DNA from: Butyrivibrio sp.
Lineage (GTDB): Bacteria; Bacillota; Clostridia; Lachnospirales; Lachnospiraceae
Length of the DNA: 44,285 bases
NCBI GenBank assembly: GCA_024690485.1
Contig: JAILPB010000066.1
Location: forward strand, 1 to 44,285
Reading direction: 5' to 3'
Positions 1-44,285 of the stretch are shown piece by piece (positions within the stretch are counted from its first letter, which is position 1; every line of letters begins with the position of its first letter). The position numbers were made by a program, and so were the translations under genes. The notes under the pieces are model-generated. The model was not told the origin of the DNA, searched no databases, and saw only the letters and a program-made list of their open reading frames with translations.

Positions 1-1
1 C

Positions 2-718
2 ATTTTCCTTTTCCATACATTTACCCATTATCCGCCTAAGAAAGTCGGAAAGCTTGCTGCGATCAGCGTATTGTTCTTTATTGTTGTTCCGCTCACCATC
101 TACGTTCTGTCCTATATTCCCGTTGTTGAGGCAGGATACAGAAATATCCGTACTATCCATGAAAGCCAAAGCGGGCTTATCTCCAAAACTATACGTGGCA
201 CAGTTGGCATGATCCGCTATCATGCTAATCTAAATGCCACTCATCCCTACATGTCTGACTTCTATTCCTGGCCCGTAGGCTATAAGCCTGTACTTATCGC
301 CTACAATACCGTAAGCCAGACCGCCGGCAAAACCCTCCGCTCAATCGTCTATTACATGGGAAATGTTGCCGTATGGTGGGCTGCAATCCCTTGTATTCTC
401 TATGTTTTTTACATGGCAATCGCTAAACGCGAAAAGACAGCCATGTTACTGACTGTCTCTTATCTCGCGCAATATATTCCGTGGATGGGCGTTCAGCGCT
501 GCGTATTCCTTTACCATTATTTCCCATCCTTTATTTTCTCGGTCCTGATCATGGGCTACGCCATAAATTCGATAGCTCACCGCAAGCCGGCTTTAAAGCG
601 CATCATCACTGCCTACATGGTGGTTGTCATCATCACCTTTTTCCTATTCTACCCGGTTGTATCAGGCGTTCCATTCCCTTATGAGTGGACGCAGAAGCTC
701 AACTGGTTCATGAGCTGA
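2..718 (+). CDS. PMT-family glycosyltransferase, C-terminal part (5' truncated by window)
   Basis: The reading frame is open from base 2, so the start lies outside the window; about 238 residues remain. What is visible is a run of hydrophobic helices with tyrosine/tryptophan-rich loops. The short motifs YSWPVGYKP, FLYHYFPSF and a terminal PFPYEW segment are typical of the C-terminal four-helix region of dolichyl/polyprenyl-phosphate-mannose protein mannosyltransferases (PMT_4TMC). Members of this family are integral membrane GT-C enzymes that move a sugar from a lipid-phosphate donor to protein or glycan at the outer face. The gene is convergent with the secreted-protein gene downstream, which ends 60 bases away; no clear terminator separates them. 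The family call is fairly firm. Acceptor and donor cannot be read from this fragment. Confidence 0.75.
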   Translation: MFLFHTFTHYPPKKVGKLAAISVLFFIVVPLTIYVLSYIPVVEAGYRNIRTIHESQSGLISKTIRGTVGMIRYHANLNATHPYMSDFYSWPVGYKPVLIAYNTVSQTAGKTLRSIVYYMGNVAVWWAAIPCILYVFYMAIAKREKTAMLLTVSYLAQYIPWMGVQRCVFLYHYFPSFIFSVLIMGYAINSIAHRKPALKRIITAYMVVVIITFFLFYPVVSGVPFPYEWTQKLNWFMS

Positions 719-777
719 GCTTTGGATCTTTGTCGCCACTTTTCCATGCCTCCAGTAATCACCGTAGCAAAAGGTAA

Positions 778-2841
778 TCACTTCACCTTTACATTCTTTA
801 CTTTGCTCCACTTAGAATAGGTCTTTACAGAGCCTTTCTTCTTGAAGGTACGGATTCTTACAAAATATTTCTTTTTGGGAGAAAGCTTCTTTATGGTTTT
901 GGTTGTGGTTTTTGTCTTGTTTACTGTGACGCGCTTTATAACATTATCGAAGTTTTTATCTGTGCCTATCTGAATTTCGTAGCCCTTGATTCCCTTGGCT
1001 TTCTGCTCTTTCCAAGTAACAGTGATGGATTTCTTGCCTGCTGTCAGCTTGCTGATTGAAGTGGATTTCTGCTTCTTATCAACATTCTCATCATCACTCT
1101 TCTTGGAATCAGATGCCTGCACCTGTCCGGTAGCCGGATTACTTCCATTATCAATGACCTCCGGCTTAGGGTCAGGAGTAGGATCTACAGGCTTCGGATC
1201 ATCAGGGTTAGGGTCATCGGGCTTCGGATCGTCGGCGTCCGGATCTTTCAAATTTCCGTAAGTTGGATCTTCAAGCAGATTATCATCTGTCATTTCTTCG
1301 ATTTTAGTTCCCGGCTTATATTTTCTGATAAATCCTCCGGTGTAAAGTCCTGAAATATCGACCTTTTCTTCCCCCGCACTACTATCAGTAGCTCCGCTTC
1401 CGACAGCTGCTCCATTATTTCCACCTGTACCTTTACCACCAGCTGCATAAACTTTAGCATTTTCACTAATTTTGATATTTATGCCATCACCGTTTCTACC
1501 ACCGCCGATTCCTGCTCCGTACTTCAAAGTTGATGCTTTTACTAAAGCTTTTCCGCTGATTGTTATATCTGAACCAGATGCATCTCTACCGCCACCGATT
1601 CCTGCTCCATAGTTATCTCCCTGTGCTGTCACTATAGCGTTATCACCAATGGTTATATTTGTACCATTTCCTTCATTGCCTCCACCAATTGCAGCAGCAT
1701 TTTTCGCACCAATTGCAATAACAACTGAGTTGCCTCCAATTGTGATACGCATGCCATCGGCATTTGCACCGCCAATTCCTGCTCCATACATATTTCCATT
1801 TTTATCATCTTCTCCTTCAGGATCAGCACTTGCCGTTACATTAGCGTTTCCGCCTATTATAATATCGGAACCTGTTCCATTTAATCCTCCTCCGATTCCT
1901 GCTCCTTTATTAAAAGATGTGGCCGTCACCTGCGCAGAATCAATTATAGTAATACCTGAACCATTCCCATTTCTGCCGCCTCCGATTCCTGCCCCTGAAT
2001 AACTAGTCGCCTCTACTATTGCACTTCCTTTTATAGTAATGTCGGAACCTTCTGCTCCATCTCCGCCTCCGATTCCTGCTCCGAAATTATCACTTGATGC
2101 TATTACCTGTGCATTACCTTCTATGGTGATATTACTACCTGCCCACGCTTGTCCACCACCGATTCCTGCAGATTTGCTAGTACCATTAGCTTTTACCTTT
2201 GCATCTCCACCTATAGTTATATTAGAACCTGCTCCTTGATATCCGCCTCCAATTCCTGCTGAATTCACTCCACCATATGCTTCAATTTGGACATTTCCGT
2301 CTATAATGATATCTGCGCTAGATTGATTGTTTCCTCCTCCGATTCCTGCTCCATTCTGACCACCACTGGACTTAAGATATCCTTCTGTCTTTGAGGTAAT
2401 TGTAAGTTTCCCGTCCACAATATCATGTATTCCAGCTAGGCCTATATCACTTTTAAGAGTATTCTTTCCATCTATGAATATAGTCACATTTCCTGTACCT
2501 ATTAATCTGACAGCCGGGACACCTACTTTGTTTTGATATGTATTTATATCCACATCTTTTAATGTAACTTTCGCAGTCTGTCCATCTCCGGATTCAATTA
2601 CAACTCCATAATCCTTTGAAGTTCCCGTGATAATAATGTCATCATCTAAGGCATTATCTGCCTTATAATCCTGAGATATAGTCTGAGCACCATTTTTCGC
2701 GTCAATATAAATAGACCCGTCAGCGATATTGTATTCCTTAGCATACGCAGACATAGGCGCACTAAACATAAAAAGACCAAGTGCAAAAACTCCACCTGCC
2801 ATCAGGAAGTTACTGTATTTACTCTTCTCACTTCTTTTCAT
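778..2841 (-). CDS. Secreted AGIGGG-repeat surface protein with C-terminal Fn3-like module
   Basis: 687 residues. The start at 2841 is preceded by AAGGAG. Residues 1-34 form a signal peptide (basic N-terminus, hydrophobic core, likely cut after SAYA). Residues 165-480 hold about eleven repeats of 25-30 residues built on AGIGGG followed by an ITIxGxAxVxA strand, as expected for a parallel beta-helix/solenoid. A Pro/Asp linker (DDPKP repeats) follows near residues 540-575. The last 90 residues form an Fn3-like domain, very rich in lysine and ending in a WSKVKNVKVK-type strand. The same module ends three other proteins in this window. There is no LPXTG signal. It is likely an exported, cell-associated or extracellular binding protein. 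The function is unknown. Confidence 0.8.
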   Translation of the reverse strand: MKRSEKSKYSNFLMAGGVFALGLFMFSAPMSAYAKEYNIADGSIYIDAKNGAQTISQDYKADNALDDDIIITGTSKDYGVVIESGDGQTAKVTLKDVDINTYQNKVGVPAVRLIGTGNVTIFIDGKNTLKSDIGLAGIHDIVDGKLTITSKTEGYLKSSGGQNGAGIGGGNNQSSADIIIDGNVQIEAYGGVNSAGIGGGYQGAGSNITIGGDAKVKANGTSKSAGIGGGQAWAGSNITIEGNAQVIASSDNFGAGIGGGDGAEGSDITIKGSAIVEATSYSGAGIGGGRNGNGSGITIIDSAQVTATSFNKGAGIGGGLNGTGSDIIIGGNANVTASADPEGEDDKNGNMYGAGIGGANADGMRITIGGNSVVIAIGAKNAAAIGGGNEGNGTNITIGDNAIVTAQGDNYGAGIGGGRDASGSDITISGKALVKASTLKYGAGIGGGRNGDGINIKISENAKVYAAGGKGTGGNNGAAVGSGATDSSAGEEKVDISGLYTGGFIRKYKPGTKIEEMTDDNLLEDPTYGNLKDPDADDPKPDDPNPDDPKPVDPTPDPKPEVIDNGSNPATGQVQASDSKKSDDENVDKKQKSTSISKLTAGKKSITVTWKEQKAKGIKGYEIQIGTDKNFDNVIKRVTVNKTKTTTKTIKKLSPKKKYFVRIRTFKKKGSVKTYSKWSKVKNVKVK
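1402..2349 (-). repeat. Coding repeats (AGIGGG beta-solenoid units)
   Basis: This is the repeated part of the gene above. Eleven units carry the core AGIGGG or a close variant (AGIGGA, AAIGGG, AAVGSG). On the plus strand it reads as repeated proline-rich open frames (PPPIPAP), which are shadows and not genes. Units differ in length and sequence by enough to suggest old duplications rather than a recent slippage tract. Confidence 0.75.
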
Positions 2842-2961
2842 TTTTATTCTCCTTATAAAGAATTATGTTTGCGATAATCTACAGAACCAGTTATGACTTC
2901 TTGATGAAAGCACGGAAAATCGTCCAAGTAGTCATGTATTCTTGAAAAATTCTTTCTAGAA

Positions 2962-3323
2962 CAAAGAGTTGCTTTGCAACTCTTTGCGCGCCGATGCGCG
3001 CAAGCTTTAGCTTGCATAATACTTCTGCGCATCGGTCGCATCCATAGCGGAGCGTTTTTTATTTGATAGGATTTTCCTATCAAATAAGAAAAGAATGTTG
3101 CTTGCGACATTCTCGCGCCGTTGCGCGATGTCCGGGGGACATCGGTTCTACAACGACCGAAGTGAAACGAAGACGCGGTTGCAGAATGCAACATATTCCT
3201 TTCGCGCGATGTGCAGATCACTTGGCGAGGTTTTTTCGAGCCTAGTGAAATGTCATACACAGTAGTGCGCATCCTCGCGGAGCGTTTTTATATCATAGGA
3301 AAGAAATTTCCTATGATATAAAA
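2962..3323. repeat. Cluster of short perfect hairpins, no convincing gene
   Basis: At least nine hairpins follow each other almost without gaps. They include 2962-2986 (11-bp stem, TTT loop), 2986-3001 (GCGCG stem), 3000-3015 (GCAAGCT stem), 3059-3087 (13-bp AT-rich stem, TTT loop), 3092-3113 (AGAATGTTGC stem), 3114-3127 (CGCGC stem), 3127-3143 (GATGTCC stem), 3178-3192 (GTTGCA stem) and 3286-3323 (17-bp perfect stem, GAAA loop). The two AT-rich hairpins each follow a GCGGAGCGTTTTT block that is itself preceded by TGCGCATC (from 3026 and from 3266), so the tract contains a two-copy module. A 139-codon minus-strand open frame (2853-3272) crosses it but looks spurious. Bases 2842-2961 hold nothing I recognise. 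The element may be a dispersed repeat or a structured RNA; this is undecided. Confidence 0.7.
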
Positions 3324-3328
3324 CCAAA

Positions 3329-3365
3329 AGACACTATCCATATCAATTATATGGAATAGTATCTT
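3329..3365 (-). terminator. Imperfect hairpin followed by T-rich tract (minus strand)
   Basis: On the minus strand a stem with one bulge (GATACTATTCCATAT pairing with ATATGGATAGTGTC, 5-base loop) is followed by TTTTGGTTTT. That shape fits an intrinsic terminator for any minus-strand transcript crossing the tandem array upstream of it. No gene obviously needs it. Bases 3366-3530 hold no other structure that I see. Confidence 0.4.
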
Positions 3366-3530
3366 CCTTGAATCTACGAAAAATGAAGAAAACTGTGCAA
3401 AATCCGTACTTGACAGCATGTGATTTTTGCGTGCATAAAGCTTCATCCTAAAAATAACACCAACAAAGACTGCCAGAATGTACTTTCCACTGTGTCCATT
3501 TCTTGGGATTGTCATCATATCCGCCTTAGT

Positions 3531-3918
3531 ACTGCCGCAATTCTATTCTCTAGCCATAGTAGCAGTGCGTTTTCTGCCCTCTGTTCTGCCTATATTTCAA
3601 CTTCTTACAATAGTAGCAGTTTATTTTTCGACCATCGTACTGCCACTATTGCACTTTCCCAAGATAGTAGCAGTTTAAAAAGTCTCGATTTTACTGCTAC
3701 TTTTCCACAAAACCCAAATAGTAGCAGTACATTGAGCTAAAAATTTACTGCTACTTTCCACAAAACCCAAATAGTGGCAGTACATTGAGCTAAAAATTTA
3801 CTGCTACTTTCCACGAAATCCAAATAGTAGCAGGCTGACATGCCAAAAATCTACTGCTACTTTTCTGCAATACCCCAATAGTAGCAGTTTATTTTTGCAT
3901 GGCGAGTTCTGCTGCTAT
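3531..3918. repeat. Tandem array, period 53-54 bp, with inverted ACTGCTACT / AGTAGCAGT arms
   Basis: The word ATAGTAGCAGT (or one-base variants) starts at 3556, 3610, 3664, 3718, 3771, 3824 and 3878, giving spacings of 54, 54, 54, 53, 53 and 54. Its inverted partner ACTGCTACT or a decayed form starts at 3531, 3585, 3639, 3693, 3747, 3800 and 3853, with a further weak copy near 3907. Each unit can therefore fold into a hairpin with a 9-bp stem and a loop of roughly 15-18 bases. Units 3693-3852 are nearly identical and those to the left are decayed, so homogenisation is recent only in the middle. It is not CRISPR: the sequence between arms is also repeated. Confidence 0.85.
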
Positions 3919-3935
3919 CCAAGTTAAGTAAATGT

Positions 3936-3958
3936 CGGTAAAAAACGAATTTTTACCG
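3936..3958. other. Small perfect hairpin (CGGTAAAAA / TTTTTACCG)
   Basis: A 9-bp perfect stem with a five-base loop lies between the tandem array and the terminator of the glycosyltransferase gene. Its role is unknown. An A/T-rich stem like this may act as a second weak terminator or as a binding site. Confidence 0.4.
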
Positions 3959-3980
3959 AGAAAAGCTTGAATAAAAAGAA

Positions 3981-4037
3981 AGGCTGCCACAAATGTTATG
4001 TTCCTGGATCCTGGGTACATATCAAAAGTGGCAGCCT
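3981..4037 (-). terminator. Likely terminator of the GT-C membrane glycosyltransferase gene
   Basis: AGGCTGCCAC at 3981-3990 pairs perfectly with GTGGCAGCCT at 4028-4037. On the minus strand the stem is followed by TTTCTTTTTATT. The 37-base loop is long for an intrinsic terminator, but the position, 31 bases after the stop codon at 4068, fits. Confidence 0.55.
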
Positions 4038-4067
4038 CGATTTCAATATTATAGAAATAATCACAAG

Positions 4068-5603
4068 TTAAATTCTTTTTAATTCCAGATAAAGATCCCG
4101 TGCAACTACTGCGATGAGCATTGTCATTACGACAGCGACAGTCTGCAGGGAAAAAGGTCTTACAGCTGTAAGATATGGGATAAATGTCAAAATTGAAACC
4201 ACGAAGAAAGCGCACATAAGCGGGATTCTCTTAGGTCTGATGCAGGCATAGATGATAGCAAGGATATCTATAAGATAGCCGTATCTATCGTGCATGTGAG
4301 GTAGAGTGTATAAGGTAACTGCCACGGTGAGTAGTGATGTAAGGATAAATATCTCGTTGGAGATCAGAGCCTGTGCGGGAGCATTCTCCGAGCTTGTTTT
4401 ACCGATGTATTCCTTATTCTTTCTGCATTCTCTGACTTTCACATAGAGGTAGTAAGCGATGATTCCAAGGAGCATCATAGCTACAAACATGCCGGCTCCG
4501 GAGACTTCTTCGCTGTAGTGGCCGTTTGGCATGGTCTCATCGAGAAGGGCGTATATATTGGGATATTCGAGTGTTCCCCAGGGGTAGTAACTTCCCTGAT
4601 CAAAATAGAAAAATAGCAATTCCCCAAAATCTCTTCCAAATAGCCATGCAGGAATTATGCTGATCACGTATACAACAGGAATCAACAGTAGGTGGATTAG
4701 TTTCACGGAATACTTAAGGAGCCACATGATAACAATAAATGGCAGAATAAATACTGTCTGAAGTTTAAAACAAAAGGCAAGTCCAAGCATTATTGCGGAA
4801 AGAGCGCTCTTGTCCTTCAAAATGAAATAGATTGCATAGAGAATAAAGCAGGAATAAATAGCATCGCACTGGCACCAGTAGGCGCTGTCGATAAATACTG
4901 TAGGTGATAAGAGCACAAATGCCATCCCTGCAATGGATGTGCGGGGCTTTCCTGTCATATGGAAAACAATGAGAAATACTGCAATTGACATGGCATAATC
5001 AAAGACAACAGAAATCATCTTAAGGCCTGTCAGCCAATCGTCGGTAACTGCATGCACAAAGCACATCAGATACATGTAGGCGCTGGTGTAGTTGGATATC
5101 TCACTTCCCAAGGAGCTAAATCCGCCAAGGCGGTCTATATCCTCCATCCACAATTCAAGGAATCCGAAATAGTCTGCAGATTCTATAGGAAACAGCTTCC
5201 ATCTAAGTAAAAATGCAAACACCCACAATACAGCTACAAACAGGATGTCTATCATCTCAAAACGAAAATTCTTTATAATGAAGGACTTCTCAAGAAATGA
5301 ATCTATCCATCTTTCACCACTCGTAGTGATTACTACCTTTGCCTGGTTAGTACCAAATACCTCTACTTTGCTTGCGCTTACTTCCTTCGCAGCATTAGCA
5401 CTCACTACCTTTGCTCCGTTAGTACTTACTACCTTTGGCTCGTCAACACTTACAGTTCTTGCTTCGTTGGCACTTTCTTCACTAACACTCACTACCTTTG
5501 CCTTGCTTGTAACTTCCCCATTGTTTTCTGCCTGCAAATTCATGTTTTTCTCGTCCCCACAACATTCTATAGAACTGCCCTGCTCATGGTGTTCCATAAG
5601 CAA
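4068..5603 (-). CDS. GT-C type polytopic membrane glycosyltransferase with repetitive N-terminus
   Basis: Up to 511 residues. The frame opens with TTG at 5603; the ATG at 5597 or the one at 5543 could be the true start, and none has a strong ribosome site. Residues 36-94 are eight-residue repeats (AKVVSTNG, AKVVSANA and similar). From about residue 115 there are some ten to twelve hydrophobic helices. Features typical of GT-C / DUF2029-like mannosyltransferases are an acidic residue in the first loop (IESADYF), a WCQCDAIY motif in place of the usual WGQxD, a FKLQT helix end and a HMHDRYGY motif near the C-terminus. Such enzymes use lipid-phosphate sugar donors at the membrane. It lies about 23 bases after tex on the same strand and may be read from the same transcript. 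The acceptor is unknown. Confidence 0.7.
   Translation of the reverse strand: MLMEHHEQGSSIECCGDEKNMNLQAENNGEVTSKAKVVSVSEESANEARTVSVDEPKVVSTNGAKVVSANAAKEVSASKVEVFGTNQAKVVITTSGERWIDSFLEKSFIIKNFRFEMIDILFVAVLWVFAFLLRWKLFPIESADYFGFLELWMEDIDRLGGFSSLGSEISNYTSAYMYLMCFVHAVTDDWLTGLKMISVVFDYAMSIAVFLIVFHMTGKPRTSIAGMAFVLLSPTVFIDSAYWCQCDAIYSCFILYAIYFILKDKSALSAIMLGLAFCFKLQTVFILPFIVIMWLLKYSVKLIHLLLIPVVYVISIIPAWLFGRDFGELLFFYFDQGSYYPWGTLEYPNIYALLDETMPNGHYSEEVSGAGMFVAMMLLGIIAYYLYVKVRECRKNKEYIGKTSSENAPAQALISNEIFILTSLLTVAVTLYTLPHMHDRYGYLIDILAIIYACIRPKRIPLMCAFFVVSILTFIPYLTAVRPFSLQTVAVVMTMLIAVVARDLYLELKRI
5322..5498 (-). repeat. 24-bp coding repeat (octapeptide KVVSxxxA)
   Basis: Within the glycosyltransferase gene, about seven degenerate units of 24 bp encode octapeptides such as KVVSTNGA and KVVSANAA. 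The segment precedes the first membrane helix and is predicted to be soluble and flexible. Confidence 0.7.
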
Positions 5604-5625
5604 GGCTATACTTCATTCACATTAT

Positions 5626-8007
5626 TTATTTCTTATTGGAGTTGATCTTCATAGTAAGTCCGATTCTCTGTTTCTTAACATCTACTTCGAGAACCTGGAC
5701 ATCTACGATGTCGCCGACGCTGACTGCATCAAGAGGGTGCTTTATGTAGCGGTCTGTGATCTGAGAGATGTGGACAAGGCCGTCCTGGTGAACGCCTATA
5801 TCTACAAAAGCGCCGAAGTCTACGATGTTTCTGACTGTTCCCTTAAGGACCATTCCGGGCTTAAGGTCGTTCATATCCATAACGTCACTTCTAAGGATTG
5901 GTGCGGGCATGCTTTCTCTTGGGTCTCTTGAAGGCTTCTCAAGCTCGGATACGATATCGGTAAGTGTGATCTCACCAACTCCAAGCTCCTCTGAGAGCTT
6001 CTTTGTATCTCCGATTTTCTTCATAAGGCTTGATACGGAAACAACCTTCTCACTAGCGGATGCTGAACCGGTTCCCTTAGCTGAACTCTGCTGAGTACTG
6101 TCATCTGCAGCAAGATTTACTCCGCCAAGAGCTGCTGCAAGGGCTGCCCCCATGGCTGTGCCTGTATTTTTGACAACGAACTGCTTTTCTTTCTTCTTAG
6201 GCTTGTTCTGAGCCTTAGCCTCAGCTTTCTTAGCTTCAGACTTCTGGGCTGCGCTCTTCTTCTGAGATTCTCTTACGTCATCCATGGTGAGTCCAAGCTT
6301 AGCCATAAGCTTCTCTGCTGCCTCATAGGACTCGGGATGCACGCTGGTATCATCAAGAGGATTCTTACCATCATGAATACGAAGGAAACCTGCGCACTGC
6401 TCGTATGCCTTAGGTCCGAGCTTAGGAACCTTGAGGAGCTGATCACGGCTCTCAAACTTGCCGTTTGCTTCTCTATAATCAACGATGTTCTTAGCAATAA
6501 CCTTGCTGATACCTGAAATATATGTAAGGAGCGGTGCTGATGCAGTATTCAGGTCAACACCTACCTTGTTTACGCAGTCCTCAACAACGCCTGAAAGGGC
6601 TTCGCCAAGCTTCTTCTGGTTCATGTCGTGCTGGTACTGACCAACACCGATGCTCTGAGGATCTATTTTAACAAGCTCTGCAAGAGGGTCCTGGAGACGG
6701 CGGGCGATTGATGCTGCACTTCTCTGACCAACATCAAACTGAGGGAACTCCTCTGTAGCAAGCTTACTTGCTGAATAAACTGAAGCTCCTGCCTCATTTA
6801 CGATTACATACTGAACAGGACGGTCAAGCTCCTTAATAAGCTCAACGATTACCTGCTCTGACTCTCTTGAAGCAGTACCATTACCAACTGAGATAAGGTC
6901 TACATTGTACTTTGCGATGAGCTTTTTAAGCTCTGCCTTTGCTTCCTCAACCTTGTTCTGAGGAGCTGTGGGATAGATAACCTTGGTATCAAGGACTTTT
7001 CCTGTGGCATCAACGATAGCAAGCTTACAACCTGTTCTGAAAGCAGGGTCCCAGCCAAGTACTGTTTTACCTGCGATCGGAGGCTGCATGAGGAGCTGCT
7101 GAAGGTTCTTGCCAAATACTCCGATAGCAGAATCCTCAGCCTTCTCTGTGAGCTCGTTTCTAATATCACGCTCGATTGCAGGAGCGATAAGTCTGTCATA
7201 GGAATCCTTGCAAACTGCCTGAAGTACTGGAGTTGTCTCCGGGTTATCCTTAGTGATCATCTTGGTCTCAAGGAATCTAAGAATCTGCTCTTCGGGAGCA
7301 GTTATCTTAACTGTAAGGAATTTCTCAGCCTCACCTCTGTTAAGAGCCAGCACTCTGTGTCCGAGGATCTTGTTTACAGGCTCCTCGAAGTTGTAGTACA
7401 TCTCGTATACGCTCTCTGCCTTCTCATCCTTGGCAGTAGATGTAACAAAGCCCTGATCCCAGGTCTCTTCTCTTATATATTTACGGAAGTCTGCATTATC
7501 TGAGATTTCTTCTGCAATGATATCCATAGCTCCCTGAATTGCTTCCTGAATATTCTTAACCTCTTTTTCAGGATCAACGTAAGGTGTTGCCTCTTCCACA
7601 AGGCTCTTTGTTGTCTCCTGAGCGCGGATAATATCTGCAAGACCGTCAAGTCCCTTCTCCTTAGCTACGGAAGCTCTGGTCTTTCTCTTAGGTCTGTAAG
7701 GTCTGTATAAATCGTCAACTGCAACCATTGTCTCAGCCGCGATGATCTTGGCCTTGAGTTCGTCTGTAAGTTTCCCCTGCTCTTCAATGCTGGAAATAAC
7801 CTGTTCCTTCTTCTCCTCAAGTCCTCTCAAATATGTAAGTCTCTCACCAAGGTTACGAAGCTGCTCATCGTTAAGTGAACCTGTCACTTCCTTACGATAT
7901 CTGGAAATGAAAGGGATTGTGTTACCCTCATCGATCAGCTTAACAGCTGCCTCAACCTGCCATTTTTCAACGTTTAATTCTTCTTTGATCTTCTGAATAA
8001 TATCCAT
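5626..8007 (-). CDS. tex: Tex-family RNA-binding transcription accessory protein
   Basis: 793 residues from the ATG at 8007, chosen over an upstream in-frame start at 8055 because AAGGAG stands properly before it and the protein then begins MDIIQKIKEELN as Tex proteins do. Order of parts: N-terminal helical/HTH region, a YqgF-type nuclease-like domain (GWDPAFRTGCKLAIVD), the VNEAGASVYSASKLA and QRSAASIARRLQDPLAELVKI blocks, tandem helix-hairpin-helix motifs, a variable Lys/Ala/Ser-rich linker, and a C-terminal S1 domain (GMVLKGTVRNIVDFGAFVDIG). Tex binds nucleic acid and affects transcription and stress survival. The linker of roughly 90 residues before S1 is longer than in typical members. 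The identification is secure. Confidence 0.95.
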   Translation of the reverse strand: MDIIQKIKEELNVEKWQVEAAVKLIDEGNTIPFISRYRKEVTGSLNDEQLRNLGERLTYLRGLEEKKEQVISSIEEQGKLTDELKAKIIAAETMVAVDDLYRPYRPKRKTRASVAKEKGLDGLADIIRAQETTKSLVEEATPYVDPEKEVKNIQEAIQGAMDIIAEEISDNADFRKYIREETWDQGFVTSTAKDEKAESVYEMYYNFEEPVNKILGHRVLALNRGEAEKFLTVKITAPEEQILRFLETKMITKDNPETTPVLQAVCKDSYDRLIAPAIERDIRNELTEKAEDSAIGVFGKNLQQLLMQPPIAGKTVLGWDPAFRTGCKLAIVDATGKVLDTKVIYPTAPQNKVEEAKAELKKLIAKYNVDLISVGNGTASRESEQVIVELIKELDRPVQYVIVNEAGASVYSASKLATEEFPQFDVGQRSAASIARRLQDPLAELVKIDPQSIGVGQYQHDMNQKKLGEALSGVVEDCVNKVGVDLNTASAPLLTYISGISKVIAKNIVDYREANGKFESRDQLLKVPKLGPKAYEQCAGFLRIHDGKNPLDDTSVHPESYEAAEKLMAKLGLTMDDVRESQKKSAAQKSEAKKAEAKAQNKPKKKEKQFVVKNTGTAMGAALAAALGGVNLAADDSTQQSSAKGTGSASASEKVVSVSSLMKKIGDTKKLSEELGVGEITLTDIVSELEKPSRDPRESMPAPILRSDVMDMNDLKPGMVLKGTVRNIVDFGAFVDIGVHQDGLVHISQITDRYIKHPLDAVSVGDIVDVQVLEVDVKKQRIGLTMKINSNKK

Positions 8008-8076
8008 ACTTTGTAGCCTTCTCCTTAAAAACAAGAAAATGCGATGCCCCGCCAAATCAAGCAGAGCACCGCTATT

Positions 8077-8106
8077 ATTTTACCAAAAAATCCGCTTAGT
8101 GGGCAA
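8077..8106 (-). promoter_or_regulatory. Possible promoter of tex
   Basis: On the minus strand TTGCCC (8101-8106) and TAAAAT (8077-8082) are separated by 18 bases, about 70 bases before the tex start. Both hexamers are imperfect matches to the housekeeping consensus. Confidence 0.35.
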
Positions 8107-8117
8107 CGGAATATTGT

Positions 8118-9497
8118 TTACGCAGCCGCCTGTCTCTCCTTAAGTCTTGCAGGTCTTACCCACTTGAAATAGAAGTAGATCAGTTCCACAACGCAGCAGC
8201 TCATCCAGCCCACAGGATAGCCAAAGCCTACCCACTTTGCAGTGTTTGAGATGTAGTGAGTCAGGATGAAAAGATAGATCTGTCTGACCACTACGAAGTT
8301 GGCGATCATGATAAACATGGGGCCCTGGGAATCTCCTCTGCCCCTTAGTGATCCTGCCAAAGTGTGGTTTACGCAGTTTGCCACAAGGAAAAATGTATTG
8401 GTCCTGATAAACAAAACACCATACTCAATAACCGACGGATCCTGTGAAAAGAGCCTGATAGAAAGCTCTGCAAAGATATAGAGCGCAATAGCAATGACAA
8501 AAGTGATAAAGGTACTCATGGAAATTGCTGTGACGGTTCCGCGGTTTGCCCTCTTTTCCTTGCCTGCTCCGACATTCTGACTGACAAAGGTAGTTGCAGC
8601 CATGGCCATACTGGACATAGGCAGCATTATGAACATATCAAGCTTGTTGTAGCTACTCCAACCCGCCATGCAACTGGATCCAAAGGAGTTTATATAGGAC
8701 TGAACGAATACATTTGAAAAAGCTGTGATAACGGACTGGATTCCTGTGGGAAGTCCAACCACAAATATTCTCCTTAAAATCTCAGTATCTATCCTAAGGT
8801 CACTAAAGCTGAGCTTATAGATGTCCTCTGTCTTGGTAAGGAGCACCAGAATGAGAATCGCTGATATAAACTGGGAAATAATGGTTGCATAGGCAACTCC
8901 GGAGATTCCCATCTTAAGGCCAAGGACAAAAGTAAGGTCTAAGATGATGTTCATGATACTGGTCAGAACAAGGAACATCAGAGGCCTCGTAGTATCGCCC
9001 ACAGCCCTCAGTATGCCGCTTCCCATGTTGTAAATCAGAAGGCCTGAAAATCCAATGAAATATATAGTCAGGTAAGTTGTTGCATCATCCATAACGTCAT
9101 CGGGAGTCGCCATGAATCTCAGCATAGGATTAACTCCCATAACTCCGATGATTGTGAAAACCACACAGAACACAAAGGTCACAGCCATTGTGGTCTCGAT
9201 GGCGTCGTGGAGCCTTTTTATATCTTTTCCGCCAAAGAAATTGGAGATAAGAACTCCCGCGCCTATGGAAAATCCATTAAAGAAAAACACCAGCATATTC
9301 ACGATCATAGTGGTGGAGCCGATGGCTGCAAGAGCCTCTTTTCCTACGAAATTACCTACCACGATGGAATCTACTGTGTTATAAAGCATCTGGAAAATGT
9401 TACCCAGCATAAGGGGCAGCGAAAAAAGCAGTATCTGCTTTACGATCGAGCCTTCTGTCATGTCTTTTGTTGTAGTTTTTGCGCCAATCTGTGCCAT
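8118..9497 (-). CDS. MATE family multidrug/toxin exporter
   Basis: 459 residues with about twelve hydrophobic helices in two similar halves. Typical MATE segments are visible: PLMLGNIFQMLYNTVDSIVVG at the first helix, GKEALAAIGS, and in the second half SNVFVQSYINSFG and FVSQNVGAGKEKRA. The family exports cationic compounds using a Na+ or H+ gradient; the substrate here is not known. The gene is divergent from the operon starting at 9687 and ends 111 bases before the tex start. A GGGG stretch lies upstream of the ATG, so the start is plausible. Confidence 0.9.
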   Translation of the reverse strand: MAQIGAKTTTKDMTEGSIVKQILLFSLPLMLGNIFQMLYNTVDSIVVGNFVGKEALAAIGSTTMIVNMLVFFFNGFSIGAGVLISNFFGGKDIKRLHDAIETTMAVTFVFCVVFTIIGVMGVNPMLRFMATPDDVMDDATTYLTIYFIGFSGLLIYNMGSGILRAVGDTTRPLMFLVLTSIMNIILDLTFVLGLKMGISGVAYATIISQFISAILILVLLTKTEDIYKLSFSDLRIDTEILRRIFVVGLPTGIQSVITAFSNVFVQSYINSFGSSCMAGWSSYNKLDMFIMLPMSSMAMAATTFVSQNVGAGKEKRANRGTVTAISMSTFITFVIAIALYIFAELSIRLFSQDPSVIEYGVLFIRTNTFFLVANCVNHTLAGSLRGRGDSQGPMFIMIANFVVVRQIYLFILTHYISNTAKWVGFGYPVGWMSCCVVELIYFYFKWVRPARLKERQAAA

Positions 9498-9655
9498 AAT
9501 GAAACCCCATCTATCTTTTTTCTATTTAAAAGCATAGCACAAAAGTCCACTTAAAAAGTACTCATTTTCTGACATTTGATTGTCACTTTTTTACCAAATT
9601 TTAATACACATTGGGCTGCATTTGAGTTAGAATTATTGTGAAGAATTATATTAAT

Positions 9656-9689
9656 AAGGAGGCTTGCAGCCAGCTGCAATTTGGATATG
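9656..9689 (+). promoter_or_regulatory. Ribosome site separated from the start codon by a hairpin
   Basis: AAGGAGG at 9656-9662 is followed by a perfect stem-loop TTGCAG-CCAG-CTGCAA at 9664-9679 and then ATG at 9687. The linear gap of 24 bases is too long, but folding the 16-base hairpin away leaves 8 bases, an ideal distance. This supports ATG 9687 over the in-frame TTG at 9681 and suggests structure-dependent initiation. Confidence 0.55.
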
Positions 9690-10076
9690 ACTGAAAGTTT
9701 TGAATACAACCAGACTCACAATCCACTAAATCCGCGGGTTGTACTTGCAACAACCGCATCAACCATTGGTCTGGTATCCATTGCACTGATCGTCAGCATA
9801 TATCTGGCAATTATCCTCGGCGGAATCGCCATAGTTCTGGCAGTTCTCTCAAGAGGCGAGGACGGGAAGTTCCTTCCCCAGGCAAAAAAAGCCATCGGAT
9901 TTGGATCAGTTGCAATAGTTATAAGCTATATTTTACTTGTGAACTCCGCCATCAGTTATTTTACTGACCCTGAACTTAGAAAATCCGTAAATAAATTTTC
10001 CGAATCCATCTCCGGCGAGAGTTTCGATGACACCTTGAATGAACTTGGGGAGAGTTTAGGTATATCTTTCAAGTAA
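9687..10076 (+). CDS. Small membrane protein of unknown function
   Basis: 129 residues from ATG 9687. A short polar N-terminus (residues 1-20) is followed by two or three hydrophobic helices: residues 21-55 are rich in Ile/Val/Ala and could form one or two spans, residues 67-85 another. The C-terminal tail of about 35 residues is acidic and amphipathic (repeated SES/DTLNELGESLG). It resembles the small DUF4190-like membrane proteins in general shape, but I do not recognise a specific family. It is the first gene of a plus-strand operon and lies 45 bases before the metalloprotease-like gene. Confidence 0.6.
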   Translation: MTESFEYNQTHNPLNPRVVLATTASTIGLVSIALIVSIYLAIILGGIAIVLAVLSRGEDGKFLPQAKKAIGFGSVAIVISYILLVNSAISYFTDPELRKSVNKFSESISGESFDDTLNELGESLGISFK

Positions 10077-10121
10077 AGATGTGTTGTCTATCAGCAAGGG
10101 GAGCTGTGAAAGGAAGGGCTT

Positions 10122-10652
10122 ATGAGTGGTATAAATGGCATAGGCTTTAACGCTTCATATACATCCGGTATGTTTGGTCCTGCTTTTGCAAACGGATCAG
10201 CTACATCTGCCGCTACTTCAGGGGAATCCGCAGGAAAGGTACTGCTCAATCCCGGACAATCCGTTGAGAAGAAGCCCGGTATGCGCTCATCACCGGCTGA
10301 GTGCGAGACCTGCAAAAACAGAAAGTATCAGGACGGATCAAATGAGAACGTATCATTTAAATCCGCTCAGCATATATCTCCGGAAGCTGCTGCTTCCAGA
10401 GTAAGAGGCCATGAGCAGGAGCATGTGGCTAATGCTTACAAAAAGGCAGCTCAGGAAAACGGCAAGGTAATAAATGCCTCCGTTAAAATCGAAACATCCG
10501 TATGTCCCGAATGCGGAAGGACATACGTCTCCGGTGGTCTTACCACCACACAAATTATGTATAAAAACGAAGATAATCCATACTCAAAATCGCAGAAGTC
10601 TGCAGACGCTGCCAGCGGCCTCATTGGCGCCAATATTGATTATGCAGTTTGA
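10122..10652 (+). CDS. SprA / CJM1_0395-type putative metalloprotease
   Basis: 176 residues, with AAGGAAGG before ATG 10122. The motif HEQEH at residues 97-101 is a zinc-metallopeptidase HExxH. Two cysteine pairs flank it, CxxC at 61-64 (CETCKNRKYQDGS) and CxxC at 128-131 (CPECGRTYVSGG), suggesting a second metal site. This arrangement (Cys pair, HExxH after VRGHEQEHV, Cys pair, then a TTTxIxY strand) is that of the SprA-related family often annotated as putative metalloprotease CJM1_0395. No signal peptide is seen; residues 1-55 are Gly/Ser/Ala rich. Substrate and activity are unproven. It sits between two membrane-protein genes in one operon. Confidence 0.75.
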   Translation: MSGINGIGFNASYTSGMFGPAFANGSATSAATSGESAGKVLLNPGQSVEKKPGMRSSPAECETCKNRKYQDGSNENVSFKSAQHISPEAAASRVRGHEQEHVANAYKKAAQENGKVINASVKIETSVCPECGRTYVSGGLTTTQIMYKNEDNPYSKSQKSADAASGLIGANIDYAV

Positions 10653-10681
10653 TGCGGTGGGTTATCTTTTGAAAGGAAGTC

Positions 10682-11413
10682 ATGAGAGAACCCAAAAACA
10701 CAAAACTACTTAAGGCTACAGCTAGAGAAAGGCTTCTTGGCCGCATGGGCACTTTGCTTGCGGCTACTGTTTTGTACCAGATTATCCAGTTTTTCATAAC
10801 AGAATTTGTTTCTGCGATCGTATCACCTACCAACACTATTACTTTGGTGATATATTTCGTATCTGCATTTCTCTTGGAATTATTCTTTGGAGTATTCGTT
10901 TCAGGATTTGCATATCTTTATCTGAATGTTATTTATGCACAGTCAATTTCAGTGGCTGATATTTTTTATGGTTTCAGGCAGAATTCTGATAAGGCTCTGA
11001 TTATCCAGATTCCCTTTGCAATTGCATCTACGCTCCTCTCTGTTGCTCTCTCTGTGGGTTATTACCTCATGAGAATCAAGGCCCCCGGTGAGCAGATTTC
11101 CTTTGCAGTTGCTTTTGCAGTTCTTGGATTTATTCTTTTGATCTATTTAAAGCTGAATTTCGCTATGTCGTTTTTCCTTCTTCACGATTTTCCGGAGAGA
11201 TCAGCTTTTGACCTTTTAAAGACCAGCGAAAAAGTCATGAGAGGCTACAGATTTAGATTGTTCAAGCTTTATTTAAGCTATATTCCACTGTTTCTTTTGG
11301 GAATTATCACATTCTTTGTTCCTTTATTATGGATAAAAGTATACAAAGAGACTGCCTTTGCAGCTTTCTATCAGGACCGCATGGCTATAGCAGCCACAGC
11401 AAAAAATAACTAA
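10682..11413 (+). CDS. DUF975-like integral membrane protein
   Basis: 243 residues, GAAAGGAAG before ATG 10682. The N-terminus (LLKATARERLLGRMGTLLAA) and six hydrophobic segments separated by short loops fit the DUF975 family of membrane proteins common in Firmicutes. A conserved FDLLKTSEKVMRGYRFRLFKLYLSYIP block, split here by a membrane entry, is also typical. The family has no established function. It starts 30 bases after the metalloprotease gene and ends 14 bases before the glycosidase gene, so the four genes are probably co-transcribed. Confidence 0.7.
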   Translation: MREPKNTKLLKATARERLLGRMGTLLAATVLYQIIQFFITEFVSAIVSPTNTITLVIYFVSAFLLELFFGVFVSGFAYLYLNVIYAQSISVADIFYGFRQNSDKALIIQIPFAIASTLLSVALSVGYYLMRIKAPGEQISFAVAFAVLGFILLIYLKLNFAMSFFLLHDFPERSAFDLLKTSEKVMRGYRFRLFKLYLSYIPLFLLGIITFFVPLLWIKVYKETAFAAFYQDRMAIAATAKNN

Positions 11414-11427
11414 GAAAGAAGATTTCT

Positions 11428-13278
11428 ATGGATTTAATTGATGCTATTAAAGCAATCGACAAGTCACACGAAGACGACGTCCTTCACAGACTTACCACTG
11501 TCTGGGGCGACAATCTGGATAAGGACAATATCCTTAAGGAGTATCCCCGTCCGCAGTTTGAGAGGGACAGTTATATCAACTTAAACGGCGAGTGGGATTA
11601 TACATTTTCTAATTCTGATGTAATCCCCGCAAAAAGCACAGGAAAGATACTCGTTCCTTTTTCACCTGAGTGTATTCTCTCAGGCGTTGAGAGGCAACTT
11701 AAGCCCGGAGAATATCTGTGGTACAAGACCATCCTTCCTAAGTTTTCATATGATGATAATTCAAGAGTGCTCCTGCACTTTGGTGCTGTTGATCAGAGAG
11801 CTCACATATTTGTTAATGATAAAAATGTAGGAAGTCACAGCGGCGGATATCTGCCATTTACATTGGATATTACTGATGCCCTGCTTCCCGGTGGTTCTGA
11901 AAACAAGCTCATCGTCATGGTTCAGGACGATAGCGACTCATCCTATCACAGTAGGGGCAAGCAGACTTTAAAGCGCGGCGGCATGTATTACACCGCACAG
12001 AGTGGAATATGGCAGACTGTATGGCTTGAAGTTGTGCCAAAGACTCATATCACAGCCTATCGGATCCTTCCTGACAGGGATTTAAATCATGTGCACATAA
12101 CTATCTGCACTAACGGAGCCTGCGATGTCTCAGTCAGAGTCCTTGATGAGGACGGCGCTGTAACAATCGCTGAGACAGAGGGTACGACTACTCCCGATAA
12201 AAAGGGAAGATACTCACCTGACATTTCTCAGAAGGGAACTTCGACAGACACCTACACCTGTAGCATTTCTATTCCCAAGCCCAAGCTTTGGACACCGGAA
12301 AATCCTTACCTGTACAAGCTTGAATTTCAGGCAGGAAAAGATAAGGTTCGCTCCTATTTTGCTATGCGTTCCTTTACAAAAAAGAAAGATCCAAAGGGAA
12401 ATCCTGTATTTTTCCTTAATAATAAGCCATATTTCTTAAACGGCGTGCTGGATCAGGGATACTGGCCGGATGGTCTCTATACTGCACCCAGCGATGAGGC
12501 TCTTATTTTCGATATCACAGAGATGAAGAAAATGGGCTTTAACATGCTGAGAAAACATATTAAGATCGAGGCTGCCAGATGGTATTACCACTGCGACCGC
12601 CTTGGAATGGTTGTATGGCAGGACATGGTAAGCGGCGGTTCATCCTACGCAAAGCCTGTTGTAAGCTACCTTCCTACTTTGTTCCCTAACGTATTTGGAA
12701 GGATGCCTGATGGTCCCATGAACTACCGCATGTTCTCAAGGCAGTCAGCTACAGGCCGAAAAGAGTGGATCCATGAGATGAAGGAAACCATTCAGGCTCT
12801 TATCAATGTTCCAAGCATTGCAGTATGGGTTCTTTTCAACGAAGGATGGGGACAGTTCAACGCTTCTGCAGCAACCATAATTGCCAGGGACTTTAATGAT
12901 AACAGACTGATAGATCAGGCGAGTGGCTGGTTTGATGAAAATGGCGGCGACTTTAGGAGTGTTCATAATTATTTCAGGACCCTTGAGGTAAAAAAAGATA
13001 AGTATGACCGAGCCTTTGTAATCTCTGAATATGGCGGATATGCCTGCTATATCAAGGGTCACTCCAGCGTAGACAGAATCTACGGTTATAAAAAGTATGA
13101 TACACCGCAGCTACTTACAGGCGCATATAAAAACCTTATGAATAAGACAATCGCAGGACTTAAAAATAAGGGACTTGCGGGAGCCGTATACACCCAGCTT
13201 AGCGACGTTGAAGAAGAGGTAAACGGAATCCTCACCTATGACAGAAGAATCAACAAGCTTAGCTCCCTTAAGAAGTAG
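11428..13278 (+). CDS. Glycoside hydrolase family 2 (beta-galactosidase/glucuronidase-like), cytoplasmic
   Basis: 616 residues without a signal peptide, so it is expected in the cytoplasm. Domain order is that of GH2: N-terminal sugar-binding jelly-roll (about 20-190; INLNGEWDYTF at the start), immunoglobulin-like domain (about 195-310), TIM barrel (about 320-610). The acid/base glutamate is E472 in VLFNEGWGQF and the nucleophile is E534 in VISEYGG. The block KKMGFNMLRKHIKIEAARWYYHCDRLG is the usual entry to the barrel. It lacks the additional C-terminal domains of LacZ, so it is a short GH2. The sugar cannot be decided from sequence alone; beta-galactoside is a common default. Last gene of its operon. 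Confidence 0.88.
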   Translation: MDLIDAIKAIDKSHEDDVLHRLTTVWGDNLDKDNILKEYPRPQFERDSYINLNGEWDYTFSNSDVIPAKSTGKILVPFSPECILSGVERQLKPGEYLWYKTILPKFSYDDNSRVLLHFGAVDQRAHIFVNDKNVGSHSGGYLPFTLDITDALLPGGSENKLIVMVQDDSDSSYHSRGKQTLKRGGMYYTAQSGIWQTVWLEVVPKTHITAYRILPDRDLNHVHITICTNGACDVSVRVLDEDGAVTIAETEGTTTPDKKGRYSPDISQKGTSTDTYTCSISIPKPKLWTPENPYLYKLEFQAGKDKVRSYFAMRSFTKKKDPKGNPVFFLNNKPYFLNGVLDQGYWPDGLYTAPSDEALIFDITEMKKMGFNMLRKHIKIEAARWYYHCDRLGMVVWQDMVSGGSSYAKPVVSYLPTLFPNVFGRMPDGPMNYRMFSRQSATGRKEWIHEMKETIQALINVPSIAVWVLFNEGWGQFNASAATIIARDFNDNRLIDQASGWFDENGGDFRSVHNYFRTLEVKKDKYDRAFVISEYGGYACYIKGHSSVDRIYGYKKYDTPQLLTGAYKNLMNKTIAGLKNKGLAGAVYTQLSDVEEEVNGILTYDRRINKLSSLKK

Positions 13279-13303
13279 TCCCGGAGAAACATTCTATGAA
13301 AAT

Positions 13304-13348
13304 GCACTTCCTTTCGGTGAAATGATTTCACGTAGGGAAGTGCTTTTT
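13304..13348 (+). terminator. Terminator after the GH2 operon
   Basis: GCACTTCC (13304-13311) pairs with GGAAGTGC (13336-13343), and inside the loop GTGAAAT pairs with ATTTCAC. TTTTT follows on the plus strand. The convergent GGDEF gene ends just beyond, so the hairpin may serve both strands. Confidence 0.8.
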
Positions 13349-13351
13349 GAT

Positions 13352-14440
13352 TTAAACTTCTTTTTTATGTCTTTCAGATTTAATGCTGTACAGCTCATCA
13401 TCTGCTTTTTTTATAAGGGCCAGCAGGTCTTCTTTTGAATTCACTACACCAACTGCCATGCCATAACTCACCCTTATTGGGATATCGATTTCCTCAATCC
13501 GGGTTTCCATTACCTTCTTTTCCCACTCATCCATTCGCTCTTTAAAGGAATCCTCTGTGAGCTTAGTTGTCAGAATCAGGAATTCATCGCCTCCGTAGCG
13601 GAAGCAGTCCTTTTTCCTGAATATCTCAAGGAGCCTTCCGGAAGCCATCTTTATGACCTCATCACCTTTTAAATGTCCATACTTATCATTGAAAGCCTTG
13701 AAATAATCTATATCCGACATGGCAACACAGAAAGATGCACCATTCTTGATGGTTATGGAATCAAGCGCAAATCTGTTCATCATACCTGTAAGCTGATCCT
13801 CAGAGGACTTAATATAGAAATCCTCAGCCCTCTGCTGAGCTTCATAGGCCGCGATGATAATATCATTTTTCCTGTGATAATTAACGACACATAGCGACAA
13901 AATTACTACAAGATATGCAAAAGCATTGATAAATACAAGGTTTTTTGCACCGTCATAAGCGAACATCATGGAACACAGAATAATAAATTCTATGATAAGT
14001 AAAACCATGTGATATAAAGGCGTAACCTGAATAAAGGATATAATACCGATAGTTGCTATGAACAATACGATAATCTGCCTGCCCGCCCTATAATTGTTAA
14101 ATGAGGTGTACATGCAAAAAATGGATATAATCAGAATAAAGAACATGACAATAGCAACGGACAGCTTGTGCCCATGTATCTTGCCACGTATAAAAAGTTC
14201 CGCCAAAGCTGCCATTATAAGGCTCGAAACTATGACAATAATGGTAAATATGGTGGTCAGATTGATATAGAAATTGTCATGATAGATAACATAATATCTG
14301 GCCAGAACAAAGCTCTCAATAAGAAAAGTAAAAAAACTCATAGTCTTAATACTGGACATGTTGCCCAGATCTACTATGTCATTTATTTCTTTCTTATTCC
14401 TTGGCAAGAGTAATTTCCATAGTCTGTTAAATAATTCCAT
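13352..14440 (-). CDS. Membrane-bound diguanylate cyclase (GGDEF)
   Basis: 362 residues from ATG 14440, preferred to TTG 14464 because GAGGA stands just before it. Six hydrophobic helices occupy about residues 25-190 and probably form a membrane sensor. The catalytic domain follows a short helix (AYEAQQRAEDFY). The substrate-binding block SDIDYFKAFNDKYGHLKGD and an intact GGDEF at 283-287 indicate an active cyclase that makes c-di-GMP from two GTP. The RKKD before it is one residue out of register for the usual inhibitory RxxD site, so product inhibition may be absent. No EAL domain. A TATAAT at 14485-14490 with a weak -35 could start it. Confidence 0.85.
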   Translation of the reverse strand: MELFNRLWKLLLPRNKKEINDIVDLGNMSSIKTMSFFTFLIESFVLARYYVIYHDNFYINLTTIFTIIVIVSSLIMAALAELFIRGKIHGHKLSVAIVMFFILIISIFCMYTSFNNYRAGRQIIVLFIATIGIISFIQVTPLYHMVLLIIEFIILCSMMFAYDGAKNLVFINAFAYLVVILSLCVVNYHRKNDIIIAAYEAQQRAEDFYIKSSEDQLTGMMNRFALDSITIKNGASFCVAMSDIDYFKAFNDKYGHLKGDEVIKMASGRLLEIFRKKDCFRYGGDEFLILTTKLTEDSFKERMDEWEKKVMETRIEEIDIPIRVSYGMAVGVVNSKEDLLALIKKADDELYSIKSERHKKEV

Positions 14441-14508
14441 AGAATCCTCGCATATTTCCGCCAAAAACTAAAAAGTTCACTAATATTATATACTCTTTTT
14501 TAATTAAA

Positions 14509-15027
14509 TCAGTATTCTACTGTCTTGAACTTTTCCCAGAGATAAACGCCATTTTCTATGCGACTCTTATAGGTGTTTATCATACTCTTTCGAAGAGGCT
14601 CTGCCACATCCGTAAGATCAAACATCCTTGGAACTCTGAGAGTGATAATGTTGATATCCTGAGCAATTCTTCTGGCAATGCCTTCATCCTGCATTGGAAT
14701 CATTCCAAAGAAGGTTGAACCGTAGGTCTTGCTGCTAAGGCAGGACGTAATATAAGTAAGAGACAGATCGTCAAGCTCTTCCAGCATATCGCTGCTAAGC
14801 TCCTGCTTAATTCCGTCTTTATCGCAAAGACCAAGAACTTCCAGATATCCTACGATGCGTTTTCTCTTAAGCCTGGGGAAAGGGAAGCCTGAGCTTCCGT
14901 CCTCACTTAGTAGCATCATAAGTGACCGCAGAAACTTATCGGCGTACTCGTCGCCGTTTTTCTCGTATCTGCGGTCAAACATATGCATACGGTCTTTATA
15001 TTTTTCCAAAAGAACATCAAGTTTCAT
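14509..15027 (-). CDS. Conserved hypothetical protein (possibly DUF6553)
   Basis: 172 residues, soluble, charged, mostly helical by composition; no signal peptide, no membrane span, no known catalytic motif. The N-terminus (VLLEKYKDRMHMFDRRYEKNGDEYADKF) and the central FPFPRLKRKRIVGYLEVLGL block look conserved-family-like; I believe it may be DUF6553 but cannot confirm this. It starts 16 bases after the carbamate kinase-like gene, so the two are very likely co-transcribed. No function is proposed. Confidence 0.6.
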   Translation of the reverse strand: MKLDVLLEKYKDRMHMFDRRYEKNGDEYADKFLRSLMMLLSEDGSSGFPFPRLKRKRIVGYLEVLGLCDKDGIKQELSSDMLEELDDLSLTYITSCLSSKTYGSTFFGMIPMQDEGIARRIAQDINIITLRVPRMFDLTDVAEPLRKSMINTYKSRIENGVYLWEKFKTVEY

Positions 15028-15042
15028 ATATTAAATATCTCT

Positions 15043-15978
15043 TTATGCAGTGATAAATGTACCTGCCTTACCCTTAAGAGCATCTGAAACCTCAGACAGA
15101 GAGGTAATAAGTACGCTACCTGCGGGGTTAGACTTAAGGAAAGAAATAGCTGCCTCAATCTTGGGAAGCATGTTGGTCTCTCCAAAGTGACCTTCTCTGA
15201 TGTACTGCTCTGCAGCTTCAACATTCATTCTCTCGATAGGAGCCTGAGTGTCTTTACCAAAGTCTGTGTAAACATAAGGAACGGAAGTTAAGATGATAAG
15301 TCTGTCTACCTTGAGGTCTGATGCGAGTTTTCCTGCTATAGCATCCTTCTCGATAACTGCTGAAGCACCCTTTAGGACATGTCCCTGCTGGATAACCGGG
15401 ATTCCGCCGCCGCCACAGGCGATAACGATCTGACCTGCATCGGAGAGAGTCTTAATAGTCTCAAGCTCAACGATCTCAATGGGAGAAGGAGCTGCAACTA
15501 TACGAAGATAGCCTTTTCCGGGAACTTCCTTAACGAAATTTCCTTTCTTGATCTCATTATCGGCATCTTCCTTGGACATGTAGCGGCCGATTACCTTGGT
15601 GGGTGCGTAGAAAGCCTCATCATAGGGGTCAACCACAACCTGTGTAAGTATTGTACTAACGGGAGTTGAAATACCTCTGCTGGTAAGCTCGCTCTTTAAT
15701 GAGTTCTGGATATCGTAACCAACATAACCCTGACTCATGGCGCTACATACGCTCATAGGAGCAGGTGTGTAGTCGATATAGATTCTTCTAAGCTCGGTCA
15801 TAGCCTTGTGGATCATGCTGACCTGAGGACCGTTACTGTGTGTGATATTAAGCTGATATCCGGACTGTGCGATATCTGCTAAAGCAACGGCTGTCTTCTG
15901 AACAGCTTCCTTCTGCTCTGACGTTGTATATCCAAGTGCTTCGTGTCCCAGGGACACAACGGCCTTTTTAGTTTCCAT
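15043..15978 (-). CDS. Divergent carbamate kinase family protein
   Basis: 311 residues, GGGAGGA before ATG 15978. The length and blocks such as TQVVVDPYDEAF, GGGGIPV and a MLPKIEAAI helix place it in the carbamate kinase (ArcC) branch of the amino-acid kinase fold, which makes ATP and carbamate from carbamoyl phosphate. The catalytic lysines appear kept (APTKVIG, VIEKD, GKLA). Two glycine-rich substrate loops are changed: the usual GGNA reads GHEA at residues 11-14, and HGNGPQVG reads HSNGPQVS at 47-54. No arcA or arcB is nearby; the partner gene is a hypothetical protein. It may be a paralogue with altered substrate or kinetics. Confidence 0.8.
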   Translation of the reverse strand: METKKAVVSLGHEALGYTTSEQKEAVQKTAVALADIAQSGYQLNITHSNGPQVSMIHKAMTELRRIYIDYTPAPMSVCSAMSQGYVGYDIQNSLKSELTSRGISTPVSTILTQVVVDPYDEAFYAPTKVIGRYMSKEDADNEIKKGNFVKEVPGKGYLRIVAAPSPIEIVELETIKTLSDAGQIVIACGGGGIPVIQQGHVLKGASAVIEKDAIAGKLASDLKVDRLIILTSVPYVYTDFGKDTQAPIERMNVEAAEQYIREGHFGETNMLPKIEAAISFLKSNPAGSVLITSLSEVSDALKGKAGTFITA

Positions 15979-16026
15979 AGTAATAATCCTCCCACGATCC
16001 TAGTATATTTTGAAAAAGATATGTTC

Positions 16027-16035
16027 ATTATAACA
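16027..16035 (-). promoter_or_regulatory. Extended -10 promoter of the carbamate kinase-like gene
   Basis: On the minus strand TGTTATAAT, a perfect extended -10, lies about 50 bases before the ATG at 15978. The -35 hexamer at normal spacing is poor (TTTAGT), as is common with extended -10 promoters. Confidence 0.5.
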
Positions 16036-16072
16036 CGGGGATTTACTGAACTAAATAAATTAAAAAAAATAA

Positions 16073-16101
16073 TTGACATCAGATAAAAACGGATATAAAC
16101 T
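16073..16101 (+). promoter_or_regulatory. Housekeeping promoter of cysK
   Basis: TTGACA at 16073-16078 is a perfect -35. A 17-base spacer leads to TAAACT at 16096-16101; TATAAA at 16094-16099 is an alternative. Transcription would begin near 16108, about 45 bases before the cysK start. Confidence 0.7.
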
Positions 16102-16114
16102 TAATCCATACAAA

Positions 16115-16133
16115 ACCTACTGATAAGGTAGGA
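16115..16133. promoter_or_regulatory. Dyad operator candidate in front of cysK
   Basis: ACCTACTGATAAGGTAGGA has CCTAC and GTAGG arms seven bases apart. It sits just after the predicted transcription start and next to the ribosome site. Spacing and sequence resemble sites of Rrf2-type regulators (CymR/IscR group), which control cysteine synthesis genes in Firmicutes. The regulator is inferred. Confidence 0.5.
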
Positions 16134-16152
16134 AATGGAGGAGGCAGAAAAA

Positions 16153-17085
16153 ATGGCAAATATTAAAAAAACGGCAACAGAACTTATTGGTCACACACCT
16201 CTCCTTGAGGTTTCTAACTATTCTAAAAAGGAAAATGTGACTGACGCTCGCATCCTTGTAAAGCTTGAGTTATTCAATCCTGCAGGAAGCGTTAAGGACA
16301 GAGTTGCTCTTTCCATGATTGAAGATGCAGAAGCAAGGGGAGTTATCAAGGAAGGCGCAACAATCATCGAGCCCACATCCGGAAATACCGGTATCGGTCT
16401 TGCAAGTGTTGCAGCAGCAAAGGGTTACAAGGTTATCCTTACTCTTCCCGACACAATGAGCGTTGAGAGAAGAACACTTCTTAAGGCATACGGCGCTGAG
16501 CTTGTTTTAACAGAAGGTGCTAAGGGAATGAAGGGTGCTATCGCAAAGGCTGAAGAGATCCAGCAGAACACACCCGGTTCAGTAATCCTTGGTCAGTTTG
16601 TAAATCCTGCAAACTCTAAGGCACACAGAGAGACAACAGGTCCCGAAATCTGGGAAGATACAGACGGAAAAGTTGATATCTTCGTAGCAGGTGTTGGTAC
16701 CGGTGGTACAGTTACAGGTGTTGGCGAGTACTTAAAGTCTAAGAACCCTGATGTTAAGGTTGTAGCTGTAGAGCCTAAGGATTCACCCGTACTTTCAGGC
16801 GGAAATCCCGGACCTCACAAGCTTCAGGGAATCGGAGCAGGATTTGTTCCGGATGTTCTCAACACAGAAGTTTACGACGAGGTATTTACTGTAGCTAACG
16901 AAGATGCCTTCAGAGTAGGCGCTGAGATTGCTAAGACAGAGGGAGTTCTCGTGGGAATCACATCAGGTGCAGCTCTCTACGCAGCAACTGAGCTTGCTAA
17001 GAGACCTGAGAATGCAGGTAAGACAATCGTAGCTCTCCTTCCCGATTCAGGAGACAGATACCTTTCTACTGCATTATTCCAGTAA
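16153..17085 (+). CDS. cysK: Cysteine synthase A (O-acetylserine sulfhydrylase)
   Basis: 310 residues from ATG 16153, preferred over 16135 because GGAGGAGG stands 8 bases before it. It joins O-acetylserine and sulfide to give cysteine, with PLP as cofactor, in the cytoplasm. The PLP lysine is K48 in NPAGSVKDR; the substrate loop is PTSGNTGIG near 74-82; [10 protein letters not shown] binds the PLP phosphate. The C-terminal [12 protein letters not shown] is typical of CysK rather than cystathionine beta-synthase. A consensus promoter and a dyad operator candidate precede it. It appears to be a single-gene unit ended by the hairpin at 17137. The identification is secure. Confidence 0.95.
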
Positions 17086-17136
17086 TTATTCATATATTTT
17101 TTAAAGAAAAAAATCGTAAATCTCCTACTACATAGT

Positions 17137-17169
17137 AAAAGCGTGGTGGTCAAAAACCATCACGCTTTT
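17137..17169. terminator. Bidirectional terminator between cysK and the clpX-like gene
   Basis: AAAAGCGTGGTGG (17137-17149) pairs with CCATCACGCTTTT (17157-17169) with a single G-T pair. Both ends carry A/T runs, so it can stop transcripts from either side of this convergent gene pair. Confidence 0.8.
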
Positions 17170-17191
17170 GTGTTATATATGTCGTATATAT

Positions 17192-18634
17192 TTACTCTTC
17201 TGCTGCTTTTGTGGGGATTGCTTTTGGCATTTCCTCACGTCTTATCTCGATCCTTGGGCCGCCGTTTCCGCGGATATAGTCTCCGGTTATTGTAACTCTT
17301 CCAATATTTTCATCCTTGGGGATCTCATACATAATATCCAACATGAATTCCTCGATGATTGCCCTCAGGGCTCTTGCTCCGGTATCCTTCTCCAGGGCCT
17401 TTTCAGCGATGGCTTCAAGAGCATCGTCGTCAAATTCAAGATCCACTTCGTCAAGTGCAAGTAGCTTCTGGTACTGCTTAAGGATTGCATTCTTAGGCTC
17501 CTTAAGGATCTGGACAAGCATCTCCTTGGATAGTCCCTTAAGCGCACAGATAATAGGAAGTCTTCCCAAAAACTCAGGGATCATGCCGAATTTCTTAAGA
17601 TCATCAACTGTTACCTTAGTAATAAGGTCAGGGTCTGAATCCCACTTATCCTTAAGGTCTGCATCAAAACCAATGGATGTCTGCTTATTTAGTCTCTGCT
17701 TTATGATCTCCACCATATCGGGGAATGCGCCTCCGCAGATAAAGAGGATATTTCTGGTATTAACTGTAGCAAGGGGAACCATAGCATTTTTGCTGCTTGC
17801 TCCCACGGGAACTTCAACGTCTGCACCCTCAAGGAGTTTCAGCATTCCCTGCTGAACAGACTCACCGCTTACGTCGCGGGAGGTTGTGTTCTTTTTCTTG
17901 GCTATCTTATCTATCTCATCAATGAAAATAATTCCCTGCTGTGCTCTCTCAATATCGTTGTCAGCTGCTGCAAGTAGCTTACTTACTACGCTCTCAATAT
18001 CATCACCGATATAACCTGCCTCTGTAAGAGATGTGGCATCGGTTATGGCAAGGGGCACATCAAGAAGTCTTGCAAGGGTTTTTACAAGATATGTCTTACC
18101 ACTACCTGTGGGACCAAGCATTAGAATATTGGACTTCTCGATCTCGATATCGTCCATAGTTCCTGTCTTTACACGCTTGTAGTGATTGTAAACCGCAACG
18201 GATATTATCTTTTTTGCCTGCTCCTGTCCGATGATATAGTCATCCAGCTTCTCCTTTATCTTGTGAGGAGCCGGAATGTTATCAATGTTGAACTCAGGCT
18301 TTATCTTGGTTTCTTCCTTTTTCTTCTTTATCTTCTGAGAATTGGGAATTCCATCGTTACCTGAAAATCCGGACATATCAACAAAGCCAATATTTGGCAT
18401 ACCGCTGTTTTTATTAAGTTCGTTCATCAGAGTAGGATTGTTCAAAAGATTCTGATAATCAAACTGGCTGACAGTGTCCATAGTCTTATGCATGCAATCA
18501 TCGCACACACAGATACCGTTAGGTAAATGGAACATCTTGCCAGCCTTACTTTCAGGACGTCTGCACATGAAGCAGACGTCCTCATATTCATTTTCTTTTT
18601 TTACATCATCTCTGTTATCGATATTATCACTCAT
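17192..18634 (-). CDS. ClpX-like AAA+ unfoldase with altered pore loop
   Basis: 480 residues, longer than usual ClpX (about 420) because of a 50-residue insert between the zinc domain and the AAA+ core. Zinc cysteines C21, C24, C44 and C47; Walker A GPTGSGKT at 174-181; Walker B IIFIDE at 235-240; pore-1 loop GYIG (207-210) instead of GYVG. The RKH pore-2 loop found in ClpX is replaced (VPVGASSKNAMVP, about 275-287). The ClpP-docking IGF is kept at 321-323. C-terminal IPEFLGRLP and TGARALR are present. It is therefore an unfoldase that could feed ClpP but may choose substrates differently. It begins 6 bases after the HtrA gene and shares its transcript; no clpP is near. It may be a second ClpX in the genome. 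Confidence 0.85.
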   Translation of the reverse strand: MSDNIDNRDDVKKENEYEDVCFMCRRPESKAGKMFHLPNGICVCDDCMHKTMDTVSQFDYQNLLNNPTLMNELNKNSGMPNIGFVDMSGFSGNDGIPNSQKIKKKKEETKIKPEFNIDNIPAPHKIKEKLDDYIIGQEQAKKIISVAVYNHYKRVKTGTMDDIEIEKSNILMLGPTGSGKTYLVKTLARLLDVPLAITDATSLTEAGYIGDDIESVVSKLLAAADNDIERAQQGIIFIDEIDKIAKKKNTTSRDVSGESVQQGMLKLLEGADVEVPVGASSKNAMVPLATVNTRNILFICGGAFPDMVEIIKQRLNKQTSIGFDADLKDKWDSDPDLITKVTVDDLKKFGMIPEFLGRLPIICALKGLSKEMLVQILKEPKNAILKQYQKLLALDEVDLEFDDDALEAIAEKALEKDTGARALRAIIEEFMLDIMYEIPKDENIGRVTITGDYIRGNGGPRIEIRREEMPKAIPTKAAEE

Positions 18635-18640
18635 ACAATA

Positions 18641-20335
18641 TTAGTTTCCGAAGTCAAAACCAAATCCGAAGTCATCGGGCAGAGTGTTTCCATCAGGGTT
18701 CATCTCCTGAGAGCCATCCTCTTCCCTGGGAAGCGCATCACTATTTGGCTGTCCATCGTACTTGTCACCTTCCGTATTATTAGAATCGCCTAATGTGGAA
18801 GAGTCACCAAGAGTGATCTGGATTTCCTGCTCAGCATAGCCGCCTTCAGCCTGTCTCATGATCTTAACATTTACAGTTGAGCCTTTTGCATAGTACTCAA
18901 GACGGTTCTTAAGATCTTCCATGGATGAGATCTCATAGCCTTCAAATTCTACTATGATATCGCCTTCCTTAAGGCCTGCTGCCTCTGCGCCGCCACCTGA
19001 TGTAACGTTTGCGATGTAAACACCCTGAGGGATTCCATACATCTGTGAAACATCTGATGTTACGCTAACACCTGAAATACCAAGATATCCTTTTTCTTCG
19101 TCTGAAACCTTAACCTTGGTTTCTTCCTGCATAAGCTTTTCAATTATGGGCTTTGCTATTGAAATAGGAATCGCATATCCCATACCTTCAACTGTTGATC
19201 CACCGATCTTGTTGGAGTTGATACCTATAACCTGACCTTTGATGTTAAGAAGAGCACCGCCTGAGTTACCGGGGTTGATCTCTGCATTGGTCTGAATGAA
19301 TGTACCTGTTGAGTCACTATCAACTTCAATTGTACGGTTTACTGCGCTTATAACACCTGTAGTAACTGACTGACCATAGCCAAGTGCATTACCTATAGCA
19401 ATAGCAGGTTCGCCTAATACAAGTGTATCTGAATCTCCTAAAGTTGCAATAGCAATTGCTGATTTTGTGCCAGGCTCAAGGTCTGCGAGCTGAACTGCGA
19501 TTACAGCAAGGTCCATCTCTGAATTTGTACCCTTAACCTCTGCTCCTGCCTTACTTTCATCTGCAAACTGTACTTCAAGAGTATCTGCTCCTTCAATAAC
19601 ATGGTGGTTAGTAGCAATAAGAAGCTCTGTCTCATTTGATCCAACAATAATTCCTGAGCCTGATGCTGTAAGCTGTTCTGAATACTGCTGTCCAAAGAAT
19701 GAAGCAGACTGAGTGTAGTTATTGTTAATAGAAACCATTGCGGGCATTGCTGCTGCAACTACTTTTGTCACATCTGTTACGACTGCTTCTGAAGGATCAA
19801 CTACCTGAGTCTGTGAGATACCTGCTTCATCATTTGAAAAATCTTCTGTCTGAGCCTGTGCTGCATCACCGTCATCAGTTATTTCTGCTGTTGTCTCCTC
19901 ATCTTCTGCGCTGTCAAGGTCTCCATCATCTTCATCAGCTTCCTGAATATCTTCTGTTCTGTCTCCGCTTGAAGCTACCATATTGGTGTTATTAAGGATT
20001 CTTGTGAAGCTGTAATAAGCACCGCCAAGACCAAGTGAGATTACAAGTATAATTGCTACAGCGATCGCTGCCTTCTTACCTGCGCTTGTCTTCTTGGGTA
20101 CGTTGTTCATTCCGGGGCCAACAGGCTGTTGGTAGTTACCATACTGATATGTGCCATATCCGCCGGGATTTGAGCCTGCGTAGTTGCCCTGATTATTATA
20201 TCCAGCGTAATTATTGTTGTAGTTTGAGTAATTGCCGCTGTTGTTATAGCTGGTATAATTTCCGCTTTCGTAAGTATTATTTTGGTGCTCGTTCGTTGTT
20301 TGATTGGTTAATTCGTCATTCTCGTTCTCATACAT
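18641..20335 (-). CDS. htrA: HtrA/DegP-type membrane-anchored serine protease
   Basis: 564 residues. Residues 1-85 are an Asn/Tyr/Gly-rich cytoplasmic tail, followed by one membrane helix (about 88-112), an acidic linker, a trypsin-like protease domain and a PDZ domain (about 405-505). The catalytic triad is H245 (TNHHVIEG), D275 (SEMDLAVI) and S358 (GNSGG). The PDZ carbohydrate-loop motif YLGI is present, with a Gly/Asp-rich tail after it. The topology places protease and PDZ outside the cell, where they degrade misfolded exported proteins. AGAGG-like sequence precedes ATG 20335. The clpX-like gene follows at once, linking outside and inside protein quality control in one operon. Confidence 0.92.
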   Translation of the reverse strand: MYENENDELTNQTTNEHQNNTYESGNYTSYNNSGNYSNYNNNYAGYNNQGNYAGSNPGGYGTYQYGNYQQPVGPGMNNVPKKTSAGKKAAIAVAIILVISLGLGGAYYSFTRILNNTNMVASSGDRTEDIQEADEDDGDLDSAEDEETTAEITDDGDAAQAQTEDFSNDEAGISQTQVVDPSEAVVTDVTKVVAAAMPAMVSINNNYTQSASFFGQQYSEQLTASGSGIIVGSNETELLIATNHHVIEGADTLEVQFADESKAGAEVKGTNSEMDLAVIAVQLADLEPGTKSAIAIATLGDSDTLVLGEPAIAIGNALGYGQSVTTGVISAVNRTIEVDSDSTGTFIQTNAEINPGNSGGALLNIKGQVIGINSNKIGGSTVEGMGYAIPISIAKPIIEKLMQEETKVKVSDEEKGYLGISGVSVTSDVSQMYGIPQGVYIANVTSGGGAEAAGLKEGDIIVEFEGYEISSMEDLKNRLEYYAKGSTVNVKIMRQAEGGYAEQEIQITLGDSSTLGDSNNTEGDKYDGQPNSDALPREEDGSQEMNPDGNTLPDDFGFGFDFGN

Positions 20336-20457
20336 TGAACATTACCTCTTTTCCTATGAGATTTACTTTGTTTATGGTACCTAGTATAGTTTGGTTTTGT
20401 GACGAAATTGTGATAAAAGTATTATAAAAATATTTCTCTAAACTAAATTGAGCCTTA

Positions 20458-20479
20458 ATTGATTTTAGCTAAAATCAAT
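20458..20479. other. Perfect 22-bp palindrome over the 3' end of the 88-residue gene
   Basis: ATTGATTTTAG is followed directly by its exact complement CTAAAATCAAT, with no loop. It covers the stop codon region of the small gene at 20475. It could be a regulator site for the divergent-looking htrA upstream region or a folded 3' end; no T run follows. Confidence 0.45.
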
Positions 20480-20741
20480 CCTCTTCAATGACCTGAATCT
20501 CCATGTAATCAAAGGGGATTTCTTCTATAAAAGCATCCTGGGTAAACCTGCATTTATTATGTACCTGAAAATCGTGAACGGTGGATTTAAGCCAGATGGG
20601 TTTTCCAAGATCCAGCTCGTAGCATCCTTTTTCAATTGCATTCATAACCTTGTGGGTTCTGGTATCTGCAGTATCATCCTCAACAACCATGTCTTTAATA
20701 AGGTGGTTATCTGAGATAAGGCGTATCCAAAGTCTAAACAT
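20475..20741 (-). CDS. Small conserved hypothetical protein
   Basis: 88 residues, AAGGAG 4 bases before the ATG at 20741. It is soluble and acidic, with no signal peptide or membrane span. Strands and short helices with a WIRLISDNHLIKD start and an IPFDYMEIQVIEED end suggest a small alpha/beta protein, but I do not recognise a family. The gene lies directly behind the terminator of galE, and its ribosome site begins just after the T run, so it may be expressed by read-through. Its 3' end lies in a perfect palindrome. Confidence 0.65.
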   Translation of the reverse strand: MFRLWIRLISDNHLIKDMVVEDDTADTRTHKVMNAIEKGCYELDLGKPIWLKSTVHDFQVHNKCRFTQDAFIEEIPFDYMEIQVIEED

Positions 20742-20757
20742 AGTGCTCCTTTTGCTG

Positions 20758-20781
20758 AAAAAAGCGGCCCTTTCGGACCGC
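20758..20781 (-). terminator. Terminator after galE
   Basis: On the minus strand GCGGTCC-GAAA-GGGCCGC forms a 7-bp stem with one G-T pair and a GAAA loop, followed by TTTTTT. It stands between galE and the small gene at 20741 and probably lowers expression of the latter. Confidence 0.85.
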
Positions 20782-20797
20782 TTTAGTATTAGTTATA

Positions 20798-21814
20798 TCA
20801 ATCCTCGTAACCGTTAGGATTCTGGCTCTGCCATCTCCAGGAATCTTCGCACATCTCGCGAATTCCGTAGGCTGCCTTCCATCCAAGCTCTTTCTCTGCT
20901 TTATCAGCACTTGAGTAGCATGTTGCGATATCACCTGCTCTTCTGGGCTGGATCTCATAAGGGATCTTGATGCCGTTTGCTTCTTCGAAGTTTTTAACGA
21001 TATCAAGAACACTGTAACCAACGCCTGTTCCTAAGTTGTAGATTGAAAGACCGCTACCGGGCTCAAGCTTCTTAAGAGCCTTAACGTGGCCGTTTGCAAG
21101 GTCCACAACGTGAATATAATCTCTTACGCCTGTGCCGTCATGTGTATCGTAGTCGTTACCGAATACGTTGAGCTTAGGAAGTCTTCCTACAGCGACCTGT
21201 GTGATATAAGGCATAAGGTTGTTAGGAATTCCGTTGGGGTTCTCGCCGATTGTTCCACTCTTGTGTGCTCCGATAGGATTGAAGTAACGAAGAAGTACTA
21301 CGTTCCATTCCTTATCTGCAAACTGAATGTCTGTAAGAACCTGCTCAAGCATGGACTTTGTCCATCCGTAAGGGTTTGTGCACTGTCCCTTAGGGCACTC
21401 CTCTGTGATCGGGATAAATGCAGGATTACCGTAAACAGTTGCTGAAGATGAGAAAATGATGTTCTTGCAGTTATGCTTTCTCATTACATCAACAAGTGTG
21501 AGGGTTCCTGTGATGTTGTTATCATAGTATTCCCAAGGCTTCTCAACAGATTCGCCTACAGCCTTAAGTCCTGCAAAGTGGATAACTGAATCGATCTTTT
21601 CCTTAGTAAAAATCTCTTCAAGTTCCTGTCTATTACGGATATCAGCCTTGTAGAAAGGCACTTTTTTACCTGTTATAGCTTCTACTCTTGCAAGTACTTT
21701 TTCATTTGCATTTGAGAGGTTATCCATTACAACAACGTCATAACCTGCATTCTGAAGTTCTACTACTGTGTGGCTTCCGATGTAGCCTGCGCCACCTGTT
21801 ACTAATATAGCCAT
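20798..21814 (-). CDS. galE: UDP-glucose 4-epimerase
   Basis: 338 residues, the normal GalE length. NAD-binding GGAGYIGSH at 7-15, SSSATVYG at 122-129, and the catalytic pair Y149 and K153 (YGWTK) identify an extended SDR epimerase. Further GalE blocks are [19 protein letters not shown] and [23 protein letters not shown]. It interconverts UDP-glucose and UDP-galactose, and often the N-acetyl forms; sequence alone does not fix which. It follows the UDP-sugar pyrophosphorylase by 36 bases with GGGAGG before the ATG, so the pair supplies activated hexoses for cell-surface glycans or sugar salvage. Confidence 0.95.
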
Positions 21815-21850
21815 TCTAATACCTCCCGCTAAAACTTTTATGTCGTTATA

Positions 21851-23077
21851 TCAGAGTTCGATACCGTTCTTCTTGCAAAGCTCTCTTGCTGACTCTACTG
21901 AATCAACTCCTGTCTTGTTCTTGATAGGAGCAAACTCATACTCACGAACAACTTCGTAAGGAAGGCAGCTGTCAAGCTCGTGGATCATATCAAGTACGAG
22001 CTGCTCAAACTTGCATCCGTTAGGCTTCTCAGGCTTGATAAGTTCGCCGTTTTCATTCATATAAGGAATCTTCTTCTCAACAACGTGGAGAGGAAGCTCG
22101 TTCTTGGCAATTCTCTCAAGAGCAGGCTCATTGAAGAGGTAGTTAAGGATAACACCGTAGTTGTATGCAGGATCTCCTGCCTCATCCTTAGCATCCATCA
22201 TCTCCTGAGTAAGCTCATAGTACTCAACGATTGAAGGCTTTCCATCCTCAAGGCACATAACACCAACGCCTTCGTTAGGAGCGTTCTTCTTAACAACCTT
22301 TGCTCCAACCTCAGCGCCCTTAGCTATAGTAGCACCTACAAAGCAGGGATCGCAGATTCTCTGAAGTACGTTATCAACTGCGAAGATGTTGATCCACTCG
22401 ATGCCCTCAGCGTGAAGAGTCTCATCAAGACCTGCCTTTAACATAGAAGAAAACCATCCTGCATTTCCGTTAGGAGATGTTGAGATACGGCCCTTCTCTT
22501 CCATATAAACCTTACCTTCGTAATCTGATGCGGGAGCCATGTCCTGCTTGAAGAAGGTAACCTTGTCAGCCTTGTAACCAAAGAAGTTCTTCTCTGTAAG
22601 GAACTTAACTGTCTTCTCGTGGTTCTTCTCACTTGTCATGATGAAGAGGTGAATCCATGAACCTGTAGCATTAACTACGTCCATGAGGTTCTCAATAATT
22701 CTCTGGAAAATGAATACTTCCTTGGTAAGACCGATGTTGTACATTCCCTTAGGATCGTCTGAACCAAGTCTTGTTCCCATACCACCTGCAAGGAGGCAGG
22801 CAGCTACTTTACCCTGCTTAATTGCTTCTGTACCGATCTTGGTATACTCTTCCTTGTTAGCCTCGATCTCGGGAAGCTGCATGCAGGCAAGGGGCTCAAA
22901 CACGCCTCTCTCAGAACCCTTACCAAGGTTCTTAGCATTCTTAAGCACGTCAAAATCTGTCTCGTCTATCTGCTGCAGGAGTGCCTTCTGCTCAGCTTCA
23001 GAAAGCTCCTCATAATATTTCAGGACGTGTGTCTGTCCAAATTTCTCAAGTTTACTTTTTGCTTCTTCCAATGTCAT
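21851..23077 (-). CDS. Eukaryotic-type UDP-sugar pyrophosphorylase (UDPGP family)
   Basis: 408 residues from ATG 23077, chosen over the in-frame start at 23116 because GAAGGAG precedes it. It belongs to the UDPGP/UAP family rather than to bacterial GalU: the nucleotide loop LAGGMGTRLGSDDPKGMYNIGL (given here only as a motif) and the segments FIMTSEKNHEKT, QDMAPA and SPNGNAGWF are those of UDP-GlcNAc pyrophosphorylases. It joins UTP and a hexose-1-phosphate to give UDP-sugar and pyrophosphate. The closest look is GlcNAc/GalNAc-1-phosphate, but glucose-1-phosphate is possible. It forms an operon with galE. An N-acetylhexosamine kinase gene at 29071 could provide its substrate. Confidence 0.85.
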   Translation of the reverse strand: MTLEEAKSKLEKFGQTHVLKYYEELSEAEQKALLQQIDETDFDVLKNAKNLGKGSERGVFEPLACMQLPEIEANKEEYTKIGTEAIKQGKVAACLLAGGMGTRLGSDDPKGMYNIGLTKEVFIFQRIIENLMDVVNATGSWIHLFIMTSEKNHEKTVKFLTEKNFFGYKADKVTFFKQDMAPASDYEGKVYMEEKGRISTSPNGNAGWFSSMLKAGLDETLHAEGIEWINIFAVDNVLQRICDPCFVGATIAKGAEVGAKVVKKNAPNEGVGVMCLEDGKPSIVEYYELTQEMMDAKDEAGDPAYNYGVILNYLFNEPALERIAKNELPLHVVEKKIPYMNENGELIKPEKPNGCKFEQLVLDMIHELDSCLPYEVVREYEFAPIKNKTGVDSVESARELCKKNGIEL

Positions 23078-23166
23078 ATCTTTTTCTCCTTCTTGCCTAT
23101 GGATCCCCCAATCCAAGGCTCCTTTTTGTGTATGAATCGATTATCGACTCGCCCACCTTTAAAACC

Positions 23167-23194
23167 TATTATATGATATCTCACACATATGACA
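23167..23194 (-). promoter_or_regulatory. Promoter of the pyrophosphorylase-galE operon
   Basis: On the minus strand TTGTCA (23189-23194), 16 bases and TATAAT (23167-23172) lie about 90 bases before the start at 23077. Both hexamers are close to consensus. Confidence 0.55.
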
Positions 23195-23202
23195 AAAACA
23201 AG

Positions 23203-23240
23203 AGAAAAACAGACCGCTTCGTGTATTCGGAAACGGTCTG
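23203..23240 (-). terminator. Terminator after the Fn3 protein gene at 23281
   Basis: ACAGACCG (23208-23215) pairs with CGGTCTGT (23233-23240). On the minus strand the stem is followed by TTTTTCTC. It lies between the stop at 23281 and the promoter of the next operon. Confidence 0.7.
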
Positions 23241-23280
23241 TTCTAATTTAGTTTACATGTTTTATTAGAAAAATGCGCTA

Positions 23281-24486
23281 TTATCTTGTTTTAACAACCT
23301 TGATGCTCTTTGTTTTACTCCAGCCTGAGTAAACTTTTCCGGAGACTGTTTTTCTATATGCCCTTACATGTACATAGTACTTTTTTCCGGGAGTGAGCTT
23401 TTTAATTTCTTTTGAAGTCTTTTTCTTGTTTACGGATACCTTTTTGGTATTGACCTTAAAATCCTTATCTGTGCTGTATTGGATTTCAAATCCGTTTATG
23501 GTTTTAAGGGCTTTTTTATTCCATTTCTTCCAGCTTGCAGTGATGGTTTTGTCACCCTTTTCAGGTTTTTTTATAGAAGGAACTTTCATTGAATAATCGA
23601 TGACTTCGCCGTTTACCACGATTCCTGCCGCGTTTACCTGAGCAGGTGTATAAGCTCCCCCTCCTGCTGCCGGATTTTGCTGGGGTGCTAAGTCAGGGAG
23701 CATAAAGATTACTGTGCTGTAGAAGCTACCTGTTGATCCACTTGCAAGGTACTGTCCTGCTTCTGAAGCGCTGCAGTAGATTTCAACTGTTCCCCCCACG
23801 TCGCAAGTATTGAACCTTGTGAAATTGCCTGTTGTTACGCCGTTCGATGTGCTGTATTCAAGGGCAACATCGTATTTTCCGCTTTTATTGATGTCCAGAA
23901 TATATTTTCCACCTGAGGAAGCTACGTTTATTCTCTTTAGCTCTTTGTTTGCAGATATATTGGTGTAAACAGGGTCAAAATCATCAGCTGATATGCTGTT
24001 ATTTCCCTGGTTTAAGTCCACAAAATATGTGCCGGCGTCCGTAGGTTCATCTATGAATTGAATATAGGGAGACCAGAAATTGCTGGTATAAGATCCTTTT
24101 ACGCAGCTTATTAACACTCTGACCTCAGATGCACTTTGCATGGGATAGGTTGAATAGTTGTTTGCAGAAGTTAAAGTACCTTTTCCAATGGCTTTTCCTC
24201 CGGCATAGTATTCGCAAAAGAAGCTGGTCTCACTCATGAGATGTCCGTTGAATTCAGCAGAAATCTCGCCCTTGAGCTTATTGATATCAATAGCTACAGG
24301 GCTTCCCTTTACGAGCTTTCCATCCTTCAGGCGAAGGACGTAGTCCAGTACCTTAGTATAGTTATTATAGGTTGTGGTGCCTGCTGCCCCTACCTGGCCG
24401 CCCGGAATATACAGACTTCCGATTATCAGCAGAAGTGCCAGTGCTATGGTGCCAATTGATCTTGCCGGATTATTACGTATTCTCAT
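23281..24486 (-). CDS. Secreted protein with C-terminal Fn3-like module (paralogue A)
   Basis: 401 residues from ATG 24486, chosen because AGGGGG precedes it; an upstream ATG at 24519 lacks a ribosome site. A long signal peptide (about residues 1-35, ending near GQVGAAG) is followed by an unrecognised beta-rich region. The central segment (about 160-270) carries a Cys pair spaced by about ten residues (NTCDVGG, then YCSASE) and is recognisably related to the protein at 25695. The last 85 residues are the lysine-rich Fn3-like module (FEIQYSTDK, YYVHVRAY, SGWSKTK). No sortase motif. Exported; role unknown. A GCCGAT box upstream may be a sigma-D-like promoter. Confidence 0.78.
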   Translation of the reverse strand: MRIRNNPARSIGTIALALLLIIGSLYIPGGQVGAAGTTTYNNYTKVLDYVLRLKDGKLVKGSPVAIDINKLKGEISAEFNGHLMSETSFFCEYYAGGKAIGKGTLTSANNYSTYPMQSASEVRVLISCVKGSYTSNFWSPYIQFIDEPTDAGTYFVDLNQGNNSISADDFDPVYTNISANKELKRINVASSGGKYILDINKSGKYDVALEYSTSNGVTTGNFTRFNTCDVGGTVEIYCSASEAGQYLASGSTGSFYSTVIFMLPDLAPQQNPAAGGGAYTPAQVNAAGIVVNGEVIDYSMKVPSIKKPEKGDKTITASWKKWNKKALKTINGFEIQYSTDKDFKVNTKKVSVNKKKTSKEIKKLTPGKKYYVHVRAYRKTVSGKVYSGWSKTKSIKVVKTR

Positions 24487-24550
24487 GTTTCCCCCTTGTG
24501 TCCACCGCTTCTTTTTCATTCCAGTTATAAAGATAAAGTTTTGCGCACAA

Positions 24551-24585
24551 AACCCTCATATATATAATCGGCAGATTTTGGGGTT
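24551..24585 (-). promoter_or_regulatory. GCCGAT promoter-like box upstream of paralogue A
   Basis: On the minus strand AAAATCTGCCGATTATATATATGAG (read as two adjoining halves) lies 81 bases before the ATG at 24486; GCCGAT is at 24567-24572. Nearly the same block precedes paralogue B. GCCGATAT is the -10 of flagellar-type sigma D/28 promoters, but the TAAA -35 is weak here. Confidence 0.45.
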
Positions 24586-24594
24586 TTCATCATA

Positions 24595-25566
24595 TCAGTT
24601 TACGATATTTCTTACTTCACCTTTTTCAAAAGCCTTGATGTTAAGGCACACTTCGTGAACGCAGCGCTCTCTTGCTTCAACGCTTGCCCAAGCCATGTGA
24701 GGTGTGATGAAAAGCTTCTTGCTGTCCTGAAGTTCAAGAAGAGGATTTTCCTTAGCCATAGGCTCAACTGATAAAACGTCGAGGCCTGCGCCTGCAATCT
24801 CTTCTTCCTTAAGTGCTTCGTAGAGATCCTGCTCATTTACCACAGGGCCTCTGGCTACATTTATAAGATAAGCAGAATCCTTCATCTTATAGAAAGCTTC
24901 CTTATTGATGAGGTTTCTGGTCTTATCTGTCAGAGGACAGTGGAGAGATAAGATATCACTTCTCTCAAGAAGCTCATCAAAGGAAACAAGCTCATATTCA
25001 TAATCAAGAGCAGTGTTCTTGGTTCTGCCGGATGCAGGATAGAAGATTACCTTTGCTCCAAATGCTGTGGCAATCTGGGCTACCTTTCTTCCGATATTTC
25101 CCATACCGATGATGCCCCAGGTCATACCGTCTATCTCATGATAAGGAATATCAAGCTTGGTGAAAACCTCCTGTGCTGCATATTCACCGTCTTTTACAAA
25201 GTGATCATAGTCGTGAAGGCTCTCCATAAGATAAAAGAGAAGAGCGAAAGTATGCTGAGCAACTGACATTGTGGAATATCCTGCCACATTTGCTACCTTT
25301 ATTCCTCTTTTCGCACACTCGTTTATATCAACGTTATCAAAACCTGTTGCAAACTCGCAGATAAGCTTTAAGTCAGGAGCATTGTCCAACAGTTCCTTTG
25401 TGATCCTGGACTTGTTAATACACAAAATCTCTACTCCATCCATACGCTCCTTGGCATTAGCCTCTGTAACTTTATCCTTATAAAAAGTCACATCTCCGAT
25501 CTGAGAAAGCTCAGTATAATCAATGTCATTTCCGACACTATCTATTTCAGCAGCTACGATTTTCAT
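24595..25566 (-). CDS. NAD(P)-dependent D-2-hydroxyacid dehydrogenase
   Basis: 323 residues from ATG 25566, with AAGGAG before it; the upstream in-frame start at 25590 has none. It is a two-domain D-isomer-specific 2-hydroxyacid dehydrogenase: coenzyme loop GMGNIGRKVA, catalytic Arg in NVARGP, Glu in GLDVLSVEP and His in ITPHMAWAS. It reduces 2-keto acids such as glyoxylate, hydroxypyruvate or pyruvate, or runs in reverse. At the end of the second beta strand the sequence is YPASGRTKN instead of an aspartate, which suggests that NADPH may be accepted. It lies between two genes for paralogous secreted proteins with no evident link to them. Confidence 0.85.
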   Translation of the reverse strand: MKIVAAEIDSVGNDIDYTELSQIGDVTFYKDKVTEANAKERMDGVEILCINKSRITKELLDNAPDLKLICEFATGFDNVDINECAKRGIKVANVAGYSTMSVAQHTFALLFYLMESLHDYDHFVKDGEYAAQEVFTKLDIPYHEIDGMTWGIIGMGNIGRKVAQIATAFGAKVIFYPASGRTKNTALDYEYELVSFDELLERSDILSLHCPLTDKTRNLINKEAFYKMKDSAYLINVARGPVVNEQDLYEALKEEEIAGAGLDVLSVEPMAKENPLLELQDSKKLFITPHMAWASVEARERCVHEVCLNIKAFEKGEVRNIVN

Positions 25567-25664
25567 TTGAAACACTCTCCTTATACACAAATTTTCATAG
25601 AATCGATTAGATTATATTTCATGCAATTGATTTTTGCAAAGTCATGAACATGGCTAAATTTAAA

Positions 25665-25688
25665 GCCGCATCCATTTGCGGATGCGGC
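25665..25688 (-). terminator. Terminator after paralogue B
   Basis: GCCGCATCC (25665-25673) pairs perfectly with GGATGCGGC (25680-25688) with a 6-base loop. It lies 7 bases past the stop codon at 25695; on the minus strand TTTAAATTT follows. Confidence 0.7.
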
Positions 25689-25694
25689 CCTGGT

Positions 25695-26600
25695 TTATTT
25701 CTTTATAATCGTTACTTTCTTAGTTTTACTCCAGTCGGAATATAGTTTTCCTGAATTGAGATTCTTGATGCTGCGTATGCGGATATAGTACTTTTTGCCC
25801 GGAATAAGCCTCTTTATGGTTTGGGATTTCTTTTTCTTTGAGACATTTATTGCTCTGACATTCTTCTTGAAATTCTTGTCAGTGCTGTACTGAATTTCCA
25901 GACCACTTATATTTCCCAGCGCCTTTTTATCCAGAGATTTCCACTTGATGGTCATGGACTTATTGCCTCTCTGAATCTTTTTCAATGAAGGCGTTTTCAG
26001 AGTATTATCAACGGCTTCCTTCTTTGTTTCCCTGGTGTCGACCTTTTTCCCTGTTTCGGGCGCTTTCTTAGATTCCTCATCCGAAAATTTAAAGCATAGC
26101 TTGCCGTAATAGGAGATGGCAGAATCTGCCTCCTTCTTGGAGTCTTCTATGTACTTTTGATATTCGGAAGCTGTGCATTTTATTGTGTAGGAACCGGTCA
26201 GATTGCAGGTAGATAGCTTACTATACGTATCTACCATGATGCCTTCATCCTCATCATAGTAGTCTATACGTATGTCGTAGTTGCCATCCTTGTCTAAATC
26301 TATGATCTCTCCGCCGGAATCTACATCTTCAAATGCATCTTCAAAATCCAGTGAAATTATTCTCCCCAACTCGCAGTTAATGCATATGTTGTCATATACC
26401 AATCTATATTTCTTATAGTTAATGGTATAAACCCCTTTTCTAAGATCTATAACACAAGTTCCCAGATCCTTTATTTCCTCCCCATTACTCTCTGCTTTAG
26501 CAGGAATAACATTAAAGAACAGACTTACTACATTACCCATAAATAATGTCAGTACAAGAGCTAGTAAAATGACTTGGTTTAATCTCTTATCTCCATTCAT
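25695..26600 (-). CDS. Secreted protein with C-terminal Fn3-like module (paralogue B)
   Basis: 301 residues, AGGGGG before ATG 26600. Signal peptide about residues 1-36 (hydrophobic core LLALVLTLFMGNVVSLFF, cut near AKA). Residues 45-165 match the central region of the protein at 23281: a DL-x2-G start, a GNYDIRIDYY strand, STCNLTG and a KCTASE cysteine. A short Lys/Glu linker leads to the Fn3-like module (LEIQYSTDKNF, YYIRIRS, SDWSKTKKV) in the last 85 residues. No anchor motif. It is shorter than paralogue A because about 60 residues near the N-terminus are missing. Exported; role unknown. Confidence 0.75.
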   Translation of the reverse strand: MNGDKRLNQVILLALVLTLFMGNVVSLFFNVIPAKAESNGEEIKDLGTCVIDLRKGVYTINYKKYRLVYDNICINCELGRIISLDFEDAFEDVDSGGEIIDLDKDGNYDIRIDYYDEDEGIMVDTYSKLSTCNLTGSYTIKCTASEYQKYIEDSKKEADSAISYYGKLCFKFSDEESKKAPETGKKVDTRETKKEAVDNTLKTPSLKKIQRGNKSMTIKWKSLDKKALGNISGLEIQYSTDKNFKKNVRAINVSKKKKSQTIKRLIPGKKYYIRIRSIKNLNSGKLYSDWSKTKKVTIIKK

Positions 26601-26639
26601 AGTTTACCCCCTGTTCTTGGGATTAATTAAGTTTTTCGG

Positions 26640-26680
26640 CTCATATTTATATATCGGCAATTTTTGTCCGGAAACTTAGC
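26640..26680 (-). promoter_or_regulatory. Sigma-D-like promoter of paralogue B
   Basis: On the minus strand TAAG, 16 bases and GCCGATAT (GCCGAT at 26653-26658) match the TAAA-N14-16-GCCGATAT form of sigma D promoters with one mismatch. It lies 53 bases before the ATG at 26600. Confidence 0.5.
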
Positions 26681-26722
26681 ATTTTTCCCCTCAAAGCCGC
26701 ATAAAATATGATAAAATTAGTA

Positions 26723-26740
26723 TGCTGCGTCAAAGCAGCA
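26723..26740 (+). other. Leader hairpin before the PPC/Fn3 protein
   Basis: TGCTGC and GCAGCA form a 6-bp stem around GTCAAA in the presumed 5' leader of the gene at 26785. A TATGATAAAAT stretch just before it could be the -10 region. Confidence 0.4.
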
Positions 26741-26784
26741 AGAAGGGAACTAGCTCATTCGAGCAAAAGAAAGGGGAAACACGT

Positions 26785-27891
26785 ATGAAAAAAGTAATTG
26801 TAAAGAAACTACTAACTATGGCAACGGCATTATGTCTTTCTGTAACATCGGCATATGCTTTTGCACCTGCAGCATCTATCAAGGCTTTGGCTGTAGGGGA
26901 TTATTCAAATCCCACAACTATCCAGCCAAATTCCGACTATTCCTCATCATGGATTGATATCAAGTTTAGTCATGCTCAATGTTATAAAGTTACTCTTCCT
27001 TCAGATGGAAGACTTAGTGTAACTGTCATGGCAAAAAATACAGAGAATCTTCCATTTGCTATCAGTTCTTCTCCAAGCTTAAGTAACTTAGAAGTACTTA
27101 AAGGAACTGACGTTGGTAATTACACAAAAGATTCACCGGTATCTGAGACCATCTCTACTGTTCTTTCTGCAGGAACCTATTATATTCCTTTAGAGCACAG
27201 ACTGGGTCAGGATACAGCTCAATACAAAATTAAGACTGTTTACGAAAGCTTTGGTTTTTCAGATACAGCTGACAGCTTTGATTCACCCAAGACTTTAGCT
27301 ATTGGCGGAACCTACACAAATGCCATTACAGCAACAGATAAGGAAGACTGGTACAAAGTAACCGTTCCTGAAAATGGTAAATATACTTTCAGATATTCAA
27401 CAGTTCATAACACTGTTCAGTTCAAACTTAAAAACATTGATCTCAGGGAAGTTTGTGGCAAAGACTGCAGTTTAACCACTCCAAGCAAAACAGAGGATGC
27501 TTTCCTTGAAGCAGGAACATATTACCTCCATGTTTATGGCTGGCCTTCAAAGTACTCATTTTCTATGACCAGCTCAACAACAAGCCAGCCTTCCATTTCA
27601 AAGGCAAAAGCTGTTAGAAACAGGAAGGTTGATATAACATTCAAAAATGTTCAGGGTGCAGCAGGATATCAGATCAGATATTCAACAGACAAGAACTTCA
27701 ACAAGAACGTAAAAGTAAAAACTTTTAAGGCTAGCAAGGCAAGAACCGTTGGCGGCAATAAGAAAGTTTACACAATCTCAAAGCTCAAGAAGAACAAGAG
27801 ATATTACGTACAGATCAGATCCTATGAAGAAAAGAATAATGCAAAATTCTACTCAGGCTGGTCAAAAGCTAAGAAAGTAAAAGTAAAATAA
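26785..27891 (+). CDS. Secreted protein with two PPC-like domains and an Fn3-like module
   Basis: 368 residues from ATG 26785, with AAAGGGGAA before it; the frame is open further upstream but without a ribosome site. Signal peptide about residues 1-36 (MKKVIVKKLLTMATAL start, cut near SIKALA). Two related beta domains follow (about 38-150 and 155-270), with the segments YKVTLPSDGRLSV and DWYKVTVPENGKYTF typical of bacterial pre-peptidase C-terminal (PPC) domains. The end (about 280-368) is the Fn3-like module (YQIRYSTDKNF, YYVQIRSY, SGWSKAKKVKVK). No catalytic domain is present, so it is probably a binding or structural exoprotein. A strong terminator follows. Confidence 0.8.
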   Translation: MKKVIVKKLLTMATALCLSVTSAYAFAPAASIKALAVGDYSNPTTIQPNSDYSSSWIDIKFSHAQCYKVTLPSDGRLSVTVMAKNTENLPFAISSSPSLSNLEVLKGTDVGNYTKDSPVSETISTVLSAGTYYIPLEHRLGQDTAQYKIKTVYESFGFSDTADSFDSPKTLAIGGTYTNAITATDKEDWYKVTVPENGKYTFRYSTVHNTVQFKLKNIDLREVCGKDCSLTTPSKTEDAFLEAGTYYLHVYGWPSKYSFSMTSSTTSQPSISKAKAVRNRKVDITFKNVQGAAGYQIRYSTDKNFNKNVKVKTFKASKARTVGGNKKVYTISKLKKNKRYYVQIRSYEEKNNAKFYSGWSKAKKVKVK

Positions 27892-27903
27892 TAAAGAAAA
27901 AAG

Positions 27904-27938
27904 CAGGCACCGTGATAATGATCACGATGCCTGTTTTT
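27904..27938. terminator. Terminator between convergent genes
   Basis: CAGGCACCGTGAT and ATCACGATGCCTG form a 13-bp stem with one mismatch and an AATG loop at 27904-27933. TTTTT follows on the plus strand, and the minus strand also carries a T-rich end. It can end both the Fn3 protein gene and the transport operon. Confidence 0.85.
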
Positions 27939-27973
27939 CAAAGGAACATGAAACTTGGTGTAAATCTAATAGT

Positions 27974-29071
27974 TTACAGGGAATAATCCTTTACTACATC
28001 TTTCATTTGGCCTAATTTACTCTCCATGTCCTCGATGAGCTTAAACTGATTGCGGGCTCTCTCGAGGTTGTGGGTCTCATGAGTTGTCTTGAAGTAGGTA
28101 TCGCCGATCAGGTAATCCGCCAGGAATCTGATGCCCACTTCGTAGGTCATGAGGATACAGGACATAGGAATAAGCTCCTTCTCCGTATCCGTCATAAACT
28201 CTCCCATTTCACTCATAAAGCCCTTGGTGTAGGCTCTGTACATATCCATGGAAAAGTTAACCTTACTTAAATCTGTCTCATCCTCAAGGGCTGTGTTTGC
28301 GCCAAATCTGATACTATCTCCAAAATCATATAATAATGATCCCGGCATAATAGTATCAAGATCGATTATGCACACGCTCTCTCCCGTGTCGGGATTCATG
28401 AGGATGTTGTTAAGCTTAGTGTCGTTATGGGTAACTCTTAAGGGGATGCTGTCCCCAAGTCTATCCACAATTTCGCTGCAGTACTTTTCTCTTTTAAATG
28501 CAAAGTCTATCTCAGCTTTTGCTGCCTCTACCCTTTCAGGGATTCCTTTTTCCACTGATTCTTTTAATGCTGCAAAACGCTTTGTGGTGTCATGGAAGTC
28601 CTTTATTACTTCATGAAGCTTTGATGCATCAAAATCAAATAGGAGTTTTTGGAAATGTCCGAAAGCTTTTCCTGCATTTTCAAGTACTGTGGTTGTAGCT
28701 GCACTCTGATAAGAGACGGTATTTTCGATGAAGAGATATATCCTGAAGCAGTTACCGTCCTTATCCTCATAGTAAGATCTGCCCTCCCTAGTTCTTACTA
28801 TAGTGAGTGTATTTGTAAGAGGATCACCGCCCTCAGCGGCAATCCTCTCCTTTAGATAATCCGTTACAAGGCAGATGTTTTCCATGAGCTTTTTCACGTC
28901 AAATATCTCTGAATTGATCCTCTGGAGAATATATCTTACAGGAGGCTTAGTTTCCCTTTCAAAATATATTGCATAAGTATCATTTATGTGACCGCACCCA
29001 AAAGGCTCTGAGTGTATCAGTTCTCCGTCGATTTCAAATTCCTTAATTATGCTGTTAATATCCAAGCTCAT
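27974..29071 (-). CDS. nahK: N-acetylhexosamine 1-kinase-like phosphotransferase
   Basis: 365 residues. It has the aminoglycoside-phosphotransferase fold with the catalytic segment THNDTKLNNIL (D217) and the metal-binding IIDLDT (D237/D239). The N-terminus (GCGHINDTY, RYILQRIN) and overall length match NahK of bifidobacteria, which phosphorylates GlcNAc or GalNAc at the 1-position in the lacto-N-biose/galacto-N-biose pathway. It is the last gene of the sugar-transport operon, 33 bases after the binding-protein gene, which fits phosphorylation of an imported sugar. No lacto-N-biose phosphorylase lies in the window. Another sugar kinase role in the same family remains possible. Confidence 0.72.
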   Translation of the reverse strand: MSLDINSIIKEFEIDGELIHSEPFGCGHINDTYAIYFERETKPPVRYILQRINSEIFDVKKLMENICLVTDYLKERIAAEGGDPLTNTLTIVRTREGRSYYEDKDGNCFRIYLFIENTVSYQSAATTTVLENAGKAFGHFQKLLFDFDASKLHEVIKDFHDTTKRFAALKESVEKGIPERVEAAKAEIDFAFKREKYCSEIVDRLGDSIPLRVTHNDTKLNNILMNPDTGESVCIIDLDTIMPGSLLYDFGDSIRFGANTALEDETDLSKVNFSMDMYRAYTKGFMSEMGEFMTDTEKELIPMSCILMTYEVGIRFLADYLIGDTYFKTTHETHNLERARNQFKLIEDMESKLGQMKDVVKDYSL

Positions 29072-29104
29072 TTTATATATCTCCCAATGCTGTAAACTTA
29101 ACTA

Positions 29105-30583
29105 TTACTTTGATGCAAGGTACTCATCAAGCTGCTTCTGAACTTCTGCAAGGTACTTATCCATACCGGCATCCTTAAGGTGCTGCTGCATCTGAGGGAA
29201 TGCTTCGTCATAATCTACATATCCGCAGAGGATAGGCATAATTTCAGTATTGATAAGTTCTCCGATAGCTGTTGCTTCGTTCTTAACGTTAGCATTATCA
29301 AAGTGGAAAGCCATTACGTCAGAAGCGATAGCACCATCATCCCAGTGTGTGTAGGAATCGATGAATTCGTCTGTTACATCTGTTGTGAACATCTGGTAGT
29401 TAACATTTCTAAACATCCACTCGTAGAAATATCCGCCAAATGCAGGATCCTTAAGGACGATTCTGTCGTTCTCGATTGTGTAGTTCTCGCCTTCTGGTCC
29501 GTAGATAGCAAACATGTAGTTATCTTTGCTTGAGTATAACCAGTTAAGGAACTTCATTGAGCCGATAGGATTCTGAGCTGAGTAGGGGATGCAAAGAACC
29601 TCACCACCGCAAGCTGTAATGTACTTATCCTGCTCAGGATCAAGGAGATATGACTTAAGTTTTGCTTCAGGTGCATTTGCTCTTACTGAGCTTAAGATCT
29701 CATTTTCTTTTCCTACTGAACCCTCTACCCAGAGGTATGTTCCCTGCTGCATTCTGGAATCACGCTCGTTGTAGTTGGTTGTAAGCTCGTCTCTGTAGAG
29801 ACCCTTCTCATACATACTTCTGTTGAACTGAGCTACCTTCTTGAAGGTCTCTGACTCGAAGTAGCTGTAAGCCTTCTTGGTCTTTTCACCATAAACAACT
29901 GAGTCACCTGCTGAGCACCATGTAAGAGGCTCATCCTGGAAATATCTTGTAAGGGGCTTGTAGATAACGTCTGCAGGACCTGACATCTCAGGGTGTGCTT
30001 CTGCAACTTTTTCTGCAAATTCTACAAGGTCATCTGCTGTTTTGATATCTGTCATTCCAACGTCATCCATCATGTCCTGTCTTACGCAAACAAGCTGGAA
30101 CATGCCTGATGAAGGAGCATAAGCTGAAGGAATACCATACTGAACGCCGTCTACAACACCGCCTGAAAGCTGAGTGTCAGGAATTACTTTCTTCATGTCC
30201 TGGCCATACTGCTCTATAAGCTCGTCAAGGGGCTGGCACTGCTTGTTGTTAACCATAGGTCCGATGTCCTGAAGGCCATCCCAGTAGAGGTCAATCTCAT
30301 CACCTGCTGCAAGCATGATGGATTTCTGCTCCCAATACTGATCCCATCCTCTGTAAACAAGCTCTACCTCTTCGCCGATTTCCTCTTTCAGCCTGGGATT
30401 GAGCTCATTGTTGATGAAGTTTGCCATCTCATCTGTTTCCTCACCGGGATACAGGATGATGACTTTACCTGTGTCCTTGGCGTTTACTCCAAGGGCGTGT
30501 TTCTTAGACTGGCCGCAGCCTCCGATCAGCATCGACGCTGTCAGAACTCCGCACATGAGTAGTGAAATAACTTTTTTGTTCAT
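29105..30583 (-). CDS. Sugar ABC transporter solute-binding lipoprotein (LplA/YtcQ-like)
   Basis: 492 residues, AAAGGAGG before ATG 30583. The signal peptide ends in a lipobox (LIGGC, C23), so it is tethered to the outer face of the membrane. It belongs to family 1 extracellular solute-binding proteins of the long type that serve LplB/LplC permeases (segments VYRGWDQYWEQK, DGVQYGIP, SMKFLNWLYS and a terminal AEVQKQLDEYLAS). Such systems import oligosaccharides or complex glycan fragments. The ligand cannot be read from sequence; the kinase gene behind it points to an amino sugar-containing saccharide. Confidence 0.88.
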   Translation of the reverse strand: MNKKVISLLMCGVLTASMLIGGCGQSKKHALGVNAKDTGKVIILYPGEETDEMANFINNELNPRLKEEIGEEVELVYRGWDQYWEQKSIMLAAGDEIDLYWDGLQDIGPMVNNKQCQPLDELIEQYGQDMKKVIPDTQLSGGVVDGVQYGIPSAYAPSSGMFQLVCVRQDMMDDVGMTDIKTADDLVEFAEKVAEAHPEMSGPADVIYKPLTRYFQDEPLTWCSAGDSVVYGEKTKKAYSYFESETFKKVAQFNRSMYEKGLYRDELTTNYNERDSRMQQGTYLWVEGSVGKENEILSSVRANAPEAKLKSYLLDPEQDKYITACGGEVLCIPYSAQNPIGSMKFLNWLYSSKDNYMFAIYGPEGENYTIENDRIVLKDPAFGGYFYEWMFRNVNYQMFTTDVTDEFIDSYTHWDDGAIASDVMAFHFDNANVKNEATAIGELINTEIMPILCGYVDYDEAFPQMQQHLKDAGMDKYLAEVQKQLDEYLASK

Positions 30584-30595
30584 ACTTGCCTCCTT

Positions 30596-31513
30596 TTATT
30601 CTTTCACCGCACCGGTCATGATTCCGTTAACAAAGTATCTCTGGATAAATGGATAAAGGAATATGATAGGTCCGATTGTTACTATGGTTACTGCCATTTT
30701 TACTGTCTCTGTAGGGAGCTTGATGTTGGCTGCTGCCCCTGATGGCACTCTTCCGGAGCTGATGGCATTTACATTGGAGAGGATGTTGTACAGGTAGTAC
30801 TGAAGTGGGAAATACTCTCTGTCATTTACAAACATAAGAGCGTTCCACCAGTCGTTCCAGTAGCCTAAGGCATACATCATTCCAACGGTCATCATGCCCG
30901 TTTTTGTAAGAGGTACTGCGATCATTGACCATATCTTGAAGTAACTTGCGCCATCAATTCTCGCAGATTCGTAGAGGGAAACCGGCACCTGCTCGAAGTA
31001 GTTCCTAAGGAGGAACATGTTAAAAACTCCAAGAAGCTGCGGCACGATAAGAGATCTCAGATTATTACCAAAGCCATACCAGTTCACGCAGACGTAGTAC
31101 CAGGGAATAAGACCTGCGGAAAAGATAATTGTGAAATTACAAAAATATGCAATGGCATTTCTGTATTTCAAGGATTTTATGGACAGTGCAAAGGAACACA
31201 TGCTGGTGATCAGCATAGCGCCTGCGGTTCCGATAACTGTTACAATTATGGTAACGCCGTAGGATCTAAGAATTCTTGCACCACTGTGGGCAAACAGATA
31301 GATATATGTATCTGCCGTAAAATTCCTTGGAAGTACTGAATATCCCTTTTGTACAACTGCCGTATTATCTGACAGTGATACGGATACTACCATAATCAGG
31401 GGAAGAAGACAGGCAAGGGCTATCAGACCTATGAAAATATATGCAAAGGCGATAACAGCAATGTCTGCCCCTGATTTTTTAACTTTTATTCCTTGAGGAG
31501 TGATTTTTATCAT
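30596..31513 (-). CDS. Sugar ABC transporter permease (LplC/YtcP-like, CUT1)
   Basis: 305 residues with six membrane helices. The cytoplasmic EAA loop reads YESARIDGASYFKIWSMIAVPLTKTG, in the position that docks the ATPase. The N-terminal LACLLPLIMVVSVSLSD and the segment YWNDWWNALMFV are typical of LplC-type CUT1 permeases. Its start overlaps the stop of the partner permease (TGATG), so the two are translationally coupled. It forms the membrane channel with the gene at 31513-32421. Confidence 0.9.
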   Translation of the reverse strand: MIKITPQGIKVKKSGADIAVIAFAYIFIGLIALACLLPLIMVVSVSLSDNTAVVQKGYSVLPRNFTADTYIYLFAHSGARILRSYGVTIIVTVIGTAGAMLITSMCSFALSIKSLKYRNAIAYFCNFTIIFSAGLIPWYYVCVNWYGFGNNLRSLIVPQLLGVFNMFLLRNYFEQVPVSLYESARIDGASYFKIWSMIAVPLTKTGMMTVGMMYALGYWNDWWNALMFVNDREYFPLQYYLYNILSNVNAISSGRVPSGAAANIKLPTETVKMAVTIVTIGPIIFLYPFIQRYFVNGIMTGAVKE

Positions 31514-32421
31514 CAGAACAGTCCCTCCCCTTCATTTATTTTCTTGGCAAAATGGTTGGAAATCGTAATAAGGATAAGTCCAAGTACCGACTGCATCAGA
31601 CCAATTGCCGTTGTATATGAGAATCCAAGAGTTCTCATGGACGAATATACGTAAGTATCGATGACTGCAACTTCCTCGTAGAGCAGGGAGTTGTTACCTA
31701 CGATACCGTAGATCATTCCGAAATCTCCAAAGAAAATTCGACCGATCGCCATGAGAGTAAGGATTACAACTGTAGGTTTAAGAAGCGGAAGGGTTATATA
31801 GATTATCTGCTTGAATCTGTTTGCGCCGTCTACTTCTGCCGCCTCGTACAGGGTACTGTCGAAATTGGCAAGGGCCGCCATGTAGATAATGGAGTTATAG
31901 CCGCACCATTTCCAGACGTCAGCTGCTATGATAATAGGCTTCCAATACTTGGGCTCCGCATACCATCTGACGATGTCACCACCAAAGGAATTTATCCACT
32001 GGTTTACTATACCTGTACTTGTTGAAAAGAATGCGTAGATGATAGCTCCCACTACTACCCATGACAGGAAGTAAGGGAAAAACATTACGCTTTGAGATAT
32101 TTTTTTATAGAACTTATTAGCGATGTCATTGAAGCATATGGCAATTGTTATAGGGAAAATGGTTCCCAGAACCAGTCCCCAACTGTTGATGATAAGTGTA
32201 TTTCTGACTGACTTCATGCCAAGACCTGTGCTGGAACTGAAAAAGAATTTGATATTATTTAGTCCCACAAATCTGCTTCCGAAAATGCCGTCAATTATGT
32301 TGTAATCAGTAAATGCCATCCACAGACCGCCGTACGGGATGTAGCAAAATAATATAAGAAAAACGATTGCAGGAACCGTCATCAGGTATAGCTGCCAGTT
32401 TCTCTTAAACTCCTTTTTCAT
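31513..32421 (-). CDS. Sugar ABC transporter permease (LplB-like, CUT1)
   Basis: 302 residues with six membrane helices. The N-terminus (KRNWQLYLMTVPAIVFLILFCYIP as a motif, then GGLWMAFTDY) is the LplB signature, and the EAA loop is LYEAAEVDGANRFKQIIYITLPLLKP. Its ATG overlaps the stop of the preceding gene by four bases (ATGA). No ATPase gene is in this operon, so the transporter presumably uses a shared MsmX-type ATPase coded elsewhere. Confidence 0.9.
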   Translation of the reverse strand: MKKEFKRNWQLYLMTVPAIVFLILFCYIPYGGLWMAFTDYNIIDGIFGSRFVGLNNIKFFFSSSTGLGMKSVRNTLIINSWGLVLGTIFPITIAICFNDIANKFYKKISQSVMFFPYFLSWVVVGAIIYAFFSTSTGIVNQWINSFGGDIVRWYAEPKYWKPIIIAADVWKWCGYNSIIYMAALANFDSTLYEAAEVDGANRFKQIIYITLPLLKPTVVILTLMAIGRIFFGDFGMIYGIVGNNSLLYEEVAVIDTYVYSSMRTLGFSYTTAIGLMQSVLGLILITISNHFAKKINEGEGLF

Positions 32422-33779
32422 TCCCCAACCCCCTTAAGGCCTACTCTCTCGAATAACTGCCTCTGTTTTTCCAAGTCTTCCTCGGTGATGTAAATCATGT
32501 CGTTATAGTCTTTTGCAAGCTCTTCCGGAAAATATACCATTCCCGGCTCAGCGAACTTTTTGCCCTCTTCGAAATACTTTTTGACATTCCTCTGAAGGCT
32601 TGAATTCTGCGGAACTTCTGAAAGCGGTGTCTCTCTGTCGCCGTATAATTCGTGATAGAGCATTTCTCCATTCCATCCACCGCTGTAGTTATAAAGCTGT
32701 CTCTGGACTCTGACTATTCTGCTGTCTTCAGGAAGAAGTAGTGATAATCTTCCATCATAGAGCCAGCTTGAAGACCAGAATCCCTTGAAATCAACTTCCG
32801 GATAATACTTTTTAAAGAAATCCCAGGCAAGAAGCATTGAGCTTCTAACGCGCTTTGGCTCGTAGCCTTCACCTTCCGGAATATGGAAGCCAAGCATCCA
32901 GCTGCCTTTTTTGGCTATCTGCTTCCATTCACTTCTTTTTAATGTGATCACTTCTTTAGTGATATAGCCGCAGGGCGAAAGTCTGTAGCCTGTAATTTCA
33001 TCTTCTGTCTCGGATTTTGTAGTAACAAAATCTTCTTTTCGATCTTTCCTAAAGGCTCCGTAGTAATAGCCGTTCTTTACTACTGATCCCTCCTCTTCGT
33101 ACTGACCTTTTCCTGTTTCGTCCTCATCCTGTAGGATTATCTGTCCTTCAGTATCTACAGATAGTCCTGCGTCCGGGATTCCAACTACCTCTGCTCCTCT
33201 CCTATAGAAAGTGTAGGGATCGTCCATCTTGCAGGGGACAAATAAAAATCTGTCGAAGAGATATATTGCAAGGCTATAGAAGTTACTCTTCCACTGAAGA
33301 TCGAAGATGTCATACCTTCCTGTTTTTGCAAACTTATCCATCTGAACTCTGAGCATTCTGTGAGGAATATCCTCGTAAAGTTCAAACGGGATATTTCTTC
33401 TCTCCAGTTCCTTCTTTGCATGGAATACACAGGATAGGCACATAAAAAATGTTACCTTATCTCCAATTTCGCCTACGCCTTCAAGATCAAAGATTCTGTC
33501 ACCTTCCACGTAGTAGTCGTACCTTCTGTCACACTGGCAATAGGTTAAAAACTTTATGTATTCAACTATCAGGTCATTTTCCCAAAGTTTCTTAAGGTTT
33601 TCCTTAAGGTCTAAAACCCGCTCCTTAGATAGGTCATATCTTCCAAGGAGTATCATCATCTCTTCCTCGGTTACCATATGACCTCTGCCATCCCAGTCCT
33701 CAAAGAACCGGGGGAAGGCTTCCGGAAGTTTTACCGGTTTTAATGTATTTATAAGTTCAGAATATTTCGCTTTCTCCAT
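32418..33779 (-). CDS. GNAT-like acyltransferase domain protein (DUF5596 type)
   Basis: 453 residues, soluble, no signal peptide. The C-terminal third shows LGFHIPEGEGYEPKRVRSS, WDFFKKYYPEVDFKGFW, SSSWLYDGRLSLLLPEDSRI and a VQRQLYNY end. These are the features I associate with the NAT_N/GNAT_C (DUF5596) putative acyltransferases found next to sugar genes in gut Firmicutes. The first 200 residues are helical with a cluster of cysteines and aromatic residues (YCQCDRRYDYY, MCLSC). A biochemical activity is not established; transfer of an acyl group to or from an imported sugar is one possibility. It is locked into the operon by a 4-base overlap with the permease and a 12-base gap to the oxidoreductase. 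Confidence 0.6.
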   Translation of the reverse strand: MEKAKYSELINTLKPVKLPEAFPRFFEDWDGRGHMVTEEEMMILLGRYDLSKERVLDLKENLKKLWENDLIVEYIKFLTYCQCDRRYDYYVEGDRIFDLEGVGEIGDKVTFFMCLSCVFHAKKELERRNIPFELYEDIPHRMLRVQMDKFAKTGRYDIFDLQWKSNFYSLAIYLFDRFLFVPCKMDDPYTFYRRGAEVVGIPDAGLSVDTEGQIILQDEDETGKGQYEEEGSVVKNGYYYGAFRKDRKEDFVTTKSETEDEITGYRLSPCGYITKEVITLKRSEWKQIAKKGSWMLGFHIPEGEGYEPKRVRSSMLLAWDFFKKYYPEVDFKGFWSSSWLYDGRLSLLLPEDSRIVRVQRQLYNYSGGWNGEMLYHELYGDRETPLSEVPQNSSLQRNVKKYFEEGKKFAEPGMVYFPEELAKDYNDMIYITEEDLEKQRQLFERVGLKGVGE

Positions 33780-33791
33780 ACAAGTAATTCC

Positions 33792-35036
33792 TTATCTGCC
33801 TCCGCGCATTTCTGAAATGTCTATGGTTCTTCCTTCAACTCTGGACTTCTCTGCTGCAAGGGCCATAATGTGGCTCTCGATCGATCTGTCTATTGCTGAA
33901 AGTGCCTCAATGTTATCATTCTCCAACATATCAAGGAACTGTTCAATAAGGCCTGTATCTCCGCCTCCGTGGAAACCTTCCTGCATGTCGGGATTGTACT
34001 TCTTAACATAAGGAGCTTCCAAGCTGTTTGAAGTAAACCTTGTTACCTCGATCTCGTTTAATTCGTCATCGCCCCTGATCTCACCGTTTTCGCACATAAC
34101 CTTGATGGTTCTGCACATTCTGTTTGTGAAACCGCTGAGGTTGAAGGATGCATGAACTCCGTTTTCAAATTCGAAGATTGCAACCTGATGGTCGCATACG
34201 TTGTTATCGCAGTGGAATACGCATCTGCCGTAAGGTCCCTCTTCTATAGCTTTCATGAGGGCTTCCTCGGACTGGTCAACTGAAAGAACTGTTGCGGGCC
34301 AGTTACCTGCTATTGGAAGATATGCTTTTCTTGCGTCGAACCTGCAATTTTTAACGTGGCAGTTTACGCATCTGTCTGCGCTTCCCTCGGGTGCATTCTT
34401 GCTGTTGAAGTACTCTAAGTCTCCGAAGGATGATACCTTTTTTACTTTGCTATCAACGATCCAGGTGAGCAGATCCATGTCATGGCAGGACTTCTGCATT
34501 ATAAGAGAACTGGTTTCTTCGCTGTTCCTCCAATTGCCTCTTACAAACGAATGTGCAATATGGAAGTTTCCAATATTCTCATTATGCTGTATATCGATGA
34601 CTCTTCCAAGCTCTTCTGACTTAATTATTTTCTTAACTGACGACCAGAAGCCTGTATATCTAAGGACGTGGCAGACCACAACCTTACATTTATTTTTAAG
34701 GGCAAGATCTCTTATTGCAAGGCATTCTTCGAGATTAGGTGAAATGGGCTTTTCAAGAAGTATGTCGTATCCAAGTTCCAGGGCAGGCATTGTGTGTTCG
34801 TAGTGCTGTCTGTCCATTGTTGCAATGATCACTGCATCACAGACTTTTCCCAATTTGTAAAAATCCTTGGGATCATCAAAAATGTTTTCCGCTGGTATGT
34901 TGTATTTCTTTACTGCTGCCTCTCTTCTGTCTTTGTCAGGCTCAACCAAATAAGCAATTTCAGCTCTATTATGGTCAAAAGCATAATCGGCATAAACTCT
35001 TCCCCTTTGGCCTGCTCCTATAAGTGCTAATTTCAT
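33792..35036 (-). CDS. Gfo/Idh/MocA family NAD(P)-dependent oxidoreductase
   Basis: 414 residues, GGGAGAG before ATG 35036. Rossmann loop IGAGQRGRVYAD at 6-17, the catalytic-lysine motif EKP at 95-97 and SCHDMDLL (H185, D186, D188) are typical of sugar or inositol dehydrogenases of this family. An inserted segment has cysteines at 223, 226, 231, 272, 276 and 281 (CVNCHVKNC and CVFHCDNNVC), a feature of one known branch; it may bind zinc. It probably oxidises or epimerises the imported sugar. GH109-type hydrolysis by an NAD-dependent relative was considered, but its motifs are absent. First gene of a six-gene operon. Confidence 0.82.
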   Translation of the reverse strand: MKLALIGAGQRGRVYADYAFDHNRAEIAYLVEPDKDRREAAVKKYNIPAENIFDDPKDFYKLGKVCDAVIIATMDRQHYEHTMPALELGYDILLEKPISPNLEECLAIRDLALKNKCKVVVCHVLRYTGFWSSVKKIIKSEELGRVIDIQHNENIGNFHIAHSFVRGNWRNSEETSSLIMQKSCHDMDLLTWIVDSKVKKVSSFGDLEYFNSKNAPEGSADRCVNCHVKNCRFDARKAYLPIAGNWPATVLSVDQSEEALMKAIEEGPYGRCVFHCDNNVCDHQVAIFEFENGVHASFNLSGFTNRMCRTIKVMCENGEIRGDDELNEIEVTRFTSNSLEAPYVKKYNPDMQEGFHGGGDTGLIEQFLDMLENDNIEALSAIDRSIESHIMALAAEKSRVEGRTIDISEMRGGR

Positions 35037-35053
35037 TTCTCTCTCCCATTAAA

Positions 35054-35132
35054 TTGTTTACGGAATATTGTTACCTTGTTGTTAACCACATTATATTACC
35101 TTTGTTACTCGTTGTAAACCTAGATTGTTACC
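35054..35132. promoter_or_regulatory. Five TTGTTAC-like direct repeats around the sugar-operon promoter
   Basis: TTGTTTACG (35054), TTGTTACC (35068), TTGTTAACC (35079), TTGTTAC (35102) and TTGTTACC (35125) are all in the same orientation, with starts 14, 11, 23 and 23 bases apart. They lie upstream of, between and downstream of the promoter hexamers, which suggests cooperative binding by one regulator. The regulator is unknown. Confidence 0.5.
35090..35118 (-). promoter_or_regulatory. Promoter of the sugar-transport operon
   Basis: On the minus strand TTTACA (35113-35118), a 17-base spacer and a perfect TATAAT (35090-35095) lie about 55 bases before the ATG at 35036. This is the best promoter in the window. 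Confidence 0.7.
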
Positions 35133-35193
35133 TAGAATTATTTTTCGTCATGATGCACAAATATTCAGCAATTTTTTAATGAATGGAACCATA

Positions 35194-35232
35194 TAAAAAA
35201 GGAACGTTTCCTTTTTATAAGGAAACGTTCCT
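35194..35232 (-). terminator. Terminator after mgtC
   Basis: AGGAACGTTTCC (35200-35211) and GGAAACGTTCCT (35221-35232) form a perfect 12-bp stem; on the minus strand TTTTTT follows. It separates the second transport cluster from the sugar operon. Confidence 0.88.
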
Positions 35233-35256
35233 GTTAGTTCAGGTTAACAAAAACCA

Positions 35257-35955
35257 TCATACTTCTTCTACATAGCTGACATAATCCAGTCCGTTCAGCT
35301 TGTTTATGAAATCTCTGTGGGACTGTCTCTTCTCAAAATCAACATCCACAAGAAGTGCTACGTCAGCTGACATAAGAGTTTTCTCTTTGCTTTTTGTCAT
35401 ACTGCTTATTATGAAATTTTGTTCTTCCATCCACTTGGAGAGCTTCTTTACGCCGCCGCTCTTGTTTACTTCAATGTAAATGCAGATGTATTTACTGTAT
35501 TCTTCAACGTGGTTACTAAGCTGCATAAGCACAACGTTGGCTATCATTACCAGCAAAAAGCAGGTAATTCCTATGATAATGTAGCCTCCGCCTATGGCCA
35601 TGCCCATGCAGGATGTTACCCACAGGGAAGCTGCTGTTGTGAGTCCTTTTATCTGCTTTTTTCCTGTTACAAGAATGGTTCCTGCCCCAAGGAAACCTAT
35701 ACCGCTTACCACACCTGCGGGAATGCGACTTACGTCAGCATTAAGTTCCGGCAGCATGGCGAGGTAGATGTTTAAAGATGTAGCTACTGCAGATCCAAGG
35801 CTTACAAGGGCAAAGGTTTTAATACCGGCATTGTGTCTTTTTACAATGCGCTCCCAACCTATAAGGCTTCCAAAAAGAGTAGCCAGCACCAATCTTATGG
35901 CAACAGCAATATCATTTGGACTCTCCAGAAAATCGATGATCAAAGACCAATTCAT
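35257..35955 (-). CDS. MgtC/SapB family membrane protein
   Basis: 232 residues, AGGAG before ATG 35955. The first 145 residues form about five membrane helices with the family blocks GSLIGWERIVKRHNAGIKTFALVSLGSA (read as a motif region), PAGVVSGIGFLGAGTIL and GLTTAASLWVTSCMGMA. The rest is a cytoplasmic ACT-like domain. MgtC proteins are tied to magnesium limitation and to control of ATP synthase or phosphate uptake in pathogens; the role in commensals is unclear. It follows the ATPase gene by 29 bases and precedes a strong terminator, so it is probably the last gene of the transporter operon. A link to phosphate balance during sugar-phosphate import is an inference. Confidence 0.85.
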   Translation of the reverse strand: MNWSLIIDFLESPNDIAVAIRLVLATLFGSLIGWERIVKRHNAGIKTFALVSLGSAVATSLNIYLAMLPELNADVSRIPAGVVSGIGFLGAGTILVTGKKQIKGLTTAASLWVTSCMGMAIGGGYIIIGITCFLLVMIANVVLMQLSNHVEEYSKYICIYIEVNKSGGVKKLSKWMEEQNFIISSMTKSKEKTLMSADVALLVDVDFEKRQSHRDFINKLNGLDYVSYVEEV

Positions 35956-35984
35956 TGCTTATCTCCTGTCTACAATTATTACTA

Positions 35985-37046
35985 TCAAAGTGCATAGAGT
36001 GTGTTTTCTTCAAAGTTAAGGAAAACAGAATCTCCAACCTTGTAGATCTTCTTGTTCTTTGGATTGTATTCCTGAATCTTAACCTGTGTGTTACCGACCT
36101 GGATGTGATAGTCCTGATAAGCACCCATGAAGCATGAGTATTTAACTGTTCCCTGTACCTGGCCATTGTCACCAAGGAATGCGCCTTCGGGACGAAGAAC
36201 TACGCTGCAGGTAGCTCCTTTTTCCATGCTTCCTGTTGCGCACTTAACATCTGCGCCGTTTATCTCTACTACGTCCTGAGCCTTAACTACGCCCTCAAGG
36301 AAATTAGCCTCGCCGATGAAGTCAGCTACAAACTTGTTATTAGGATAGTAATATGCTTCCTGAGGGGTTGAGATCTGCTCTACAAGACCGCCGTTCATGA
36401 TAATAACCTTGTCAGAGATAGCCATTGCTTCACTCTGATCGTGGGTTACATAGATAGCTGTGATTCCGGCTTCCTGCTGGATTCTTCTGATCTCTGTTCT
36501 CATGGAAACACGAAGCTTTGCATCAAGGTTTGAGAGAGGCTCGTCGAATAAAAGAACGCCGGGCTCGATTACAAGTGCTCTTGCAAGAGCTACTCTCTGC
36601 TGCTGCCCACCGGACAACTGGTTAGTCATACGGTTTTCCATTCCTTCAAGTCCCACAAGACTGAGGATGTCGATTACCTTTTTCTTAATTGTTTCCTTGT
36701 CCATCTTGCGGAGCTTAAGTCCGTAAGCTACGTTATCGAAGATGTTGTAGTGAGGAAGGAGCGCATAGCTCTGGAAAACCATAGCTGTGTCACGCTTGTT
36801 GGGTGTAAGAGCGTTTATAGGCTCATTTCCAAGATAAATTTCTCCCTCGTCCGGGCTCTCGAAACCTGCGATCATTCGAAGGGTTGTTGTTTTACCGCAT
36901 CCGGAAGGTCCAAGAAGGGTAACAAAGCTACCGGGCTCGATCTCGATATTTGCATCCTTAACAGCATAGAAGTCTTTTCCTGTCTTGGGATCTTTATATA
37001 TTTTTGAAATGTGTTCAAGGCGTACGCCCTTTTTCTCTTTTGCCAT
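35985..37046 (-). CDS. ABC transporter ATPase (FbpC/AfuC/PotA-like)
   Basis: 353 residues from ATG 37046, chosen for the GGAG before it; ATG 37061, overlapping the permease stop, is an alternative. Walker A GPSGCGKT at 46-53, Q-loop FQSYALLPHY, signature LSGGQQQ at 144-150, Walker B VLLFDEP at 164-170 and the switch VTHDQ near 203. The C-terminal 110 residues form a TOBE domain (CSVVLRPEGAFLG). This type powers uptake of iron, spermidine, phosphonate or hexose-phosphate. It works with the fused permease directly upstream. Gene order and binding-protein residues favour an AfuC-like role. Confidence 0.9.
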   Translation of the reverse strand: MAKEKKGVRLEHISKIYKDPKTGKDFYAVKDANIEIEPGSFVTLLGPSGCGKTTTLRMIAGFESPDEGEIYLGNEPINALTPNKRDTAMVFQSYALLPHYNIFDNVAYGLKLRKMDKETIKKKVIDILSLVGLEGMENRMTNQLSGGQQQRVALARALVIEPGVLLFDEPLSNLDAKLRVSMRTEIRRIQQEAGITAIYVTHDQSEAMAISDKVIIMNGGLVEQISTPQEAYYYPNNKFVADFIGEANFLEGVVKAQDVVEINGADVKCATGSMEKGATCSVVLRPEGAFLGDNGQVQGTVKYSCFMGAYQDYHIQVGNTQVKIQEYNPKNKKIYKVGDSVFLNFEENTLYAL

Positions 37047-37060
37047 ATTTTTATTCTCCA

Positions 37061-38773
37061 TCAATCTGCCGTTTCAATTCTGCGGCTTGTTCCAAAGTGT
37101 TTTATTACCAGGTTCATAATAAGAACTGAGCTGTAAGTAATGAGGATCAGGATACTTGCAAATGCGCAGGCGATTCCGTAGGATCCTTTTTCAGCAAATT
37201 CATTGATCTGAACTGTAATAAGAAGATACGAAGGTGTAACCAGAAGGATGATCGCACTGATAGCTGTGATACTGCGAACAAATGAGGTTACAAAGCCACT
37301 AAGGAAGCTGTCCTTAATAAGCGGAAGTGTTACTGTCATAAATACCTTGAAGCTGTCTGCACCCATGTCGTAGGCTGACTCTTCAATGCTCTTATCGATC
37401 TGACGAAGAGCCGAGATTCCGCTTCGTGTACCTGTTGGAAGGCTTCGTACGATGAATACAATAACCAGGATTGCTCCTGTTCCGTAGAGGCCCTGGAGGA
37501 TTCCTGAACCAAAGAGTCCTCCTGAAAATCCTCTGATGTATCCGATACCAAGAACTGTTCCGGGAACAGCCATAGCCAGCATTGAAACTGCTTCGATGAA
37601 TCCCTTTGCCTTGAATTTTCTCTTAACTACAAGGTAGGAGATGATCATAGACAAAAGTGCAGTTATCGGTGCTGATATAAGTGACAGAACAAAGCTGTCC
37701 TTGAATGCCTTGAATCCCTTGTACTTGGTAAATACCTGGCCGAACCACTTGAATGTAAGGTGGAAGTCGTAGCCCCAGGTCTTGAACATTGCTCCGAAGG
37801 GAACGCAGATGTACATAAGGATTACAAATATTGCAAGGGCTGAGCACATGATCGTAAGAGGAACGGTAACGCTCTTATCTGTAATGAGCATACGCTCTCT
37901 TGATGCTTTTCCTGAGAGAGTTGCTGTGCTCTTTGCCTCAAGATAGTACTTCTGGATCACGAACATAAGGAGTGTGATAACAAGGAGGATCACAGCCATT
38001 GCTGCAGCGCCTTCTTTATCGTAAGCTCCGGTTATCTGCAAATATATAGTTGTTGCCAAAGTATCATATGAACCACCGATGATCATGGGGTTTGCAAAGT
38101 CTGCAATGGATTCGATGAATGTTACAAGGAATGCATTTCCAAGACCGGGCAGTATCAATGGTAATGTCACTGTCATAAATACCTTGAATCTGGAAGCGCC
38201 CATATCTCTTGCAGCTTCCTCCAAGGATGGATCGATATTTTTCAAAAGTCCCTTAAGCATCATGTAGCATACAGGGAAGAATGTAAGTGTCTGAACAATG
38301 GCGATTCCCCAGAATCCATAAACACTGTTGTCGTAAATCTTTAAAAGAAAACGTGTGATAATTCCCGCTTTTCCGAAAAGCATGATCATTGAAAGGGAAA
38401 GTACAAAGGGCGGTGAAACTACAGGGAGCATTGATACTACCTTGAAGAGACCCTCCATAAATCTTGTACGAAGCTTTACATAAACTTCCACATAGGCAAA
38501 CAAAAGACCGATGAGGGCTGATGCAATACCTACCAAAAATCCGACTTTTAATGTATTGGTAATGGCTCTTCTAAAGTTTGCAAGGTCCATTACTCTCTTA
38601 AATGTATTAAGGGTAAACCCTTCGTCTGAAATAAAACTGTCCACCAGCAATATCGCCAGGGGATATAAGATAAATACTGTTAAAAAGACAATCAAAAGCA
38701 CAATGGTTGTGACCATTATCGGATCGCCCAAAAGCTTTTTTCTGTCAAGGCTGGCACTTTGACTCTTTGCCAT
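37061..38773 (-). CDS. Fused double-domain ABC permease (FbpB/AfuB-like)
   Basis: 570 residues, twelve membrane helices in two homologous halves, each with an EAA docking loop: EEAARDMGASRFKVFMTVTLP near 185-205 and EESAYDMGADSFKVFMTVTLP near 465-485 (the two are almost identical). This single-chain layout is that of ferric-type permeases, including AfuB. AAGGAGG stands 9 bases before ATG 38773, directly behind a terminator-like hairpin that probably reduces permease expression relative to the binding protein. It forms the membrane pore for the binding lipoprotein at 38858 and the ATPase at 35985. Confidence 0.9.
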   Translation of the reverse strand: MAKSQSASLDRKKLLGDPIMVTTIVLLIVFLTVFILYPLAILLVDSFISDEGFTLNTFKRVMDLANFRRAITNTLKVGFLVGIASALIGLLFAYVEVYVKLRTRFMEGLFKVVSMLPVVSPPFVLSLSMIMLFGKAGIITRFLLKIYDNSVYGFWGIAIVQTLTFFPVCYMMLKGLLKNIDPSLEEAARDMGASRFKVFMTVTLPLILPGLGNAFLVTFIESIADFANPMIIGGSYDTLATTIYLQITGAYDKEGAAAMAVILLVITLLMFVIQKYYLEAKSTATLSGKASRERMLITDKSVTVPLTIMCSALAIFVILMYICVPFGAMFKTWGYDFHLTFKWFGQVFTKYKGFKAFKDSFVLSLISAPITALLSMIISYLVVKRKFKAKGFIEAVSMLAMAVPGTVLGIGYIRGFSGGLFGSGILQGLYGTGAILVIVFIVRSLPTGTRSGISALRQIDKSIEESAYDMGADSFKVFMTVTLPLIKDSFLSGFVTSFVRSITAISAIILLVTPSYLLITVQINEFAEKGSYGIACAFASILILITYSSVLIMNLVIKHFGTSRRIETAD

Positions 38774-38789
38774 ATCCCATGTCCTCCTT

Positions 38790-38820
38790 AAAAATATGGG
38801 CGGAAGTTTTTCCGCCCATA
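38790..38820 (-). terminator. Intercistronic hairpin (attenuator) between binding protein and permease
   Basis: TATGGGCGGAA and TTCCGCCCATA form a perfect 11-bp stem with a 4-base loop; on the minus strand TTTTT follows, and the permease ribosome site begins right after it. A partial terminator here would give more binding protein than permease, as is common for ABC importers. Confidence 0.75.
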
Positions 38821-38857
38821 GTAAATCACTTCTCAGCCTAATAAAATGGAATTTCGC

Positions 38858-40084
38858 TTACTCTGTCTGGAAACGATCGTCAGCAGCACTACCAAGTGCA
38901 GTCATAACTTCTTCTACGTAAGTTGTTGTATTTTCTTTTGCATCCTCGAAGTCATAGTCCATAACGTTCTCAGGATCAAGACCGAACTGTGCTGCGATCT
39001 CAGGCTGCTGTGCGTTATCAATAACGAGGAACTGGTAAGAACCGTTCTGAGCTGCAAGCTCTACGCACTCAGGGCTAAGAGCATACTCGATCCAAAGCTT
39101 TGCAGCATTGGGATGTGCGCAACCCTTGAAGATAGCTGTAGCACCAACCTCGAAGGATGTTCCTGATGAAGGAATGATGAGGTCGATATTGCCATAACCG
39201 TTGTCAACGATCTGTGTGATACCATCGTGAAGGAATCCGATACCTACTGTACACTCGCCTGTTCCGATGTTCTTAGAAGGGCCTGAACCTGACTTTGTGT
39301 AAACTTCGATGTTCTTATCAAGGTCTACAAGGTACTGGATACCTTCGTCATGACCATACTTCTGGATCATTGTGTTAACAACAAGCTTAGCTGTTCCTGC
39401 TGTGTTGTAGTTTGAAAGCCAGATAAGTCCCTGGTACTTAGAATCAAGTAGATCCTGCCAATCTGCAGGTGCGTCGATGCCCTTACGCTCAAGTTCATCC
39501 TTGTTTACCATGAATCCTAGGATTCCCTTGTAAATACCATACCAATATCCGTCCTTGTCGCGATATGTGTCGCTTATAAGGTGGCTGGCATTCTGAGCTT
39601 CATAAGCTTCAAGAAGTCCTTCGCCTGCTGCTACGTTGTAAGGATCTGTTGTTCCGCCAAACCATACGTCACCGGAAGGGTTTCCATTCTCTTCCTCGAT
39701 CTTACTCTGTACTTCACCGGTTGAAAGACGCTGATACTGTACTTTTACACCATAGAGTTCTTCAAAGTGCTCACAAGCTGCTGCAAGGTATTCTTCCTCA
39801 CATGAACCGTAAACAACCAGTTCTCCCTCAGCCTTTGCTGCCTCTATAAGTGAATCTAAATCTCCTGCTGCAGTCTCTTCTGTAGCAGTCTCTTCTGTAG
39901 CTGTTTCTTCTGTTGCTGTAGCCTCTTCTGTAGTAGCCTCAGTCTCTGTCTCTGTTGCTGCCTCAGTAGAAGTCTCTTCTGTGCTTGCAGGTGCCTCAGT
40001 AGTTGTCTCACTGCTGCCGCCTGCGCATCCAATGATGCTTGTAGCCATAAGTCCTGCTAAAACCAATGCTAATTTCTTTTTCAT
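38858..40084 (-). CDS. ABC binding lipoprotein, AfuA-like (hexose-phosphate candidate)
   Basis: 408 residues from ATG 40084, which has GGAAAGGAG before it; an open frame extends upstream to 40156 without a ribosome site. Signal peptide with lipobox, lipidated C20 (SIIGC). Residues 25-75 are a Thr/Glu-rich spacer with repeats of ATEET. The binding domain is of the ferric type II fold (LVVYGSCEEEYLAAACEHFE). Where FbpA proteins carry the iron-binding Tyr pair, this protein has H286-D287 (FLHDG) and a later E312 (SFEVGA). As I recall the AfuA structure, a His-Asp pair and a Glu hold the sugar of hexose phosphates. Iron is therefore unlikely; hexose phosphate is the leading idea. Confidence 0.8.
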   Translation of the reverse strand: MKKKLALVLAGLMATSIIGCAGGSSETTTEAPASTEETSTEAATETETEATTEEATATEETATEETATEETAAGDLDSLIEAAKAEGELVVYGSCEEEYLAAACEHFEELYGVKVQYQRLSTGEVQSKIEEENGNPSGDVWFGGTTDPYNVAAGEGLLEAYEAQNASHLISDTYRDKDGYWYGIYKGILGFMVNKDELERKGIDAPADWQDLLDSKYQGLIWLSNYNTAGTAKLVVNTMIQKYGHDEGIQYLVDLDKNIEVYTKSGSGPSKNIGTGECTVGIGFLHDGITQIVDNGYGNIDLIIPSSGTSFEVGATAIFKGCAHPNAAKLWIEYALSPECVELAAQNGSYQFLVIDNAQQPEIAAQFGLDPENVMDYDFEDAKENTTTYVEEVMTALGSAADDRFQTE

Positions 40085-40098
40085 ATCCTTCTCCTTTC

Positions 40099-40114
40099 CA
40101 AATGTAAACATTTG
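40099..40114. promoter_or_regulatory. Small dyad in the transporter leader
   Basis: CAAATG-TAAA-CATTTG is a perfect inverted repeat just upstream of the ribosome site of the binding-protein gene. It may be an operator or a short leader hairpin. Confidence 0.4.
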
Positions 40115-40145
40115 ATAATAAAAGGATAAAAGAATACTAAAAAGT

Positions 40146-40183
40146 ACTATACCCAAATTTCTGTTTTCTTATCCGAATTTCTG
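40146..40183 (-). promoter_or_regulatory. Promoter with 20-bp-spaced direct repeat for an AraC-type regulator
   Basis: On the minus strand TATAGT (-10, 40146-40151) is preceded by CAGAAATTTGGGT (40151-40163) and CAGAAATTCGGAT (40171-40183). The repeats match at 11 of 13 positions and are 20 bases apart, about two helical turns. The far repeat covers the position of the -35, which is itself poor (GGATAA). This is the classic layout of a promoter switched on by a dimeric AraC-type activator, here most likely the regulator coded just upstream. Confidence 0.6.
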
Positions 40184-40190
40184 AACTATC

Positions 40191-40952
40191 TCAATTTATG
40201 AACTCGGAGGGTGCAGTTCCGGTATAGCGCTTAAACACCGTATTAAAGTGCTTGTAGTCTGTAAAGCCGGTGAGGTCTGACACTTCATAAACCTTATATT
40301 TTCCGGTTTCAAGTAGTTTTATTGCCTGCTGCACGCGGTACTTATTCAGAAAATCAAGGAAGCCTGTTCCTGTGGACTCCTTGAATTTCCTTGAGAGATA
40401 GCTTGCTGAAACTCCAAGTTCCTCTGAAAAAGACTCGATACTTATCTTGTCTGCGTATCTCTCCTTGGTTACATCAAGTACATGCTGAACATAGTCGTTT
40501 TCTTTATCTGTTTTTATGAACACTTCAGTGATTTCTTCCGTGCTTTTCTTTTTCTCCGCAAACTTCTGATATTCCTGATCCTTCTCGATTTCTGCGATTA
40601 TCTTCTCGACGTTTTTCTTAAGTTCTCTCTCGTCAACAGGTTTCATAAGATATGCTGAAACATCCAGATCTATTGCCTGTTTTGCGTAGTCAAAATCTGC
40701 ATAACTGGTTAAGATGATTGATTTAAAGCTGTAATTTTCCTTGGCTTTTCTTATCATCTCTATCCCGTCTATGACAGGCATCATAATGTCTGCAAGTACG
40801 ATGTCGGGCTTAAGCTCCTCTATTTTCTCAAGTCCCTCTTTTCCGTTTGCAGCTTCCCCTGCTATGGTGCAGCCCATACCCATCCAGTCCATGGTATAGG
40901 CGATGCCTTTTCTGATGATATCTTCATCCTCAACAATTAAAACTCTATACAT
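40191..40952 (-). CDS. AraC-type response regulator (YesN/HptR-like)
   Basis: 253 residues, GGGGGAT before ATG 40952. Receiver domain 1-120 with the acidic pocket (VEDED), phospho-acceptor D55 in VLADIMMP, conserved Thr/Ser in LTSYADF and Lys in MKPVDER. After a charged coiled-coil-like linker come two helix-turn-helix motifs of AraC type (about 155-253; ELGVSASYLSRKFKESTG and TGFTDYKHFNTVFKRYTGTAPSEF). Length and layout match HptR of Staphylococcus. It probably binds the direct repeat immediately downstream of its own gene and turns on the transporter. Starts 17 bases after the kinase. Confidence 0.92.
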   Translation of the reverse strand: MYRVLIVEDEDIIRKGIAYTMDWMGMGCTIAGEAANGKEGLEKIEELKPDIVLADIMMPVIDGIEMIRKAKENYSFKSIILTSYADFDYAKQAIDLDVSAYLMKPVDERELKKNVEKIIAEIEKDQEYQKFAEKKKSTEEITEVFIKTDKENDYVQHVLDVTKERYADKISIESFSEELGVSASYLSRKFKESTGTGFLDFLNKYRVQQAIKLLETGKYKVYEVSDLTGFTDYKHFNTVFKRYTGTAPSEFIN

Positions 40953-40969
40953 CTAATCCCCCGATTTTT

Positions 40970-42628
40970 TCATGCATAATGTCTTGGAATAACTATTCTG
41001 ACTGTGGTTCCTTCATCCTTTACACTGCTGATATCAAGGCCGTACTCTCCCTTGTACATAAGTCTGATCCTGCGATGAATGTTGTAGATTCCAAAGTGCT
41101 GGGATGAGTCAGCATCCGACCGGAGATTGTGCAAGATTTCTTCCAGCCTGTCCTTTTCTATTCCTGCGCCGTCATCCTTGCATATAAAAACAATATCCTC
41201 TTTTATCTGATAGCCCTTGATGTCAACGGTTAACTTTTCCTGTCCTGCAAAGCCGTATTTTACTGCATTTTCAAGAAGGGGCTGTATCAAGAGCTTTGGT
41301 ATCAGGCAGTCCATTATATCCTCAGCCACATCTATATTATAGGCAAATCTTTTGTTGAAGCGGATCTGCAAGATGTTCAGATAGTCCTGAACGTTGGAAA
41401 GGTCCTCTCGTACAGTAACTTCTTCTCTTGAATCCCTGATACTGTAGCGAAGAAGTCCAGACAAGGAGACGATCATCTTGTCTGCCGCTCCGGAATCTAT
41501 CTTAGCCATGAACCTGATGTTGTCCAGTGTATTAAATAAAAAGTGCGGATTGAACTGGCTTTCAAGCTGTTTTACCTGTGAAAAAGCAACGTTCTCGGCA
41601 AGCTCTCTGTTCTGATTGATCTGCTCCTTAAGACCGCTTAACATCTCATTAAAATCGTTACCTATAGTCATGAACTCACGGCTACTGTTTATATTTAGCT
41701 TTACATCGAAGTCGCCGTTCTGAACAGCCTCGAAGGCATCTTCGATTTTCTTAATATCTCTGGTATAGCGAACGGAGCTGTTGGACGAGCTTCTATAAGC
41801 TATAAATATGATCGCAGCAAAGATCACAACGATAATGCCTATAAGTACTATTATCAGCCATATGCTTCTGGTGAGGTCGTTAACAGTTATGACATTTAAG
41901 CCTTTTCCTGTCTCGGTCTTATATGAATAGTAGAAGTGATTTCCCACTTTCATATATCCGGATCTTAAACTGTAGTCATCCTGAATCTGTCCGTATTCGT
42001 CATTCAGAACCCATGTGTTACTGGCAAATACCCATCCATTCACGTCTGTGATGTATACGTATCTGCTGGAACCTATGATAGAGTCAGTAATTATTTTTTC
42101 GGGAACCATGTAGACTATGGCACACTTTAAGGTATCTCCATCATATATTCCCTTTGCAACATAGAGGTTACTCTCATACAGGGTTGTGCTTATTTCTCCC
42201 GGATTTCGCCTTATAGCATTCCACACTCCCCAGTTTGAATATACTGTCTGAGTCAGGTACTTGGGAACTGAGCCTTTGCTGGTAAAAAGGATCTTTTGAT
42301 CAGGAGATAAAAGAATAAGGTTTCCGATCTCTCCAAACTCGTCTGTCTTACTATAGAGAACGTCAAATATTTTATCCATAACTACGCTGTCAGTTTCTAA
42401 GTAGCGCCTCTCTACTGTATCCACCATGTCGTAGTAGATATTCATATCTCTGCTTATTTCCTGCTCTACTTCATGATTGTCGACTTCGTTGAAGTGGGCC
42501 ACAAAATAGCTCCACGCAAAAACAAAGATAACCATGGCAAGTACGACTATTACAGCGACAGGCACAACGGAATATCTGATGAAGGTTCTTCTAATATTTT
42601 CCTGGAAGGATCTGACTTCTTTACTCAT
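40970..42628 (-). CDS. Membrane sensor histidine kinase (YesM/HptS-like)
   Basis: 552 residues from ATG 42628, with GGAGG six bases before it; the upstream in-frame start at 42664 lies inside the previous gene. One membrane helix near residues 15-40, an extracellular Cache-like sensor (about 45-255), a second helix (about 260-285), a HAMP-like linker and a His_kinase domain with phospho-acceptor H362 (SQFNPHFLFN). The ATP-binding part has PLLENAVKYGF and DDGAGIEKD. The ATG overlaps the stop of the preceding binding-protein gene by 8 bases, so the two are translationally coupled and probably act as one sensor. Confidence 0.92.
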   Translation of the reverse strand: MSKEVRSFQENIRRTFIRYSVVPVAVIVVLAMVIFVFAWSYFVAHFNEVDNHEVEQEISRDMNIYYDMVDTVERRYLETDSVVMDKIFDVLYSKTDEFGEIGNLILLSPDQKILFTSKGSVPKYLTQTVYSNWGVWNAIRRNPGEISTTLYESNLYVAKGIYDGDTLKCAIVYMVPEKIITDSIIGSSRYVYITDVNGWVFASNTWVLNDEYGQIQDDYSLRSGYMKVGNHFYYSYKTETGKGLNVITVNDLTRSIWLIIVLIGIIVVIFAAIIFIAYRSSSNSSVRYTRDIKKIEDAFEAVQNGDFDVKLNINSSREFMTIGNDFNEMLSGLKEQINQNRELAENVAFSQVKQLESQFNPHFLFNTLDNIRFMAKIDSGAADKMIVSLSGLLRYSIRDSREEVTVREDLSNVQDYLNILQIRFNKRFAYNIDVAEDIMDCLIPKLLIQPLLENAVKYGFAGQEKLTVDIKGYQIKEDIVFICKDDGAGIEKDRLEEILHNLRSDADSSQHFGIYNIHRRIRLMYKGEYGLDISSVKDEGTTVRIVIPRHYA

Positions 42629-43649
42629 CTGACACCTCCCCGGATAACCCCGTAAAGGTATCAAGCCATTTTTGTTTGTTTTCTATTACTTCCTGCCTGT
42701 CAGCGTCGCAGCTCAGCATCTCATAGATGGGAATAAGCATGCTTGCGCCGATAACATCCTCTCTTACAGAGCGTCTTCCCAGGTTATTTGCAATGTAGCG
42801 CTGTGCATCCTTGGATGTCATAAAGTCCACGAACTTTTTGGCGTTTTCGATTCTTGATGAGTTTTTATTGATATAGATTCCGTCAGGTGTTGATACTACG
42901 CCCTCTGACATGTAGATGATCTTAACATGGCTTCCTGCTTTTAGCATGGTAAAAGCAGCCTCCTCAAAGGTAAGTCCCACCTTAAATTTGCCGTTTGCTA
43001 CGCCTTTATATACTTCTGATGAGTTGTCGAGAAGAACGCCGTCCAGATTTTTAAGGAGTGCATCAACATAGTCCCAGCCCTTATCAGGGTTCCCATCTCC
43101 CATGGCATAGAGCATGTTTACAAGGTGCTCAAAAGAAGATGAGGATTTTGACGGATCTGCAAAGGCTATCTGGCCTTTTAATTCATCCTGCAAAAGATCC
43201 TCGTAGCCATTTATCTCAATATCTCCAATGACATCTTCGTTGATCATAAGTACGCTCGGCACATTGGTGAAGCAGGTGATTTTGTCACTAAAATCAGCAT
43301 ACTCTTCCATGAAGTCCACACGGTTTGGCGTTTCATAGGAATAGAAATAGTCCTCGTAAGGCCCAACAGACAGGACAGATCCCCCCCAGAGAATATCTGT
43401 GCCACTATCTGAAATGATCTCGTTTATGGCATCTGAGGTTCCGGAGTTTTTAAGTTCTACTGCTATGCCTGTCTCATTCTCAAATTCCTGAATAAGAGGG
43501 ATCATAAACTCCGTGGGATGGGGCGAAACTACCACGAGTTTTTTGCTTAGAGCTTCTTTTTTGCCGTCTGATGATGAGTAAATAAACATCACAAACATGA
43601 CTATCAAAACTATTATTAAACTGATTAAGATTTTTATTTTTTTAGACAT
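42621..43649 (-). CDS. Membrane-anchored binding protein, HptA-like ligand sensor
   Basis: 342 residues from ATG 43649, with no clear ribosome site. An uncleaved-looking N-terminal helix (residues 4-26, ending MFIYSSS with no lipobox Cys) anchors it to the membrane. The remainder is a ferric-type II binding fold (LVVVSPHPTEFMIPLIQEFENETG region, GTDILWGG, FTNVPSVLM). At the position of the iron-binding Tyr pair it has FEEAA, followed by SEGVVSTPDG, parallel to the Asp and Glu of the AfuA-like protein. It is coupled to the kinase gene. Binding protein, YesM kinase and AraC regulator in this order and size match HptA-HptS-HptR, the glucose-6-phosphate sensor of Staphylococcus. Confidence 0.82.
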   Translation of the reverse strand: MSKKIKILISLIIVLIVMFVMFIYSSSDGKKEALSKKLVVVSPHPTEFMIPLIQEFENETGIAVELKNSGTSDAINEIISDSGTDILWGGSVLSVGPYEDYFYSYETPNRVDFMEEYADFSDKITCFTNVPSVLMINEDVIGDIEINGYEDLLQDELKGQIAFADPSKSSSSFEHLVNMLYAMGDGNPDKGWDYVDALLKNLDGVLLDNSSEVYKGVANGKFKVGLTFEEAAFTMLKAGSHVKIIYMSEGVVSTPDGIYINKNSSRIENAKKFVDFMTSKDAQRYIANNLGRRSVREDVIGASMLIPIYEMLSCDADRQEVIENKQKWLDTFTGLSGEVSDE

Positions 43650-43704
43650 GTCTATACGATATCACAATAGATAAGAAGTGCAAGGAAGGATATTTCCTAT
43701 GATA

Positions 43705-43753
43705 CAAAAAATCGCAGATACCTGCCGATTGGTAAGTATCTGCGATAATTTTT
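43705..43753. terminator. Terminator after the isomerase gene
   Basis: ATCGCAGATAC (43711-43721) pairs with GTATCTGCGAT (43736-43746), a perfect 11-bp stem. T runs follow on both strands (six on the minus strand), so it ends the isomerase transcript before the sensor operon. Confidence 0.88.
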
Positions 43754-43777
43754 TTGTTTAGTTTTCCCTGATCCGAA

Positions 43778-44285
43778 TTAAGCGAAAGGGTTCTCTGTAG
43801 GATAAGGAAGTGATGCAGGCTGGTTGTAGCCGATTACTTCAGCACCTACATACTTGAATACCTCGTAAAGAGCCTTTCCGAAGTGTCCGAATGCAACTGC
43901 TCCGTGGTGAGGGAAGTTGTGCTGGATGAGGATGTGTCTGTAGAAACGTCCCATCTCAGGAATAGCGAATACACCGATGCCGCCGAAGGACTGTGTAGCT
44001 ACAGGAAGAACTTCACCCTGTGCAACATAAGCCTTGAGGTGGTTATCAGATGTGCTCTGTAATCTGTAGAATGTGATATCACCGGGAACGATGTCACCTT
44101 CAAGTGTTCCCTGTGTAACTTCCTCAGGAAGGTTTCTGGCCATGATTCTCTGGAACTTCATCTCGCAGCTTGAAAGCTTGCTTGTGCATGTATTTCCGCA
44201 GTGGAAGCCCATGAATGTATCTGTGTGCTTGTAGTCGAACTTGCCCTTGATTGACTGCTCATACATATCAGCAGGAACAGAGTTG
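43778..44285 (-). CDS. L-fucose/L-arabinose isomerase family protein, C-terminal part (truncated by window)
   Basis: About 169 residues; the frame stays open to the window edge, so the N-terminal two thirds are missing. The blocks MGFHCGNT, TFYRLQSTSDNHLKAYVAQGE (motif region), FGGIGVFAIPEMGRFY and QHNFPHHGAVAFGHFG are those of the C-terminal domain of L-fucose isomerase-like proteins, which interconvert aldoses and ketoses with a divalent metal. The His-rich QHNFPHH segment lies at the active site. The exact sugar is open; fucose, arabinose or a related deoxy-sugar are possible. A strong terminator 25 bases past the stop separates it from the sensor genes. Confidence 0.8.
   Translation of the reverse strand, partial: NSVPADMYEQSIKGKFDYKHTDTFMGFHCGNTCTSKLSSCEMKFQRIMARNLPEEVTQGTLEGDIVPGDITFYRLQSTSDNHLKAYVAQGEVLPVATQSFGGIGVFAIPEMGRFYRHILIQHNFPHHGAVAFGHFGKALYEVFKYVGAEVIGYNQPASLPYPTENPFA

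Follow-up and report, generated by a model that had tools for sequence, protein, structure and literature searches.

We consider it likely, with good confidence, that a seven-gene array of Butyrivibrio sp. couples a three-part sensor of the HptASR type to an importer of the AfuABC type. The window, meaning the whole stretch of DNA analysed, comprises 44,285 nt of contig JAILPB010000066.1 (assembly GCA_024690485.1; positions 1 to 44,285, forward strand), and GTDB places its source in the Lachnospiraceae (Bacillota; Clostridia; Lachnospirales). Open reading frames and Pfam searches reproduce the array that an earlier sequence-only reading had described, with all seven genes on the minus strand at the positions it gave, an 8-bp overlap between the genes of the sensor binding protein (BP1) and the kinase, and a 17-bp gap between those of the kinase and the regulator. 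That reading had proposed an Hpt-like sensor joined to an Afu-like importer in a gut or rumen anaerobe. At the family level the proposal is upheld, HptA being nearest to BP1 and AfuA nearest to the binding protein of the importer (BP2). The relatives come from Butyrivibrio and further Lachnospiraceae, for many of which the titles of the sequence records point to rumen or gut. Comparison of gene order among them yields 28 loci, the window included, in which the sensor trio and an AfuA-type BP2 co-occur, mostly in the same order, and a chance arrangement is therefore excluded. The earlier reading did not include three points described below: the control element, the division of the relatives into two classes and MgtC as an operon member.

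The importer genes lie contiguously on the minus strand, as expected for AfuABC: the AfuA-like binding lipoprotein BP2 (38858..40084), an AfuB-like fused double permease with two PF00528 stretches (37061..38773) and an AfuC-like ATPase carrying a TOBE_2 domain (35985..37064). By sequence, the nearest solved structure to BP2 is AfuA (4r72, 3e-57, phmmer). The sugar triad of AfuA, given as H205/D206/E229 in the accessible part of PMC4546632, aligns with H286, D287 and E312 of BP2 (408-aa frame), the very residues noted in the earlier reading, and is kept in 29/29 BP2 proteins. Together with Y103, Q269, T150, G149 and G185, these positions are identical to AfuA throughout the same 29 proteins, which retain most of the AfuA phosphate-site residues; S37, T11, G36 and S148 of AfuA are replaced in BP2 by T, E, S and A, respectively. 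From this conserved pocket, the system appears to be an AfuABC-type importer for hexose-phosphates. It shares the sugar triad, most phosphate-site residues and the fused double permease plus ATPase with the AfuABC systems of Actinobacillus and Citrobacter and, in the binding protein, with Vibrio 8x1a. In contrast to these, the Butyrivibrio BP2 is a Gram-positive lipoprotein, an HptASR-like sensor adjoins it and MgtC follows the importer.

The names offered by automatic annotation are different. The best NCBIfam matches are to 2-aminoethylphosphonate, polyamine and ferric transport and no listed one reaches its cut-off, which makes the earlier warning about mislabelling a fair one. Uptake of ferric iron under the control of an iron-responsive sensor would fit the fold family, which is common to ferric-binding proteins, and the 348.3 bits of the ATPase to a ferric transporter model. 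However, that score is below the cut-off of 496, and the closest solved structures are AfuA and HptA. The iron-binding Tyr pair is also missing, as had been claimed: Val-Gly stands in its place in BP2 (aligned to 1y4t), and the stretch VGLTFEE of BP1 was placed opposite the pair via the AfuA alignment. We regard iron uptake as extremely improbable. A PhnSTUV-type importer of 2-aminoethylphosphonate is very unlikely, even though phnS2 and PhnU2 are the top NCBIfam matches of BP2 and the permease. The scores of 170.6 (PhnS2), 304.5 (PhnU2) and 362.4 bits (PhnT2) fall below the cut-offs of 392.75, 593.25 and 457.7 bits, and 4r6y, the single listed chain so named, gives BP2 a weak match (5e-09, compared with 3e-57 for AfuA). 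The third-best solved match of BP2 is P5PA (3.8e-45), raising a pyridoxal-phosphate importer of the P5PAB type as a highly improbable alternative. P5PA has Ala at the positions of D206 and E229, where all 29 BP2 proteins have Asp and Glu, and the accessible part of PMC8427247 reports it only in Pasteurellaceae. All three readings were set aside on the absent Tyr pair, the unreached cut-offs and the different pocket of P5PA.

BP1 (42621..43649, minus strand, 342 aa) is a membrane-anchored, HptA-like binding protein predicted to act as the sensor. Its nearest solved structure by sequence is HptA (6lki, 1.5e-36, phmmer), and another HptA structure, 6lkg, is the rank 1 Foldseek match (2.0e-24) of its AlphaFold model, which has a pLDDT of 91.6 and an N-terminal helix at residues 3-35. 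Both motifs of the earlier reading are present in BP1, as F228-E229-E230 and S248-E249-G250. In the AfuA alignment, E230, A231 and T254 of BP1 occupy the H, D and E positions of the sugar triad, while Ser or Thr is kept at most phosphate-site positions. Since these residues replace the AfuA triad, the ligand of BP1 need not be glucose-6-phosphate. It should be mentioned that HptA itself also holds residues other than those of AfuA at the triad positions.

The importer may thus take up hexose-phosphates while the sensor reads another compound, either another sugar phosphate or inorganic phosphate together with sugar, so that sensing would fit uptake only loosely. The divergent triad favors this, as do residue 254, which is Thr in 25/26 sensors of the Butyrivibrio form but Lys in 42/58 proteins of the second form defined below, and a Haliovirga copy located beside nagA/nagB/murQ, its neighbors hinting at amino-sugar phosphates in that organism. 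On the other hand, the sensor is tied to the AfuA-type importer in the 28 loci and through one operator, and the nearest solved relative, HptA, binds glucose-6-phosphate according to the accessible parts of PMC13419708 and PMC8774646. We judge a separate ligand for the sensor possible but rather unlikely.

The remaining members of the trio are of HptASR-type composition in Pfam. The sensor histidine kinase (40970..42628, minus strand), which starts at an internal ATG at 42628, combines PF06580, HATPase and HAMP with a Cache-like outer domain. The model of its N-terminal part (pLDDT 85.6) matched mainly chemoreceptor and kinase sensor domains of the Cache type among the 50 Foldseek matches listed, with no HptS chain among those 50, and phmmer found no solved relative of the outer half. 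The outer domain also gave no blastp match to staphylococcal HptS, the alignment being confined to the C-terminal part (27.6%). The response regulator (40191..40952, minus strand; PF00072, PF12833, PF00165) has an AraC-type HTH.

A predicted operator of this regulator before the importer genes is a new finding of the present analysis. Derived from matrices and the upstream regions of relatives, it is a 38-bp direct repeat with a 20-21 bp step (40149..40186, minus strand), followed 20 nt further on, at a conserved offset, by the -10-like hexamer TATCCT (40123..40128, minus strand). The relatives fall into class A, the Butyrivibrio form with sensor trio and AfuA-type importer, and class B, with a different importer. 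The element lies upstream of BP2 in 28/28 AfuA-type loci with the trio, 23 of which served to train the class-A matrix, and in 0/3 without the full trio. TAnnnT stands at exactly the same offset in 22/23 class-A sites and 26/31 class-B sites starting with GTTCA. The class-A matrix also detects the element before the different importer in other families: used on its own, it ranked the first importer gene top in 34/55 class-B loci, with 4.0 expected and a mean of 5.41 (maximum 11) for 100 column-shuffled matrices. This stricter test supersedes an earlier ranking (42/69 loci top) in which more than one gene of an operon could compete and near copies were retained. A best match starting with GTTCA and carrying TAnnnT at +20/21 was found in 30/49 class-B loci with a kinase, in 0/6 without one and in 1/760 control upstream regions; six of the 19 kinase-bearing loci that lack it do so without evident reason. 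A search of the window's own genome, which is 73% complete, allowing up to 3 mismatches to the pattern, gave a single occurrence, at this locus, and no further regulon member. Among 12 other genomes, 8 had matches, and the 4 matches outside these loci compare with 6 control matches.

The same element connects the locus to the staphylococcal system. In the S. epidermidis locus the best operator match is upstream of uhpT, beside an hpt-type trio. The class-B matrix scores it at 31.3 bits and the next best match at 8.6; for the class-A matrix the two values are 7.0 and -6.3. The match sits 96 to 59 bases before the uhpT start; for S. aureus uhpT, the accessible part of PMC6291074 places the HptR site at -67 to -96, with the reference point of these coordinates unstated. 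Considering that S. epidermidis uhpT has this element upstream, the Butyrivibrio regulator is very probably HptR-like, with AfuABC instead of UhpT as its target. Binding protein, kinase and response regulator also follow the same order as in HptASR. The two systems differ in that the target here is an ABC importer rather than the UhpT antiporter, in the ring-side pocket residues of BP1 and, by blastp, in the outer domains of the kinases. By description only, the arrangement can be likened to FspSR, a two-component system of group B Streptococcus which, according to a citing paper, regulates fructose-6-phosphate metabolism.

A single binding protein seems to work for kinase and importer alike in 67 of the related loci. 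The Butyrivibrio form divides sensing and import between two binding proteins, of which the sensor is usually membrane-anchored. A lipobox is missing, by a simple pattern, in 24/28 class-A sensors; of the four matches (L052, L094, L061, L095), those of L052 and L094, from one genome, are probably false, lying inside a long helix. It is missing in 7/64 class-B proteins, three of which are broken open frames (L103, L194, L112), with L103 and L194 on one contig. Three of four sensors adjoining another importer are lipoprotein-like, and HptA of S. epidermidis, a pure sensor, has a lipobox-like N-terminus where BP1 has a membrane helix. A strict rule, by which a lipoprotein is shared with the importer and a membrane helix marks a sensor only, was rejected on HptA and the exceptions in both classes. 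In Fusobacterium vincentii (L216) a class-B importer is present, no kinase was seen in the stretch, and the operator search gave nothing convincing, the best match (10.0 bits) not being upstream of the importer. Cetobacterium (L217) has the trio and no importer in the stretch; its element lies upstream of BP1 at 22.2 bits with the class-B and 19.3 bits with the joint matrix, while the best class-A match (20.6 bits) is at an unrelated place.

The array ends with an MgtC family membrane protein (35257..35955, minus strand; PF02308, 9.4e-36). MgtC directly follows the ATPase in 16/26 loci where the next gene is visible, the same module precedes MgtC in a fusobacterium, and MgtC probably closes the importer operon, with a probable role in phosphate balance. 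An intrinsic-terminator-like hairpin with a 14-pair stem and T run lies immediately past it (35200..35232, minus strand), although such sites are no commoner than in shuffled sequence (6 observed, 6.9 shuffled). A second hairpin with a T run, a possible attenuator, lies between BP2 and the permease (38795..38820, minus strand; fold z-score -2.75); stems of at least 7 pairs occur in 24/30 such gaps, a raw count with no shuffled baseline. Rfam at gathering thresholds gave no match in 34900-44285.

In the proposed HptASR-AfuABC coupling, BP1, tethered by its N-terminal helix, would bind an extracellular phosphorylated sugar and act on the kinase at its Cache-like outer domain. Phosphorylated by the kinase, the AraC-type regulator would bind the direct repeat adjoining the -35 region and turn on BP2, permease, ATPase and MgtC; hexose-phosphates would then pass from BP2 to the fused permease and ATPase. 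Here we infer the ligands, the signalling step and activation rather than repression.

More tentatively, an HptR-type operator across Bacillota and Fusobacteriota might mark a family of sensor-driven sugar-phosphate importers. The common form would have just one lipoprotein for importer and kinase, serving perhaps a neighboring chemoreceptor as well in a few loci. The Butyrivibrio form would have exchanged the importer for AfuABC, turned the old binding protein into a dedicated membrane-anchored sensor and added MgtC as a phosphate-balance partner. The HptASR-AfuABC coupling itself presents a known signalling trio rewired onto a different transporter via the same operator, and the shared and split binding proteins offer a natural series for how one protein serves both kinase and transporter. 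It also links MgtC with the uptake of organic phosphates outside pathogens. We predict that many transporters of gut and rumen anaerobes now labelled ferric, polyamine or phosphonate really import sugar-phosphates, and the operator may provide a DNA signature by which such importers can be spotted.

Gene calls and Pfam matches agree with the sequence-only reading on the seven genes and their spacing, and the family assignment and sensor-importer coupling it proposed are well supported by sequence, fold, a conserved pocket and a shared upstream element. The window spans an entire contig, and its nearest named relatives are Butyrivibrio, as judged from a tree and from the best 80 of 244 in the collection scan. 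A truncated L-fucose isomerase C-terminal gene (Pfam) precedes the trio of sensor binding protein (BP1), kinase and regulator. A terminator-like hairpin with a 14-pair stem (35232-35200, minus strand) lies behind MgtC, so the importer transcript appears to end with that gene; the hairpin is assigned by stem and position, such sites being comparably frequent in shuffled sequence. A separate downstream cluster, outside the system, includes a sugar ABC permease that weakly matches UgpA (31513-32421), near a Gfo/Idh oxidoreductase.

The solved structures closest to the importer lipoprotein, BP2, are AfuA (4r72, 3e-57), a Vibrio protein (8x1a, 1.6e-56) whose structure title names a glucose-6-phosphate binding protein, and P5PA (3.8e-45). 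The sugar in AfuA is held by His205, Asp206 and Glu229, mutants of which are reported to show no detectable binding (PMC4546632, PMC8427247). All three residues are retained in the alignment of 29/29 BP2 sequences (two identical copies removed), as are AfuA Tyr103, Gln269, Thr150, Gly149, Gly185, Thr60 and Ser9. BP2 differs from AfuA at Ser37 (Thr), Thr11 (Glu), Gly36 (Ser) and Ser148 (Ala). P5PA carries Ala at the Asp206 and Glu229 positions. The top NCBIfam names for the importer (2-aminoethylphosphonate, polyamine, ferric) all fall below their cut-offs. The importer by itself is not novel, since Sit and colleagues already predicted AfuABC in Firmicutes from the same three residues (PMC4546632). 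A hairpin lies in the BP2-permease gap (38795-38820 in the window). Under a permissive stem criterion such a hairpin occurs in 24/30 loci, frequently accompanied by a T run; it may adjust how much binding protein is made relative to permease.

BP1 is nearest by sequence to HptA (1.5e-36), and its model (pLDDT 91.6) has HptA (6lkg, 2.0e-24) as the best Foldseek match, followed by AfuA (1.4e-22). It has an N-terminal helix (residues 3-35) without a lipobox. When aligned to AfuA, BP1 retains Ser/Thr at most phosphate-site positions but carries E230, A231 and T254 at the triad positions, where HptA also differs (Q, D, N). Position 254, equivalent to AfuA Glu229, is Thr in 25/26 sensors of class A (the Butyrivibrio form, with an AfuA-type importer) and Lys in 42/58 proteins of class B, in which a BP1-type protein accompanies a different importer. 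This split suggests that the ligands may differ between the two classes. The outer half of the kinase is modelled as a Cache-like domain (pLDDT 85.6).

A 38-bp direct repeat lies ahead of BP2 (40149-40186, minus strand). Its form in relatives, GTTCAGAAATTCGGATAAnnAAACAGAAATnTgGGTAT, is built of two half-sites that resemble each other, at a spacing of about 20-21 bp. With up to three mismatches allowed, the genome of the window (73% complete) has the pattern at this locus only. A class-A matrix built from 23 sites was scanned over both strands of 101 sequences (100 loci, some sharing genomes, and the window; 1,712,103 bases), giving 41 matches above 12 bits: 28 ahead of BP2, one downstream of a regulator gene where the contig ends (L073), and 12 before the first gene of a different importer operon, L054 and L140 among these being one contig. 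The element precedes BP2 in 28/28 BP2 loci with the trio, a count that is partly circular because 23 of them trained the matrix and 4 of the remaining 5 are near copies or from the same genome. No match above 12 bits was obtained in L068, L069 or L070, the three BP2 loci that lack the complete trio. In L070 (10194-18290), the importer is followed by a 300-aa kinase without an outer sensor domain, a Na/H exchanger and MgtC, with neither BP1 nor an operator match; the sensor protein is absent along with the kinase domain that it would contact. In L090 (13526-15554), TrkH and TrkA potassium-uptake genes sit between the regulator and BP2, the operator remaining with BP2; the genes of L091 match these in size.

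Class B provides an independent test. Among 55 non-redundant loci, the class-A matrix ranks the region before the first importer gene at the top in 34, against 4.0 expected and a mean of 5.41 (maximum 11) from 100 column-shuffled matrices. A -10-like TAnnnT sits exactly 20 bases past the element in 22/23 class-A sites and in 26/31 class-B sites starting with GTTCA (4 of the 35 sites, with another start, being omitted). Both features occur together in 30/49 class-B loci with a kinase, 0/6 without one, and 1/760 other upstream regions used as a control. Of the 19 kinase-bearing loci lacking this combination, nine lie on more distant tree branches (L062, L063, L064, L066, L199, L201, L203, L204, L205), two start with GGTCA (L101, L102), two are broken frames (L103, L112) and six have no evident cause (L100, L104, L123, L142, L150, L213).

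In an S. epidermidis record, genes for a binding protein, sensor kinase and response regulator adjoin uhpT; they are taken to be hptA, hptS and hptR, names that the record does not carry. The top element match in this 12.8-kb locus is upstream of uhpT with both the class-B matrix (31.3 bits, next 8.6) and the class-A matrix (7.0, next -6.3). It runs from base 96 to base 59 ahead of the start codon, and TATATT follows the element at 21 bases. Published coordinates for the HptR site of the S. aureus gene are -67 to -96, the available text giving no zero point (PMC6291074). Taken together, the match and the published site indicate that the window's regulator very probably reads an HptR-type operator. 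Titles and abstract openings in an open-licence library yielded neither an Hpt-type sensor coupled to AfuABC nor this operator outside Staphylococcus; an earlier description of either is possible.

The entire module, including MgtC, is also borne by plasmid pHIC of the fusobacterium Haliovirga abyssi (L215), in the order BP1, kinase, regulator, one extra gene, BP2, permease, ATPase, MgtC. Identities to the window are 47% (BP1), 29% (kinase), 47% (regulator), 37% (BP2), 44% (permease), 50% (ATPase) and 38% over 140 residues (MgtC). BP2 carries the His-Asp and Glu; BP1 has a hydrophobic N-terminus in which no lipobox was seen by eye. The element ahead of BP2 scores 26.6 bits with the class-B matrix (next 3.2) and 1.2 with the class-A matrix (next -7.3). 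The plasmid module adjoins murQ, nagA and nagB. In 26 loci the gene after the ATPase can be seen, and in 16 of these it is MgtC (15/24 without two same-genome repeats). MgtC is missing in L082, L085 and L089, where large genes take its place after the ATPase: a 576-aa protein without a Pfam match in L085, a protein of equal length in L082, and a 618-aa DUF6044 protein in L089. For Salmonella, MgtC is reported to promote the uptake of phosphate (PMC6658541), and a role in phosphate balance may be inferred here.

In class B (67 loci; the sample is not a census, with the collection scan contributing its best 80 of 244 and sampled genomes the others), BP1 is accompanied by a different ATPase and permease, without AfuA. 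Counting presence anywhere in the locus, 59 have a kinase-like gene, 31 a Cof-type HAD phosphatase (identified as PF08282 in L125) and 13 a chemoreceptor-like gene. The binding protein is a lipoprotein by pattern in 57/64, and a single one probably serves both importer and kinase. At the operon end of L054 (the L140 contig), L055, L110, L125 and L135, the chemoreceptor-like gene (PF00015 confirmed in L055, L125 and L140, others by blastp) adjoins the HAD phosphatase; in this arrangement, uptake, gene regulation and chemotaxis might all draw on one binding protein. Anchor type, lipobox or membrane helix, tracks the two designs only loosely.

A midpoint-rooted tree was built from 80 BP1-type proteins after removal of near-identical rows. 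In it, class A is nested within class B with good support at the successive nodes (97/96, 100/97, 100/99), and its branches are longer than those of the neighbouring class-B proteins. The first of these sets (97/96) also takes in L058, whose sensor lies next to a further, different importer; L061, which has a separate AfuABC, adjoins that set with weaker support (91/69). Because the root is a midpoint, the direction of change is only inferred: the original importer would have been replaced by AfuABC, and its binding protein would have become a dedicated sensor.
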